From Pascua guehoae (taxonomy: Eukaryota; Basidiomycota; Tremellomycetes; Trichosporonales; Trichosporonaceae), in NCBI GenBank assembly GCA_001600415.1, contig BCJX01000014.1, positions 467,779 to 531,778 on the forward strand: 64,000 bases of DNA, read 5' to 3'. How positions within the stretch are numbered: position 1 is the stretch's first letter; the number at the start of each line of letters is the position of its first letter. The notes beneath the pieces were generated by a model that saw nothing but the letters and a program-made list of their open reading frames with translations, made no database searches and was not told the DNA's origin. The translations under genes were made by a program, and so were the position numbers. Positions 1 through 64,000 of the stretch are shown here, one piece after another.

Positions 1-1094
1 TGACCGACAATCACGTGACGTCACGATCGCCACCCGCACGGTTCGGTTCGCCACTCGAGACAACAAGCGACAAGAAATCATGCACGTCGCCTTGACAGCA
101 CACAATACACGCTTCACGACGCCTCGCGAAGCACACANGCCGTACTGTCNCCCGTGCATGTCGGCGCTACTACTAGAAGGCTCTACCGCCGACCCAGAGC
201 GCCACGCTTGTAGACCAGGCCTAACTCCGTATCCCCCGCGCAGCTCCTGCTCGTATGCTCGCTAGGGTACTTAGTTCAGCGCCGTCCGTAGTTTGTATCT
301 CCAAGCCATGCAACTACAAGTCTAGTCTTGACAACCGTTTGCCTCGGCACTTGCTCCCTCCGACACCTCCGCAGCGCCACCTCTGTCTCCGCTCCGTCCT
401 TCCGTCCTTCCGCGTCCCCCTCCGCGTGCGTGTCGCAGCAACCCCCTGGCCCCGGCGCCTTCCTCTAGGTCGTCAATCCCGTGAGTCCGACGCCGTCTTG
501 CAGGTCGAGACGGAGTCGCGGTGTTAGGTTTGTGTTCGGTTCCCAAGCCTCCACTGTTCGGCTCGTGACAGCGCGTGGCCCGTGACGGCAAGGCCGCCAG
601 CCGTAGCCAGGTCCGCGGTGTCTGTAATGCTGTGGCGACGGCGCGCAACGCCAACGTGGCCGCTGGCCCGTCGTGCAATGCGGGTGCCGGCTCGTCGCGC
701 AAAGCCGCTGCCGGCTCGTCACGCAACGCTGCTGCCGGCTCGTCGTTGTGCGGTCGTGCCCCAAACGCCGGTGGTCTGCGCTGCCGTGGTCCGCGCCTGG
801 AGACTGCTTTGACACGTCATTCGGCCTGCCACACGGGCAATGAGGCTGAGTAAGCCATGTCCGCCATTGTCCCCCCTCGCTCTGTGTAATGACCTGTATG
901 CGCCCCGTAACGAGCCCTTATGACCTGTGTAGTTATCAAGTCCATCATTTGTACAGTGAAACCAGCCATCTCCTCCCCTGTAAATAGAGACTATATTATG
1001 AATTCGATAGCGAGAGTTACACTGGCGGAGCATACTGTTACAGGATGGCGTAATGGGGTATTCCGGGGCACACGCGTGGTCGGGGGTGAAGGGT
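1..1094. other. Left flank of retroelement, no gene recognised
   Basis: No convincing gene is seen. The stretch begins with CRE/E-box-like sequence (a TCACGTGACGTCACG core near 12-26), contains two undetermined bases (about 138 and 150), a C/T-rich block at 340-480, and a 24-bp tandem repeat at 662-757. It probably holds the 3' end or 3' LTR of the minus-strand retroelement, because the integrase reading frame ends at 1095. On the minus strand a TGTAAC-type start near 1042 and a purine tract with six G near 868-880 are candidate LTR or polypurine-tract signals. No direct-repeat partner could be matched on the right side, so the LTR is not delimited. Confidence 0.5.
662..757. repeat. 24-bp tandem repeat, four units
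   Basis: Four consecutive 24-bp units start at 662, 686, 710 and 734. The second, third and fourth share GCCGGCTCGTC followed by a variable GCGCAA/ACGCAA part; the first is diverged and the fourth is partly degenerate. The repeat is open in several frames (an AGSSR-like repeat on the plus strand), but no gene supports translation. It may be an internal minisatellite of the retroelement's untranslated or LTR region. Confidence 0.75.
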
Positions 1095-2689
1095 CTAGGG
1101 TGTCGTGGACTTAGTCGCACAGCGTGTGCGTGGGCCAGTAGTGGCAGGCACGGCTGGTGTAATTGGGGGTACGGTGGGCCCCTCAAGCGAGGTGGAGGTG
1201 GTGACTGTTTCATCTTGTGGCAATTCAACCCAGCCTTTCCAACCCGGCTTCGTAGTGGGCTTTACGGCGTGCTGTTTAGGTTGGTACGCATCGCGGAGCG
1301 CGGGCCATGTCGGGTAGGGTTGCATCATGACGTCTGTCACCCAGCTGATCGTAGAGTCAGTCCATGCCACCCGCCATTGCTGCTGGTCGTCGACCGTACG
1401 TTTGGAAGTGATGGAACGGGGGGCGGCTGTCTCGTCCTCGAAATCATCCATTTCGTCGACGTACTCGTCACCTACGAATGGTTTGAGGAGCTCGACGTGG
1501 AAGACGCGGTGGATTCTGGTGTCTGGGGGCAGGTCGATTTCGTAAGCCACAGGATTCACAACGCGTACCACGCGGTATGGCCCAGCATATTTATTGGAGA
1601 GTTTCTTCGAGGGGCGCAACCGCTTGATGTTGGCGGTGCGCAGGAGGACCATGTCGCCGACTTTGAACGTTATGTCCGTGCGTTTCTTGTTGTACGCGGC
1701 CGTAAAGCGGTCTACGGCGCGACGCAGGCAGCCACGGATGAACTGGTGGATTTCTGCCATGCGCGAGGCGTGGCGTGTAGCATTGACTTCGCCAAGCGTA
1801 CCAGGGGCTGGCGCCTCGTGGAAAGAGGTACGGGGCATGTAACCCGTGAGTGCCTGGTACAGGGCGACGTTGGTCGACGTATGGACCGTGGTGTTGTAGC
1901 AGAACTCGGCGTGGCAGAGAAGATCGGCCCAATCGGACTGGGCATAATTGCCATATACGCGGATGTACTGCTCTAGTACTTTGACGACAATCTCAGATTG
2001 GCTGTCCATCTGCTGGTGGTTTGTTGTGGCGATGCCGTGCTTGATAGAGAGCAGCTCAGCCAGGGAATGCCAGAAACGGGACGTAAAGAGAGATCCGCGA
2101 TCCGTAGTCATGGTACTGGGGAGACCGAAGCGGCAGTAGACGTATTTGAGGAACAGTTCAGCGAAACCGCGCGCTGTAAGACGTGTAGTGCAAGGTACGA
2201 AGATGGCCATCTTGGTGAACTTGTCGACGAAGATGAGGATACAGTTGTAGTCGCCGGATCGAGGCAATTCGCCAATGAAATTGGCCGTCACGTGCTGCCA
2301 AGGTCGCTCGGGTATGGGCAATGGTTGGAGCAGGCCATAAGGTTTCTGCAGTCGTATCTTGGTCTTTTGGCAAACGGTGCAGGACTTGCAGTAGTCGTAT
2401 ACGTCAGTACGCCATTGGGGCCACCAGAAACGTGCGCCGATGACGGCGATGGTGCGGGCGATGCTGGGGTGGCCAGCGACCATGTCGTCGTGGTGCATAC
2501 GCAACACCGTGGGACGCAGGGTTTCTGGGACGTAATGGCGGCCACAGTGGTAGAAGAGGCCATCACGGCCGCGGTCCAGTTTGAGCTCGACGACGGCGGT
2601 CTCGGGTACTGTCGAGGAGGCGTGTTTGAGGTGTGGAAGCCACGTACTCGTGGCTTCGACGGGGTATTGACGATTATGGTGTTGAGGAT
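1095..2689 (-). pseudogene. Integrase with chromodomain-like tail, catalytic Asp lost
   Basis: The open methionine-initiated part runs 2507-1095 (470 residues), but the same frame is open back to about 2689, giving the integrase N-terminus. The zinc-binding HHCC region is present (HHDDMVAGH, then CKSCTVC). In the DDE core the first catalytic Asp is replaced by Asn (VTANFIGELP; codon AAT near 2278). The second Asp (TTDRGSLF, near 2100) and the Glu (SQSEIVVKVLEQY) are kept. The C-terminal region has the GPYRV and HRVFHVELLKPF motifs of gypsy integrases and a weak chromodomain-like segment ending YPTWPALRDAY. It is not expected to be catalytically active. Confidence 0.9.
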
Positions 2690-2971
2690 CTATTCAGGGC
2701 GGAGGAGAGCGCGGAAGTTGAAAGGGTTTAACTCCTCCGACCTGGACGTAGCCATGGTATCCGCAGGCCGGTAATCGGGCCTACGGGAAAGGGCATCAGG
2801 CTGTCCGGCCAGGCGGCCAGGACGAAACGTGATGGTAAAGTTGAAATCCGCGATGAAGTCGAGGTATCTCGCCTGCCGGCGCAGCAGCATCATGGCCGTA
2901 GTAAACTTCTCGAGGGAGCGGTGGTCCGAGTAAACTTGGATGTCGATGTTGGCGCCCTCGAGGTAGTGGCG
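2690..2971 (-). pseudogene. RNase H C-terminal fragment
   Basis: This is the same frame as the upstream polyprotein, continuing after the TGA at 2972-2974. The peptide contains SDHRSLEKF, LLRRQARYLDFIADFNF and a GRLAGQPDALSRRPDY motif. That is the usual end of gypsy RNase H and the linker to integrase. It ends at TAG (2690-2692) right after NFRALLRPE. The integrase coding then resumes in another frame, so a TAG and a frameshift both interrupt this boundary. Confidence 0.8.
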
Positions 2972-5900
2972 TCAAATGGTAAAGGCGTACATGATGGCGA
3001 GGAACTCCTTATCGTGCATCGGATAGTTGAGTTCGGCCGGCGTCATCTTGCATGACGCAAAAGTGACAGCGCGACGTACGCCGCGCTTGTCTTGGCTCAG
3101 TATGGCGCCGAGGGCGTAGTCAGAGGCATCCGTCTCGACGATGCAGGGCAGTTCTGGGTCGTAGTGATGGACGACAGTGTCGGACGTCATCACACTCTTG
3201 AGGTTGTCCCACGCCCCGCGCACCGTATCCATGAGTACGAACGGCGTGGTCGACTGTTTGGCTGCAGCGTAGAGCGGGGCCGTGATGACGGCAAAGTCGC
3301 GCACGAGGTGGCGGTGGAAGTTGGCGAGACCGACAAATGACAGTATGTCCCGCGTACACCGGGGGTACGGCCATTCTTGGATCGCGCAGATTTTCTCGGG
3401 GTCCATGGATACGCCGTCGGGAGAGATGACATATCCGAGGAACGTGGTATGGTCGGTGTAAAACTCGCACTTGGACGCCTTTGCATACAAGTGGTTGGCC
3501 CGTAATCGGGACAACACATCCCATACCCGGACAGTGTGTTCCTGGACGGTGCTGGTGAATATGAGGATGTCGTCGAGGTAGACGACAATGCAGATATCCA
3601 GCAGGTCACGAAGGATGTGGTTCATGAGGCGTTGAAAGGTTGACGGGGCGTTGCACAACCCAAAAGGCATGACGAGATACTCGTAGAGGCCATAAGGGGT
3701 GCGGAAGGCGGTTTTCCATTCATTGCCCTTCCTAATCCGTAGGAGGTGATACGCCCCATGAAGGTCAATCTTACTGTAGACTGTAGCACCGTGCAACCTG
3801 TCCAGTAATGACTGGATGAGTGGCACGGGGTAGCGGCTCTTGATGGTGATCTTGTTGAGCCAGCGGTAGTCGACGCAGAAACGCCAAGAACCGTCCTTCT
3901 TGACAACGAGAATGATGGGGGACGAGCATGGCGAGTTCGAGGGCCGTATAAAGCCTTTCGCCAGCATCTCGTCCAGGTAGGACCTGATGTGCCGGAGCTT
4001 GAGCTCACTGGTATAGTAGAGGGGTCCAAAGCGTGGGGACGCATCAGGTAACAGGTCGATACGGTGGTCGAACTGCGAATGACGAGGCAGGGTGTCTGCG
4101 TCCTGCTTGCTGAAGACGTCGAGGAACTTGTGGAACTTGACGGGGACTACAGCCAACGTAGCCGCCGTTTTGGCGTCTGTGTCGGTCGTAGAGAGAGGTA
4201 CGGCATGCCGCGGTTCGGGCGGGTCCACCGGCGCGGTTGCCGTACCTTGGGTTACGGGTGACAGGTCATCTTGAATGAGCTCAATTTGCACTGTATCCTG
4301 GCGGGGAGTCAAAGTCCAGTTGCGCCAGTCGATGAGCGGGTTGACGGCATACAGGAAAGGTTTGCCGATTACGAGTGGCGTACTGCCGGAAGTCAAGACA
4401 AAGAAGCGGCCCGTGTACGGCTCGAAACCATTGCCGATGGTGATCTCCATGCGCGTGTAGTGGGTGATGACGTCCTGTTGGCTGTTGCCCAGTATTATGC
4501 CCAGGGGACTATAGAGTTTCCGGGGCTGCCACTCAAGTTGCGCTGCCAGGTCAGGGCAGATATAGTTGCGCGTGGCACCTGAGTCGACAAGGGCGTGGAG
4601 CTTGAGGTGCGGGTATTGGACGGCGACGATGGGGATATCAAACGGTTTATCATCCATATCCTCGTTTTCGTCGTCATCGTCGCTGGGTGCCGCGTCCGAG
4701 GATGGCGTGTCACTGTCGTCCGTCGGTGGTGCATCAGTGATGGGGTTGTCATGGGACTTGTCACTCGTAACAGAGGCTACGTCCTCCGAGGCGAGCGCGT
4801 CGTCCTCTGGGTCACTAGTGATGAGATCCTCATCAAAGATGCATATGTGGGCGTAGTAGGCGAAGTCGCTTGTGCGTACCACGCCCAGGTGGGGTTGAGG
4901 TACCTTGATCGCGATGGATTGAAGGTGCGCGTCATGTGGTGCCTCGTCTGACAAGGTGTCGGGGCCGTTGGTGGATGCTACGGCATCCGTACCATCGGAT
5001 ACATCCCTCTCCACATCAGACCGAGAAGTGGCGGCGTCGTTGGTTATGATGGCGCCACGGTAGTGTGCCGGACCCTTCTCCGTCGTCCGCTGAGCTTCAT
5101 TGCGAAACTGTGAGCAGTTGGGCTGGTCACGGCCGGCGTCACGGCCATTACGTTTGTAGTCGTTGCCGTTACGCCTGTCGTCCCCTCGCGGTTGTGTCGA
5201 GGAGGCATTGTCCGACCTGTCGCGACGGCCACTGTGGCGGTCGTCACGCCGGCCGTAGTTGGAGTTACGTGAGGGGTTGGGGTCATCGCGGCGGTTGTTG
5301 TTGGTCTTGTCGCCGCGACGTTGGCCATCGTGGTCGTCGTTATCCCTGTTACAATTGTTGTAGTTGTCGCGACGACCTGCCGAGCGACCACCGCACGTAT
5401 TGGCGGTGTCCGCGTCGCGTTTCACGCGAGCTTCCTTACGCAGCACTCGTTCCACATGGGCCGCGGCCGCGGCCAGCTCCTCGAGGTTGTCAGTATGGAT
5501 GCCGTCGCGGTAGAGTACGGCTTGGATTTCTGCTTTTAGGCCACGCTCGAAGAGGGCGGCAAGCGCGCCGTCTTCGAGCTCTGCGTCGCACGCAGCGTCG
5601 AGGAACGCAATGTGAAAGTCGTCCACCGAGCCGTACTGTTTCATGGTGAAGATCTTGTCGCGAGCGTCCAGTACGGGGTCCTCGGAGCCGAATTTACGGA
5701 GTAAGGCTTCCACAAACCCGGGCCAGGACCTGTACCATGCTGGGCGCGTACGGCGCGTGGCGGCATTGTACCAGCGCTGAGCCGGGCCATGTAGATACAT
5801 GGACGCCCACGCTACTCGCTCCGTGTGGTCCTCATAGAGGTTGCGGTTGAGAGCGAAGTAGGCATGGCATTGGGAGATGAAAGCCTCGACCTTCTCGTTA

Positions 5901-6895
5901 CAGTTGCGGTCGCGCGGGTTACCGTAGAAAGTGTCGGGCTCCGAACCACGGGCCTTCATGGACCAGGATCCATCAATAGAGTGCGGCGTAATGTCGGTTT
6001 CGTCCATTAGGTCGCGGGCGTGATGGGCAATGGAGTCACGTAGGCGATGGGTGTCATAGGGTGACACATAGGGTGCGCGGCTACTCGGTTGTGAGTGTGT
6101 ATCCGCCGCGCGACGGGTCGCGGGTAACGGTGACCGTAAAGTGTGGAGACGCTCGCGGGCTGCGTCCAGCCCAGTCTGGTGTGGTGGGGTGTCTTGGTCC
6201 CTGTTGCGCACCCGCCCGGACTCTGAGTCGGGGCTGTCGTGGGGAGGTGTATGACGCTTGTTGTTCCATGATACGAGCTGGTCCTCTACGAGGGCCATGA
6301 CGTCGTCACGCAGTGCACGCTGTACGTGGTCGAGCTCATCACGCAGCGTCGCTATGGTTACAGCACTGCCTCCCTGTACCTGTGGGGGAGCGGCCCCATC
6401 ACCCGCGGGTGGGCCCCGCGTGGGTCCTCCTTGTGCGGGGACCGTAACGGTGGGGTCGGTGGCCAGAGTGTCACTTGACATTGGGGTTGTTCTTGACCGG
6501 GTAGTCGCCTGGGGTATTCCGCTGTTGTAGCCGGGGTTATGGGCGACGTAGTCCAGATTACGGTTTGCGTGACTTGTTGCTAGCTTCGCGGGAGGAGCTA
6601 AGTTTGTCAGGTGAGATGTTAGCGCCTTGTAGCGAGTTGTACGGCCAGCGGATTGGTCGTTGCGACTTTGGGGTGGTCGTTCTCCGGCAATCGGTGAGCC
6701 GATAGCGTCTTCGCCGTTGTTGGGGGTCTCGGGAATCGTGGCCAACGTTTCCCCTTCGTTGCGCGAGATGGGACTTGATTGGGGTCCCTCTGTCGGACTC
6801 GATGGTCTCGATAATGGCAACGGTAGGTAACGAGCAAGGGATGACTTGGATGTCAGGGACGAAGCTTGTGTTACACGTCGGCTCGCCAGGCCCAT
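2972..6895 (-). pseudogene. gag-protease-RT-RNase H polyprotein, truncated by stop
   Basis: A 1307-residue open frame. The N-terminal third is gag: a capsid-like helical region with RWYNA and FVEALLRKFG motifs, followed by an Arg/Asp/Asn-rich nucleic-acid-binding segment instead of a clear CCHC knuckle. The retropepsin-type protease active site LVDSGAT lies near 4575 (about residue 770). Reverse transcriptase has the YLDD catalytic motif near 3575-3588 (about residue 1103), preceded by PFGLCNAPSTFQ. RNase H begins at IVETDASDYALG near 3125-3145. The frame stops at TGA (2972-2974) inside RNase H, where relatives read Trp; downstream in the same frame RNase H continues. The first methionine (6895) may not be the true start; MSSDT near 6480 is an alternative. 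No pairing with a functional integrase frame remains. Confidence 0.9.
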
Positions 6896-7230
6896 GGACC
6901 TGCAAGGACGAATGTATTGAATGTGATGCTATGCATACGCAGGCAGCGGGAAGCGGTTGCAGGCGCTGAGCGAGGGCGGTACGTGTGGTGTAAACGATAG
7001 TATGAGAGATGTAGACAATACATTTGATAGAGGACAGAGGATGGGCAAAGCCCGTATTTATACAGTACTCTATGAATGTCGGTTGTCGGAATGACGTAAT
7101 GGGTCAGTCACGTGATATGGTCCGTAGTGCAAGGTACGGGCACCGTATGTGGCGGATACCATTACACTCACTATTTTCTGGTCGCAACCGCAATTGATAC
7201 ATTTAGCCATGGTAAATATAAAGAGCGTTG
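6896..7230 (-). promoter_or_regulatory. Probable 5' LTR or leader of the retroelement
   Basis: On the minus strand this stretch upstream of gag holds a TATAAATACGG box at about 7053-7063, a CACGTGA E-box at about 7111-7117 and a TGTAATGG start-like motif near 7165-7172. This is the layout expected for U3-R-U5 plus leader. A matching copy at the other end was not found, so whether it is a complete LTR is uncertain. Confidence 0.35.
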
Positions 7231-8755
7231 TCCCTTTGCTGCCCTCGGCGAATGTACAATGTCTGGCACTGTAGTATAGGGCCACCTTGCTCTCCCCTAC
7301 CGTCTCTAGCCTCATGCATGCACGGCACACACCTCGTCTCCACCACACTTCATCTCAACTTGCGCCACCACCCAGCCCAACTCGTGCCACCCAGCGTACC
7401 CAGCCATGGCCAGCCACGCGCGACGGCCACCCGCTGCCGGCCGGCCCGACCACGTGGCCCAATGCACCAGTGCCACACACCACACCACCCCCCAAACCCC
7501 ATTTCCCCGCCCTCGCACCAAATCTGCTCCCGCCCCTCGCCCCCTCCCCTCGCCCCCTCCCCTCGCCCACCCCTCCGGGGGTACATAAACATCCCCTCTT
7601 TCGCTCTTCTCGACTTTTTCCCAAGTGCGTCAAGCACCGTGCGGCAAGCCCCGGGTCACAGTTTCCCCTGTTGCTCCTCGACCGCAACAACGTCGGGTCG
7701 AGCGTCAACCCGGATCGGGCCAGAGACACAGGCCATCTCAGTCCCCAACGCGCGTGCCGCGCCGATTCCACCCGCAAGGGTGGGGTTGGCGCGGGGGTGC
7801 GCGCGTGGGGCGGTAGGCCATATATTTCTTGTTGTTTTCATGCACGTGTTGTGGTTCTTTTCATGCAGGTGTTGTGGTTGTGCGCTGTCGTTGGTCGTTG
7901 CTCGGCGAGGGGGGAGGAGGTGGGCGGGCGAGGCGGGGTTTGGGTGAAAGTTTTGTTTTGGGTGCGGCGGCCACGGACGCGTGCAGTGGGAGCATCGCCG
8001 GCGGTGGCTGGCCATGGCTGGCGATGGATGCGGTCTGAAATCGTTCTCGGTGTCGAGCACGCTCACCGCTCGTCGTCGTCGTCGGAAGCTTCTAGTTCTT
8101 CAGCACCTCATTGTCGACTAAGCTGCATTCCTCACTGTCCACTGACGCTGCATGCGCATGCCTCCTGCGCATGCGTCCATGACTGCATGACTCCATGCGT
8201 GGCGCAGTCACCTCTACCCCACCTGTAACTCACTACCGCTGCCAAGCGGTCGGCACCTGGCCCCCGCCCAATCGAATGAGAGGTTGCATCACGCATGCTC
8301 CATGTGCTGCTACCGTGCGCTGCGTTTGTGGTCTGGGTAGTGGGTTTACTCGAACTGGGGGGTGTATGGAGGTGGGTTTGGGGGCGTGGGTGCAAGAAAA
8401 ACAAATGAGATCAATCTGTACTGTAGTGCCGAGCTGGGTATGAACGTCGGACACACTACAAGCCGTTTTTTGTCCACTGCCAGAGTGGAGTGGGATGGGT
8501 TGAGGCAAGGGCGAGGCAAGGCGGTTAAGGCGGGGTACAGCGGGCAAGGGAGCAGGAAGGAAGCGACAAGGCAAAGTGCGCGAGCTATGAAGTGTGCATG
8601 TTTCATGTCATGAGACGCCGCGCGCCCCGCCGCCGTGGCGTGGCTGCGCGGCGCGCCCGTCTCTCCGTCTCCGTCTCCGTCTCGTCGCTGCGCCACCCGG
8701 GTCGTCACTGCCCCGTCTCTACCCCACCCGGGCCGCCACACCGCCCACTCCCCGC
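7231..8755. other. Intergenic, no gene recognised
   Basis: Open frames here (up to 313 codons) are low-complexity products of C-rich and G-rich sequence and show no family resemblance. A GGGGGTACATAAACATCCCC promoter-like element lies near 7576. Several GCATGC/ATGCAT palindromes cluster at 7313-7324 and 8148-8175. A CGTCTC microsatellite-like run lies at 8660-8690, just beyond the TOM70 stop. The segment separates the retroelement leader from the 3' end of TOM70. Confidence 0.6.
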
Positions 8756-11024
8756 TTAGACGCCCTGGGCAATCTGGCCGAGACGCTCGGCGTACTCTGG
8801 GAAGTTTTTCAGGAAGGCGGCCTGAGCGCGGCTCGCGTGCTCGTACGTGATGGCGTTGATGAGCTCGCCCTCGGTGCGTGCGAGTTTGCCGCTCCTCTCA
8901 AACCATGTAATGGCGTCGTCAATCTTGCCCTGCTGGAGCGAGAGCTGCGCAAGCGTCGCGACGGCCACGTCGCAGTCGGGGTCGAGGTCGAGCGCCTCCT
9001 TGCACAGCGACTCGGCGGCGGTAATGTCCTGCTTCCACTGGAAGAGGGCGAGCGCCTTGTTGACGTACGGGAGGACGTTGCGTGGCTTCCTGGGGGGGTT
9101 AGCTGGGTGGCGATGTATGTGCTGCGACAAGTGCAGCGTTTTTGGGCACAGTGCTCAGCCGACGAATGGCCCGGCTACGCCGGCCCATTCGAGCACAACT
9201 CACTTGTCCTTGTCAAGCTCGATCGAGCGCTCAAAGCGCTCAACCGACTCGGAGAACTTTTGCTGGTCGAGGAGAATCTCGCCATAGTAGTTGCTGGGCT
9301 CGCCACGGTCTGGGAACTGGCGGAGGATGTGGCGGAACGCAGCCATGGCCTTTGTGACCTCGCCCATCTTGTACTGCGCGACGGCGGCCTGGACGTGGGT
9401 GAAGATGAATGTGTTGTCGAGCTCGATCGACTTGTTGTAGTCGGCAATGGCCTTTTCGTGCTCGCCCATGATAAAGAAGACCTGGCCGCGGTGGTAGTAA
9501 ATGTCGGCGTCGTTGGGGTTGTGGCGGATGGCCGTCTCAAAGTCGCCAAAGGCCGAGACGGCGTCGCCAAGCTCCATGTGCACGCTGGCAATCTTGACCC
9601 AGCTCTGGACAAAGGTCGGGACGAGCTCGAGCGACTTTTCAAGGTCCGTCTTGGCACCCGGCGAGTCGCCAATGAGGAACTTGAACGTGCCCCGGAGGTT
9701 GTAGGCCTCGGCCTGGCCCTCGTTCCAGCTAATGCCCTGCTCAATCGCCTCGTTGACGAGCGAGACCGTGTGCACATAGTCGGCCGCCTCGAGAGCGTCA
9801 AACGCCAGCAAGAGCGTGTTGTCGCCCTGCGACGCGTTCTCGGGAAGCGTCGGCTTGTTGTGCGGGCGGAACGCAGCAAGGTACGACGAGATAAACGTCG
9901 GCGATGGGAGCTTGGTCTCGCGCGAAGCAAGGAGCGTCTTGGCCTTGCGCGTCGCCAGCTTCTTCAGACACCGCTCGACCGCAGATGCAGCAGCCTCGTC
10001 CTGGAACCGCTCAATGATCGTGCACGCGGTAAAGTCTGGAGTCGTCAGTAGTGTTACGCGCGCGCCGCAGCAGCGTCTCGCAACTCACCCCGGACAGCCT
10101 CCTCGTCGCGGTCCAGGCGCTCGAGCGCCGTCGCTCTCCTCTTGAGTGCCTTGACGCTGCGGTGTGAGTTAAACGCAAACAACGACATCAAATCTCTAGC
10201 TTACTAAGTGCGGTCAAGCTTGAGCGCCTCGTCGCAGTCCTTGACACACAGCTCGTACTCGGGGGGCGAGTAGTTGGTGTAGCCTGGGGAGGGGCGATCA
10301 GTTGGCGCCCGTGAGTCAACGGAGCAGTAAACAACTCACAAGCAGCGCGGTTCGAGTAGAAGACGGCGTCCTTACGGACCGACACCTCAATGGCCTTGGT
10401 GTAGCACTCGACCGCCTTCTTAAACTCCTTCTTCGAGTAGAGCTTGTTTCCGCGGTCCTTGAGTGTCGCACCCAGGGCGTTGCGGTCGGTCTCGCTCATG
10501 GCCTCGAGGCCCTCCTTGTCGGGAACGCCTAAACCTCCATCAGCACACAGAGCACGCGGAAAAAGAATTTTGGTCGCAAGGCTTCAGCCTTTGGATGGAT
10601 CATTCTACACACCCGCAAAGTAGTCCTTTTCCTCGACCTTGTCCTCGGCCTTGGGCTTGATTTCCTCCAGGAGCGGGCCCTCGGTTCCCTCTCCCTTGAG
10701 GAACTTGTCCGAGCTCGACTTTTTGCTCTTCTTCTTCTTCTTGTTCTTGCTCGACCCCGTGCCCGTGGTCGGCGCAGAGCCCGAGGCGTCGCGCGTGCCC
10801 GCAGTCGACGACCCCTTGCCCGACGAGGGGCCCGGGCTGCCCGACCCGCTCCGCGAGTACAGGTAGTAACCCGCGCCAGCGGCGGCGACGACACCGGCGC
10901 CGATGAGGATGGCGCGCTGGTTTTCCTCGATGAATCGCTGTGCGCGGTCGAGCAGTCCCGGCTCGGGGAGCGGCGGTGGGGCCGCAGCGGCGGGGACAGA
11001 GGCGATGGGTGCCACGGGTGCCAT
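8756..11024 (-). CDS. TOM70: Mitochondrial import receptor Tom70
   Basis: Outer-membrane receptor that binds Hsp70/Hsp90-delivered precursors and hands them to the TOM pore. Six exons by splice-site and frame analysis: 11024-10613, 10528-10340, 10283-10205, 10156-10089, 10035-9204, 9089-8756, giving 637 residues, close to the usual 600-640. The N-terminus is Pro/Ala-rich, then a hydrophobic anchor at about residues 38-57 (AILIGAGVVAAAGAGYYLYS), a Ser/Lys-rich linker with a KNKKKKKSKK cluster, and TPR repeats beginning LKDRGNKLYSKKEFKKAVECYTKAIE and continuing to the C-terminus. Every intron has GT...AG borders and keeps frame. The start ATG (11024-11022) follows a purine-containing ACC context. 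The neighbours are unrelated. Assignment is firm; Tom70 versus a paralogue such as Tom71 cannot be separated here. Confidence 0.95.
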
Positions 11025-11537
11025 GGTGGGTGAATGGGGTAGAGTCGAGAGGGGTTGAAGATGGATCAGATCAGACGACGACGAGCAAAACGGCGCGACT
11101 CCACTGGCTGTTGCTGGCTGGCTGGCTGTTGCAGTCGGCCTGGGTGCGGAGGCTGTGGGTGGGTTCGGCTTTTCGCAGCCACCTGCCCCCCCCCCCTCTT
11201 CTCATTGCATCCATCCGGTTCTCCGGGTCACCATTTGCTTCCGTCGAGCACCCTGGCCCACTCACCACAAACCTTGCCTTGCCTCTGCAGATGACGCAAG
11301 GACCAGCCAGCACTTTTTTTCGGGCCGGAGCAGACCGGACGTCATCGCTTCGGCACAACGGCAAGTCCGCGTCGCCTGCAGCCTGGCCTGCGCTGGGCAT
11401 GCTGGGCATACAGGGTAGCTGCTGCAATGCATGGCTGCAATGCATGGCTGCAATGCATGGCCGCAATGCATGCACAGATCCTCTCTCTTGCGCACAGATG
11501 GTACACCTACTACTACGACTACTACTAATGTTGCAAC
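11025..11537. other. Upstream region of TOM70
   Basis: Upstream region of TOM70 and 3' region of the next minus-strand gene. It holds a run of nine C near 11187, a (TAC/ACT)n-like run at 11508-11528 and the 13-bp ATGCAT repeat described separately. No gene is seen. Confidence 0.6.
11422..11473. repeat. 13-bp ATGCAT-containing tandem repeat
   Basis: Four units of CTGCAATGCATGG, the last one reading CCGCAATGCATGC, are perfectly spaced at 11422, 11435, 11448 and 11461. Each unit contains the palindrome ATGCAT. It lies about 400 bp upstream of the TOM70 start, so it could be a promoter element array or simply a minisatellite. Confidence 0.85.
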
Positions 11538-14175
11538 TCACGGAGACTCGAGCCCGATCAGAATGTCACCGTTAAGCTCCTCGTACACGTCTTCCATATC
11601 CACGTCGGCCTCCCCTCCTGGCTCGTTCGTTGGCCCATCAGCGGGAACTTCTAGTTTCGTCTCGGCTGGCAAGGGTGGCACTGGCTCGGTTGGCACCTCT
11701 GGCTTCGTCTCAACGGGCAAGAGTAACGTGTTGGTCACGACCGTTAACCTCCGCCCCAGTCGAGTTTGAATACGCGGTGACCGACGGGGCGATGGCGCCA
11801 GTGCGGGTTGGGGTTGGGGTTGAGGTGGCGGTGTGCTAAAGCTGATACCGCCGGTGTCCTTATCTGAAGGCAAGCTGGTGAGGCTGTCTTCTAACGACGT
11901 ATCTTGTAGGTTGGTCCTCGCGGCGCTCACTCCAAAGGCAAGACTGGCCGAGGGAGGCGTTTCGGATGCCATTTCGACGGGTAGCGGGTCCTCGGTATTG
12001 GCCTTGCGCTTCTTGTTCGGACGCGTCTGCATGCCTTCGACTGGCCCAAAGACGTCCGAGGGGCCCATATCAGGCGAGGGAGACTGCTTTGCCTTTCTCG
12101 TGGTTGCCGCTCTGGCTGGTGCCTTGGGTTTGCTCTTTGGTGCTGGCTTGCTCTTTGGTTGCGCTGGCTTGCGCATGTAGGTACGTAAGGGCTTCTTGGC
12201 TGCGGTAGCTGCTGGTGCAGTAGTGACGGGCGTCTCTAGAGCGGGTGCGGGGGTCACATCCGCGTCGGGCATGTCTGATGCTTCGGGAATTGCGTCGGAG
12301 ACTATCGTCGCTGACGAGGGAAGGCGGGGCGTGCCATTGCGACTGCGCTGCTCCGGTGGTGTGGTCGCATCCGAGTTGGAAGGTGTATTCGAGCTCCTCG
12401 AGTTTGATTCAGTACGCTTCTCCTGCAGGCTCTCTGAGACGAGGCGGCGGAGCCCATCCATGCTCGCCAGCAGGTCTTTGTGCTCCGTATCCCGACGTGC
12501 CTCTGAAGCGACCTGGGCGAGTGCGTGGAGTAAGGAGGTCGCGGACATGTCTTCATGATTCGTCCGAAAGTATTCCATATCGTCGTGGAAAGTCTTGATC
12601 ATTGTGATGGCCTCATCCGAGAGTTTCACGGGTTCGGGAGGTGGCAGAGGGGCAGGTGCCGGGGGTGGCGGAGGCGGTGGCGGAGGTGGTGGAGGAGGTG
12701 GTGTTGGCGGCACGAGCGACGTGTTGAGCCGTTCCTCGACCGTGGTGAAGCGATCCTCCATACGCCCAATAGCGGCCAGAAGGCGGTCGACCTGCTCCGC
12801 CGTGGCTGCGGGTGGCGCAGGAGGCTGCGAGGCCGGATCTGGAACCGACTCGGCGACGGTACGTTGCGCACCCGTGGGCACGTCGGTTTGCAGTAAGTTT
12901 GGAGGCGTATGTTGCTGCGCCTTGTTGACCTTGTCGTGGAGCATCTCCATGCTGCGGTGGAAGACCGCGACCGATTGAAGCGCTTCGGGGAGGTCTGAGA
13001 TGGAGTCGGAGATAGACAGGATGGCGGTCTTGAGCTCGTCCACGGGGCCCAGACACCGGATGAGGTGTTCGAGGAGCATCATAATAGGCTGGTGTTAGCG
13101 TCGTTTTTTCACCAGTTCTGTCACCCACCTTGTCCGACATCGAGTGGTGCTGCACCTGAGTCTGCGCAGCAGTGCGTACGCTGTTGGTGACATTGAGCGC
13201 GAGGCTATCGAGGAGGAGGCGGGTCTTGTCGAGGGTGAGCTGTGTCGTCTTGTCAGGCACGGCCTCAACGACCTTCCTCATCTCGGCGGTGAGCGTGGCG
13301 GAAAGATCGTCCATGGCCGGCGACACTGAGAGTTAGCATCGACTTCGACGGTGGCAACTCACGCATTTCCTGCAACGCCTCCTTCATCTCCTCGCGTGTC
13401 GGGAGCGCGTGCATGCTGGTTCGGACATCGTGCAGTAAGTCGCGCATCTGGCGCATTTGCTCGGTATTCTCGAGTACGCGCGACTCGAGCTCTGCCGGTT
13501 GTAAGCGGGGAACCCAAGGAACGAGGGGTGGAGAGACGCACGACTTGTGGCGGCCAAGACACGTTCGCTGGCGGGTACCGGTTTGGGCTGTGTAAGGGGC
13601 GCGACACCAGGCCCACCCATGCTCGACATGCGGCTGGGTGGCTGCATGGACTGACGATACTTGTCGGTGGCGGCACGGGGCCGGATCGAGTCTCGCCTCT
13701 GCGTCTGCATCGGGCCTGGGGTCTGGGTGGACGGAATGATGGTCTCTCGCGGGGCGAGTGAGAGGTCTCGCATTTCGCGCTGGCTCGCTGGCGTGGCTGC
13801 CATCTCGCGCTGCAACGACAGCGGAACTTGGGTCTGCGTCGCCGAGTAGTAGGTCGAGGGAGGCTGGCTCTCCTCGAACCGTTGGGCTTCCTCGAATAAC
13901 TGGCTTTCCTCAAACGGCTGCGTTGCTCGGTATGGCGAGGGCGAGTGGATGGGGAGTGACGATGGCAGCGGAGGGAGGTGGGAGTGAGACGACAGCTGTG
14001 ACGACTGCATCATGTGTTGCGATGTTGCGTTGGTCTGTGATTGCTGTTGGTGGTACTGATTGCTAGAGTGCGTGGTCCGCATGGTCGGGGGAAGATGCGA
14101 CGACGACGAGAGGCGGTAATCAGACATTGAGCTCGGCGCTGCCTGTGCACCCCGCGAGTGGGCGGGGTGGCTCAT
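11538..14175 (-). CDS. Unassigned 836-residue protein, polyproline and basic segments
   Basis: Not recognised. Exons 14175-13542, 13491-13363, 13325-13129 and 13088-11538 join in frame to 836 residues. The start MSHPAHSRG has a CACC context; the upstream open frame is a pyrimidine-rich leader. The N-terminal 210 residues are Ser/Gln/Pro-rich with three EESQ/FEEAQ repeats. The middle (exons 2-4) is helical and probably coiled-coil (ENTEQMRQMRDLLHDVRTSM; DKTRLLLDSLALNVTNSV). Then come a run of about 14 prolines near 12660-12705, a short helical segment (TFHDDMEYFRTNHEDM), and a long disordered tail with an AT-hook-like basic stretch (KPLRTYMRKPAQPKSK) and an RPNKKRK nuclear-type signal. The terminal TGA coincides with a GTGAGT donor-like sequence, so a further exon cannot be excluded. 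A nuclear scaffold or chromatin role is a guess from composition only. Confidence 0.7.
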
Positions 14176-15027
14176 GGTGAAGTGTGAGGTGGGGTAGTGT
14201 AGCGGAGAACGATGTGAGAAGGAGATGGGACGAGCAAGAGATGCGATGTGAGATGGTAGTGATGAAGGGGGATGAACGAGATGAAAGTGAAGGAGAAAAG
14301 AAAGAATGCGAGGAAGGAAGGAAGAGGAAAATATGCACAGCTCATGACTGGAATCCAGGAAGCGAGGAAATGCGAGGAAGGTGGTAGACGGGAATGCAAG
14401 GAAGGAAGGAAGAAAGAAAGAAAGGAAGGAAGGCATGAAAATGCTAGACGAGGGAAGGCAGGCGCGAGCAAAAGTGGTACTGTGGAATCGTGACCTGTTT
14501 GCATGGTTGCAGAGCATTCCGTGCGCTCGGAGAATAACAGATCATTCGTCTTGTAAGTCTGTATATCTGCATGCTCTTTGGCACGACGATCCAGCGCACA
14601 TCCGTCATCGATGCGACACGCAAGAGCGAGACCTGGCGTGAGCATGTCGTGCCTCGTTGTGCCATCAAGAGTCGGCCTGCAGAAGGGACAACGCTCACAA
14701 GGTATGTAACCGGCTGTCTGACACCGTAACACAAGTGCTTGCGACGCTGTTCTGGGCACGTGTAGTGCTTCTCATTGTCGTGTGTACTGGGTAGTCGCTA
14801 CCAACTGAGTGTTGAGGAATAATACTGTGAAGTGCAAGTTGTATAGTCACACGCTTACTGAACATAACAACGCACAGGCTGTTGGGCGTCCGGACGTCTC
14901 TCCAACCACGGCCGTAATGTTGCACTATTCGTCACAATGCACATGTTCATACTTGGACATACAAACAGATTCTACATCCACTGGTTCTCCATGCTACGCC
15001 TCTGTAAACCCATATATTTCCCTCCGC
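14176..15027. other. Polypyrimidine leader and intergenic region
   Basis: On the coding (minus) strand of the downstream gene, 14240-14470 is almost all C/T with CTTT and CTTCC repeats (plus-strand AAGGAAGGAAGAAAG runs at 14397-14432). Such tracts are common in fungal promoters and 5' leaders. The remainder to 15027 is the 3' flank of the Rictor gene; no gene is seen. Confidence 0.65.
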
Positions 15028-18000
15028 TCACTGCGGATGGACACCCCGGTCCACCGCATTCTGTTCACCCTGGTGAGCCTGCCTTTGCAGCTCATCTTGT
15101 CGATACAGCTCATCCAACCGGTCGAGGTTGTCCAGATTGTCCAGCTTGCCGCCCTGACCCTCCAACGGCTCCGTCGCAGGCAGCATACTAGGCCGGCGCG
15201 ACGGCGTCGTCTCGCTGATCGTGACACCGCGGGGTCGCCCAGCGCTCTCGGGAGACCGCTGTGGTGGGTCTGGTCCTGGCGAGGAGCGTGCACGCGGCCG
15301 GGAGTCTCCCTCTGCGTCCACAACGAGGTTGTTGCGCGTCTCACGAGACTTGTTGTTGCTATCATTGCCATTCAGATCGTAGCCGTTGCACTCCCCGTCG
15401 TGACCATCCTCGATACATTCGTCTGGGTGTGATGGGCCAAGCAGGTACGACCCGCGTTCGAGGTGGGTGAGGCGAGGGAGTGTGGTCGGCCCAAGCTCCA
15501 CGTCGAACAGGTCGAGGATAAATTTGCGCACGGGGGCCTGGAAGTGGTTGGTCGAAATGGCTCGCAGCGCTCGGTAGAAGAAGGTAATCGAGCTAAACAG
15601 GCGTGGGTGGCGGTTGCGGACACTGATGGGTCAGCTGACAACAGCATTGAGAAACCCACCGCTTGAGATTGTTCATGGCGCCTGCGGCCAGCACATAGTT
15701 GCTGAGCTTAGAGATCAGCTGCATGACCTCTCCCTCAAGTCCGCTGAGGACAGGGAGAGGAGGCTCGTCGCCCTTGATATCTGGCCGCTGCCACGGCTCG
15801 ATCTGGCGTCAGTGCGAGCATCATAGGTAGGACTTACATATGCAAAGCGTTGGATGTCGTTTGGAATACAGAGTCCCGTCGTTTGAGACAATGGTGTGCG
15901 GACAGAAATCCAGCCGTACTCCTCGAGAATCTCAGCGCCCATTTGTGTCGACGAGATGAGACCAATGACAAAGAAGCAGGTGCTGGTGGGTTAGCGCGTC
16001 ATACAACGAAGTTAACCCACCCTTTCATAGTCAGGACAGGCGACTGCTCCGCAATCTCGATGATAACGTCAATGATCTCCTCGTCCTCCAAGAAAGCAAG
16101 ACCGCCTTCGGTTGAGCCAATGTTACCCTGAAAGTGAGCATCGCGTCCATTCAAATGAAGTGCTCACCATGGCCCAGAGCGCGCTCTTCACCGTCGCCAT
16201 AACCGTCTGGTCCGAGCTCTCCATTCCGTGCAAGCGGATAATTTCCGCAAACTCGGGCACGAGTCCCTTCTCGCGAAGATACTGGCACCCTTCTGGTGTT
16301 TTGCACAGCTCGCCAAAGAAGTGTGTCGGTGCTGTGCCCTCGTATGCCCAATACTCGTCGATACTGTCCTTGGAGTACGGGCGAATAGTTTTGGACACGA
16401 ATGTCTCGACTTCAAGAACATAGAGGGTGTTGTGTACCTGGGTGTGAGCTTGACACACTTTATCAAAGCTCACCGTCAACCAGTTCTCGAGTTCGTAGTC
16501 AATATATTTGGCCTGGAGAAGATAGAGGAATCCCGCGGATGTGGACATGAACCTGAAGAGTTAGACCTGGCATCACTTCTTCACTCACTTGAGGAAGAGG
16601 TTTGCCCCAATGTCTCCAAGATGTTCGAGCGACGGACGGAGGTAGACAACCTTTTCGAGGTACACTGGGTCGGTGCACGCCTCTTCCAGGTACATGACAG
16701 CTGTCTCTACGACCTCCGAGGACGGGTCGTATAGCTGAGTGACGAGGAGCTGCAACACCCAGTCGACCAGGCCTGGTGACTCTTGTAGGAGCCGTCCCAG
16801 ATGATGCGTTGCGAACAGGCGTGTATCCTATCTGTCAGCCAGATAGAGAGTACGTTACTCACCATGTAGCTCGAGGTAAGAGCCTTGGAGAGGACGATGC
16901 GCTGGTGGCCGTCGATAGAGTAGTCAAAGCACTCGATAGTGAGGTTGATAATGTCCTCACGGCTGCGTAACTCGCACAGGTGGTAGAAGCAAGTGAAGAA
17001 GCGGAACTTTTCGAGCAGTCTATAGGTCAGCGTAACGGCGACAACCGTAAACCCACTGGATGCCCTTGTGGTGCTTGCTGAGCGTGCCGATCATCTCAAA
17101 GTATCCAAAAGTCAATGTTGCCTCGAGCCGGTCGCGTGTGAACAATGGTCGGCTACTCGGCTGCCCTGCGTACGCGTCCAGTTCTGTCAAGCACTCGACC
17201 ATTTGACGCAGTAGCTTGTCCTCTGCCAGGAAGCGCTGGCCCTCGGGATTGATGAGCATGGTTGTGAGGAGTGCGCACGCGAGTTTGACCCATTTGTAGT
17301 TTGGCTGAGGGTTAGACCAATTCCGGATCCTTGTGCTAACCCACCCTGGTACGCATGATGGCACTGAACCGGTTGTTGGCGGGGTGGAGGAAAGAAAACA
17401 GGCGGCGGATAAACTTTGTGGCCTTGATTGCCTCGTCAAGTCGCTTGGGATTGAGCAAGGGGCCCTGGAGCAACTCCATAATCAGGTCGGTGTTCCATTT
17501 CGTGTGGTCGCGCGTGAGTAACACCTGCCCAATCAGTCATGTTCCACGCTTGTCAACCCACGCCGGTGTCATTGATCATTGTCTGGAACTGCTTGTCGTC
17601 CATCTGTAACCCGAGGCGGAGCTTGACCTGCTGGATGTGTCGCTGGCTGCGCAAGAGAGACTCTTGAACGGCTCCTTTACCCGCTACGTGATGGCGAACA
17701 GAAACTGCCTGTCCGCGCTTTGTGTTGTTGCGGAACAGGCTGTCGATTGACGACAATGCTGCAAGAGCAGCGTTTCGCTCGCTCGGCTTTGAGAATTCTG
17801 TAACGTCTTTGAAGAGAGTGGGAAGAGCCTACTGTCAGCTCAACGCGTGTCTTTACAGTCTTACCTGTATGCGGGCGGCGTATTGCAAAGGGAGGGTGTG
17901 GTTTGCAAGCTGGAGGATCTCGCCAAGGAGGAGTGTGGCCTTACGGCTGACGTTTGGTGTAGCTTCCTCGTCCTGGATGAGAGCTCCAAGCGCCTGAATG

Positions 18001-20247
18001 TCAGCTACAATGGGGGGCGGGCAGCTCACCTCGAGCAATCCAGCTTCGATAAAGATGGCGAGGAGGAAGGCAACGTAGTTGTCAACAATGCTGAGCCTCT
18101 GGGGCATCTCTTCCTCATCCTCCCTATCCTGAAGCTGTTTTGATGCCTCCTGGGCACGGTTGTACACTGTCAGGCGGCGGCCATCGAGGAACGCCGACGT
18201 CCATGATGGCGCCTTTATCCGGAACGCGCTGAAGAAGAGGTCGAGGAGAGCGTCCTGGTGTAAGCTAAGCCGTTCCGTTGACACGCCAGCTTACCCTCAT
18301 TTCAGTCATTGGCACATGGAGCGAACTAATGAGCGACTTGATCGCACGACAGTCGTCCAAGCACATGTAGAGAAGACCCGACCACGATCCGAGGAGCATG
18401 CCAACGTTGCGGACACAGACATCGAGCTTGTCGAGGTGCTTTTGCATCTGGCGGTTTGGGACCTTGCCGTACTGTTCGGTAAGGCCGACAAGGACGGTCT
18501 GGGGACAAGGTCAGCGTCGCTTCCAGCAAGAGGGCCCACCTCGACATCTGATCCTTTGATGAGCAGCCGACGAGTCTCGGGGCTGTTGGCAAGGTAGAGC
18601 ATGAGTCCCGTCATGCCAAGACCGAGCTCGAAGGGTCCGTCCTTGAAGGCATTGAGGATGACGCGGAACGCGTCTGCCTGGAGCAGGCATTCGAGGTCCA
18701 AGAGGGCAATCTCCACAAGTGTCTCCATGCACACGGTGTGCATCGCGTCGTCGGGGTTCTCTGCTGCGCTGACAATTGCACGAACAAGTCCCTGTCGCAA
18801 TGGCACGCGCTTCGTCAGAAGCATAGCGACGGGGTCTGGTGGGTCGGATTCACGCTTGGAGGCGACGCGATCCAGGTCGTGTTCTGTTGGCTCGCCGAGA
18901 ACGACGACTGCACGGATAAGACGCAGTGCCTGCTCGCGCTCATGGACGGCCTTTGCATCGCGAGTGAACGTCCTTGAGAAGAGTCAGCTGCTGGACTGCA
19001 CTTGCGGACTGCCTTGCGCTGGTCGCCATCGACATACCTGATGATGAGGCACTCGACGCCGGCATTGATCATGCGTCCCCAGGTTCTCCGGCTGAGAATG
19101 TAGCGAAGGAGGCGATACGCCGCGGACCGCCGGCGGCTGGTCGATGTGTCGGCGAGGAAGGGCAGGACGGTGCGGATGACTTCCTGGGTATCGACATGGC
19201 GGCGCATGCCGGCCGAGCCCTTGAACAAGTCTGCCAGGCGGGTCATGCAGTCCCATGGCTCGTCGCCGCGCTCTACTTCCTTGCCCTTACCCTTGTGCGA
19301 GGCTGTACCACCCAGCTCTCGCAACCGCCGCAAGTTCCGGGCGACTGTCGACTGTGAGACGGCGTCGGGCTCGCCGTCGGCATCGGTATCGCTCGCCAAA
19401 CTGCGCCCAAACATTCTTGGAGACGTTGGCGACATGTCGCCGTGGTGCTCATATCGAAGTCGGCTCGGTGTGCTGCTGACAGACGTCATGTCGCCACCGT
19501 CCGAAGCTATTGATCCCTGGTGCGTCACGCGCGGCCGTAATCCAGCACTGAGGACAGTTGACGAGCTCGCAGATGATGAGAGGCCCGAAGTCATGCCCAG
19601 GCCATTGAGACGCGCTGGTCGCCGCCGCTGGCGATGGGATGGCGTGCCTATGTGGTCAGTGCAAATACAAAACAAGACCAGGAGCGAGAGAGAGTGCCGA
19701 GCTTGGCGCGTGCGGCCAAAGTGGAGGAGATGGAGCAAGCCGGGGAAGGGGAGCAACCCACGACCGGTGCGAGATGCAGTGACAGCAGGTAGGCCATACT
19801 CACTGCCGCGTAACTTCTCCAGCTTGCTCTCCAGAACCTTGATGCGATCATTGGCCGCCTCGAGCTGCGACGTGATGCGCCCGCGGACTTGGCCCTGGTC
19901 GGCACCAGAGCGCTGCTCAATGACCTACGTTGTCAGTCGCGCACAGGGCCAGATTATGCAACACATCACTCACGTCGAGCATCTTCTCTGCACCAAACTG
20001 GATACGCTGCTCGATTTCAAGCCGGTTCATAAGCGCCTCAACCTACACAATGGGTCAGTTCCGTGCGTTTTCTCTCCCATCAACCGTTGCGTACCGTATC
20101 TCCGTCCTCGTCCATTCCGAGACCGCCTTGGCCATATCCATGCCCGCGCGAGCTGCCGTCGTCGTCAAACGTAAACCCAGTCGATACGCTCGAGCTCAGC
20201 GGCTCGATGGTCGGCCGCCCCGGCATCCCGCGTGCCTGCTGGGCCAT
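15028..20247 (-). CDS. TSC11: TORC2 subunit Rictor/Avo3 homologue
   Basis: Scaffold of TOR complex 2, which phosphorylates AGC kinases and controls actin and membrane stress responses. Nineteen exons: 20247-20095, 20042-19974, 19924-19804, 19647-19038, 18972-18540, 18498-18295, 18254-18030, 17993-17865, 17828-17562, 17524-17345, 17304-17057, 17019-16863, 16827-16589, 16552-16474, 16437-16168, 16127-16021, 15982-15838, 15802-15660, 15622-15028. All join in frame to 1457 residues, the usual size. An HR1-like coiled coil lies at about residues 52-114. Rictor signatures follow: EREQALRLIRAVV; DALLDLFFSAFRIKAPSW; RLDEAIKATKFIRRLFSF; DYSIDGHQRIVLSKALTSS; GNIGSTEGGLAFLEDE; GTCFFVIGLISSTQMGAEIL. The C-terminal 160 residues are disordered and end in an Asn/Leu/Asp-rich LDNLDNLDRLDELY segment. 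The start MAQQARGM lacks an upstream alternative. Confidence 0.95.
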
Positions 20248-21112
20248 GCTGGATGGTGCGTTATGTATAAGTCTCTGATTGCGGCAGAGAAAGTGGGTGC
20301 TGGTTCCAAAGATGGGGACGCGGTGCTATGCTAGCAGTGCGACAACCGGCGTCATCCCCAGCCGAGTCACGTGATCCATGTCGCGTGAACTGGGGAATGG
20401 TGGCAGCATGGCACCAAGTGACCGAGGAGGGGGGGTGGCGTTTGCGCGTCCAGGGTGTGGTGTTGTGGGGTTGGGCTGATTGCCGGCTCGCCTACCGGTC
20501 AATGCGACCATCACCCACCATGACCTGTTCCCAACATCCCACATATCTGTGGCATGCTGTTGCCACACTGAGGCAACCCATGTCATGACTGAGAGGTAGA
20601 TTGCAGCACTCCGACCCGGTGGGTCAATCCTATGTCAAGTCTTCAGACTGGAGTCTGTCATTACATACCAGTGGCTGCTCTGACGCTTAAATGCTGGTCA
20701 CAAGAAACCACTTGGCAACATCTGCAAGCTTAACGCCCGGTTGATAATCGCCATTGCTTTCCTTGACTTCTGAACGAGACTGAGCTTGACACCTTGCCCC
20801 ATCTCTGACGGCGTGGCCCTTCATCAGGAGCATTACACACCCCCACGCTACTAGCCATTTCAAGAAACGGAGCAGACAATAACCCTGCCAGAGTTTGATT
20901 CTTGAAGCAACATGGTATGGCATGACAGACGGTCTAGGGGTAATGGTTTACAAGGTCGCCAACAGAATGGCAACACTGTCAGGTGTAGGGGACGCCCCTG
21001 GGGGATCCCAGCTGGACGAACAGTTTGTGATGGGGTTTGACGCCAGTTGACGTCGGGTGTAATGTATCTCGGTGTAGCGCAGGGGGCTCGGACTCGAACT
21101 GCAGGTACAGTT
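20248..21112. other. Intergenic between two minus-strand genes
   Basis: No gene is seen. The part next to 20247 should be the Rictor promoter; it carries a TCACGTGATCC element near 20366-20376. The part near 21060 is the 3' flank of the membrane protein gene. Confidence 0.6.
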
Positions 21113-22973
21113 CTATGGGTTGAGGGGCCGCGGTCCCATTGGGCGCTGGACCGACGCGAGCGTCGACGGCTGGGACACAAAGTAGTACGGCTGCTGAGAG
21201 CCCGGTGGCCAGCGCCATCCGGGACCGTTGGGTGACGGTTCTGCACCCGGTGGGACCACGCCGTTAGGGGCTACCCCAGGAGGCGACATGGCTGGTGTGT
21301 AGTCCATGGGAGGGATCTGTTGCACATACTGGGCCTGCTGACCCGGAATTGGTGGGAGCGGCTTTTCGTCCTCGGCGAGTCCAGGGAAATAGCGCGCGAG
21401 GCCTGTAGGGCGGTTGGGGTTGACCTTCGAGTAGGGGTTGCTGCGGAGGAAGCTATCCTGCTCGAATGGGCGGAGCCGCGAGAATGCGAAGCGCTACGGT
21501 CAGTGACTGGCACTTGGGAAGGTTCGGCACAGTTCAAAACCACACTGAACGCAATTGAATTCGCGCGGGCGGGGTACCTCTGATGAGGGGAGCGTAGGCC
21601 GCCCGATATCAAGCGTGCTATGTGCCACTCCCTGGTCTCTCAACATCTCAGACCCGAACACACTCACCTCAGCCTTCCAGAACCGCCTCCGCTTGAGCCA
21701 CCACATGAAGAGGATGAGAATGATAAGGATGATGAATGCAATCCCCACCCCGAGGCCGACTGCAAGTTTCTGTCCGCGCGAGACGGGAGAGGTCTCAACG
21801 GGAAGGGGTCCTGGCTCCTTGGTCGACACTGGTGTCCAGGCCGTGTAGTCGGCAGCGGGTGGGCCGGGATTGTTTCCGTTGGTGGGGTACGGTTGGACCG
21901 AGAAGACCTGGGTTGCGAAGAAGGACTTCATTGACTGGAGGGGTTCGGCACATCGACCTTCTTCCTGCGGGTCGTCAGTACCGTTGCCTATCGACGAAGA
22001 GGGGCCCAAGAGCACGGCTCAAAGGGACAACAAGTATCAAACTTACCAACGTCGCCTTTGCCCATGTGTTGTTGATGACAAACATGTGGTATCCAGGCTT
22101 GTCAAACTTGAAGCCGTAGGTGTAGGCATAGTTGTACACAGTAGGTGCGCTAGAGGTTAGTCCCGACCTGGCGGTGAATATGCTCACCCGCAGACCCAGT
22201 CTCCAGGGTTGGCAAGCGCTTTCTGGCTTGTTGGATCGGTCGAGCCTTGAAACGGGAACATGCCCACCTGTGCGTCAGCGCCGCCGTAAAATGATAGCAG
22301 TGTAGGTAATATGCCGTAGCGGCAGTGACCAACCAGAGTGACGATGGAGGAGCTCGAGGAACGAGGAGGTGGAAGAGAGGGAGACTCACAGTGTAGTTTG
22401 GCAAGACAAGAGCCGGCGTCAACTGCCTTACCCAGCCGCTCATGATCTGGCCCGGACGCGGCCCAGGCTCGACAACGCCGAACGTATACGACACGTCTGT
22501 GTGTCAGTGGTGGACGGACTTGAAGGGATGTTTGCTCCAAGTTGACAGACAAGATCCCTCCCCGTCACGCCCCCTGTATGGGCTTCGCCTTGTCTCTTGG
22601 ACATGCCAGGGAGAGTGATCAAATCTCCATCCAACTCACTGGCATAAATGTCCTTCTTGGGATCGGGCATGATCAGCCCCATAGTGTTGGCGACCTGAAT
22701 GGCACTGATCGTCGCTGTCCCCTGGCTGGTTGCGGTTGTTGTCGTGCGTGTTGAGGTGCTGCCTGTGCCCATGGCGGTTGAGGAGGCAACGAACGACGAG
22801 TGGACACTGGGGAAGAAGATGGTGTGGGTGGTGGATTCTGTGTCTTCACTCGAGGTCGCCGTCGCCGTCTGGGTCGTCGGTGAAGGGGACGGGGAGGCGG
22901 TAGGGGAGTCATCCTGCGCGGTGGCAGGGGGTGCCAGAGCCAGGAAGAGGGCGGCTACTATTGGGAGCCGCAT
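21113..22973 (-). CDS. Mucin-like single-pass plasma-membrane protein
   Basis: Family not recognised. Exons 22973-22640, 22496-22390, 22267-22188, 22149-22047, 21964-21668 and 21493-21113 join in frame to 433 residues. A signal peptide (MRLPIVAALFLALAPPATAQ) is followed by a Ser/Thr/Pro-rich stalk of about 70 residues, probably O-glycosylated. An ectodomain holds paired cysteines (GDWVCG, EGRCAEP) and N-glycosylation sites (NVS, NYT, NNT). A strongly hydrophobic helix (LAVGLGVGIAFIILIILILF) precedes a WWLKRRRFWKAE stop-transfer region. The roughly 130-residue cytoplasmic tail is Pro/Gly/Gln-rich with PPMDY and PPG motifs. The architecture resembles fungal surface sensors such as Wsc/Mid2-type proteins, but no WSC cysteine pattern is seen, so a sensor role is only suggested by topology. 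Confidence 0.8.
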
Positions 22974-23889
22974 GGTGCGTTGGAGAGGTTGGGGTGGGAG
23001 AGTGGGTGGTTGTTTGGTGCTGAGGGTTTCGCAATGTTGAGCTGAGGTGGTTGATGAGCTCTCAACCCCGCGTAGGTGGTCGCCGCCGATACACGGAACA
23101 AGTACCAGAGATCGTGGACAAGGGATGAAGTCGAGAGGAGATCTTCTCAGCGATTGGTTATCCGCAGTGTTGCTGTGGATGCAGTAGAGTTGTTGTGGGT
23201 GCAGTAGTGTTGAGTGTTGTGTTGAGTGTGGTGTTGAGTGTGATGTTGTTTGGCGAGTGTTTGGTTAGCGCTGGGGTGGCGCGGGTGTGGGTGGTGATGG
23301 GATTGGCGGTGATGCGCAAACGAAAAGCAGTCGCGTGTAGAGGGGGCGACGCCACCCAAGTTCGGGCCCGCTGGCCACTTGATGGCTGCTCGTCATTACC
23401 AGAAATCGAACGAAAGCCAATGGCCAATCATCGTGCCCGATCGTTCATGTCGCTCTCAGCCATGCCTGTGTTCACGGACGCGATCTGGTTCATGAGATGG
23501 CTGCCGAATTGCAAGGCGGCCCACTCTGCGCAACATTGCGAAACCCGCACATTGTAATGTTTGTCGTCCTCGCGTGACATGATTGGCCATGCGCGCCATG
23601 CGAGGACAAATTTGGTCCCGCGCCCATTGGCCAGCCATTTGTCGACTGGGGGACAACCTCCGCACGACGTGCCAGGCATTAGAATCTGGTGTCCAGCTGT
23701 CGAGCTGTCCCGGATCCTGCTCATGCATTTGCTTCTGCACCAGAGATCAGTAGTTGCAGGAAATGACAACGAGGCTGAAGAGACAAACTTCCATGGTTCA
23801 CTGATCCGTGTGGTACTAATCATGGCCGTGGACTCGCACGCAGCGCGCCAGTGGCCCGCTTCAACGGGGTCCCGAGCGTGGGACAGACG

Positions 23890-24110
23890 CCAACGAAGTC
23901 AACAGCAAGTCCACGAGACGACCTGAACATCTGGATGCTCGTCCCACCATTCTTCGACTCACGGGTCGTCGAACAAGTAACGAACCGTGTCCTCGAACGT
24001 CTGCTTGGGGCTGACACTAAGGTTGAGGTCCTTGACGTGGTCGAAGAGACATTTACCAGAGGGTTCAAACAAGATGCTGAGCCGACAAAAGCAAGATGTG
24101 CGCGTGATGG
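23890..24110 (-). pseudogene. Possible gene fragment with in-frame TGA
   Basis: On the minus strand a frame reads CLFDHVKDLNLSVSPKQTF followed by EDTVRYLFDDP. It then meets TGA and continues in the same frame with VEEWWDEHPDVQVVSWTCC before another stop. The composition (aromatic and charged residues, no low complexity) is protein-like on both sides of the TGA, unlike the surrounding open frames. CCGTGAGTCG could also be an intron donor. No family was recognised, so this could be a decayed C-terminus or the last exons of a small unannotated gene. Confidence 0.3.
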
Positions 24111-24839
24111 AGGACATGTGGCTGCATTGTGTTTGTCGTCTCCTTGCCATTTGGAAGGCGAGGGTCACAGAGAGGAAGCCTCCCGGTCGCTCGCACGGTC
24201 GTTCTGGTCCGGCTGAGCGTGGGACGGGCTACTCTTGCCATCGCCGTGCGGCGTGACGGGCGTCGCGATGGAATCCGTGCGACGCAACCTCGCGACGCCT
24301 CCTCGTCGCCATCGTCGCACACCGCCGCCCCGTTGTCGGATGTCGGAACAGACTATGACATGCGTCGTATGGGTGATGGGCGTCTTGCCTCCCCATAGCA
24401 ACCGTTGCGTTTCGTCATGAGTGCCTCTGATCATCTTCGCAAGGGCTAGGAACTCAGGAACAACCCTGGTTATCTCACCTCCTGCCGCCCATACGGTAGG
24501 TGTTCCGTTGCCAACCAAACGTTATCATTTTCCGTGCAACACCTTCTCGGGATCAGGAACAACCTTGTGTTATGCATGCCATGTCCTCGTCGTCGTCATG
24601 TTGTCGCCTGCTCGTGCGTGGACGTCTTCGGGCCGAGACGGGGAGAGGCAGTAACTGCCATCGGCGTTTGGAAAGACGGGATTGCCCGCCACGCCGCGCT
24701 TGGCGACGAGGGTGGGCCAACGACGACCGGCGTCGCAACCGGCGCAGCATGCGAAGACCAGTCGCGCTAACCGGGCAGACTTGTCACGATGTATTTACAC
24801 TGTCGAATATGCAGGTGGGCCATCTTGCATGCTCTCGGT

Positions 24840-24850
24840 AGGTATAAAAG
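24840..24850 (+). promoter_or_regulatory. TATA box of the secreted-protein gene
   Basis: GGTATAAAAGC lies about 135 bp upstream of the ATG at 24983 and is followed by a CA/CT-rich leader (24890-24980). This is a good TATA match for a strongly or conditionally expressed gene; the transcription start was not determined. Confidence 0.55.
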
Positions 24851-24982
24851 CTGACTGCACATCGGGTTGCAAGCTTGATCACTTCATATCTCACACTCTC
24901 ACCTCTCATCCCTCACACCACGTCACAACCCTCCCCCACCAACCAGCACCACATTCCCGAACCCTCGCCTATCCACTTCACC

Positions 24983-26141
24983 ATGCTCTTCACTACCTTG
25001 GCCCTAGTTGCAGTCGTATCCGCTGCACCTTCCCATGTCACCCGGGACTTTGGTGCGTTCAAGTACGCGAACAATGTGCGGCTGCACCCCAACGGCGACA
25101 AGACGCTCTGTCTCCAGCCAAAGGGCGGCGCCTTGGATCCCGATTCCCCAAACCGCCGCCAAGACTTGGAAATGTAAGTCGTCTAGAGTTGGGCCTGCTG
25201 GTATGCAGGGAGTCTATCATCCCTGGCGTTTCGACCTCGAGCGCTTCGACTTGGAGATAAGAATTGAGAGAGTTGAGAGAGGTCGGTCCTGCTGCGCGCT
25301 CAGCGAGTAAGACCGGAAGGTGGTGGGATATCAATACGGCATGGGGGTGGATCACATACCATCTGGTTATCATCCCCCTCTGCACCTCAGCTCCTCCACT
25401 CCAAGATTGGCACTGACGAGCAGTGCCACGTGTTCCAACAAGTCGGGAGAACGCTGGAACGTCGGCCGCGACAAGTTTAGCCTCAACGCGACAAACATTG
25501 AGGTCGCGGGCCAGCCCGACTATGGTGTCCGCTGGGTGATTGGCAGCAACCTGGACAACCCATCAGGTAAGCTTCCTTCTTTCATGCAAGATCTCCTTGG
25601 GCGAAGGGGAAGGGAGGGGGTTAGAGTGGGATATGGCTCTTACAAGCAACTTCAGTGGCCATACCTCTATTGGTGCTGAGATGAGCCTGTTCCCCAGTGG
25701 GGTGTGTGCGGCCGTTCGGAACTGGGGGAGGCAAATATTAGTGTACACGAAAAGCCAAACTCCCGCTGACAATACTAGCCGCCAACCCCCCTCCTCCTGG
25801 GCAGGTAGCCCTACAGCCGAACACCGACGACGACCCCGAGCCCTACAACGACAAGCGGTGGGTGCCGCTAAAGAGCGGCCAGATCCAGCGCCTCTATGGG
25901 GGCACGTTTCACAACTATTCGCCAGTGCCCACCACGTCGTGTGAGTCGCGCTTGAGTGATCGTCCAACAAGGTGGTGTTGCTTACGCCTCGTCAGACTCT
26001 TGTCTCACAGTCGATGGCGACATCGCGCCGGGTGCGGGAGTCAGGCTCGAGGGTTGCGCACAAGGGGACCAGGTCAACCCGAAGCAGATTTGGATCCCCG
26101 GCCCGGTCCCCGGCGAGTCGTCCGAGCTTGGGACCTATTAA
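24983..26141 (+). CDS. Small secreted protein, possible ricin-B-like trefoil
   Basis: Exons 24983-25173, 25424-25566, 25779-25940 and 25972-26141 join to 221 residues. A signal peptide (MLFTTLALVAVVSAAPS) is followed by a mature protein with repeated Trp and Cys positions: CLQPKG, GERWNV, GVRWVI, KRWVPL, DSCLTVDG and KQIWIPG. The spacing, with a CL..DG motif paired to a later QIW, resembles R-type (ricin B-like) beta-trefoil lectin repeats. The match is loose and rests on motifs only. Exon 3 begins at the CTAG acceptor (25779), which is needed to keep the VALQPNTDDD frame. A TATA box lies upstream. It likely acts outside the cell or in the wall; substrate unknown. Confidence 0.7.
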
Positions 26142-27324
26142 GACTGCGTACTTGTCTCGAACGAGCATGAATGCGACGCGTCGCTTGGATGGACAAGACG
26201 AGTCAACCATGGACAATGCTGGCGGACGTGTCGGACACTTTGTCAGCCAGGCTGGAATTTTGTATTATGATGAACAATCTGCTACTTGCCGCTCTTTCAG
26301 GGGACGGTTTTATGTTGGGTTAGGACGACATTGACCAAGGGTCGCGGGATGGAACAGTTGGCTAACAACACCAACTGAAAGGAAAAGGGCGACAAACCCA
26401 AACCAGGACGTGCGAGGGGCTGCGCTGTGGTTCAATCGCAAACGGTGTTGTCAGCATGCAGAACAGTAGACACTGGGCGTGCCATACCTATTTGGGATGG
26501 AAGAAAGGTATAGTTTAGGACAAGAGCAGTGTTGGTAGCCAGGGGTGTGTTCATGGAACTTATTTCTACGTGACTTATACGCAATGTATCTAATAGTTGC
26601 GTTCACGGGGCTCTTTGTTGCGCAACTCTCATTCGGATACGCGTATCTGTCCACAACCACACCGGTGCAATCGTTGCATTTCGCCAGGGCACAATGGACA
26701 GGATGGCCACTTGAAGAACAAGGTGGAAAACGACCCAAGACGGTACAGAAAGAAACCCAAGACGGTTCAGAAAGAAATAACGCACGAAATACGGGGGGTG
26801 CGCGCATGTGCGCTGTGTCAGGCATGTCAGGTTGTGCCACACTGTGTCTTGGGGCATGTGTCGGCCGGTGCAATGTCAGGAATCCTCCTCTTACTCTGGC
26901 TAGGATCTGGCTACTGTCCAATAGTATTGCTTCCCTCATGGTCAACAAAGCCATACGCGCCACCCATTCTGGCATTTGCCACCCGTTGGACAGAATGTGC
27001 GAGGCTTGCGCACCTGTGACGAAGTTTGTGGAGTCCCTGGCAGGGCCCTCGGTGGGTGAGCGCCCCTATGACGTCAATGTTGGGACATGCCGTTGGGTAC
27101 CTTGGCAATCGCGCGGTCCGCATGTATCCGCACGGCCGACAGACGCGCCCAGTGCTGCCCCTTAGAGAATGAGCGAGCGAGCGTGCGTACCCCAAAGGTC
27201 ACTGGTCACAAGTCACCCAACACTGGCTCGCTCGCTCGCTCGCTCGCTCATCGTCTTCTCTCTCCAAACTCATCGCCACCTTGGATTCACTCACTCTCCC
27301 ATACCCCCCCAAACACCATCCACC
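26142..27324. other. Intergenic, no gene recognised
   Basis: The longest open frame (26545-27165, plus, 206 codons) has a weakly hydrophobic start and no recognisable domain, and looks spurious. An inverted repeat of GAGC/GCTC tetranucleotides (27170-27183 with 27227-27249) could form a long hairpin near the start of the next gene. Confidence 0.5.
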
Positions 27325-28452
27325 ATGGCTCTCCTCGACGCACTTCCCGTCAAGGTACGTCTTGTCCCCACTAGTCGAGATGCGACTCACACGCTCTTGC
27401 ACTCGCGCTCGCGCTCACATCCCAGCTGCTCAACATTGTAGTCTTTGTGCTCCTTCTGGGCTCCAACGTCTACACGGTCGCCGGGCCAAAGGACACCTAT
27501 GGCTCTCCTCATGTAAGTCGCCTTCCTTGCTTCCTTGCTCCACCCATCCTGTGATGTGACCTTCGTCCCCACATTGCCCGGTGTAACGTCCCCGAACACT
27601 CGCTCCCCACGACCATACTGCGTCGGAACTCTTGCTCACTCCACAGGAAACCTACGTGACGCCGTCGGCGTACGCGTTCTGGATCTGGACGCTGATCCAC
27701 TTCCTCCTCCTCTGTATGATGTTCTACCAGTTCTCCGAGCCCGGCAAGACGCTCGTCATCGACGCCATTTCGTACCGCTTTGCCGTCCTCGGTCTGCTCA
27801 ACACCATTTACATCTGGCTCTGGATCCGCGGCTTCTACATCTCGGCCTTCTTCATGTCCCTCGTCGTCGCCGCCACCGTTAGCCAGATCTACTATATCAT
27901 CAACGCAGAACACTCGCGCAGTGACGGCCTCGGCGCAGAGCTCTTCGTCCACCTTCCCTTCTCGCTCTACCACGGATGTGAGCTGCTCATTGTCCGAGAA
28001 CGATCAAGCTCACACCACAGGGACGATTGTGCTCATCATCATCTCGGCGTTCCAGGCGTTTGGCGTCAACGCCAACACGCACCCCGCCGGCGTCTTCACC
28101 AAGATCTTTGTCTTCCTCGCGTTTGTCTTCCTCTCGTCGACCGCCGCAGGTTACGCCTTTGCCACTGCCCAGGGCGACGCCGCCGGCGCTGCCGTCATCG
28201 CGTGGGCCCTCTTCTCGATCTGTATGTTGCCACTCGAGGCCCATTGCTAACACACAGTCATCCACCAGCGCTCCCAGTTCATCCGCTGGTCGGCCTTTGC
28301 CTTCTTCATCCTCACGCTCTTCGCTGTCCTCAAGGCTCTCTAGTGGGTGTTCTCTTGCAGCGAGACGCTAACCCGCCAGCTCGTCGCTTCGTGGCGAGCG
28401 CTCCATCCTCCACGACGAGGAGCGTGCCCCCCTCATCAGCGGCGACAACTAA
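27325..28452 (+). CDS. Multi-pass membrane protein, TspO-related-like
   Basis: Exons 27325-27354, 27426-27512, 27647-27977, 28021-28221, 28258-28342 and 28380-28452 join to 268 residues. About eight hydrophobic segments are visible: [133 protein letters not shown]. The aromatic-rich helices and the [13 protein letters not shown] motif recall TspO/tryptophan-rich sensory-protein relatives found in fungi. The short cytosolic tail ends [10 protein letters not shown]. Exon 1 encodes only ten residues. Function is unknown; the family call is tentative. It is convergent with the EVE-domain gene, 242 bp apart. Confidence 0.75.
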
Positions 28453-28694
28453 TCGTTCGGCACGCTTAACTCTGATGCGGCACACAGGGAGTTCCTATGC
28501 GGCGCTATCATATGCTCACTATGAGCTATATACCTAACAGTTCACGAGTACACGGGGAGCGTGATCAGGCGGAGAGCGGAGAGACGCGGGATGTGCACGA
28601 TTCCATAACGTCGATAGGAAAGCAGAAAGCAGTCAAGCAGTCAAGTGCGGGCCTGGAGCCGCCATAGTACCAAGTGGAGGAATGAATCGTTATG

Positions 28695-29889
28695 TTACCG
28701 CTTCAGGCGCCCGCTACGACGCGTACCTTCCACAACGGGCTTAGCCTCCTTTGTCTTTGTGGTTCTGGCCTTCTTGGTGTTTGGCTCCTCTTCCTCCTTT
28801 GCTACGTGCACCTTTGAGTTGGTCTGCTTCGCGTTGGTTTCCTTCGTCTTGACCTTCTTCGAACTCGTCTCCTCTTCCGCGTCCTTGACCCGCTTCTTCC
28901 CCTTGGACGGGGCGCTGGCCTCAAACCCGCCCTTCTCGCCCAGGGCCACGATCGCGTCATAGGCCTCTTGTCCGACAGGTTGCACGCCTGACATCAGCAA
29001 GCGCCCTCCCTGTTTGCGATCGGTTCGTCACTTGTTCGACATTGATCGAATCGAGGTCATCGCACCAAGACTCTTACTCACTCAAACGCCCGCGATTCAC
29101 AAGCGCCATGCCCTGGATGGCCTCGAGTCCGTCCTTGCCAATATACTCTAGGCCGGCGGGCGGGGCGCTGAGACCGACGAGCGACTTGATAAATGCCAGC
29201 GTCACGGGATGGCGGACGCGTTTCAAAAACTTGACGCTGACCATGTACCACGTCGGATTGTCCTGCGACGACTTGGGGTCGTAGTATGGATGCGAGCTGG
29301 GCGTTAGGGCTCGGGAGTGGCAGTGGGGCTCACGGGTCCCAGGCCGTGTCTGTTGTCAGCTGAGGGAGAACTGGAGAGGTCGAGGGGAGGTCGAGCCGAT
29401 CAGGTCGTTACGCGCCAGGATGGAATGCACGCACAGTCTGGATATCCTTCCTTGGCGACTTCTGCGAGTGCAAAGACGCCTGACGTGTCAGAATCTAGCG
29501 GCACGGTTGATTGTGGTTGGCCTTGGGCTGACCTGGCATTTTGCAGTTACTGTGGTAGAACAGCACCTGGTGGGTTAGAACAGTATGACGGTCACCGAAC
29601 CCACCTTGTCGCCGAGCTTCATCTTCTCCTTCATAATAAGTTTGGCCTCATGATTGCGAACGCCTAAGGTTAGTCAAAGGTCAGGTTCAGCGAGCCTCAC
29701 CGTCCCAGGGTGAAGTGCTGGTGGTCAGCGGAACACCAAAACAACCAAACAAAACACGACATACCCAATCTCCTCAAAGTCATCGACAGAGAACTGTGGG
29801 TGAGCTTCACTCCACACTCCGTAGCTCACTTTAACGTCCTTTCCCTTGACGATGCGCGAGTCGGGCTCGGCCTTCATGAGCCAGGGCAT
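28695..29889 (-). CDS. EVE-domain protein (THYN1-like)
   Basis: Nine exons: 29889-29830, 29793-29765, 29717-29701, 29663-29605, 29566-29533, 29479-29435, 29349-29334, 29296-29082, 28987-28695, joining to 255 residues. The N-terminus MPWLMKAEPDSRIVKGKDVK plus FSVDDFEEIGTSPWDGVRN is the signature of EVE/THYN1 proteins. The rest of the fold follows: LGDKVLFYHSNCKMPGITG-type strand (here PGVFALAEV), HPYYDPKSS, and a C-terminal NRGRLSVQPV. EVE domains relate to YTH/PUA folds and bind modified bases in nucleic acid. The tail after about residue 175 is Lys/Glu/Thr-rich with KKARTTK and RRSGRLKR, probably nuclear-targeting. Two exons are only 16 and 17 nt. It is divergently transcribed from DBP6. Confidence 0.9.
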
Positions 29890-30101
29890 CGTGGATGTGT
29901 TTGCAAGTGCAAGGTGCAAGATGACGTGAGGATGGATGGTTGTGGGGTTACAGCAGCATCGGCGAGCACCGATAACATGGCCACCGCTGTAAACAGTGTG
30001 GTTTCCCACGGTCGACCATCTTCCTCCACCCAAGATTTCAGAAATGCGCCGTCCAGAACATGTTGTCGGTATCGTTTGTATCGACCTCCACTCTGTCCAC
30101 G
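29890..30101. promoter_or_regulatory. Shared divergent promoter of EVE gene and DBP6
   Basis: Only 212 bp separate the two start codons (29889 minus, 30102 plus). No TATA box is evident. Any core promoters must overlap, which suggests coordinate expression; this is inference from spacing. Confidence 0.55.
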
Positions 30102-32599
30102 ATGGCCACCCTCAAGCGCAAGCACGTCGTATTCGCAGAGGACGAGGCGAGCGCCGGCCCCTCTACTGTTCCTGTTACGGCTCCCTCGGCTGCGGTGGGG
30201 AATATCCACCCGGACCGAGTACCGGTCGTCGAGGGCGCGGCACCAAAGAAGCCAAAGGTCAGCTTCGAGGACTCCCCGGCATTCAAGCTGACATTCAGGT
30301 CAAGTCGGACAAGAAGAAGAGGTACAATGCCAAGAAGGCGAGGAGACAACGTACGCTCCGCAAGGCGCGTAAGGACGCAGCGCCCAAGAACAAGGACTGG
30401 GATGGACCTGAAGGCGAGGGTGACGAGGAGAGCGACGGCTCGGACAGTGACGACGACACCGACGAGCAAGTGAACGGCACGGCGGCCGAGGCTGGACCTT
30501 CCTCTGCCCCACCGCTTGCTACTGCAGCCTCTCCAGAAGAGCCATCAACGGAGGCGACTTCCGATCTCGTCATCGACGCCGACAAGCGCAAGGCGGAGAA
30601 GCGAGCGAAGCGCGATGCCCGGCGTGACGAGAGGAAGGCGAAGCGGCTGGCGGAGCGTCTGGCGCGGAGGAGGAAGGAGGAGGCCAAGGAGGACGCGGCT
30701 GGGGTAGGCGGGTTGGAAAAGGAGGGTGGTATCGAGGGAGAGGAAGGGGAGGAGGACGCCGCAGAGCAAGACGCGGCATCCGACGACGGCGAGCGGTTAG
30801 ACGGAGACGACGCGGATGAAGACGCGGCCGACGCCGACGACACCGAGTTCCCCGACCTGCCTCAGCGGTTATCTCGGTCCCCGTCGCCTCCTCCACTCGA
30901 ACCATTCCCTCTCCCCCGCGCGGCGCCCGCACCAGACGCGGCCGTCCTGTCGCGCCAGGGTCTCCCCGCCGGCCTGGAGGATGCGACCTTTATCGCGCAG
31001 GACCTGCGGCAGGACGTGTCCGCGCTCGCGTCCGAGCTCGGCGCAGGCTCCGCGGGTCTGAGTGAACGCACGCAGAAACGCCTATCCGAGCTCGGCGTCG
31101 AGGAGCTCTTTGCCGTCCAGGCCGCCATGCTCCCGCACCTCCTCCGCCTGCCCCTCGTGCCGCTGCCGTACGCGCAGCTGAGCGACTATCTCATCTCGGC
31201 GCCGACAGGTTCGGGAAAGACACTCGCATACGCCATCCCCATCGTTGAGCTGCTCGCCAAGCGTGTCGTCCCCCGCTTGCGTGCGCTTATTGTCCTCCCA
31301 ACGCGCGATCTCGTCACCCAGGTCCGCGAGACACTCGAGGAGCTCGCAAAGGGCACCGGCTTGCTTGTGCGTACGCCACCTTCTAACAGCATTCTGGAAT
31401 TTGCTGACTCCCAGATTGGCAGCGTCACGGGACAGAGCTCGTTTGCGCAGGAACAGGCACAGCTCGTCGGTGACATGGACGAGACGCTCCTTGGCGGCTC
31501 GTCCAAACTCGACATTCTCATTGCAACACCGGGTCGTCTCATGGACCACCTTGCCGCAACGCCAAACTTTACCCTCCAGCACCTGCGCTTCCTTGTGAGC
31601 TGTCCACAGTTCGAATTGGTAACAGCTGACGCCAGGTCATTGACGAGGCGGACCGACTGCTCACTCAGAGCTTCCAGAACTGGCTTGCTCAGGTGCTCGC
31701 TCACGCGCGGCCACCAACGGCTCCGGCGGACCGTTCCGCTGCGTCATACGATGCGGTCGCCCCCGCATGGACAGAACCCCTCGGCCAGGCGAGCGGGGCG
31801 TGGGAGGGATCTGAAGGAGTCCCTAGCACTGTGAGTTGCCTTCTTGTAGTATAATCTGACCCGGCAGTGCCAAAAACTCTTGTTCTCGGCCACGTTGACA
31901 CGCGATCCGGCCAAGGTGGCCGCACTCGACCTGTCGTCGCCTCGGTACTTTATCGTGCAGTCACCGTCGCACCCACACAGTGCCGCGGCGGTAGGGTCGT
32001 CGTTTGCGCTCCCTGCCGAGTTGGTCGAGCGCATGCTCATTCTCCCGCCTGCGCTCAAGCCGCTCAACCTCATCCACCTGCTGCACGCGCCGCAATACTC
32101 TGCACGCCCCGCGCTCGTGTTCACCAAGAGTGTCGAAGCGGCCTCGCGCCTGGTCAAGCTGCTCTCGTTCTTCGAGGACGCCTATGTGGGCGGCACACGC
32201 CTGACGGTGCGCGGGTACACGCGCGACATGTCCGCCGCAGACCGCAAGCGGCTGCTGCGCGACTTTGCCGACGGCCGCGTCGACGTGATTGTGTGCTCGG
32301 ACCTGGTCGCGCGCGGCATCGACCTCCCGCTCGTCGCGCACGTGGTCTCGTACGACGTGCCCCTCGACATGACAAAGTATGTCCATCGCGCAGGCCGCAC
32401 GGCGCGTGCTGGCCGCCAGGGCACGGCGTGGACGCTCGTCGAGAAGCAAGAGGCACTCCACTTCAAGGCCATGCTCCGCGGTGCAGGCCACGAAGCAGCC
32501 GTTCGCAAGGTCAAGGTCAAGGAGGACGAGCTCGCCGGGTACCGCGAGAGCTATGACATTGCCATGAAGCGTCTGCGCGAGGCGTACGGGAGGGACTAG
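30102..32599 (+). CDS. DBP6: DEAD-box RNA helicase Dbp6/DDX51
   Basis: Nucleolar ATP-dependent RNA helicase for 60S ribosomal subunit assembly. Exons 30102-30257, 30299-31594, 31636-31830 and 31868-32599 give 792 residues. The 41-nt first intron (GTCAGC...TTCAG) is required to join the frame of PKKPK to VKSDKKKRYNAKKARRQ. About 240 N-terminal residues are highly charged with basic and Asp/Glu blocks. Motifs: I APTGSGKT, Ia LPTRDL, Ib ATPGR, II VIDEADRL, III FSATL, V ARGIDLP, VI HRAGRTARAG. Between motifs II and III there is an insertion with a Pro/Ala-rich loop, and the C-terminus ends with LRGAGHEAAVRKVKVKEDELAGYRESY, both as in Dbp6/DDX51 rather than other DEAD-box families. It shares a short divergent promoter with the EVE-domain gene. 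Confidence 0.92.
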
Positions 32600-35856
<3,257 letters not shown>

Positions 35857-38716
35857 ATGGAGTCGATACCCAACAAGCGCCTACGGGGCAAGAACCTCCT
35901 GTACAGCGTGAGCGTGTTCCTGAGTATTGGCGTGTGGCTATTTGGGTGAGTGCGCGCTGCATACGACCACCGTTTGGTCCGATGTCACTCGAGCTCACAC
36001 TGCAGATATGACCAGGGGTACGTTCTGCATGCTGCCGTCGTCGTTGCGGACGCTGGCGTTGCTGTTGAGCCCGTGTGCGGGGGAGTAGAGAAGGGGCGAT
36101 CCCCACCTCGGCGCGGAGCATGTCGTGTGCGGCGTTACCGAGGCCGGACTAGAGGGCCAAACACTGACAGCAGCGTCATGTCGGGCGTCATCACGGGGCC
36201 CTACTTCAAGTGAGTTACTACCATGGGCGCAGGGGGGCGACAGCACCGCTGACTCTGCAGAGCATACTGTGCGTGTGCACGCTCGCGCGCTAGCTGACCA
36301 TAGTCAACCAGCCTACTTCGACGCAGTTGGGAAAGTGAGTTTCGAGTTTGCGCCACCAGCATGCCCCCTCCCTCGCGGCCTCTCGCACCGTGGGCGCTCT
36401 CAACTTCCCGTGTTGCGGAAGCCTGGGGACGACGCTTGTGGAGCTCGTGGTCGGCCGCGGACAGTAGTGCGGTTCTCGTGATATTGTCTCGCCGCCCTGC
36501 CCGCCCCCATCCTTGCTTCTCTTCTCCACGACAAGCCCCGAGACAGATTCTGACCGGCAGCATGGTTGCCGTACTGGAGATTGGCGCGTTTAGTAAGTGT
36601 CCCAGCGCGTGACACGGTGTTGGGTGTTGGGCAAGTGGCGGCGGCCGCTCCAACCCGCCTTGGCGCCACCCCTCGGGTGCCTTCCAGACCCAATGCTAAC
36701 AGCAGTCACGTCGCTCATTGCTGCCCACCTTGGAGACAAGTACGGACGGCGATGGACGATGCGTATCGGCGCCATCTTCTTCTCCGCCGGCGGCGTCGTT
36801 CAGACGTACTGCAACGGATACAGGATGATGGTTGTCGGACGCTTCATCTCGGGCTGTGGCGTGGGCATGCTGAGGTACGTTGGCCACCGCTGGCTTGTGC
36901 CGGGTGGCGAGGTGTGGTACTGACAACAACAGCATGATCGTCCCCATCTACCAGGCTGAGAGTGAGTGAAACACGCGCCGCTGGCCATTGCTGACATTGC
37001 AGTTTCCCCCGCAGAGCTTGTGAGCTGAGACAGAGTGCCTTCTGATCCAGCTGACAACAGCGTGGCTTCCTCGGAGCGCTCGAATTCACCGGCAACATTG
37101 TCGGATACTCTTCCTCTGTGGTGCGTGTTTCATCCGCAGTGTCTCACCCTGCTTCAGTCTCCTTCGAGTTGCGGTTCTCTGACCCGCCAGTGGATCGACT
37201 ACGCCTGCTCTTTCATCCAGTCGGACTGGTCGTGGCGCTTCCCACTCGCCATCCAGGTAATTGGCGGCGTGACCCTCGCTGTCGGTAGCCTCGTGTGTCC
37301 CGAGTCACCCCGCTACCTCATTGACAAGGGCCGCGATTCCGAGGGGCTCATCGTCATCTCAGACTTGCAGGGCAAGGAGCCGGATGACTTCAAGGTCCAG
37401 GAAGAGTACAATGAGATCCGCGACGGAGTCATCGCCGAGGTGGGTATACCAGTGGCGACCACAGCCATTTGCTGATGCAACCAGCGCGCTGCTCCTGATC
37501 GCTCGTACAAGGCTCTGTGGAAGCGGTACCGCAGCCGAGTACTCATCGCCATGAGCAGTCAGCTGTTCGCCCAGCTGAACGGTATCAATGTCATTTCGTA
37601 CTATGCCCGTGAGTTGACTGGTGTGAGAGTGTCGCTGACCCCCAGCCTTGGTATGTAAATTGCCTGCGCGACTGCGTCTATACTGACACACGCCTTCCTT
37701 CAGGTTTTTGAACGTGGGTTTGGTGTTTTCCACGTCATGCTAACCCACCAGAGGCCGGCTGGATCGGTCGCGACGCCATCTTGATGACAGGTATCAACTC
37801 GCTCTTCTACGTTGCCAGCTCGATCCCGCCATGGTGGCTCACGGATGCTGTTGGCCGGCGACCCATTCTTCTCACGGGTGCCATCGCCATGGCCATTGCG
37901 CTCACGGCGACTGGGTGGTGGATCTATATTGACCAGGCCATTACGCCAAAGGCTGGTGCGTTAGCTTGATTGCTGCTTGTCTAACGCCACAGTTGTCGTC
38001 TGTGTCATCATCTACAACTTTGCCTTTGGCATGTCGTGGGGCCCGATCCCCTGGCTGTACCCTCCCGAGATTATGCCCTTGCCTTTCCGCGCCAAGGGTG
38101 TCTCGCTCTCCACCGCGACGGTAAGCGATGCGCAATGCCTGCAGACACGTCCTAACCCCCAGAACTGGCTGGCAAACTACTGGGTCGGCGTGACCACACC
38201 CCTCTTCCAGGAACTCATCGGCTGGCGCCTGTACCCAATGCACGCCTTCTTCTGTGTCGTCTCGTTTATTCTTGGTAAGCTGAATGACCCAGGCCGCAAC
38301 ACAGCTGACACTGCAGTCTACTTCTGTGCGTTGAATATTCGCGTTCTCGACGCCTCTAACCCCAGTGTACCCCGAGACGCGCGGCGTGCCCCTCGAAGAA
38401 ATGGACAAGCTCTTTGGCGACGGTGAGGTAGTGCTTTCGCCTCTGCGCTGACCTCGCAGAACCCGCAGACTCGGATTCCGACTCGGACGAAGACGAATCA
38501 GAAACGTCCACACTTGTTGGCGCGCGAAGGGACCGTTCTGCCGGACCGTCGCTTCCGATCTCGCGCACCGACTCGCCGATGCCCACGACGGGTGACAGTA
38601 CGCTCTTTGAGCGCGTGGGAGCGGCGTTTGGCACTGTCCTCGGCCACCGGCCCGCCTCGCGGCGCGGCTCGAGCAGGGGACGATACCGTGCGATTGACGA
38701 TCAGAACGAGCAATAG
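35857..38716 (+). CDS. MFS sugar transporter (sugar porter family)
   Basis: Plasma-membrane hexose or related sugar/H+ symporter, 12 helices. Twenty exons: 35857-35945, 36006-36017, 36174-36209, 36261-36268, 36304-36334, 36561-36592, 36706-36874, 36933-36961, 37003-37019, 37061-37120, 37191-37439, 37485-37608, 37646-37650, 37704-37713, 37752-37955, 37993-38120, 38163-38274, 38317-38325, 38366-38422, 38460-38716; all in frame, 545 residues. Sugar-porter signatures: GYDQGVMSG, GDKYGRRWT, QAEISPAELRG, PESPRYLIDKGR, QLNGINVISYYAPLVFE, DAVGRRP, YPPEIMPLPFRAKG and YPETRGVPLEEMDKLFG. The tail is Asp/Ser/Glu-rich (DSDSDSDEDESE). Five exons are 12 nt or shorter (12, 8, 5, 10 and 9 nt). Substrate cannot be read from the sequence. 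Confidence 0.92.
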
Positions 38717-41080
38717 GAACTCGCGAGTGAGTCGATGTGGGAGGTGCAGCGTGGAGCAGCGGGACGGGAAGAGTTGGGGACGAGGAGAGCACGAACTGTG
38801 GGGGTTCGCCGTCGCAGACGCAGTGGCGAGCCCGAGGACACCCGGAGGGGTCGGTTGGGTGCACCCTGGAGAAGCAGCGGATGGAACTTGGAAGCAGATG
38901 AACCTCCAGACAACCCCGCCTAACACACAGGGCTCAGCACCACCCAGCGGCACCCGGTCGACCTCGATGCTGCCCGCGAGTTTGAGGACTTGCCAGACAG
39001 GCCCGAGGCGCGATAGCGTCTCGGAACACTGTGGCGAGGGCACGAGCGACACGCAGCGTCGAACCAGTGCTCGGAGTTGAGCCTCACCCGAGATTGTAGC
39101 ATAGCACCAGACTATGAATTGTTACGAATGCGGGGGGGTTTGTGTGGGGGGCGCGCGTGTGGGGATTGAGGCAGAACACTGTGTATTGGTTGTTTCTGAC
39201 TTGTACTGAGACTTGTACTGACCAGAGGAGGGGTCGGGAGGGAGGGTTGGGACTGGTGGGAGGCTGCGTGGTCGCAGTTTGAATCGTGGGACAAGACTTC
39301 ATGTGTTCGGCGGTTACATCGACCGGCGTGAGTGGAGACTGTCGTCTACTCTTGCCACTTCCAGCTGACAAATTCAGCTGGGGTTTACAACATCTATTGC
39401 CAGATCCTAACCTCGTTGTGTCATCGGGCCGACTACGGGAAGGAGCGGAACAGATATGGTACTGACCAGGGCATGGGTGAGTCGGTACGCTGTGTACTCT
39501 ACCACGCTTCCAACTCGTACAGACTTCGCAGGAACATGTCTTGGGAAACACGCCTCCCACCATTCCCACTCTGATTTCCGCCTCTGATGCATTTGGCAGC
39601 AAATGGGCGCATGCAACTTGGTACTCTACATCAATCTACATCTATGATATGGCACGAGGATGCAGAGACAAACCACGTGGATACCAAGTAGTTGCACAGG
39701 GCCCGGGCAAGTGTGTGTGGGGGAGGGGGAGATGCAAGACAGGGCGTCCGTCGGCGAGGCCGGGTGAGCGAGAGATGAAGAACACGAACATCCGCACGAA
39801 ACTGGCGGATATCCAGTGAGCATGAATGGCACAGGTTTCCAGCAGAGATAACCCACGTCACAGCAGCGGTGCAGAGCACAGAGGTTGCACAGAGGCTGCG
39901 CAGGGGTTGCACAGAGAACACAGGTTGCACAGGTTACACCGGATCAGGGCAAATCGCACGTCAGAGGACACGCGGGTCCCCGCCCAGTTGAGCACGCCGA
40001 GGCGTGAGACGGTATCCGAGCATCTCCGTCAATGTCTCCAGCAGTGCAATTTCCGACTTGTTGCACGGGACGGTCTTGCTATCTCAAGAATAGAGTAAAA
40101 CGGAGGCCATATCGCGCCTCCCCCAGCTCAGTGTAGCCGAGACGCCTCGCCTGGAAGCAGCCACGAGACGAAAGGGCTGCACCAGCCCTAACGGGACAAG
40201 GACGGACATGGACGTGAATGACGCCCGTAGGTAGTCGTGCCCTCTCGCCTCTGGCAGGGTTTGCGTGCTGGGCGGTACTGGTCACGCCGCAATGCCCGTA
40301 CTCGTACGCCGCGTCGGGTCCCCGGCGTACCCTAAAGTGCACGGGAATGCGGCGTGGGCAGTGGGACCGTTGCGTCCCCCCGCGTGGACCGCTTGCCGCT
40401 TGTTGATCTCACTCGGTACATTACGAGAACGAGAGTGTCGTGTCGAGTATGCGAGGGGTGGTAACGGGGCAAGGTGGCTCGTGGGCAGGCGGTCGGGGGG
40501 ACGGGAGGTATCGGGGCCGGCGGGGGGGGATATATCTGGGTCCAGGGGGGTCAGAGGGTGGGGGCTCGATGCGGTGTGGGGGGGATGGTGTGGGGTCGGG
40601 CGTGCGTGCTGTGGGGTCGTTGCGCTCGTAGTGTGCAGCCACACCTGTACAGTACGGCTGTCACCTTACACCTTGCGCCTGTACGCCTGCCCACCTTGCG
40701 CGTCGTGTATCGGGACACCTGTCACCTCGTGCACGTCACATCTGTACACATGGCACCACGTACACCTCGTATACCTCGTATACCAGTACACCTTGTACAC
40801 TTTGTGCACCTTGTGCACCTTGTGCACCTTGTACACCTTGTGCACCGTGTACACCGTGTACACCTCGTGCACCGTGTACACCTCGTGCACCTTGTGCACC
40901 CACACCCACACCCGTACGTGCACCCACACACCCATACACCCCGGGCCGTCACCGCCCAACCGTCCACCTCGCACCTCGCACCCTCGACACACGTCTCATC
41001 CCCCTCCCCTCCCAACCCGCCAACCCAATCCCAACCCGCCTCAACCCCAAACACTCTATGGACGCCAAAAAGTCTTGTCT
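38717..41080. other. Long intergenic region with repeats
   Basis: No protein-coding gene is supported. There is a purine/pyrimidine-skewed 3' flank of the transporter, a GGTTGCACAG-type imperfect repeat at 39880-39950, a G-rich block at 40440-40600, and the 9-bp minisatellite at 40761-40900. The tRNA-Ser gene follows. Confidence 0.6.
40761..40900. repeat. 9-bp minisatellite (CACCTTGTG type)
   Basis: About fifteen 9-bp units follow the pattern CACC(T/G)(T/C)GT(G/A). Many junctions form the palindromes GTGCAC or GTACAC. The unit length is a multiple of three and lacks stops in most frames, so long artificial open frames (VHLVHL, CTRCTR) arise on both strands. The repeat starts less clearly at about 40720. 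Confidence 0.9.
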
Positions 41081-41179
41081 CGACTAGGACAGGATTCGAA
41101 CCTGCGCGTCCTAGGACACATCCTCTCGTGCTTGGAAAACCATAGCAGGGATGCTGCTTAACCACTCACACACCTAGCC
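41081..41179 (-). tRNA. tRNA-Ser(GCT) with 18-nt intron
   Basis: Read on the minus strand: acceptor GGCTAGG pairs with CCTAGTC (one G-T), D-arm AGTGGTTAAGC, anticodon stem CATCC/GGATG, and loop CTGCTA with an 18-nt intron after position 37. A long variable arm (GTCCTAGGAC) and T-arm GCAGG-TTCGAAT-CCTGT follow; the discriminator is G. The long variable arm and GCT anticodon identify serine. A T5 terminator lies just downstream on the minus strand (41067-41071). Confidence 0.93.
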
Positions 41180-41325
41180 AGCGACGACACTCCCAACTCG
41201 CGTGCAGTCCATAGCCAGCAAGTGTCGCCGAGTCCAAGTTTGTTTTCCAGACTTGGAGCCTTGTTCGGATCTCAGCGTCCAACGCTGCAACGGCAGCCCC
41301 CTGCCACCAGAGGCGCAGACGAAAC

Positions 41326-41356
<31 letters not shown>

Positions 41357-42505
41357 GACCGGCAGGCGTGCGCATGGTACGCGCCGAGACCCGCACAGCC
41401 AGCAGCCAGCTCTCCCCGGCCACGCGCCGCCCAATGCTCGCTGGTAGCTGGTTCTCCACCTTGTACGTACACTGTACTGTACACTGTCACACGCTCGTTT
41501 CCCGGCCGGCAGTAGAGTTTCGGAACGCTGCTTCCGGTCGGGTTCCTCTGCCAAGCCCTGCCAGGGCCAGGGTTGGATGACGAATGGCCGATGACGAGTG
41601 GCGGGTGACGGGCGGATGACGCCGCCACCGTCTGCCCTGGCTTGCAGAGGGGTAACGCGACGCGACGCGACGCGACGTGACGGCCGAATATCGTACCCAG
41701 CATGTTGGCGGGCCGTGTACCCATGTACCCATCCATGTTGTCGGGGATGCATGCTTGTTTGCCATCTTGTTGCATGACTTTGGCGCTTTGGGGGCATACC
41801 TTGACCTTGTTGCTAGCTTGCAGTGTGCCGCTGCTGGTTCTGCGCAGGTCACGGGTGGGATGGGGATGGGGATCTGGCCAAGCGCCCAAGCGGGCCAAGG
41901 TGCCAAGGTGCCAAGCTCCAAGCTCCAAGCTGCGCGATCCGGCAGATGGCCACGGCCGTACCCAGCACTACAGTGGGCAGGGGTGGCGACCCAGTGACCA
42001 CCAGTGGGCAGGGTGGAATGTCGTATGATGCATGTCCCGGATTGTCATGTTTCCCGGATTGTGGCATGATGATTGTCTTGAATGGTCGTATGATCGCCAC
42101 CCACAGACAATGACAATGACAATGACGCCGACCATGACCCCATTTGCCATGCCCCCCGCAATCCACACCGCGACTCGCACTCAACTCGCCTCTAACCCAT
42201 TATATCCATTCATTGTGGTGCTGGTACTAGTACTATTCTACGTCCTCTCCCAGACCACCGACGCCGTCGTGTGTGGACGTCTGGTGGCGGGTATATACCG
42301 TACGTGCGCGGGGTGCGGGCTGCGCCGGCGCTGGAGACACCGGCGCGCCGTGCACACCGCCAACGCTGCGCGTGCCTCTGCATAGTGTCGGGTGTCATTC
42401 TTCTTACCAGAGAAGCAAAACGAAGCGAAGCGAAAAAAACAACAACTCGTCTCGAAACCCGTGCGTGCCGGCGTGCAGCCTTGAGCACAGCCTCGGACAC
42501 ACAGC
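41180..42505. other. Intergenic with short tandem repeats
   Basis: No gene is seen. It contains GGGCAGAC repeats (41326-41366), ACGCG pentamers (41658-41682), CCAAGCTC repeats (41905-41935) and a GACAATGACAATGACAATGAC run at 42107-42125. A TATATCC/TATATACC pair near 42200 and 42293 could be promoter elements of unknown use. Confidence 0.55.
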
Positions 42506-42736
42506 CTAGGCGGTGGCAGCGGCCTCTGCGGGCGCGCTCGTGGTCTCCGACTTGGTGCGGCGGGCGGGGGCCTCGCCTGCGGTCAGGTCGTAGAACGACG
42601 TCTTCCACGTCTCGAGGTCGCGGCCGTAGTGGGCGAGGATAAAGTAGACCTGGTAGATGAGGGTGCCGAGGACGAGGAAGATGAGGAGCCAGCCGAGCGC
42701 AATGGTAGCCTGGCCGAGGCTGCGTGTTAGTAGGTT

Positions 42737-42782
<46 letters not shown>

Positions 42783-43483
42783 CGGGAGGGGGGGGGGGGG
42801 GGGGGGGGGGGGGGTGAGAATCAAGGTGGAAGAACGAGGTGATTGTGGTTGTGGTCTCTCTGCTTCTGGTGTCCACCACCACGACACCATGCACCTCTGA
42901 GCCTCCCCTCCTCACTGAGCGGGGGCACACCCATCGTCACACGCCACGAGTCGCACCCACGCCCACTCCCCGTGTACACTCACCCGCCGAGGGCCGCGTC
43001 CGAGCCGTTAAACACCCTGTGCCACTCGCGGAACCACGAGGCGCTGGACGAGAGCGCGCCAATGGCGCCGAGGCCAAAGATGAAGAAGAAGCTGAGCACC
43101 GACACGTCGACGAGGTTCCAGCGGAAGACGTTTTCGGGGCTCACAAAGAGGAGCACGGCGAGGCTGTGGGTGTGAGTGGCGTGTAGACGGGATACCTGAG
43201 GAGGACTCACGCGGCCGCGTAGTAGAGCCACAGGAGGAGGCCCCATGCGAGCGCGGCGTTGGCGGCGTCAAAGTTGCCAGACCAGTACTTTGCTGCAATC
43301 GTCAGTGGGTTGCAGACGGGGTGAGGTTGGTAGCGCCGTGTCCACGGGCCGGGCGTCGGCTCAACAAGACTCACTCAGAGAGTTCCACTTGCCGACGAGG
43401 GCGGCGGCGACGACCCAGGTGAGGAACGACCAGAAGCAGCCGACGGCGTACAGCGTCGTGTGGATGGTCGAGGGGGCGGGCAT
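42506..43483 (-). CDS. Four-helix membrane protein, MARVEL-like topology
   Basis: Exons 43483-43375, 43292-43211, 43163-42984 and 42719-42506 join to 194 residues. Four hydrophobic helices are visible: LYAVGCFWSFLTWVVAAALV; ALAWGLLLWLYYAAALAVLLFV; DVSVLSFFFIFGLGAIGAL; and QATIALGWLLIFLVLGTLIYQVYFIL. A cytosolic tail (HYGRDLETWKTSFYDLTAGE...) ends TSAPAEAAATA. Topology and size match MARVEL/SUR7-type fungal membrane proteins, but no diagnostic motif was found. The third intron (42720-42983) carries a 77-nt G tract (C on the coding strand) ending 18 nt before the acceptor. Confidence 0.8.
42738..42814. repeat. 77-nt poly-G/poly-C tract in an intron
   Basis: On the plus strand there are 45 consecutive G, then CGGGA, then 27 G. 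It lies inside the last intron of the four-helix membrane protein. On the transcript it reads as poly-C directly upstream of the 3' splice site, where a polypyrimidine tract is expected. Length may be affected by sequencing or assembly. Confidence 0.9.
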
Positions 43484-46100
43484 GGTGGTGGATACGGTGT
43501 GGTGGCGACTCGATGAGGGTTTGCAGTGGTGGAAAGACTGGTCCAAGCAGGCGTGTGTCGGGTGGCAAAGGAGTCGGCAAGAGTGGAAAAGTGGGTTGGG
43601 CGGCGCGACTTTATGAGGTCTGGTCGAGCGTGTGCGCTGTGGTGGGCTTTGGCTGCAGGAAGCAGGCAGGAAGCAGGCAGGACAGAAAAGTCAGGGGTCG
43701 GAGGCGGTGGGGTGATTGTTGTGGGGTGGTTGGTGTGTGAGCCCGTGCACAGAGGACGAAGGATGAGGATTGAGGGAGGAGCAAGAGAGCAAGCACTGGT
43801 CAAAGACGAGGTTTAACTCTTGGCGCGTGAGAGAAGACGAGGCGTTCAGAGGCGCAACAGGCAAACGTCCAAAGGGGGCGGTCTGTGCAGAAGGTTTGGG
43901 CGCGTCTGTGTCGGAGAGGGTCGGTCGATCTGAGATCCTCACACTAGAAATGGCAACACAAAGACCAGTCGGTTGGTTGGTTGGTTGGCAGAGTTGGAGG
44001 AGTGGGTTCGAGGTGGGTTTGAGGTGGTTGGTGGCAACAAGTTGAGGTGCATGTCCACATGCTTCTTATATCCCTGAGAAATGTGGTCATTGAGCGAGCC
44101 AAGAATGCTGAGCCTCTGGTCACAATCTAGAGTATCTGGTGCAATCGCGCAATCATGGCATGGCATGGAATGCAGACGGACGGCTCTGGCGCGTCGTTAC
44201 GGCATGACAAACAGGACAGGAAAAGGTACAAGAGCGGAACCCGGGCCAAAAGAGACACAGACACAGATTCAGTTTGCAAGGTTCAGGTGCCGTGCATGTG
44301 CCGTGGCGCAAAACAGGAATGCAGTGGCGTCTTTTCATCCGCATTTTGCGCAGTCGGCTCTTTGCCTTGGTACTTTGTACAGAGCACGGGAGCAGAGAGT
44401 GAGGCAGGCACAGCTTTACTTGGTAATCAATCAATCACGCTTCTTCTCGACTCGTACCACTCTTGGTCAGGCGGGTTGTGGCTGTGGCGCGTGGCGCTTG
44501 GTGCTGCTAGGCGCTGGAATGGCGCATCAACAAACTATGCCTCTGAAATGCTGTGCTGTGCGCGTGCCCCGGCGGCAGTGCTTGGACATGGTGCATTTGT
44601 GGCGTTTTGCATGTCACTTGGCTGCGTGCCGTTTCACCGCCTCAGGTTATCCTTGCTTGTTTTAAGACTGTACAGCTGCCTGCCCTGCACCTCTCTGTCA
44701 TCCATTGGCTCTGAGAGCGTGTCACTATGAGCACAGTCTGCGACTCCCCAAACACGTTGGCACGGCTCTTCTTGGCGCTCCCTGTAATTGTGAGCTGCAG
44801 TGACGGATAACAAATCAGTGACCCTGGGGCTAGTCTGCATCCGTCGTCCCGTACCCACTTGTAAAACGCCTCTTCCGCTGTATTCCGCAGTCACGCCCAG
44901 GTTTCCACCTTGTTCCATTAGTCTCATTCCTGCTCGTGTGCAGGCAGTGCTGTGCAATCTTGCACACCCCCTGCGTTCCATGGTCTTGGCCGGAACCTGT
45001 CGGCTATCTCGCTTGGCGGCTAGATCCCTGCAGGCCTACAGGCTGCCGGGCCCAGGTTGGACATTCCGGCCTTGGATTCCCTGTCGCTTTGCCCAGACTT
45101 TGCTCTCGTCCTCCACTTGCTCCGCTCCAGTATGTAAACCTGTTCCGGGTGAGGGTGGCAAGGTTAACCTCTGATGCATGCTGCTGCACTGTACCTTGCG
45201 GAGATCGGATGTTTCCGGCTCGGTGGGTTCAGCTCGAACCCTCACACATCCTCTGACGCCATCCCGCTCCCGTTCACTCGACCATTGGACAGCGAGGAAA
45301 TCGACAGCGGGTGACAAAGCTGTGCCGAACAATGCGCCCCGTGCACCGCAGCGCGTCGCGAGCGCGTAGCCATGCCTATTGGAGGCACATCTTTGTCCCA
45401 CTTGGTAAAGGTCTGGGTCTTGGCTCTGTGCACGACTCTTCGGCTGAGGCACTGTGTTCACCCCTGCCGGCATTCCGATACGACCGAAAGGCCGGAGCAC
45501 AGCACTCGTCCACCTTGACCGAGACGGAAATGTTTCCAGAAGCTGGTAGTGTTGTTGGTCTGCTCACATGCACAGCCCCTGGTTCCCGCCCGGCAAACAA
45601 GACTAGAAGCCACAAGCTAGTGTAGATGATCGACAAGCACAGCAAATCGTCATGCTTGATCGTCGTCGAGCGCAGCTACTACTGCTTTGGTTAGTGAACG
45701 ATTAAGCATGTGAGACAATAATGAATAATCGCACCGCCCTGTCACGACCACAACAACAACAACAAATGGCACAGCAATGGATGACGACTCGCCCGCCCCC
45801 CAACCCCCGATTGCAGAGATCCCCAAATGCCAAGGCACACAGCCACTGCAGCCACAATTCAGATCCGTTTGTGGGAGAAAATCAAACAAAAACAAAGACG
45901 AAAAAGATAGCCTCTAGGTGGCACGCGGGCCTGACCAGATTCAAACTAGGCATGCGCACAACGTCACAGGCCTAGTCACAGACCCCCCCCCCCCTTACTC
46001 CCAGGCACGCCGCCTCCACTGCCGCGCTCGACCTCCATGACACGACACGACAACACCCCACCATCAACATCCTCCCCATAGACCACCTCGACACGCAACC
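43484..46100. other. Divergent intergenic region, no gene recognised
   Basis: It lies between the minus-strand four-helix protein and plus-strand VPS51. It contains a GGTTGGTTGGTTGG run at 43971-43987 and CAACAACAACAACAA at 45750-45764. Open frames of up to 194 codons show no domain. A run of ten C lies near 45985. Confidence 0.55.
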
Positions 46101-47618
46101 ATGGCGAGCCCGCTCCCGACGCGCGCGTCCTCCATCCCCGACCGCGTCCTAAGTCCCCGCCCGCAGTCCGCCGAGGCGCGCCGCGCCGCGCGGCGCGAAC
46201 AGATGCGCGACTTCTACGGCCTGCCCTCGCCCTCGCCGTCGCAGACACAATCGCACGCTTCGACGCCGAGGACGCCGCATACGCCGCTCACACCGCACAC
46301 ACCCCATACGCCGCACGCCTCGCACACGCCCACGACGCCCAATACGCCGCGCACACCCAGGACACCCAACACGCCCATGCCCGCGCCCAACGCGCAGACG
46401 CCCCGGCCCCTCTCGCCCCATGCGACGCGCACGCCGCGGGCGGGCGCGGGGGCCAGGCCGCGCGAGGATGCGACCGACTTTACGTCGCCGCAGTTTGTTC
46501 CGGCCGAGTATTACGAGGATCTCATTGCGCGCGCGTCGTTGGCCGAGCTGATGCAGACGACGGGCACGCTCGCGGCGGGTGAGTGCTGGGTTCTCTCGAG
46601 GTGGAATCGGGGTGGGGGTTGCAACGGAGGGAGCAGGAGGGAGTACTTGAGCGAGTACTGGAGAGAGTAGGAGCGAGTAAGAGCGAGTAAGGAGGGATTA
46701 AGAGGAGGCCCCGGAGCGGCCGGCGCCACCACCACCCCAGCCAGCCACTAGCGATATCAGCCCGCAGCGCGCAGCACGCAGCACCCAGCAAATGCGCCCC
46801 GCGCACTTTGCTGCCTGGCGCCCGAAAAGTCGAGTGGGGAGGCTTGCGGGAAGTGGGGCCCGCTTTGTGAGCCGAGTGAGCCCATGTGGGCAGGCTTGTC
46901 AACACCGAGCCTTGTCAAACGCGTGCAACCAAGGATGCGGCTACGCACTATGTCAGCATCTGGAGTCACGGCTGCCGAGCATAGCTCTCCGAGCGCTCAA
47001 CTGTTCTCGCCCGTTCTTTCCTCCTCATCCTCGTCTCTTCCGCTGAAAAGCTCCTGTTGAGCCACCTTGAACTCCTCTTGAACCCCCCTTGAACCCCTCT
47101 TACCCCCCCCCCCCCCCCCCCCCTCCCGTCTCAGTATCCCAAACTAACACCCAGACGTCGGCCGCCTTCACTCCTCCCGCCACACGCTCGTGTACAACCA
47201 CCACCACCAGCTCTTCTCGGCCGGCGACACCATCGCGGCGCTCAACACACACACGCCCCAGCTCTTGTCGATTGTCACGAGCCTGCAGGAAAAGTTTAGC
47301 GACATGTCCCAGCTCGCAGACAGCGTGGGCCTTGCCGAGCGCACAGAGGTGGACACGGCGGCCCGCGCAAAGGCCCTCGTCTTGCAGGGCGAGGAGCGCG
47401 TGCGGCTCATGAAGATTGCAGAGGGTGGGTAGAGCACAGGCTGGTGTCGTGCTTGGTACGGTGGCCGCCAGTACTGACCCTCAGAACCAGAGAGCAAGAT
47501 CAAGGAGGCGTGGAAGCGTGTCGAGGAGAGTCTGAACGGTGTATCCGCCGAGGGACTCGAGGAGATGCTCAAGCAGGGACGCACGATTGCGGGCATTGAC
47601 GACGAGGCAAAAGTGTAG
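46101..47618 (+). CDS. VPS51: GARP complex subunit Vps51
   Basis: Small subunit of the GARP tether, which captures endosome-derived vesicles at the Golgi and interacts with Ypt6/Rab6. Exons 46101-46578, 47155-47424 and 47485-47618 give 293 residues. The first 125 residues are disordered, with ThrPro/HisThrPro repeats (TPHTPHTPH) and Arg-rich blocks. The Vps51 N-terminal domain follows: FVPAEYYEDLIARASLAELMQTTG, then HTLVYNHHHQLFSAGDTIAALN (the usual LVYENYNKFISATDTI motif) and a coiled coil. The C-terminus (KEAWKRVEESLNGVSAEGLEEML) is short, so the protein is between yeast and animal forms in length. The first intron, 576 nt, is unusually long for this window and contains a 21-C run. Confidence 0.88.
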
Positions 47619-48246
47619 ATGGAGGGGTTTGACGGTTTAGTGGTTCACCCAGCATTTTTGTGAGTTGGGTGTCGCCATTGTATCAACTCGCTGACAATCA
47701 GGTATACCATTCATGTACTAATATGTCGAGCCCCGAGTAAGCTGTCCAGGTGCCGGCACGGTCGGCTGGGGCTTCGTGGCACACCGCAAGTGTCGGAAGC
47801 TGTGCGAGGGTGGCTCTGCTGTCCCTTCAGCCAGATCTTGAAGGAGGCAGGTCACAAGTCCCGCTAAGGCCCTGGAGGGGGTAGCAAGTCGCCCAAGTGG
47901 CTCCACTCACAAGGACCATTCGTCTTGCGACAACCGATGGCAGCTTACGAATTCACCTCTGAGACACAAACGACGGTCGTTGTGACCTCGGTCGCGCGCG
48001 ACGAGTCACCCAAGCACAGGCTAAGTGAGAAACGGGGAAATGGGACATCAGTTCTCCCCTGCATTGTGAAAGAGGTGTCTGAGCTGACTTGTGTGGTTGC
48101 AACTAGGCTCGAAGTACATTGGGGGCAAGGAGAACATGCCATTGAGCGGCACCTCTTGTCTTACAACCTTGTCGCCATCTCGCCATCTCTCGTCGACAAA
48201 TCGACGCCGTGCCGGGCATCGGCGGCGCCGAGAACTCATCGTCGTG
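47619..48246. other. Intergenic before the tRNA array
   Basis: This is the 3' flank of VPS51 and, from about 48000, the first copy of the duplicated flank that precedes each tRNA-Ala gene (GGGAAATGGGACATCAG, ATTGAGCGGC, GGGCATCGG). No protein gene is seen. Confidence 0.6.
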
Positions 48247-48333
48247 GGGCGTGTAGCTCAGTTGGTAGAGCGCGTCATTAGCATTGACAGTGTCTAATTG
48301 ACGAGGTCTTTGGTTCGATTCCTAACCCGTCCA
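48247..48333 (+). tRNA. tRNA-Ala(AGC), 14-nt intron
   Basis: Acceptor GGGCGTG pairs with CCCGTCC and includes G3-U70, the alanine identity pair; discriminator A. D-arm GCTCAGTTGGTAGAGC; anticodon stem CGTCA/TGACG; loop TTAGCA followed by a 14-nt intron (TTGACAGTGTCTAA). T-arm loop TTCGATT. This copy has a longer intron than its AGC sisters. A T5 terminator lies about 10 nt downstream. Confidence 0.95.
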
Positions 48334-48597
48334 CTCCACATCTTTTTAGAGCGCGCGGCGAGCGCAGCACGAGGCTGCAATGGGAGAAATGGGGTGGGAG
48401 GCGGTCCGCCCCCCCCCCCCCTCATATGTTGTGAAGCGCTACGACGTGGCTGAGCTGAGGTATGGGGTTCGTCGATGATGGCAGCTAACCACAACCAGCA
48501 TGAAGCGCCTCAGCGGCGTCCCATTGTCTTGCGTCCTCGATCTCACCATCTCCGACGCCGAGGCCGCGGGCATCGGTGCGAAAAGCCCACCAGAGGG

Positions 48598-48696
48598 GGG
48601 CGTGTAGCTCAGTTGGCAGAGCGCGACATTCGCAAGACGTGGTCACATCCTGCGCGCTACTTGTCGAGGTCTTTGGTTCGATTCCTAACTCGTCCA
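48598..48696 (+). tRNA. tRNA-Ala(CGC), 26-nt intron
   Basis: Same body as the neighbouring tRNA-Ala genes, but the anticodon arm is CGACA/TGTCG and the loop TTCGCA gives anticodon CGC. A 26-nt intron (AGACGTGG...GCGCTAC) follows position 37. The acceptor 3' strand is CTCGTCC, keeping G3-U70. This is the only CGC copy in the array. It probably arose from an AGC copy by anticodon change; compensatory changes in the stem are visible (GTCA to GACA). Confidence 0.93.
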
Positions 48697-48993
48697 TCCC
48701 ACCACTTTTTGGAGCACGCGGCTAGTCAAAGTCACGCAGGACTGGGTGGCTGAGAAACGAGGATGGAGCGCCAGTCGTCCCACCACGCATTTAGAAGCAC
48801 GACGCGTCTGGCGAGATGTGTGGTTCGGTGGGCCCCTCATAAGTGGCGGGCACGGAGTACAGACCGGACAAGGCATTGAGCGGCGTCACATTGTCTTGCG
48901 GAGTCGATCTCGCCAGCTCTCCACACCGCCGCTCACGCCGATGCTCATGCTCACGCCGAGGCCGCGCGGATTGGCACCGAGAGCACACCAGTG

Positions 48994-49074
48994 GGGCGTG
49001 TAGCTCAGTTGGTAGAGCGCGTCATTAGCACCGACTAATTGACGAGGTCTTTGGTTCGATTCCTAACCCGTCCA
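48994..49074 (+). tRNA. tRNA-Ala(AGC), 8-nt intron
   Basis: Body identical to the 48247 copy apart from the intron. The anticodon stem CGTCA/TGACG encloses TTAGCA plus an 8-nt intron CCGACTAA. G3-U70 and A73 are present. The terminator CTTTTTAGAGC follows. Confidence 0.95.
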
Positions 49075-49439
49075 TCTCACACCTTTTTAGAGCTTGGAGG
49101 CAGCAGGACAAGGCTGAGTGGGGCGTCAGTCGTCCCGGGACCATACAGCACGACAGAAAGCTTGTCCCAGGAATGCTTGACCCAAAGCCTCGGAAGTCCT
49201 GCCGCAATATGGCAGAGGTCCCATGGTATGGGCGTGGCACAATGTTGTGGCGGTCGCAACCTGCTGGGCGGCCAGTGTACGTTGTGAAACACTACCTCGT
49301 CGACCCAGCTGGTGGGCAAGGAAACAAGCCATTGAACGGCGTTACATTGGGCGTTCTCGCCATCTCTCCACGCTGACGTCGCTCTCCACGCCGACGCCGA
49401 CACCGGCGCGGGCATCGGCACAAAGAGTATAACAGCGTG

Positions 49440-49520
49440 GGGCGTGTAGCTCAGTTGGTAGAGCGCGTCATTAGCACCGACTAGTTGACGAGGTCTTTGG
49501 TTCGATTCCTAACCCGTCCA
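49440..49520 (+). tRNA. tRNA-Ala(AGC), 8-nt intron
   Basis: Same mature sequence as the other AGC copies. The 8-nt intron is CCGACTAG, one base different from the 48994 copy. G3-U70 and A73 are present, and a CTTTTTAGC terminator follows. Confidence 0.95.
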
Positions 49521-49786
49521 TCCTTCACTTTTTAGCGCGTCCAGTCTGCAGGACGAGACTGCCAAGTGGGGAATGGGAGATGGGACGTCGGTTACCCCCA
49601 CCAGAGGGGGGGGGGGGGGGGCGACCCGTCAACTTCGTCGATAGTGGGGGGGCAACGAAAAGGGTGAGCTCCTAACGTCCCCCAACACACCAGCCTCTGA
49701 ACACTGCCCCCGACAAGCGAGTCGGCAAGCTTACAGATCCCTCCAGCTCCTCTCGTCCCCGAGGTCGGACAGGAGGCCCTGTCAAT

Positions 49787-49875
49787 GGCGATTTAGCTCA
49801 GTTGGTTAGAGCGCATGCTTAACAGCCGCACAGCTGGTTCGCATGAGGTCGGCAGTTCGACCCTGTCAAACGTCA
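49787..49875 (+). tRNA. tRNA-Val(AAC) with 14-15-nt intron
   Basis: Acceptor GGCGATT pairs with AAACGTC (one mismatch and one G-U). D-arm GCTCAGTTGGTTAGAGC; anticodon stem CATGC/GCATG; loop TTAACA gives anticodon AAC; the intron GCCGCACAGCTGGTT follows. T-arm GGCAG-TTCGACC-CTGTC; discriminator A. The exact intron end (14 or 15 nt) is ambiguous by one base. Confidence 0.9.
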
Positions 49876-50141
49876 GAGATACTCTTCTTTTGCTCCTCGA
49901 CATGTGAGGCCCAGAGGCTTGGAGACGGGAGACGATGCTGTGATGGTGGGGTTGCCTCGGCTCCAGGGTGTCATGATTTTTTCTTGGCACGGCTTTTAGC
50001 AGGGCTAGCTCCACAGACATTATCGGTTCGGGCGTCCACGGGCATGGGGCGGCTCGGCGGCGTGTCATTGTTGTCTAACGCACTTGATCTCGCCGTCTCC
50101 CTGCCGACGCCGACCATCGGTGCAGAGAGAGTGTCGGCGTG

Positions 50142-50222
50142 GGGCGTGTAGCTCAGTTGGTAGAGCGCGTCATTAGCACTGTCTCATTGACGAGGTCTTT
50201 GGTTCGATTCCTAACCCGTCCA
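50142..50222 (+). tRNA. tRNA-Ala(AGC), 8-nt intron
   Basis: Same mature sequence as the other AGC copies, with intron CTGTCTCA. G3-U70 and A73 are present; the terminator CTTTTTAGAGC follows. Confidence 0.95.
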
Positions 50223-50599
50223 TTCCCCTTCTTTTTAGAGCACGCCGCCAGCAGCGCAAGAGGAGGTTGGAGGGTGAGAAGAAATGGGCATGGGGAGTCA
50301 GTTGTACCCTCCCCCCCACTGCACGTTTGAAATTGGTGGACGAGCTTCACTTGGGATGAAGTGTCGGTATCGACGCAAGAGTTCGGTTAAAATACTTATC
50401 ACCTTTCTAGACCCGTTGGTTGTATGTCCCATCGCTACAGACTGGGCAAAACACTATGGGTTTACGCCGAGGTGTGTCTTGTTGACGATGGCCGACACGG
50501 ACAACAAGCCGTTGAGCGGCGTCTCGCGGTCCTATCCTCAATCTCGCTATCCCTCTGCGCCCGCGCCGCGGCGACGTTCGGCGCAGGCACACCGTTGTG

Positions 50600-50680
50600 G
50601 GGCGTGTAGCTCAGTTGGTAGAGCGCGTCATTAGCACTGTCTCATTGACGAGGTCTTTGGTTCGATTCCTAACCCGTCCA
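50600..50680 (+). tRNA. tRNA-Ala(AGC), 8-nt intron
   Basis: Mature sequence and intron (CTGTCTCA) are identical to the 50142 copy, so these two are probably the most recent duplicates. The terminator CTTTTTAGAC follows. This is the last member of the array. Confidence 0.95.
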
Positions 50681-52198
50681 ACCCACTTCTTTTTAGACAC
50701 CCTCCATGTCAACAATGATGCCTGGCCTTGCGGCGGCGTGTGGGTCTGTCGCGTACAGAGTAGTGGCGACCTTTGGCGATTTAGCGAGGTAGTACTGCAT
50801 CATCTTTACAAGTGGAAAGGGGTGTACGCTCCTCGCTTTGTTGCTGTTGACTTGTACGCTCCTCGCGTTGTTGCTGTTGAATTGCGTGACATGGCAGCAC
50901 AAACGTCGTGCTATCCTTCTCAGCCAGGTAGGTGATCAGACACCACACACCCGCGGGCGTATTTTAAGTATTTTGGTGGAGGAATGGGCCCGTCCATACT
51001 TGTTGTGCGGTCGTATGCGGCTTGACGGCCCCCTCCTTCACAAACGTCGAGCGCTGGGCGTGAGAACGTTCGGGCCATACGGTACCATTGCCTGCCATTG
51101 GACGAGGCTAGGTGGGTTTCGTCATGGGAACTGGATGGCTTTCACGACCGCTGTGTTTTGGCCGATACAGGCCACTGGGAGTCTGAGATGCGACCGTCGC
51201 TTGCCCTGTCTGGTATTTCAACCTCTTGTGCTGTCCAAGCGACTGGGTCCAATGAGGGTAATCTAATCATGCCAACAAAAATTGCACCACGTTCTCCGCG
51301 TCCCCTTTATGCCCAGACTATGCATTCCTAACTGGGGAGGCTCTGTGCCATGCTGTGAGTTTGATCAATCCACCCCTCGCTCACACGGGCTGTTCCGTGG
51401 TTCATCGCTCTTCCAACCCCTCCACATTGCCCGCGTGTATGAGACTGGAATATTCAAAGCCTAGTACCATGGTGTAGGCCGCTCGACCAGAATTGACCAC
51501 CTCGGCGTCCCCGTTCGCCCTGCGCGCATGTCCTGGCTTCGTCGTTGACCTTGCCAGGCGCACCTACAAAATGTCTTGGACAGCGGCGAGTATCGTCGTA
51601 GAAACTCAATGTCAACGGGAACGCCGAACGGCTCGCTATGGAGGCAAGGAGTAGTTTACAGAGTGGGGAATGGTGAATAGATGTATCTGGCGGCGTTTGG
51701 CGCGTCTCGAGGATGGGAGACTACTACTGGTGTGTTCGGAAAGTTGGCACAGTGAGGCTCGAGCGCGTAGCAGTCTTACGACTTTCCGAACGTACCTGTA
51801 ATTGCGCCTTTGGAGGCTATCCACATCGACGACAGCCTGGGGACGGCTCTCGATGCTGTCGATGATGATGGTGATCTCCTCTATCGTGATATCGGTGTAG
51901 GTAAGCCTCCTCGGCTTGGGGCCAAAGGACATGCAAGTTGGTAATGTTGCCTCGCCCACTCTTGTGGTTCGAACTCGACGCACAAATGACCCAGGTGTCA
52001 ACGTGAGCCCAGATATTGTGCACAAATCGAGCAGATCGCCACGACCGGAATGTTTGTAGCCACTGGAGCGAGCTCTAATAAGATTGTGCATCCCGTATCG
52101 ACCATTACAATTGCGAAACATGGAAGAGATACCCTATGCCCTGCCCACAGCGCGACCCTCGCAGCTGCAGACTATTCTGTTTTTTGTTTCCTCCCGCT
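50681..52198. other. Intergenic, possible LTR-like remnant
   Basis: No protein gene is supported. A 161-codon minus-strand frame (52121-51636) begins MFRNCNGRYGMHNL and has no recognised domain. Its first 60 nt loosely resemble the minus-strand sequence at 1042-990 beside the retroelement (TGTAAY, then CGATACG/CGCTATCG, then CATAAT/CACAAT), so it may be a diverged LTR fragment. A short direct repeat GTACGCTCCTCGC..TTGTTGCTGTTGA lies at 50824-50880. Confidence 0.4.
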
Positions 52199-54573
52199 TT
52201 AGTAGACGTACTCGAAGCTGGTACCGTCAGTATTATTGCCATCAACGGGGGTAAAAGTCAATCAAACTCACTTCGGGTTCATCTTGTCGGTCATGTTGGA
52301 GAAGGCCGTCTCGTGCTCGTCCATGACGTTGTTGGGAGCATTCTCACGTGCGAGGCGCTTCTTGCGGTTCTCGTAAATGTAGGCGTAGCGGAATGCAAAG
52401 AAGAGGAAGAACTCGATGCAGTTGGCGACGAGGAGCGAGCCAATGCCGAGGCCGTACTTTGGCGCCTGGTCGGCACGGTAGAAGAAGGGGCCGGCAATGT
52501 TGCCGACACAGGCGCCGAGCCAGATGACACCGGACACGATCATCTGGGTGGGTTAGCTAAGAACTCGAGGGGTGGTGCTTGAAGGAGGGGGGTGCGGTGC
52601 TTACCTTCTTGGACTGGCCACCGGTGTTGGAGGTGATGAGCGAGAGGGAGAGGACAAAGGACGCCTGGTACGAGCCCGTGAGGTAGAAGCAGATGAGGCG
52701 GCCGACGTAGGCGTCGTTGGGGGCGAGGAGGAAGCCGAGCGCACCGGCAATGGTCGGGAGCATGAAGAGGGCACACACGAGCGTGCGCGAGTTCTTGGGC
52801 AGGCGGTCGTTGATGAGCGCACCGGCGGCAATCCAAAACACGACAAAGGCGCCCTGGGGGATACCGAGGACGGCGGTGATGAGCTTGTTGAAACCGAGGC
52901 CCTGGATGACCAGTGTGGAAAAGTTGGAAATGCCGCCGTTGGGAATGTTGGCGACAAAGCCGAGGATGAAGAACATGTACGTCTTGTAGTCTGTGAAGGC
53001 CTCCTTGATCTGGTCCCAGCGAATCTTGCGCTGCTCAATACCCGTCTGGTTGCGGGCCATGCGCGCAATCATCATCAGGCGCTCGTCGTGCGAAAAGCCA
53101 CGGAACGTGACGGGCGAGTTGGGCAGGAGCATTGCGAGCGCAATCGCCCACGCCGAGCAAAAGGCACCGACAATGAGAAACTCGTAGCGCCAGCTCTGGA
53201 GCGCGCCCTGGATGTTGCCGATACCGTACCCGATCAGACCGCCGCCGGCGACACCGACGCCGTTCCACACGTACCATGCCGAGATGCGCGAGGGCTGCTC
53301 GGCGCGCGTGTAGTACATGGACGTGATGAGCATCTGGGCAGTGTGTCAGTGTCGTGTGCGAGTGTGGCGCCTCATGTGGAAACTCACAAAGGCAGGGTCG
53401 GCAATGGCCTCAAAGGCACCGGAAAGCACACGCAGAGCGGCGAGCGCATCAAAGTTCTGGACTGCAGCCTGGCACATGAGGAGCGCACCCCACATGAAAA
53501 TGTTGAAGGCGAGGTAGTAGGCCGGCGGCGAGCGCTGCATCAAGAGGTTGGACGGGAGCGCCCATGCGAGCCAACCAAAGTAGAAGATGGACGAGAGCCA
53601 GTTGTAGTCTTCCTTTGCGAGGTTGAGGTCCTCTCGGATTCTGCCCGCGTTAGTTTGTGCGTCCATCCTGGCTTTCGCAGAGGTTTAACTCACCCAAACA
53701 GAGCGGCGTAACTCAACGTCGTCTTGTCGACATACTATGCGCGTCAGCACTTGCACCTCGGAAACTAGAGGGGTTGCGCCACCACCCTGCAAAGGAACAT
53801 GTTTTTGCTGCCACATTCATTCCGTGTCACCGCCACTGCGCCACAGGGGCGTATTCACACCCTGCACGGGGCACGTGGGGGCACAACGTGGCATGAAACC
53901 CGCGGCGGCCCGGCGGCACGCGCGACACGGGGAGCACGGGACGCAGCGGGTTTCGGCTCCGGCTCCGTGGAGCAATCGGCCTCACGGGACATGACAGGAT
54001 GGCAAAGAGCTTGTGGGCAGTGGCGCCGGTGGAGGGGTGGAGGGGTGGAGGCTGGGTGGGCAGGCGCGGGGCGCCACCACTCTCACCACCGCCGTGTACC
54101 GTTTTGCACCCTTTTGCCAGGAGTTCCGTCCCGGTCTCCCCGACGCTCGCCAGCTCGCGTGCGTGGGACTCCGAGGGGCAGTGGGGGGAAACGAATCCGG
54201 TGGTGACACTGGGGCGGGTTCCCCACAGCACACCTTGTATTTTTTACTCACGTAGAAGACTGGCGCGGTTAGCAATTGTTGTGCCACATCAAATTCAATG
54301 CCGGCATGGAAAAAACAACTCACAGTAGCAAATACCCAAGGCAGGGAGGATGCGCACGTCGAGCTTGCGCTTGAGCTTCTTCTCGGCAATGGGGTCGATG
54401 GCGCCCTCTTCGCCGTACTTTGCGAGCGCCTCGGCGTACATGTCGGCATGCTGCTGGACAATGGCCTGCGGGCCCACTGGCGGGTGCGTCGAGACCTTGC
54501 GCTCGAGCTCGTGGTTTTCAAAGCCCACCTTGTCCGTGGACGAGACGGACATCTGGCGGTCGATGGCGGACAT
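52199..54573 (-). CDS. MFS permease, allantoate/nicotinate (ACS) family
   Basis: Anion:cation symporter of the Dal5/Tna1/Seo1 type, in the plasma membrane, for organic-anion or vitamin uptake. Exons 54573-54324, 54259-54252, 53734-53694, 53640-53388, 53333-52605, 52543-52272 and 52217-52199 give 523 residues. The N-terminal cytosolic part ends AEKKLKRKLDVRILPALGICY, typical of the family. Then come YVDKTTLSYAALFGIREDLNL, YNWLSSIFYFGWLAWALPSNLLMQ, RVLSGAFEAIADPAFMLITSMYY, SRISAWYVWNGVGVAGGGLIGYGIG, DYKTYMFFILGFVANIPNGGISNFSTLVI and KMIVSGVIWLGACVGNIAGPFFYRADQAPKYGLG. Exon 2 is an 8-nt micro-exon, followed by a 517-nt intron. The exact substrate is not readable; allantoate and nicotinate carriers share these motifs. 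Confidence 0.92.
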
Positions 54574-56129
54574 GTTGGCTGTCGTTTTTTTCGTTGGTGT
54601 CAGGTGTGGTCTAGGGGTGGCGGGTTGGCTCCCGGTCGCGTGAGGGTTGCAACGATGGGCTGTAGGGAGAGAGGATGGAGAGTAGGGCGGGGGTTGCAGA
54701 GGGTGAGGATGTGAGGCAACGAGCGAGGTTGGAGGGGTCAGCTGGGAGGCAGGGAGGTACAGGTATTTATGCAATCTCCAACACGGCCAGACGGCCAACA
54801 CCGACCGCAAACACACGCTAGAGCGAGCGATAGGAGCTTCTGGAGCCAGACAAAGGAACATGACGACCAGGGGGAAGAGGACAACCAACGGGGGCATGGA
54901 TGTAGAGTATTGCCGGGCATGGTTGCCTTTCCCCGCACGGCATCTGACGGCATGCTGGAGACTCCATGCCACTGTGCCCAGTAGTTCCTGCATTCCCAAA
55001 CTAGCACACAAGCGCAGGCGCGCGCAGGCAGCGCTCCAGCGGCGTCGCCCACTCCGGGCCCGGGAATGCGAGCACTGCCAAAGAGTGCGCGGCGGTTGCC
55101 GTCAGGGACAAGGGTGGGTGGGTGGCATGGGTGGGTGGGTGAGTGTCAAGGGTGGTTTGGGGTTTGTGGAGGTGTCGAGTTTAAACCGGGATGCATCTGG
55201 ATAATCTAGAGCCTTGGCGCTTCAGAGCTCGATGTAGTCATCTTGTGCCTTGTGGCTTGCGAATACTACTGTAGCTCGTGCCCTCGAGGTTCCTGTGGCA
55301 CGTGCCGGTCCGGTACACCGGCCCGCCCTGGCGGACACACAAGCCAAGACCAGCAACGGCCAATCTGATTATCCCCTCTGCGCTCTCTCATTGGTCAGGT
55401 TCGCACAGTGGATAAATAGAGACCCACTTAGCGGGGTGGATTGAATAAAAGGAGATCTGTAACAGCGGCGGTTGCCGGTACGCGGGGAGGGCGGAAGAGG
55501 GTTTGCAGTGGTCACATGTTGTGCATCCCACTTCTTGTGGCGGCGTGTGGCACCTGGCAACACCTTGCCTTGGGGAATGTGCCCGGCCGAGACGCACGGC
55601 CGGGGTGGCAAAACTACGATGCAAAATCAACCCTTCTTGGCGTGCGTGCCACACTGCCATGCCGGCGCCGACGTCGACAACCCCCACAAGCAGTGTGATG
55701 GACGACGCAGACGTCGATCGGCATGACGTTGTCAGCGTCAACGCCATCTGTTGCATCAGCTGCAATGCTGAAACCCGGCCGTGTGTCGGAATCCGAATCC
55801 CAGCGACCAACACCTGTCAACTGAGGGGGGGCGGGTGGCATGTCCCGCCGTTCGGGCGTGTGGCCAATCCAGAGGACGGGGTGGGTATTAGCCAAAATGC
55901 CCGTAGAATGGCTGGGGGTGAAACGTAATAGGAGAAAAATAAATCTGTGGGACGCTGCGACACGAGTGGCTTTTTCGGCCGTGCGACGCGTGGCCCCTGG
56001 CACATTGACAGTGGGATTTTGGAGTATCTCATTCACTCGAGGGCGGAGAGCCAGAGCGACAGAGAGGAAGAACGACCACGTACCCATAAAGGCAGAAATT
56101 AGAGGGAATAAAAATAGTCGTGGCCGTGC

Positions 56130-56750
56130 AGAGGGTTTCGAAAAGGAACGAGAAAGGAGACCGAGTGACTGCGTCGCGCTTACCAGCATCACAGCAGCAG
56201 GTCGCCCCAGCACTCGGACTCCCATCTCCCCATCTCGATCCTGCAGCTACAGCGTACCTGGGCCCAACTGCCGTGACATTTCGGTACTCTGTCAGAGAGT
56301 CTACCAGCTGTCGCTGTTCAGCGCATTGGAAGCTGGAGCCTGATTCCTTGGCATTTGGTACTGGGGACAGTCAATCCCGCCAGACCCCCCTGACCGAGCG
56401 CCCCATCGTCAGAAAAAATTGCGGTTTATACGAGGTCCCTATGTGAAGAGGGTTTCGAAAAGCAACAAGAAGGGGAGAGGACAGGGTGGCTGCGTCGCGC
56501 TGACCACCATCTCGACAGCAGCTCGCCCCAGGAATTCTGCCCCTTTCTCCCTCCTTTGAGTCTCGGCGTACCGGGGCCCAACTGCCGTCACATGCCCGCA
56601 CTCTGCCAGAGAGCGAGCCTGCCTCTGACGCTCTCCGGCCCATCGGAAACTGGGAGTCTGATTTCTTGGCGTTTGGTACTGGGCCAGTCAACGCCCCCAA
56701 CTCCCACCGTCAGAAAAATTGCGGTTTATACGAGGTCCCTACCCCGCTCA
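56130..56750. repeat. Tandem duplication of about 300 bp
   Basis: Copy 1 is about 56133-56443 and copy 2 about 56447-56745. Shared blocks occur in the same order: GAGGGTTTCGAAAAG; CTGCGTCGCGCT; GGGCCCAACTGCCGT; CTCTG(T/C)CAGAGAG; TTTGGTACTGGG; and CGTCAGAAAAA-TTGCGG-TTTATACGAGGTCCCTA, which ends each copy. The copies differ by many substitutions, so the duplication is not recent. The conserved ends suggest constraint, for example a non-coding RNA or a regulatory unit, but no function is known. Confidence 0.85.
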
Positions 56751-56879
56751 CTGCAAGCAGAAATACACGCGGCCCCACATTACGCGCGGGTGTGGCTTGC
56801 AGGAGCCCCAGACCGCTGCCGGCACGCTTTCTCACAATCCTTCCTCCGAAACCTTTGGGCACCCGAGGCGCGCTGGATA

Positions 56880-57145
56880 CCACACACGAGGCATGTCAGC
56901 TGTGGTGTTTGAGGCACTTTCCCAGAGCATCTCGGGTCCAGATGTTTCCTGAAGCGTCGCGAGTAGTTCCGAATTTACCTCGCCCGGAGCTCTGGATAAT
57001 TGCGTCACGCGGCATCCCACCTTGCCACACAGACGCACAGTCACCGAGGACGACGGGGCCTCTCCCTAGCTGAGATGTGGGCCCCACGTCCGAATGGTCG
57101 CTCCCGAGGCTCTGGATAATTGCATCGCGGGGCATGTCAGCTGCC
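56880..57145. repeat. Direct repeats CTCTGGATAATTGC and GCATGTCAGCTG
   Basis: CTCTGGATAATTGC(G/A)TC occurs at about 56989-57005 and 57110-57126. GGCATGTCAGCTG occurs at about 56891-56903 and 57132-57144. Their interleaved placement suggests a second, more decayed tandem duplication of roughly 120 bp next to the 300-bp one. Confidence 0.7.
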
Positions 57146-57862
57146 ACTCTCATAGGCACCGTCGTATCCCTGCTCTCCTGTCAGCATCGGACATGTCGAG
57201 TTCAGCTGCCAAGGGCGCGAGGGCTTGGCCCGTGGCTTGTGATGGACGAGTTTGACCAAAGTAATCCCGGACTACGTCGTCGTGCGAGTTGAGGTCGGCC
57301 ACAACTCGTACCAATTTGGGCGCATCTGATGGGCGACTCGGATGGGTGACTCTGATGGGCGACTCTGATACGGAGTAGTGTCGAGTGTCGACCCAAAATG
57401 GCACCTGTCACGCGTCTGGGTGCACCGATGCGTAGGGGAATTGGCAATGGTGAGCACCACTGCTACTCTTCCCACAGTTGGCAATCAGCTGCGCGTCAAC
57501 CGACTTCATAGAACAACACACTACATTTGTACTTGGGGGCCCTCGTGGGGCTCCTCGTAGCCGTGTCAACTGCTGTCACACGTACCAGTTTTGGCGCGTC
57601 GTGCGGCCTACTGCCTTCACACAGTCCAAGCAGAATAGGCTCGGAGCAACACTCTGCCCCATACCACACCCACCCCACGCAACTCCTCCCGCCTTTGCCT
57701 CCCTGGAATCAGAGCGAGGAGCGTATTTGGCTCAATCCTCGTGTCAACAAACGGCAAGCCGAGGGAGCCTGGGAGCCAGGGGCGCCGCGGTACCCAATCC
57801 TGCACGTTCTCTCGAGGTCCAAAAGGAATATCCGAGCACCACACACTGGCTCTCGGGATGGA

Positions 57863-57962
57863 TCGACGGAGACGTGATTCGAACACGCGCGCCCAGAGGG
57901 CACCTCCTTCCAGCTGGGTAGCAGATAGCAGGGAGGCGGAGTAACCACTTTCCTACCCCGCC
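57863..57962 (-). tRNA. tRNA-Ser(GCT) with 17-nt intron
   Basis: Minus strand: acceptor GGCGGGG/CTCCGTC (two G-U pairs), D-arm GGAAAGTGGTTACTCC, anticodon stem CCTCC/GGAGG, and loop CTGCTA followed by a 17-nt intron TCTGCTACCCAGCTGGA. Long variable arm TGCCCTCTGGGCG; T-arm GCGTG-TTCGAAT-CACGT; discriminator G. It has the same anticodon as the 41.1-kb gene but a clearly different body. A T4 run lies downstream on the minus strand. Confidence 0.92.
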
Positions 57963-58340
57963 GACGGTTTAGAAATCAGCCACCAGAGCTTCGGCGCGTT
58001 GATTGGTCAGTCACCATCAGCACAAGTTGCGGTCACACACATAGGCTCCTGTCGCTGCCCTTCTCGTCCCTCAGAACATTGTCGCAGTGGCCCGCATTCA
58101 CCCTCGCATCCAATCTTGCCACATGATGACCACAAAGTCGGCCCTTCATCCATCCCGCCGTGTTCTAGTGAGTACTCTATACACACTCCCCCGACCTGCG
58201 TGGCTCTCGGACGGCCCCTTCCTGCCCTGGGGGGGCGGGGGCCGTCCGGAAAGTGTTTTGAGGTGTTGTTATAGTCGAGGGTGGGTCGGCCCGCCCGGGG
58301 GGCGTTCCTTAATTTCTCTCACCACCTCTGGCAGTGCAGT
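57963..58340. other. Intergenic, 3' flank of ESS2
   Basis: No gene is seen. It contains a G/C-rich block (58225-58310) with GGGGGGCGGGGG and CCCGCCCGGGGGGCG. It lies between tRNA-Ser and the ESS2 stop codon. Confidence 0.6.
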
Positions 58341-60516
58341 CTACCGCCTAGGCGCTGGGCTCGGCGTCCAGCTCCGACCCGCCACATTACTCTTGCCCCA
58401 GCCCGACCCCTTCTCCATGATAGAACTGCGCGCACGCGCGCTCACGCTGAGTGCGCCGAGTCCACCGCGCTGGGGTGTGCGCCCTACGGTGCGGTCGAGT
58501 AGACTCCTCGCTGCAGGGGTGAGATTTCCCTCGCGCCGTGGAGTTGAAGGAGGCAGCATGGGACCGCCGCGCACGCTTCGGTCGCCGGAACGAGTCTTTG
58601 CTGCAGCCGCGCGGAGCGTGTCCGTGAGCGACGGCGTCGACGGGATGGGCCGCGGGGCGTGCGCCTTGGCCCGGTCGGCAATCGACTTGCCCGCCTTGTT
58701 CCCCAGCTTGCGGCCGATGTCGTCGCGTCGCTTTGTATCCGGAAGACGGAACGACGGGCCCGAGAGGTCGAGCGGGTCGCCCGAATCGTCGAGCGCGCGA
58801 GGCGTGGCGAGCAGCTTGCCCCACGTCATCAATGGCGGGAGATCCTCGGGTGTCGGGTCAGGGTCCGTGGGGAGCAGCGAGTAGTCCTCGTTAGACTTTG
58901 ATTGGCGGTCTGATTGTCAGATGTTGTTCTAGTCATGTGCACGTACATGGCGTTCCTTTGACGGCGGCATCGACCCAGGAGCCGGCCACACTGCTCGCCC
59001 GACGGCTGCTGGCAACGCCAGAGTCATCCTCCTCATCGGGTAGGCGTGTGTTTGCGTGTGCGATTTGCGGAGGCGCCCCATGCGCCGTGACAGGAGGCGC
59101 ATCCGTAGGTTTCGGGTACGGCTTTTTGTATGCGTCGGGTGGGAACATGAGCGGGTTCATTGTCTGTTTGTCAGCCGGCTGCCAATACCACTGGACGTAC
59201 CTTGTACTCCCACTGGTCTGTGCCACCGTTCGAAGGCTCCACCTCTTGCTGCTCATCGCCCATGACCTCCCGTTCAATAGCCTTGCGGCGATCACGTTCT
59301 TCTTCTCCACGCCCGCGCCCGTCGCCACTGCCGCCGACAGCCTCGCGTTGTGGGACGATCGCACCGTCCTTGGTCGACACAAGGGCGGTGGGAGGAAGTC
59401 CTGCGGTGACGAGTGCACGGGTCAGGGGGTGGTCCTCTGGTAGTGGCTCCTCGGTGACAGCTGGTGGTTGGAGGGCTGATGATGCAGACGCGTCCGTTTT
59501 CTTGATGAGCGCGCCCGATTTTGAGAGCACCAGGGCCGTCTTGGAATCAGATGGCTCTCCCTCCTCCTCCTGGTTATCATCCTTGGAAATCTCTGCAGCC
59601 CCGCTTGTGAGAAGCTTGCGCTGCTTCCATGCTTCCCCTTCCGCCCGTTCTGTTCCGCCCTCTGCAAGACCGCCGATGAGCCGTCTCCCATTTGCGTCCA
59701 CTCGCCATGCGCCCGATGTTGCTGCGTCGAGGATGAGTTTTCGGCGTTCCTCGCCCGCGATTCGTCGGTCTGCCGCAACCCGTTCCACTTCAAACGCCCA
59801 CGCCCAGCGCTCTTCGCGACGCTGGCGGTTTTCTTCTTCCACAATCTGCGCAAACGACGCATTGTCCTCGGATGTATAATTTCGTTGGAACGCATCAAGG
59901 CTGAGGTCGTCATGAACAACCGGCGCTTTTCTGCGCTTGTATGGCCTCGAGGGACCCGCTCCGTCGTCGTCAAGCATGTCGTATGCGTCTTCGGCCTCGG
60001 CTGGGCGCCGACGAACAGTGTCATCTCCGCGTGGTGTTTCCCAACCTCGGGCTCCAAGCGGGGTTCGATGTGGCCTTCCTCGTCCGCCGAGAGAAACGTA
60101 AGGTGTACCCGCCATCTGCAGCTCGCGCCGACGGGCATTCTCAGCCTCGAGTTCGGCCTCGGACCGATCACGAGACGACGACCCACGAGCCGACCGTCCA
60201 CCTTCCTTTTCCTCGGCAATGCGCGCGAGGCGCCGGATCGACGATGACAGGAGCTCTGGGTCATTGTTTGACAGAGCTGTAAGATAGTCGTTTGTGGCGT
60301 GTAGTTGTGGAAGGCCTGGGAAGAAGTCGCGCCCAATGATATGGGATAGCGCTTCCGTGTACTTGTCCTCCTGCATGTCAGCGAGGACGGATGACTACGA
60401 CTTACGTCAAGAACTTGCTGTCTGTATAGACTTCTATTGCCGACTTGGGGACCCTCGATGAGTTTTGGTGCTGATCCGGGCCGGGGCTTGAGGCCGTCGT
60501 TGCCCGTGTCGAGCAT
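58341..60516 (-). CDS. ESS2: Splicing-associated protein ESS2/DGCR14/Bis1
   Basis: Nuclear protein associated with the catalytic spliceosome. Exons 60516-60406, 60370-59201, 59163-58947 and 58909-58341 give 688 residues. The family hallmark is at the N-terminus: RQQVLDEDKYTEALSHIIGRDFFPGLPQLHATNDYL. The central ES2 region follows: LSLDAFQRNYTSEDNASFAQIVEEENRQRRE...WAWAFEVE. The conserved C-terminal part has YKTMNPLMFPPD, LMTWGKLLATP, SGPSFRLPDTKRRDDIGRKLGNKAGKSIADRAKA and TPAARSLLDRT. A disordered Glu/Arg-rich linker lies between. It is longer than animal ESS2 (about 480 residues) because of low-complexity linkers. It is divergent from the amidotransferase gene, 408 bp apart. Confidence 0.92.
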
Positions 60517-60924
60517 GGTGACGACGAGAGTGAAGAAGATGAGAGACTTGGTTGTTGCGATGCAAAGGCTTGTTTCAAGACATGATACTCGGGTTGGGTG
60601 GCAACAACTGGGACCCAAATGGAATGGGTGTGTGTGAGAGCGGGAGTATTTCTGTCGCTGATTCACGTGTCGGATGTGGCCTGCGCGCCTGTGCAACCGC
60701 GCGCCTGGCCTGGTCTGCGTCTGGTCACTCATCATGTGTCGTCAACCGCTGCCGCCGCGCGCCGCGGGACCCCGACTGTGCAACCGCAACAACCACCCCC
60801 TGATCCTGACAGAGTGCTCTTGCCAACTCGAACTCCGTTGACCACCTACCAACACAGCTCGTTACATTACACTCTTCCCCTTCATCTCGATCCGAACGGT
60901 TTCCCTTGACGTTACATCTTCAGA
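60517..60924. promoter_or_regulatory. Divergent promoter region, ESS2 and amidotransferase
   Basis: 408 bp between start codons. No clear TATA box is seen. The amidotransferase-side leader is C/A-rich (60790-60900) and ends TCTTCAGA-ATG. Sharing of elements is inferred from spacing only. Confidence 0.45.
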
Positions 60925-62069
60925 ATGGTCAAGCGAATCGTCCGCGTCGCCCTCCTCCTCTGCGACACTCCCGTGAGTCATCCGTCCACCAGCCCCTGCT
61001 GACAACAGCTCGAACCCATTCGCAAGGAATGTGGAACCTGTGCGTGTCAACAATGTTCTGCGCTCTGCACGACTGTGACTAACGGTTAGACTATGACATC
61101 TACAAGGACTGGCTCCTCAAGGCTCTTGCCAACTACCCAGACGCTACCGTTGCCCAGGGCACCGAGCTCGTGATGGACGGTTATGACGTTGTCACCAAGC
61201 AGGAGTATCCACCAGCCGAGCGCCTCAAGGCTGGTGGACCGGACGCGTACGATGTGGTGATGCTCACTGGGTCTAGTACGTGCCATTTCAGTTTACTTTG
61301 ACACTGTCACCTTGCTTGTTTTGCGCCCATCTGCGACTTGGACACTTTCCCTCCCTTGCTGCCCTTCCTTCGCCTTCCCCGCTACGCGTTCTCTGTCCCA
61401 CTGCACAACTAACACTCTCAGAGCACACGTCATATGACCCAAAGAGCCCTTTCGCCCCCACCCTCATCTCGTTTGTCCGTGACGTCGCGTCGTCTCCCAA
61501 GACCCAGCACATCAAGCTCGTTGGTGTCTGCTACGGCCACCAGATCATCTCCCTCGCGCTGGGGGGAGAGTGCTGCCAGGGTCAGAACGGCTGGGAGATC
61601 GGTGTCTATGGGTGCAACATTACAAAGGAGGGCCGCTGGTGGTGGTCCGACTCTGTGGCGCAGAACGGCTCTGATAAGATTGTGAGTTGGAGCTCATCCG
61701 TTCCGCATGCTAATTCCACAGTATGTCGAGCAAATGCACAAGGACCACGTCCCAACCCTTCCCCCCGGCTGCCAGCTTCTCCTCACGTCGGACAAGTACC
61801 CCGTCCACTCGTTCGCCAAGCTCCACTCGTCGTCTACTCCCGACAAGCCGCGCGCCCAGGTCTTCACGATCCAGGGCCACCCCGAGTTCACGCCATTCAT
61901 TGTTTCGCACATTGTGGACGTGCGTGAGGGGGCTGGTATCTTCAACCCCGAAACTGCTGCCGAGGCACGCCGTCGCCTTCCAGGCAAGGACGGCAACGGA
62001 GGAGAAGGATACGGTCGTCTTGGCGCTGCAATCTGGCGTGTCATGCTCGAGGAGCTCCCGCCAAAGTGA
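60925..62069 (+). CDS. Class I glutamine amidotransferase-like protein
   Basis: Exons 60925-60972, 61009-61039, 61090-61275, 61422-61681 and 61722-62069 give 290 residues if the frame ends at TGA 62067-62069. The fold is GMP-synthase-like GATase1: nucleophile Cys125 in LVGVCYGHQI, oxyanion region MLTGSKHTSYD, and catalytic His228/Glu230 in TIQGHPEF. An EQMHKDHVPTLPPG segment matches YLR126C/SPCC-type fungal relatives, whose substrate is unknown. Hydrolysis of glutamine or a gamma-glutamyl compound is the family expectation. The terminal AAGTGAG is also a good intron donor: splicing from 62065 to 62128 removes the stop and continues in frame into UBA3. So this may be the N-terminal part of a fusion, or an intron-retained form. 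Confidence 0.88.
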
Positions 62070-62127
62070 GATCTTCCATCTGAGCTACTAGAACGAGGAG
62101 AATCATGGGCTAATGCAATCTTGTCAG
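62066..62127 (+). other. Candidate 62-nt intron joining GATase and UBA3
   Basis: Donor AAA/GTGAGA, branch GGGCTAATGC, acceptor TTGTCAG/CC. The size and signals equal those of undisputed introns in this window. Splicing joins CCA-AA to C-CCA-TAC, keeping frame. No GT lies between the GATase stop and the acceptor except within TTGTCAG, and no in-frame ATG precedes the conserved UBA3 N-terminus. Confidence 0.6.
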
Positions 62128-63742
62128 CCCATACGTGTCCGACGAATCGCGCTACACTCATATTGACAAGATTCTCGACCGCGCAGGCCCTTCAACAGAT
62201 CCAGACTACGACGCAGAACTGGTGCGCTTCTAACTCTCTGACAATGCTGACGTCCAAGGCCAAAAAGATGCTTCGTCATGACGCCAAGGTGCTGGTCATT
62301 GGTGCCGGTGGACTGGGCTGCGAGATCCTTCAGAACCTCGCCCTCAGTATGTGCTTGGTTCGTTACGCTCGCTAACAGTCAGCGGGTTTCAGCGACATCC
62401 ATGTCATCGACATGGACACTATTGACGTGTCCAACCTGAACCGCCAGTTCTTGTTCCGGTAAGTTGACTCTTTTGGTACGACACTAACGATGCAAGCGAA
62501 GCAGACGTCGGCAAGTCTAAAGCACGGGTGGCGGCCGCCTTTATCATGAAGCGCGTACCTGGTGTCAAGGTTACTGCGTGAGTGCGACGTATCGTTGACC
62601 TCCTAACAAATTAGCCACCACAGCAAGATCCAGGACCACCCAATTTCGTTTTACATGCAGTTTGACATTGTCATCGCGGGCCTTGACTCGATCTCTGCGC
62701 GCCGCTGGATCAATGCCACGCTTGTGTCCATGGTCGACGAGGAGAACCCCAAGAGCCTCAAGCCTCTCATCGATGGTGGCACCGAAGGTGAGAAGGTTCT
62801 ACAAACAACAAGAGGTGCTAACAAATGACAGGTTTCAAGGGGCAGGCTCGTGTGATCCTCCCGACCATTACGTCATGCTATGAGTGCTCGGTGAGGGCTT
62901 TGACATGAGTTTGGGCTGACTCCAGATCGACATGCTCACCCCTCCTACCGCATTCCCTATCTGCACCATCGCCAACACCCCGCGTTTGCCCGAGCATTGC
63001 ATTGAGTGGGCGAGTGTCCTCGAGTGGCCTCGCATGTTCAAGGGTGGGTACCTCTACGGTCGTGTACAGATCTCACCCATCAGACAAGAAACTTGACACG
63101 GATGACCCGGAGCACATCGACTGGCTCTTTGAAAAGGCGTCGACTCGCGCGGCCGAGTTTAACATTGAGGGCGTGACCTGGCAACTCACACAGGGTGTCG
63201 TCAAGAACATTATCCCTGCGATTGCCAGCACGAACGCCATCATTTCGGCTTCTTGCTGCAACGAGGCACTCAAGATCGCAACGAGCAGTGCTCCGTTCCT
63301 CAACAACTACATGATGGTGTGTCTGCTTGGCTCGGATCTTCCCAGGCTTACACAACAGTATGTGGGCAACGACTCGGTCTACACGTTCACGTTTGAACAT
63401 GAAAAACGTCCCGAGTGCCCCGTGTGCGGTGGCGAGTCGCTTTCTGCCCAGGTTGGCCGTGACTGGACGCTTGAGAAACTCGTCGAGTGGCTTGAGCTGC
63501 GTCAAGATCTGTGAGTTTGCTGTCGGGCAAGTCGAGGCTGACTGAGAAGGCAGATCAAGCGCCCCTCGCTCGCGTACTCTTCTGGCGCACCGCTCTTCTT
63601 CCAGGCGCCACCACAGCTCTACGAGACAACCAAGGGTAACTTGGAGAAGCTGGTGGTTGACCTTGTACCCGAGGGCGAGGAGCTGGTGGTGACCGATCCT
63701 GGGCTGCCGTTCAACCTCACTGTGGCTGTGTCATTCACGTAG
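62128..63742 (+). CDS. UBA3: NEDD8-activating enzyme E1 catalytic subunit Uba3
   Basis: Adenylates NEDD8/Rub1 with its Ula1/APPBP1 partner and passes it to Ubc12 for cullin modification. Exons 62128-62221, 62259-62346, 62383-62458, 62497-62577, 62615-62787, 62832-62890, 62926-63043, 63084-63316, 63359-63510 and 63550-63742, 422 residues. The N-terminus SRYTHIDKILDRAGPSTDP matches Uba3 starts. Also present: ATP-binding VLVIGAGGLGCEIL, HVIDMDTIDVSNLNRQFLFR, zinc-binding SCYEC and CPVCGG, catalytic Cys in FPICTIANTPRLPEHCIEW, and a ubiquitin-fold C-terminal domain from QIKRPSLAY. The first internal intron (62222-62258) is only 37 nt. No in-frame ATG precedes the conserved start; the first one, at MLRHDAKVL in exon 2, would drop about 34 residues. 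Initiation therefore seems to depend on the upstream GATase exon. Confidence 0.92.
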
Positions 63743-64000
63743 TGAGCCATTCTTGCAGTGTGATGGGTAGAGTTCCACTGCATCCTATTCTTCTCCCACC
63801 TGGTATCGGGTGTTGAGATCTGGTTGTGAGCATTGTTTGTGTACAAGAGGGGATGGCGCCATATGCATGATGTGTAGCCTCTGGTGGATGTAATACTGAC
63901 GCTGTCGAGTTTTGACAGCGACAGATGCCAAGAAGCCAAGGCTGGCGGACAGGGGAGGCTCGAACCTGGTCCCTTTTTGTTGACTGGGACGAGTTGTGAA
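63743..64000. other. UBA3 3' flank to window end
   Basis: No gene is seen. A TRNA-like GGCTCGAACCTGG segment near 63960 was examined and not accepted. Confidence 0.5.

What the first reader, a model, noticed from the sequence alone, without database searches (positions are those of the whole stretch)
60925..63742. Predicted amidotransferase-UBA3 splice fusion
The stop codon of a class I glutamine amidotransferase ORF overlaps a strong intron donor (AAA/GTGAGA). A 62-nt intron with a CTAAT branch point and TTGTCAG acceptor leads in frame into the conserved N-terminus of UBA3. No in-frame ATG exists for full-length UBA3 between the preceding in-frame TAA and exon 2. The simplest reading is one 711-residue protein carrying an intact GATase triad (Cys125, His228, Glu230) and the whole NEDD8 E1 catalytic subunit. 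Intron retention would release a 290-residue GATase alone, so the stop/donor overlap could act as a splicing switch. The fusion of glutamine amidotransfer chemistry with neddylation is not one I know to be described.
Basis: partly seen in the sequence, partly recalled or inferred. Interest (0 to 1): 0.85.

Follow-up and report, generated by a model that had tools for sequence, protein, structure and literature searches.

The report
Peptidase-like domain fused to neddylation E1
In a group of yeasts related to jelly fungi, the enzyme that starts neddylation is predicted to be made as one chain with a second, apparently unrelated peptidase-like enzyme; relatives share the fusion, and what it does is untested.

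Summary
Fifteen exons (60925-63742, +) give one 711-residue protein: a class I GATase-fold domain with an intact Cys125/His228/Glu230 triad, then a complete UBA3. A 62-nt intron (62066-62127) joins them. Independent evidence for the fusion: four database proteins hold both halves; four short ORFs from relatives run from one half into the other without a stop or intron; and no second copy of either half was found in this genome. In Cryptococcus and Kwoniella the halves are separate genes.

The stop/donor overlap is automatic for a phase-2 intron whose donor is GTGA or GTAA: 4 of 4 phase-2 introns in this gene show it, so it is no evidence for a switch. A switch stays possible, because the released GATase would end about where stand-alone homologues end, and Neurospora nit-7 works that way. 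Second, the GATase half is nearest in sequence and predicted fold to Arabidopsis gamma-glutamyl peptidase 1; amidotransfer chemistry is not indicated.

Best reading: two independent enzymes on one chain. My paper searches listed no description of this pair.

The parts
60925..62065 (+). GATase-fold (gamma-glutamyl-peptidase-like) half, 5 exons: 60925-60972, 61009-61039, 61090-61275, 61422-61681, 61722-62065; Cys125, His228, Glu230
   Evidence: Pfam PF00117, 34.3 bits against a cut-off of 22.8
62067..62069 (+). TGA that would end a 290-residue GATase if the junction intron were kept
62066..62127 (+). junction intron, 62 nt, phase 2, GTGAGA...CTAAT...TTGTCAG
62043..62045 (+). ATG (Met283) in frame with UBA3 after splicing; possible start of an internal UBA3-only form
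62111..62113 (+). TAA that closes the UBA3 frame upstream if the junction intron is not removed
62128..63742 (+). UBA3 half (NEDD8 E1 catalytic subunit), 10 exons: 62128-62221, 62259-62346, 62383-62458, 62497-62577, 62615-62787, 62832-62890, 62926-63043, 63084-63316, 63359-63510, 63550-63742 (stop included)
   Evidence: ThiF 193.8 bits, E2_bind 80.4 bits; residues 296-710 align with 6-432 of human UBA3 (1tt5_B, E 3.3e-133)

Best explanation
The gene encodes one bifunctional chain. An intact class I GATase-fold enzyme, most likely a gamma-glutamyl hydrolase or peptidase, is tethered by a short linker to the N-terminus of a complete UBA3, which should pair with ULA1/APPBP1 and activate NEDD8 as usual. 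Splicing of the 62-nt junction intron removes the stop and joins the frames. Shown by sequence: the frame, the domains, the triad, no second copy of either half found in the genome, and the same domain pair in relatives. Inferred: that this intron is normally spliced in this species, that both domains are active, and that they act independently so that the fusion mainly ensures co-expression. If the fusion arose once, it predates the split of Trichosporonales from some Tremellales lineages; in Cryptococcus and Kwoniella the halves are separate genes.
For: Four full-length relatives carry both halves (713, 730, 746 and 756 aa) and align with the window protein at 70-76% identity, apart from the linker and small gaps. 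P0176, P0183, P0184 and P0209, 4 of the 120 rows listed of 157 found by the GATase search, run from the GATase C-terminus through a coding linker into the UBA3 N-terminus without a stop; read by eye, all four lose UBA3 similarity just after the FxGG-like stretch, about where the window has intron 6, as unspliced ORFs would. P0012 (Cryptotrichosporon argae, 518 aa) joins the GATase C-terminus to UBA3; P0154, on a contig of the same length, is the GATase N-terminus. P0003 comes from a 3958-base contig and is collinear at all 14 intron positions of this gene, as a spliced transcript would be. Matches to the GATase half in the own genome all lie in this gene (3 of 3); of 11 matches to the UBA3 half, 7 lie in this gene and 4 are weaker ones elsewhere. 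Triad and the PICT cysteine are conserved in 5 of 5 fused proteins, window included. A model of the Vanrija fusion (P0002) shows a confident GATase domain and a low-confidence stretch at 293-301 in the linker.
Against: There are no RNA or protein data for this species. 115 of the 120 listed rows of the UBA3 search (3682 found) show no GATase motif, so UBA3 does not need it, although a few of these may be mis-split models. The named full-length fusions are presumably gene predictions. Two near relatives (P0148, P0151) are known only as ORFs that stop at the junction, which would also fit a separate GATase gene. No activity of the GATase half is known. In the GATase tree the well-supported branches force at least 3 changes of the fused label, so a single origin is not shown.
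Confidence: 0.82

Rival explanations
1. Splicing switch: regulated retention of the junction intron makes a free 290-residue GATase beside the fusion, so one intron sets the ratio of free peptidase to NEDD8 E1, as in Neurospora nit-7.
For: The retained product ends ...LEELPPK; 28 of the 32 rows that hold the WRVLL-like motif end 3-10 residues after it, 7 of them, from Cryptococcus, with ...LPPA. P0148 and P0151 have ORFs that stop at the same place with ...LPAK. In N. crassa the unspliced nit-7 transcript gives NIT-7A and the spliced one NIT-7AB (PMC7232280, passages). Intron retention is the commonest alternative splicing in C. neoformans and mostly independent of NMD (PMC5006051, abstract and passages).
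Against: A stop at the donor is automatic here: 4 of 4 phase-2 introns of this gene have it. The four relatives whose junction is one open ORF cannot do this. The C. neoformans authors conclude that alternative splicing does little to diversify the proteome.
Confidence: 0.15
2. UBA3 is also or mainly made from its own transcript that starts inside the GATase gene, using Met283 (giving MLEELPPNPYVSDESRY...) or another small first exon.
For: A scan of ATGs in 61400-62127 found 7 ATG-plus-donor combinations that reach the UBA3 acceptor in frame; the shortest in the native frame is ATG 62043 with the same junction intron. UBA3 models with their own Met exist in Tremella, Naematelia, Cryptococcus and others.
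Against: I made no shuffled control for these combinations; some are expected by chance. Relatives keep an open frame across the junction, which a separate gene would not need.
Confidence: 0.1
3. The two halves are chemically or regulatorily coupled: the GATase domain acts on NEDD8 or on the E1-bound acyl-adenylate or thioester (for example amidation or removal of gamma-glutamyl groups), or senses a gamma-glutamyl metabolite to tune neddylation.
For: Triad conserved in 5 of 5 fused proteins. Several amidotransferases feed ammonia to a partner that activates a carboxyl group with ATP, and an E1 makes an acyl-adenylate (recalled chemistry, no call).
Against: The linker varies in length between relatives and part of it is low confidence in the model, so no fixed channel is indicated. 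The nearest solved relative is a peptidase. Cryptococcus and Kwoniella keep the two apart.
Confidence: 0.04
4. Artefact: assembly or gene-model error joining two ordinary neighbouring genes.
For: Gene predictors can merge close neighbours (recalled); the junction depends on one intron here.
Against: Open ORFs across the junction in four other sequences and full-length fusions in four more.
Confidence: 0.03

Closest known systems
UBA3, NEDD8-activating enzyme E1 catalytic subunit (human; PDB 1tt5, 3gzn)
   Same: Residues 296-710 align with nearly all of human UBA3, including the PxCT cysteine and the E2-binding domain.
   Different: 115 of the 120 listed rows of the UBA3 search show no GATase motif.
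Gamma-glutamyl peptidase 1 of Arabidopsis (PDB 9k7i-9k7l)
   Different: Low identity. Plant GGPs process glutathione conjugates (PMC11449216, passages); the substrate of the fungal enzyme is unknown.
Stand-alone class I GATase-like proteins of Cryptococcus and Kwoniella ('cytoplasmic protein')
   Same: 46-64% identical in the listed rows; most end at or within a few residues of the window's retained-intron product.
   Different: Separate gene; in 5 of the 6 strains whose locus tags I could pair it lies 16-41 tags from UBA3 on a contig of equal length.
nit-7 / MOCS1 (Moco-synthesis enzymes made apart or fused through splicing)
   Same: In nit-7 one intron decides between an N-terminal enzyme alone and a two-enzyme fusion (PMC7232280, passages).
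   Different: nit-7 joins two domains of one pathway step; here no shared pathway is known, and the switch is not shown.

Membership tests
UBA3 (NEDD8 E1 catalytic subunit) | ThiF adenylation domain with glycine-rich GAGGLG motif | tested here: met
   PF00899 193.8 bits; GAGGLGCE at 336
UBA3 (NEDD8 E1 catalytic subunit) | Catalytic cysteine and C-terminal E2-binding domain | tested here: met
   PICT Cys493 in 5 of 5, aligned with PMCT of human UBA3; PF08825 80.4 bits. That this Cys is the catalytic one is recalled.
UBA3 (NEDD8 E1 catalytic subunit) | Best match is UBA3, not UBA2 or UBA1 | tested here: met
   448.7 bits to UBA3, 177.8 to SUMO E1 subunit 2, 158.1 to human UBA1
UBA3 (NEDD8 E1 catalytic subunit) | Activates NEDD8 with ULA1/APPBP1 | not testable with these tools
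   needs an enzyme assay
Class I glutamine amidotransferase fold | Cys-His-Glu triad in the class I arrangement | tested here: met
   Cys125, His228, Glu230; PF00117 34.3 bits
Gamma-glutamyl peptidase (GGP1-like) | Closest solved structure in sequence and fold is GGP1 | tested here: met
   the fold test was made on Vanrija P0002, not on the window protein
Gamma-glutamyl peptidase (GGP1-like) | Cleaves gamma-glutamyl bonds | not testable with these tools
   no assay; identity to GGP1 is low (25% over the fold)
nit-7-type splice switch | Retention of the junction intron ends the chain after a complete first enzyme | tested here: met
   TGA at 62067; end comparable to stand-alone homologues
nit-7-type splice switch | Both mRNA forms exist and are regulated | not testable with these tools
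   no RNA data

The most novel reading that the evidence does not exclude
A gamma-glutamyl-metabolising enzyme has been built into the NEDD8 E1 of Tremellales and Trichosporonales and couples thiol or nitrogen status to cullin neddylation; in Trichosporonales with the junction intron, splicing efficiency sets how much of the peptidase is free and how much is bound to the E1.
Probability: 0.1. Interest if true: 0.82.

Novelty: new variant of a known kind. Interest (0 to 1): 0.5.

Why it matters
UBA3 normally carries no extra catalytic domain (115 of 120 listed rows here show no GATase motif). A domain with an intact catalytic triad, fused to it in members of two fungal orders, is a natural gene-fusion hint that gamma-glutamyl metabolism and cullin control may be linked, and one point mutation can test it. 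The case also shows a general pitfall: a stop codon at a splice donor looks regulatory but follows from intron phase.

Tried and rejected
Stop/donor overlap as evidence of regulation: rejected after listing all 14 introns. Donors are GTGA or GTAA in 8 of 14; the 4 phase-2 introns (5, 8, 9, 14) all have the stop one base into the donor.

Search for relatives' genomic DNA: viral contigs gave 32 pattern matches and no relative; prokaryote genome contigs gave 75 pattern matches and one bacterial locus at 29% identity, not relevant. The cap for metagenome contigs was 0, so I made no such scan. The junction DNA of P0001, P0002, P0148 and P0151 was not read; whether they share the intron is inferred, for P0148 and P0151, from the protein ends only.

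Trees (25 of the 120 listed UBA3 rows plus the window, and 25 of the 120 listed GATase rows plus P0001-P0004 and the window): fused rows are not one clade. The UBA3 tree (26 rows) needs 4 changes of the label, with 1 forced by starred branches; the GATase tree (30 rows) needs 5, with 3 forced. Both are rooted at the midpoint and disagree about Cryptococcus/Kwoniella (nested in the UBA3 tree, basal in the GATase tree). Rows counted as unfused include partial or possibly mis-split ones (Naematelia, Saitozyma, Papiliotrema, jgi148, lgn151, lgn155, lgn156, ena164), so I draw no count of gains and losses. One old fusion with later fission is my preference, not a result.

Papers, all search listings: (20 of 200 listed; 0 found; 12 of 265; 10 of 922; 10 of 19) listed no paper on a GATase-UBA3 fusion by title or abstract start; (YLR126C, 10 of 10) showed no study of that protein in its titles; others (8 of 215; 8 of 34) were for the nit-7/MOCS1 precedent and GGP. 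These cover only the held open-licence library. PMC4503453 (polycistronic transcripts in mushrooms) I saw in passages; they do not mention this gene.

Structure: alignment A2 (47 rows, full and half-length mixed) gave mean pLDDT 81.6 and pTM 0.47, so I did not use the placement of the two domains relative to each other. Parts of the UBA3 half are under pLDDT 50 (502-518, 606-613, 615-630). The window protein itself was not modelled.

NCBIfam scan gave only matches below the curated cut-offs in the rows shown, to E1/ThiF and glutamine amidotransferase models; not used.

Full report
What is there. The window lies in an unnamed 33.6-Mb genome in 28 contigs. Of the full-length fused proteins found, the closest (76% identity) is from Vanrija albida, with C. 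spelunceum and P0003 at 73%; Vanrija and Cutaneotrichosporon are Trichosporonales, and the window groups with them in both trees, so this is very probably a member of that order. The species was not identified. On the + strand 15 exons from 60925 to 63742 give a 711-residue protein. Pfam finds GATase (PF00117), ThiF (PF00899) and E2_bind (PF08825), all above their cut-offs, and a weak Shikimate_DH match below its cut-off. Residues 296-710 align with residues 6-432 of human UBA3.

The junction. Exon 5 ends at 62065 and exon 6 starts at 62128. Left in place, the intron gives TGA at 62067 and a 290-residue protein. Spliced, the frame continues LEELPPN-PYVSDESRYTHIDK. The unspliced UBA3 frame has a TAA at 62111 and no ATG between it and exon 6. 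The intron has a good donor, a CTAAT and a TTGTCAG acceptor, but it is longer than 12 of the other 13 introns of the gene and its branch-like motif is the farthest from the acceptor.

Is the stop/donor overlap meaningful? For a phase-2 intron the codon that spans the boundary takes the G of GT, so the next codon is TGA or TAA whenever the donor is GTGA or GTAA. All 4 phase-2 introns of this gene show this. The overlap therefore says nothing about regulation. What is less trivial is that the released protein would look complete: of 32 listed GATase rows that hold the WRVLL-like motif, 28 end 3-10 residues after it (three of these are marked partial), the window's retained product ends 7 residues after it, and the other 4 are the run-on rows. 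P0148 and P0151, which group with the window in a well-supported set of 6, have ORFs ending LPAK at this point.

Is the fusion real? A search restricted to the GATase half but to proteins of fusion length found 8 proteins among 2394 candidates: 4 carry GATase plus UBA3 domains, 3 GATase plus aldehyde dehydrogenase, and 1 GATase plus WD40 repeats. The four GATase-UBA3 proteins align with the window protein over its length apart from the linker and small gaps. Gene predictors could merge neighbours, so the stronger evidence is unspliced: of the 120 rows listed (157 found) for the GATase alone, 4 (P0176, P0183, P0184, P0209) continue through a coding linker into the UBA3 N-terminus with no stop. 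Read by eye, rows from the same kinds of source run into intron sequence elsewhere (P0148 and P0151 near introns 3 and 4, the four run-on rows near intron 6), so they look unspliced. By the same logic P0003, collinear at all 14 intron positions on a 3958-base contig, looks like a spliced transcript; I could not read the contig. Of the 120 rows listed for UBA3 (3682 found), 5 hold a GATase motif: P0001-P0004 and P0012.

Genome context. In the own genome 3 of 3 matches to the GATase half lie in this gene. Of 11 matches to the UBA3 half, 7 lie in this gene; the other 4, on two contigs, are 28-49% identical and I take them for other E1-like genes. The search works exon by exon on the best candidates only, so it does not strictly exclude a diverged copy. 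As far as it shows, the fusion gene is the only source of UBA3. Upstream and divergent lies a gene of the Es2 family.

Distribution. Fused: this species, Cutaneotrichosporon spelunceum, Vanrija albida, Cryptotrichosporon argae (split model), Tremellales sp. Uapishka_1 and five unnamed sequences (P0003, P0176, P0183, P0184, P0209). Apart: Cryptococcus and Kwoniella. In 5 of 6 strains whose locus tags I could pair, the two genes are 16-41 tags apart on contigs of equal length (Cryptococcus sp. DSM 104549, K. newhampshirensis, K. sp. B9012, K. shivajii, K. sp. DSM 27419); in C. decagattii the contig lengths differ. Tag distance is a proxy for gene distance. Naematelia and Saitozyma have a 'partial' GATase record and a UBA3 record on contigs of equal length, and Papiliotrema a 'partial' GATase record only; they may be fused genes cut by the predictor. 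The trees do not settle how often fusion or fission happened, and the GATase tree forces at least 3 changes of the label as I set it.

How it most likely works. Two enzymes on one chain, joined by a linker whose length varies between species and part of which is poorly ordered in the model. This speaks for tethering without a fixed channel. UBA3 would do its normal work. The gain may be no more than joint expression. A splice switch of the nit-7 kind (PMC7232280, passages) is possible in species with the junction intron; intron retention is common and mostly NMD-independent in C. neoformans, whose authors however see little effect on the proteome (PMC5006051, abstract and passages).

Novelty. 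The domain pair is present in public records, two of them under NEDD8-activating-enzyme names from the source, but searches listed no paper describing it. The kind of event, two enzyme domains joined through an intron at the seam, is known. I therefore call it a new variant of a known kind.

Noticed in passing
P0005, P0006, P0008: The same GATase family is annotated as fused to aldehyde dehydrogenase in two Aspergillus species and Penicillium expansum, and to WD40 repeats in Boothiomyces (P0007); whether these are real fusions was not tested.
   Followed up: no
window 59171-60376 (-): Divergent neighbour encodes an Es2 nuclear protein (PF09751, 146.5 bits).
   Followed up: partly
P0012 and P0154, Cryptotrichosporon argae: The deposited models look like one fused gene split in the middle of the GATase domain.
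   Followed up: partly
Cryptococcus and Kwoniella records: GATase and UBA3 genes are unfused but lie 16-41 locus tags apart in 5 of 6 paired strains, which fits old linkage; whether before or after the fusion is open.
   Followed up: partly
P0153, Naematelia encephala: A second, divergent GATase copy on a long branch.
   Followed up: no
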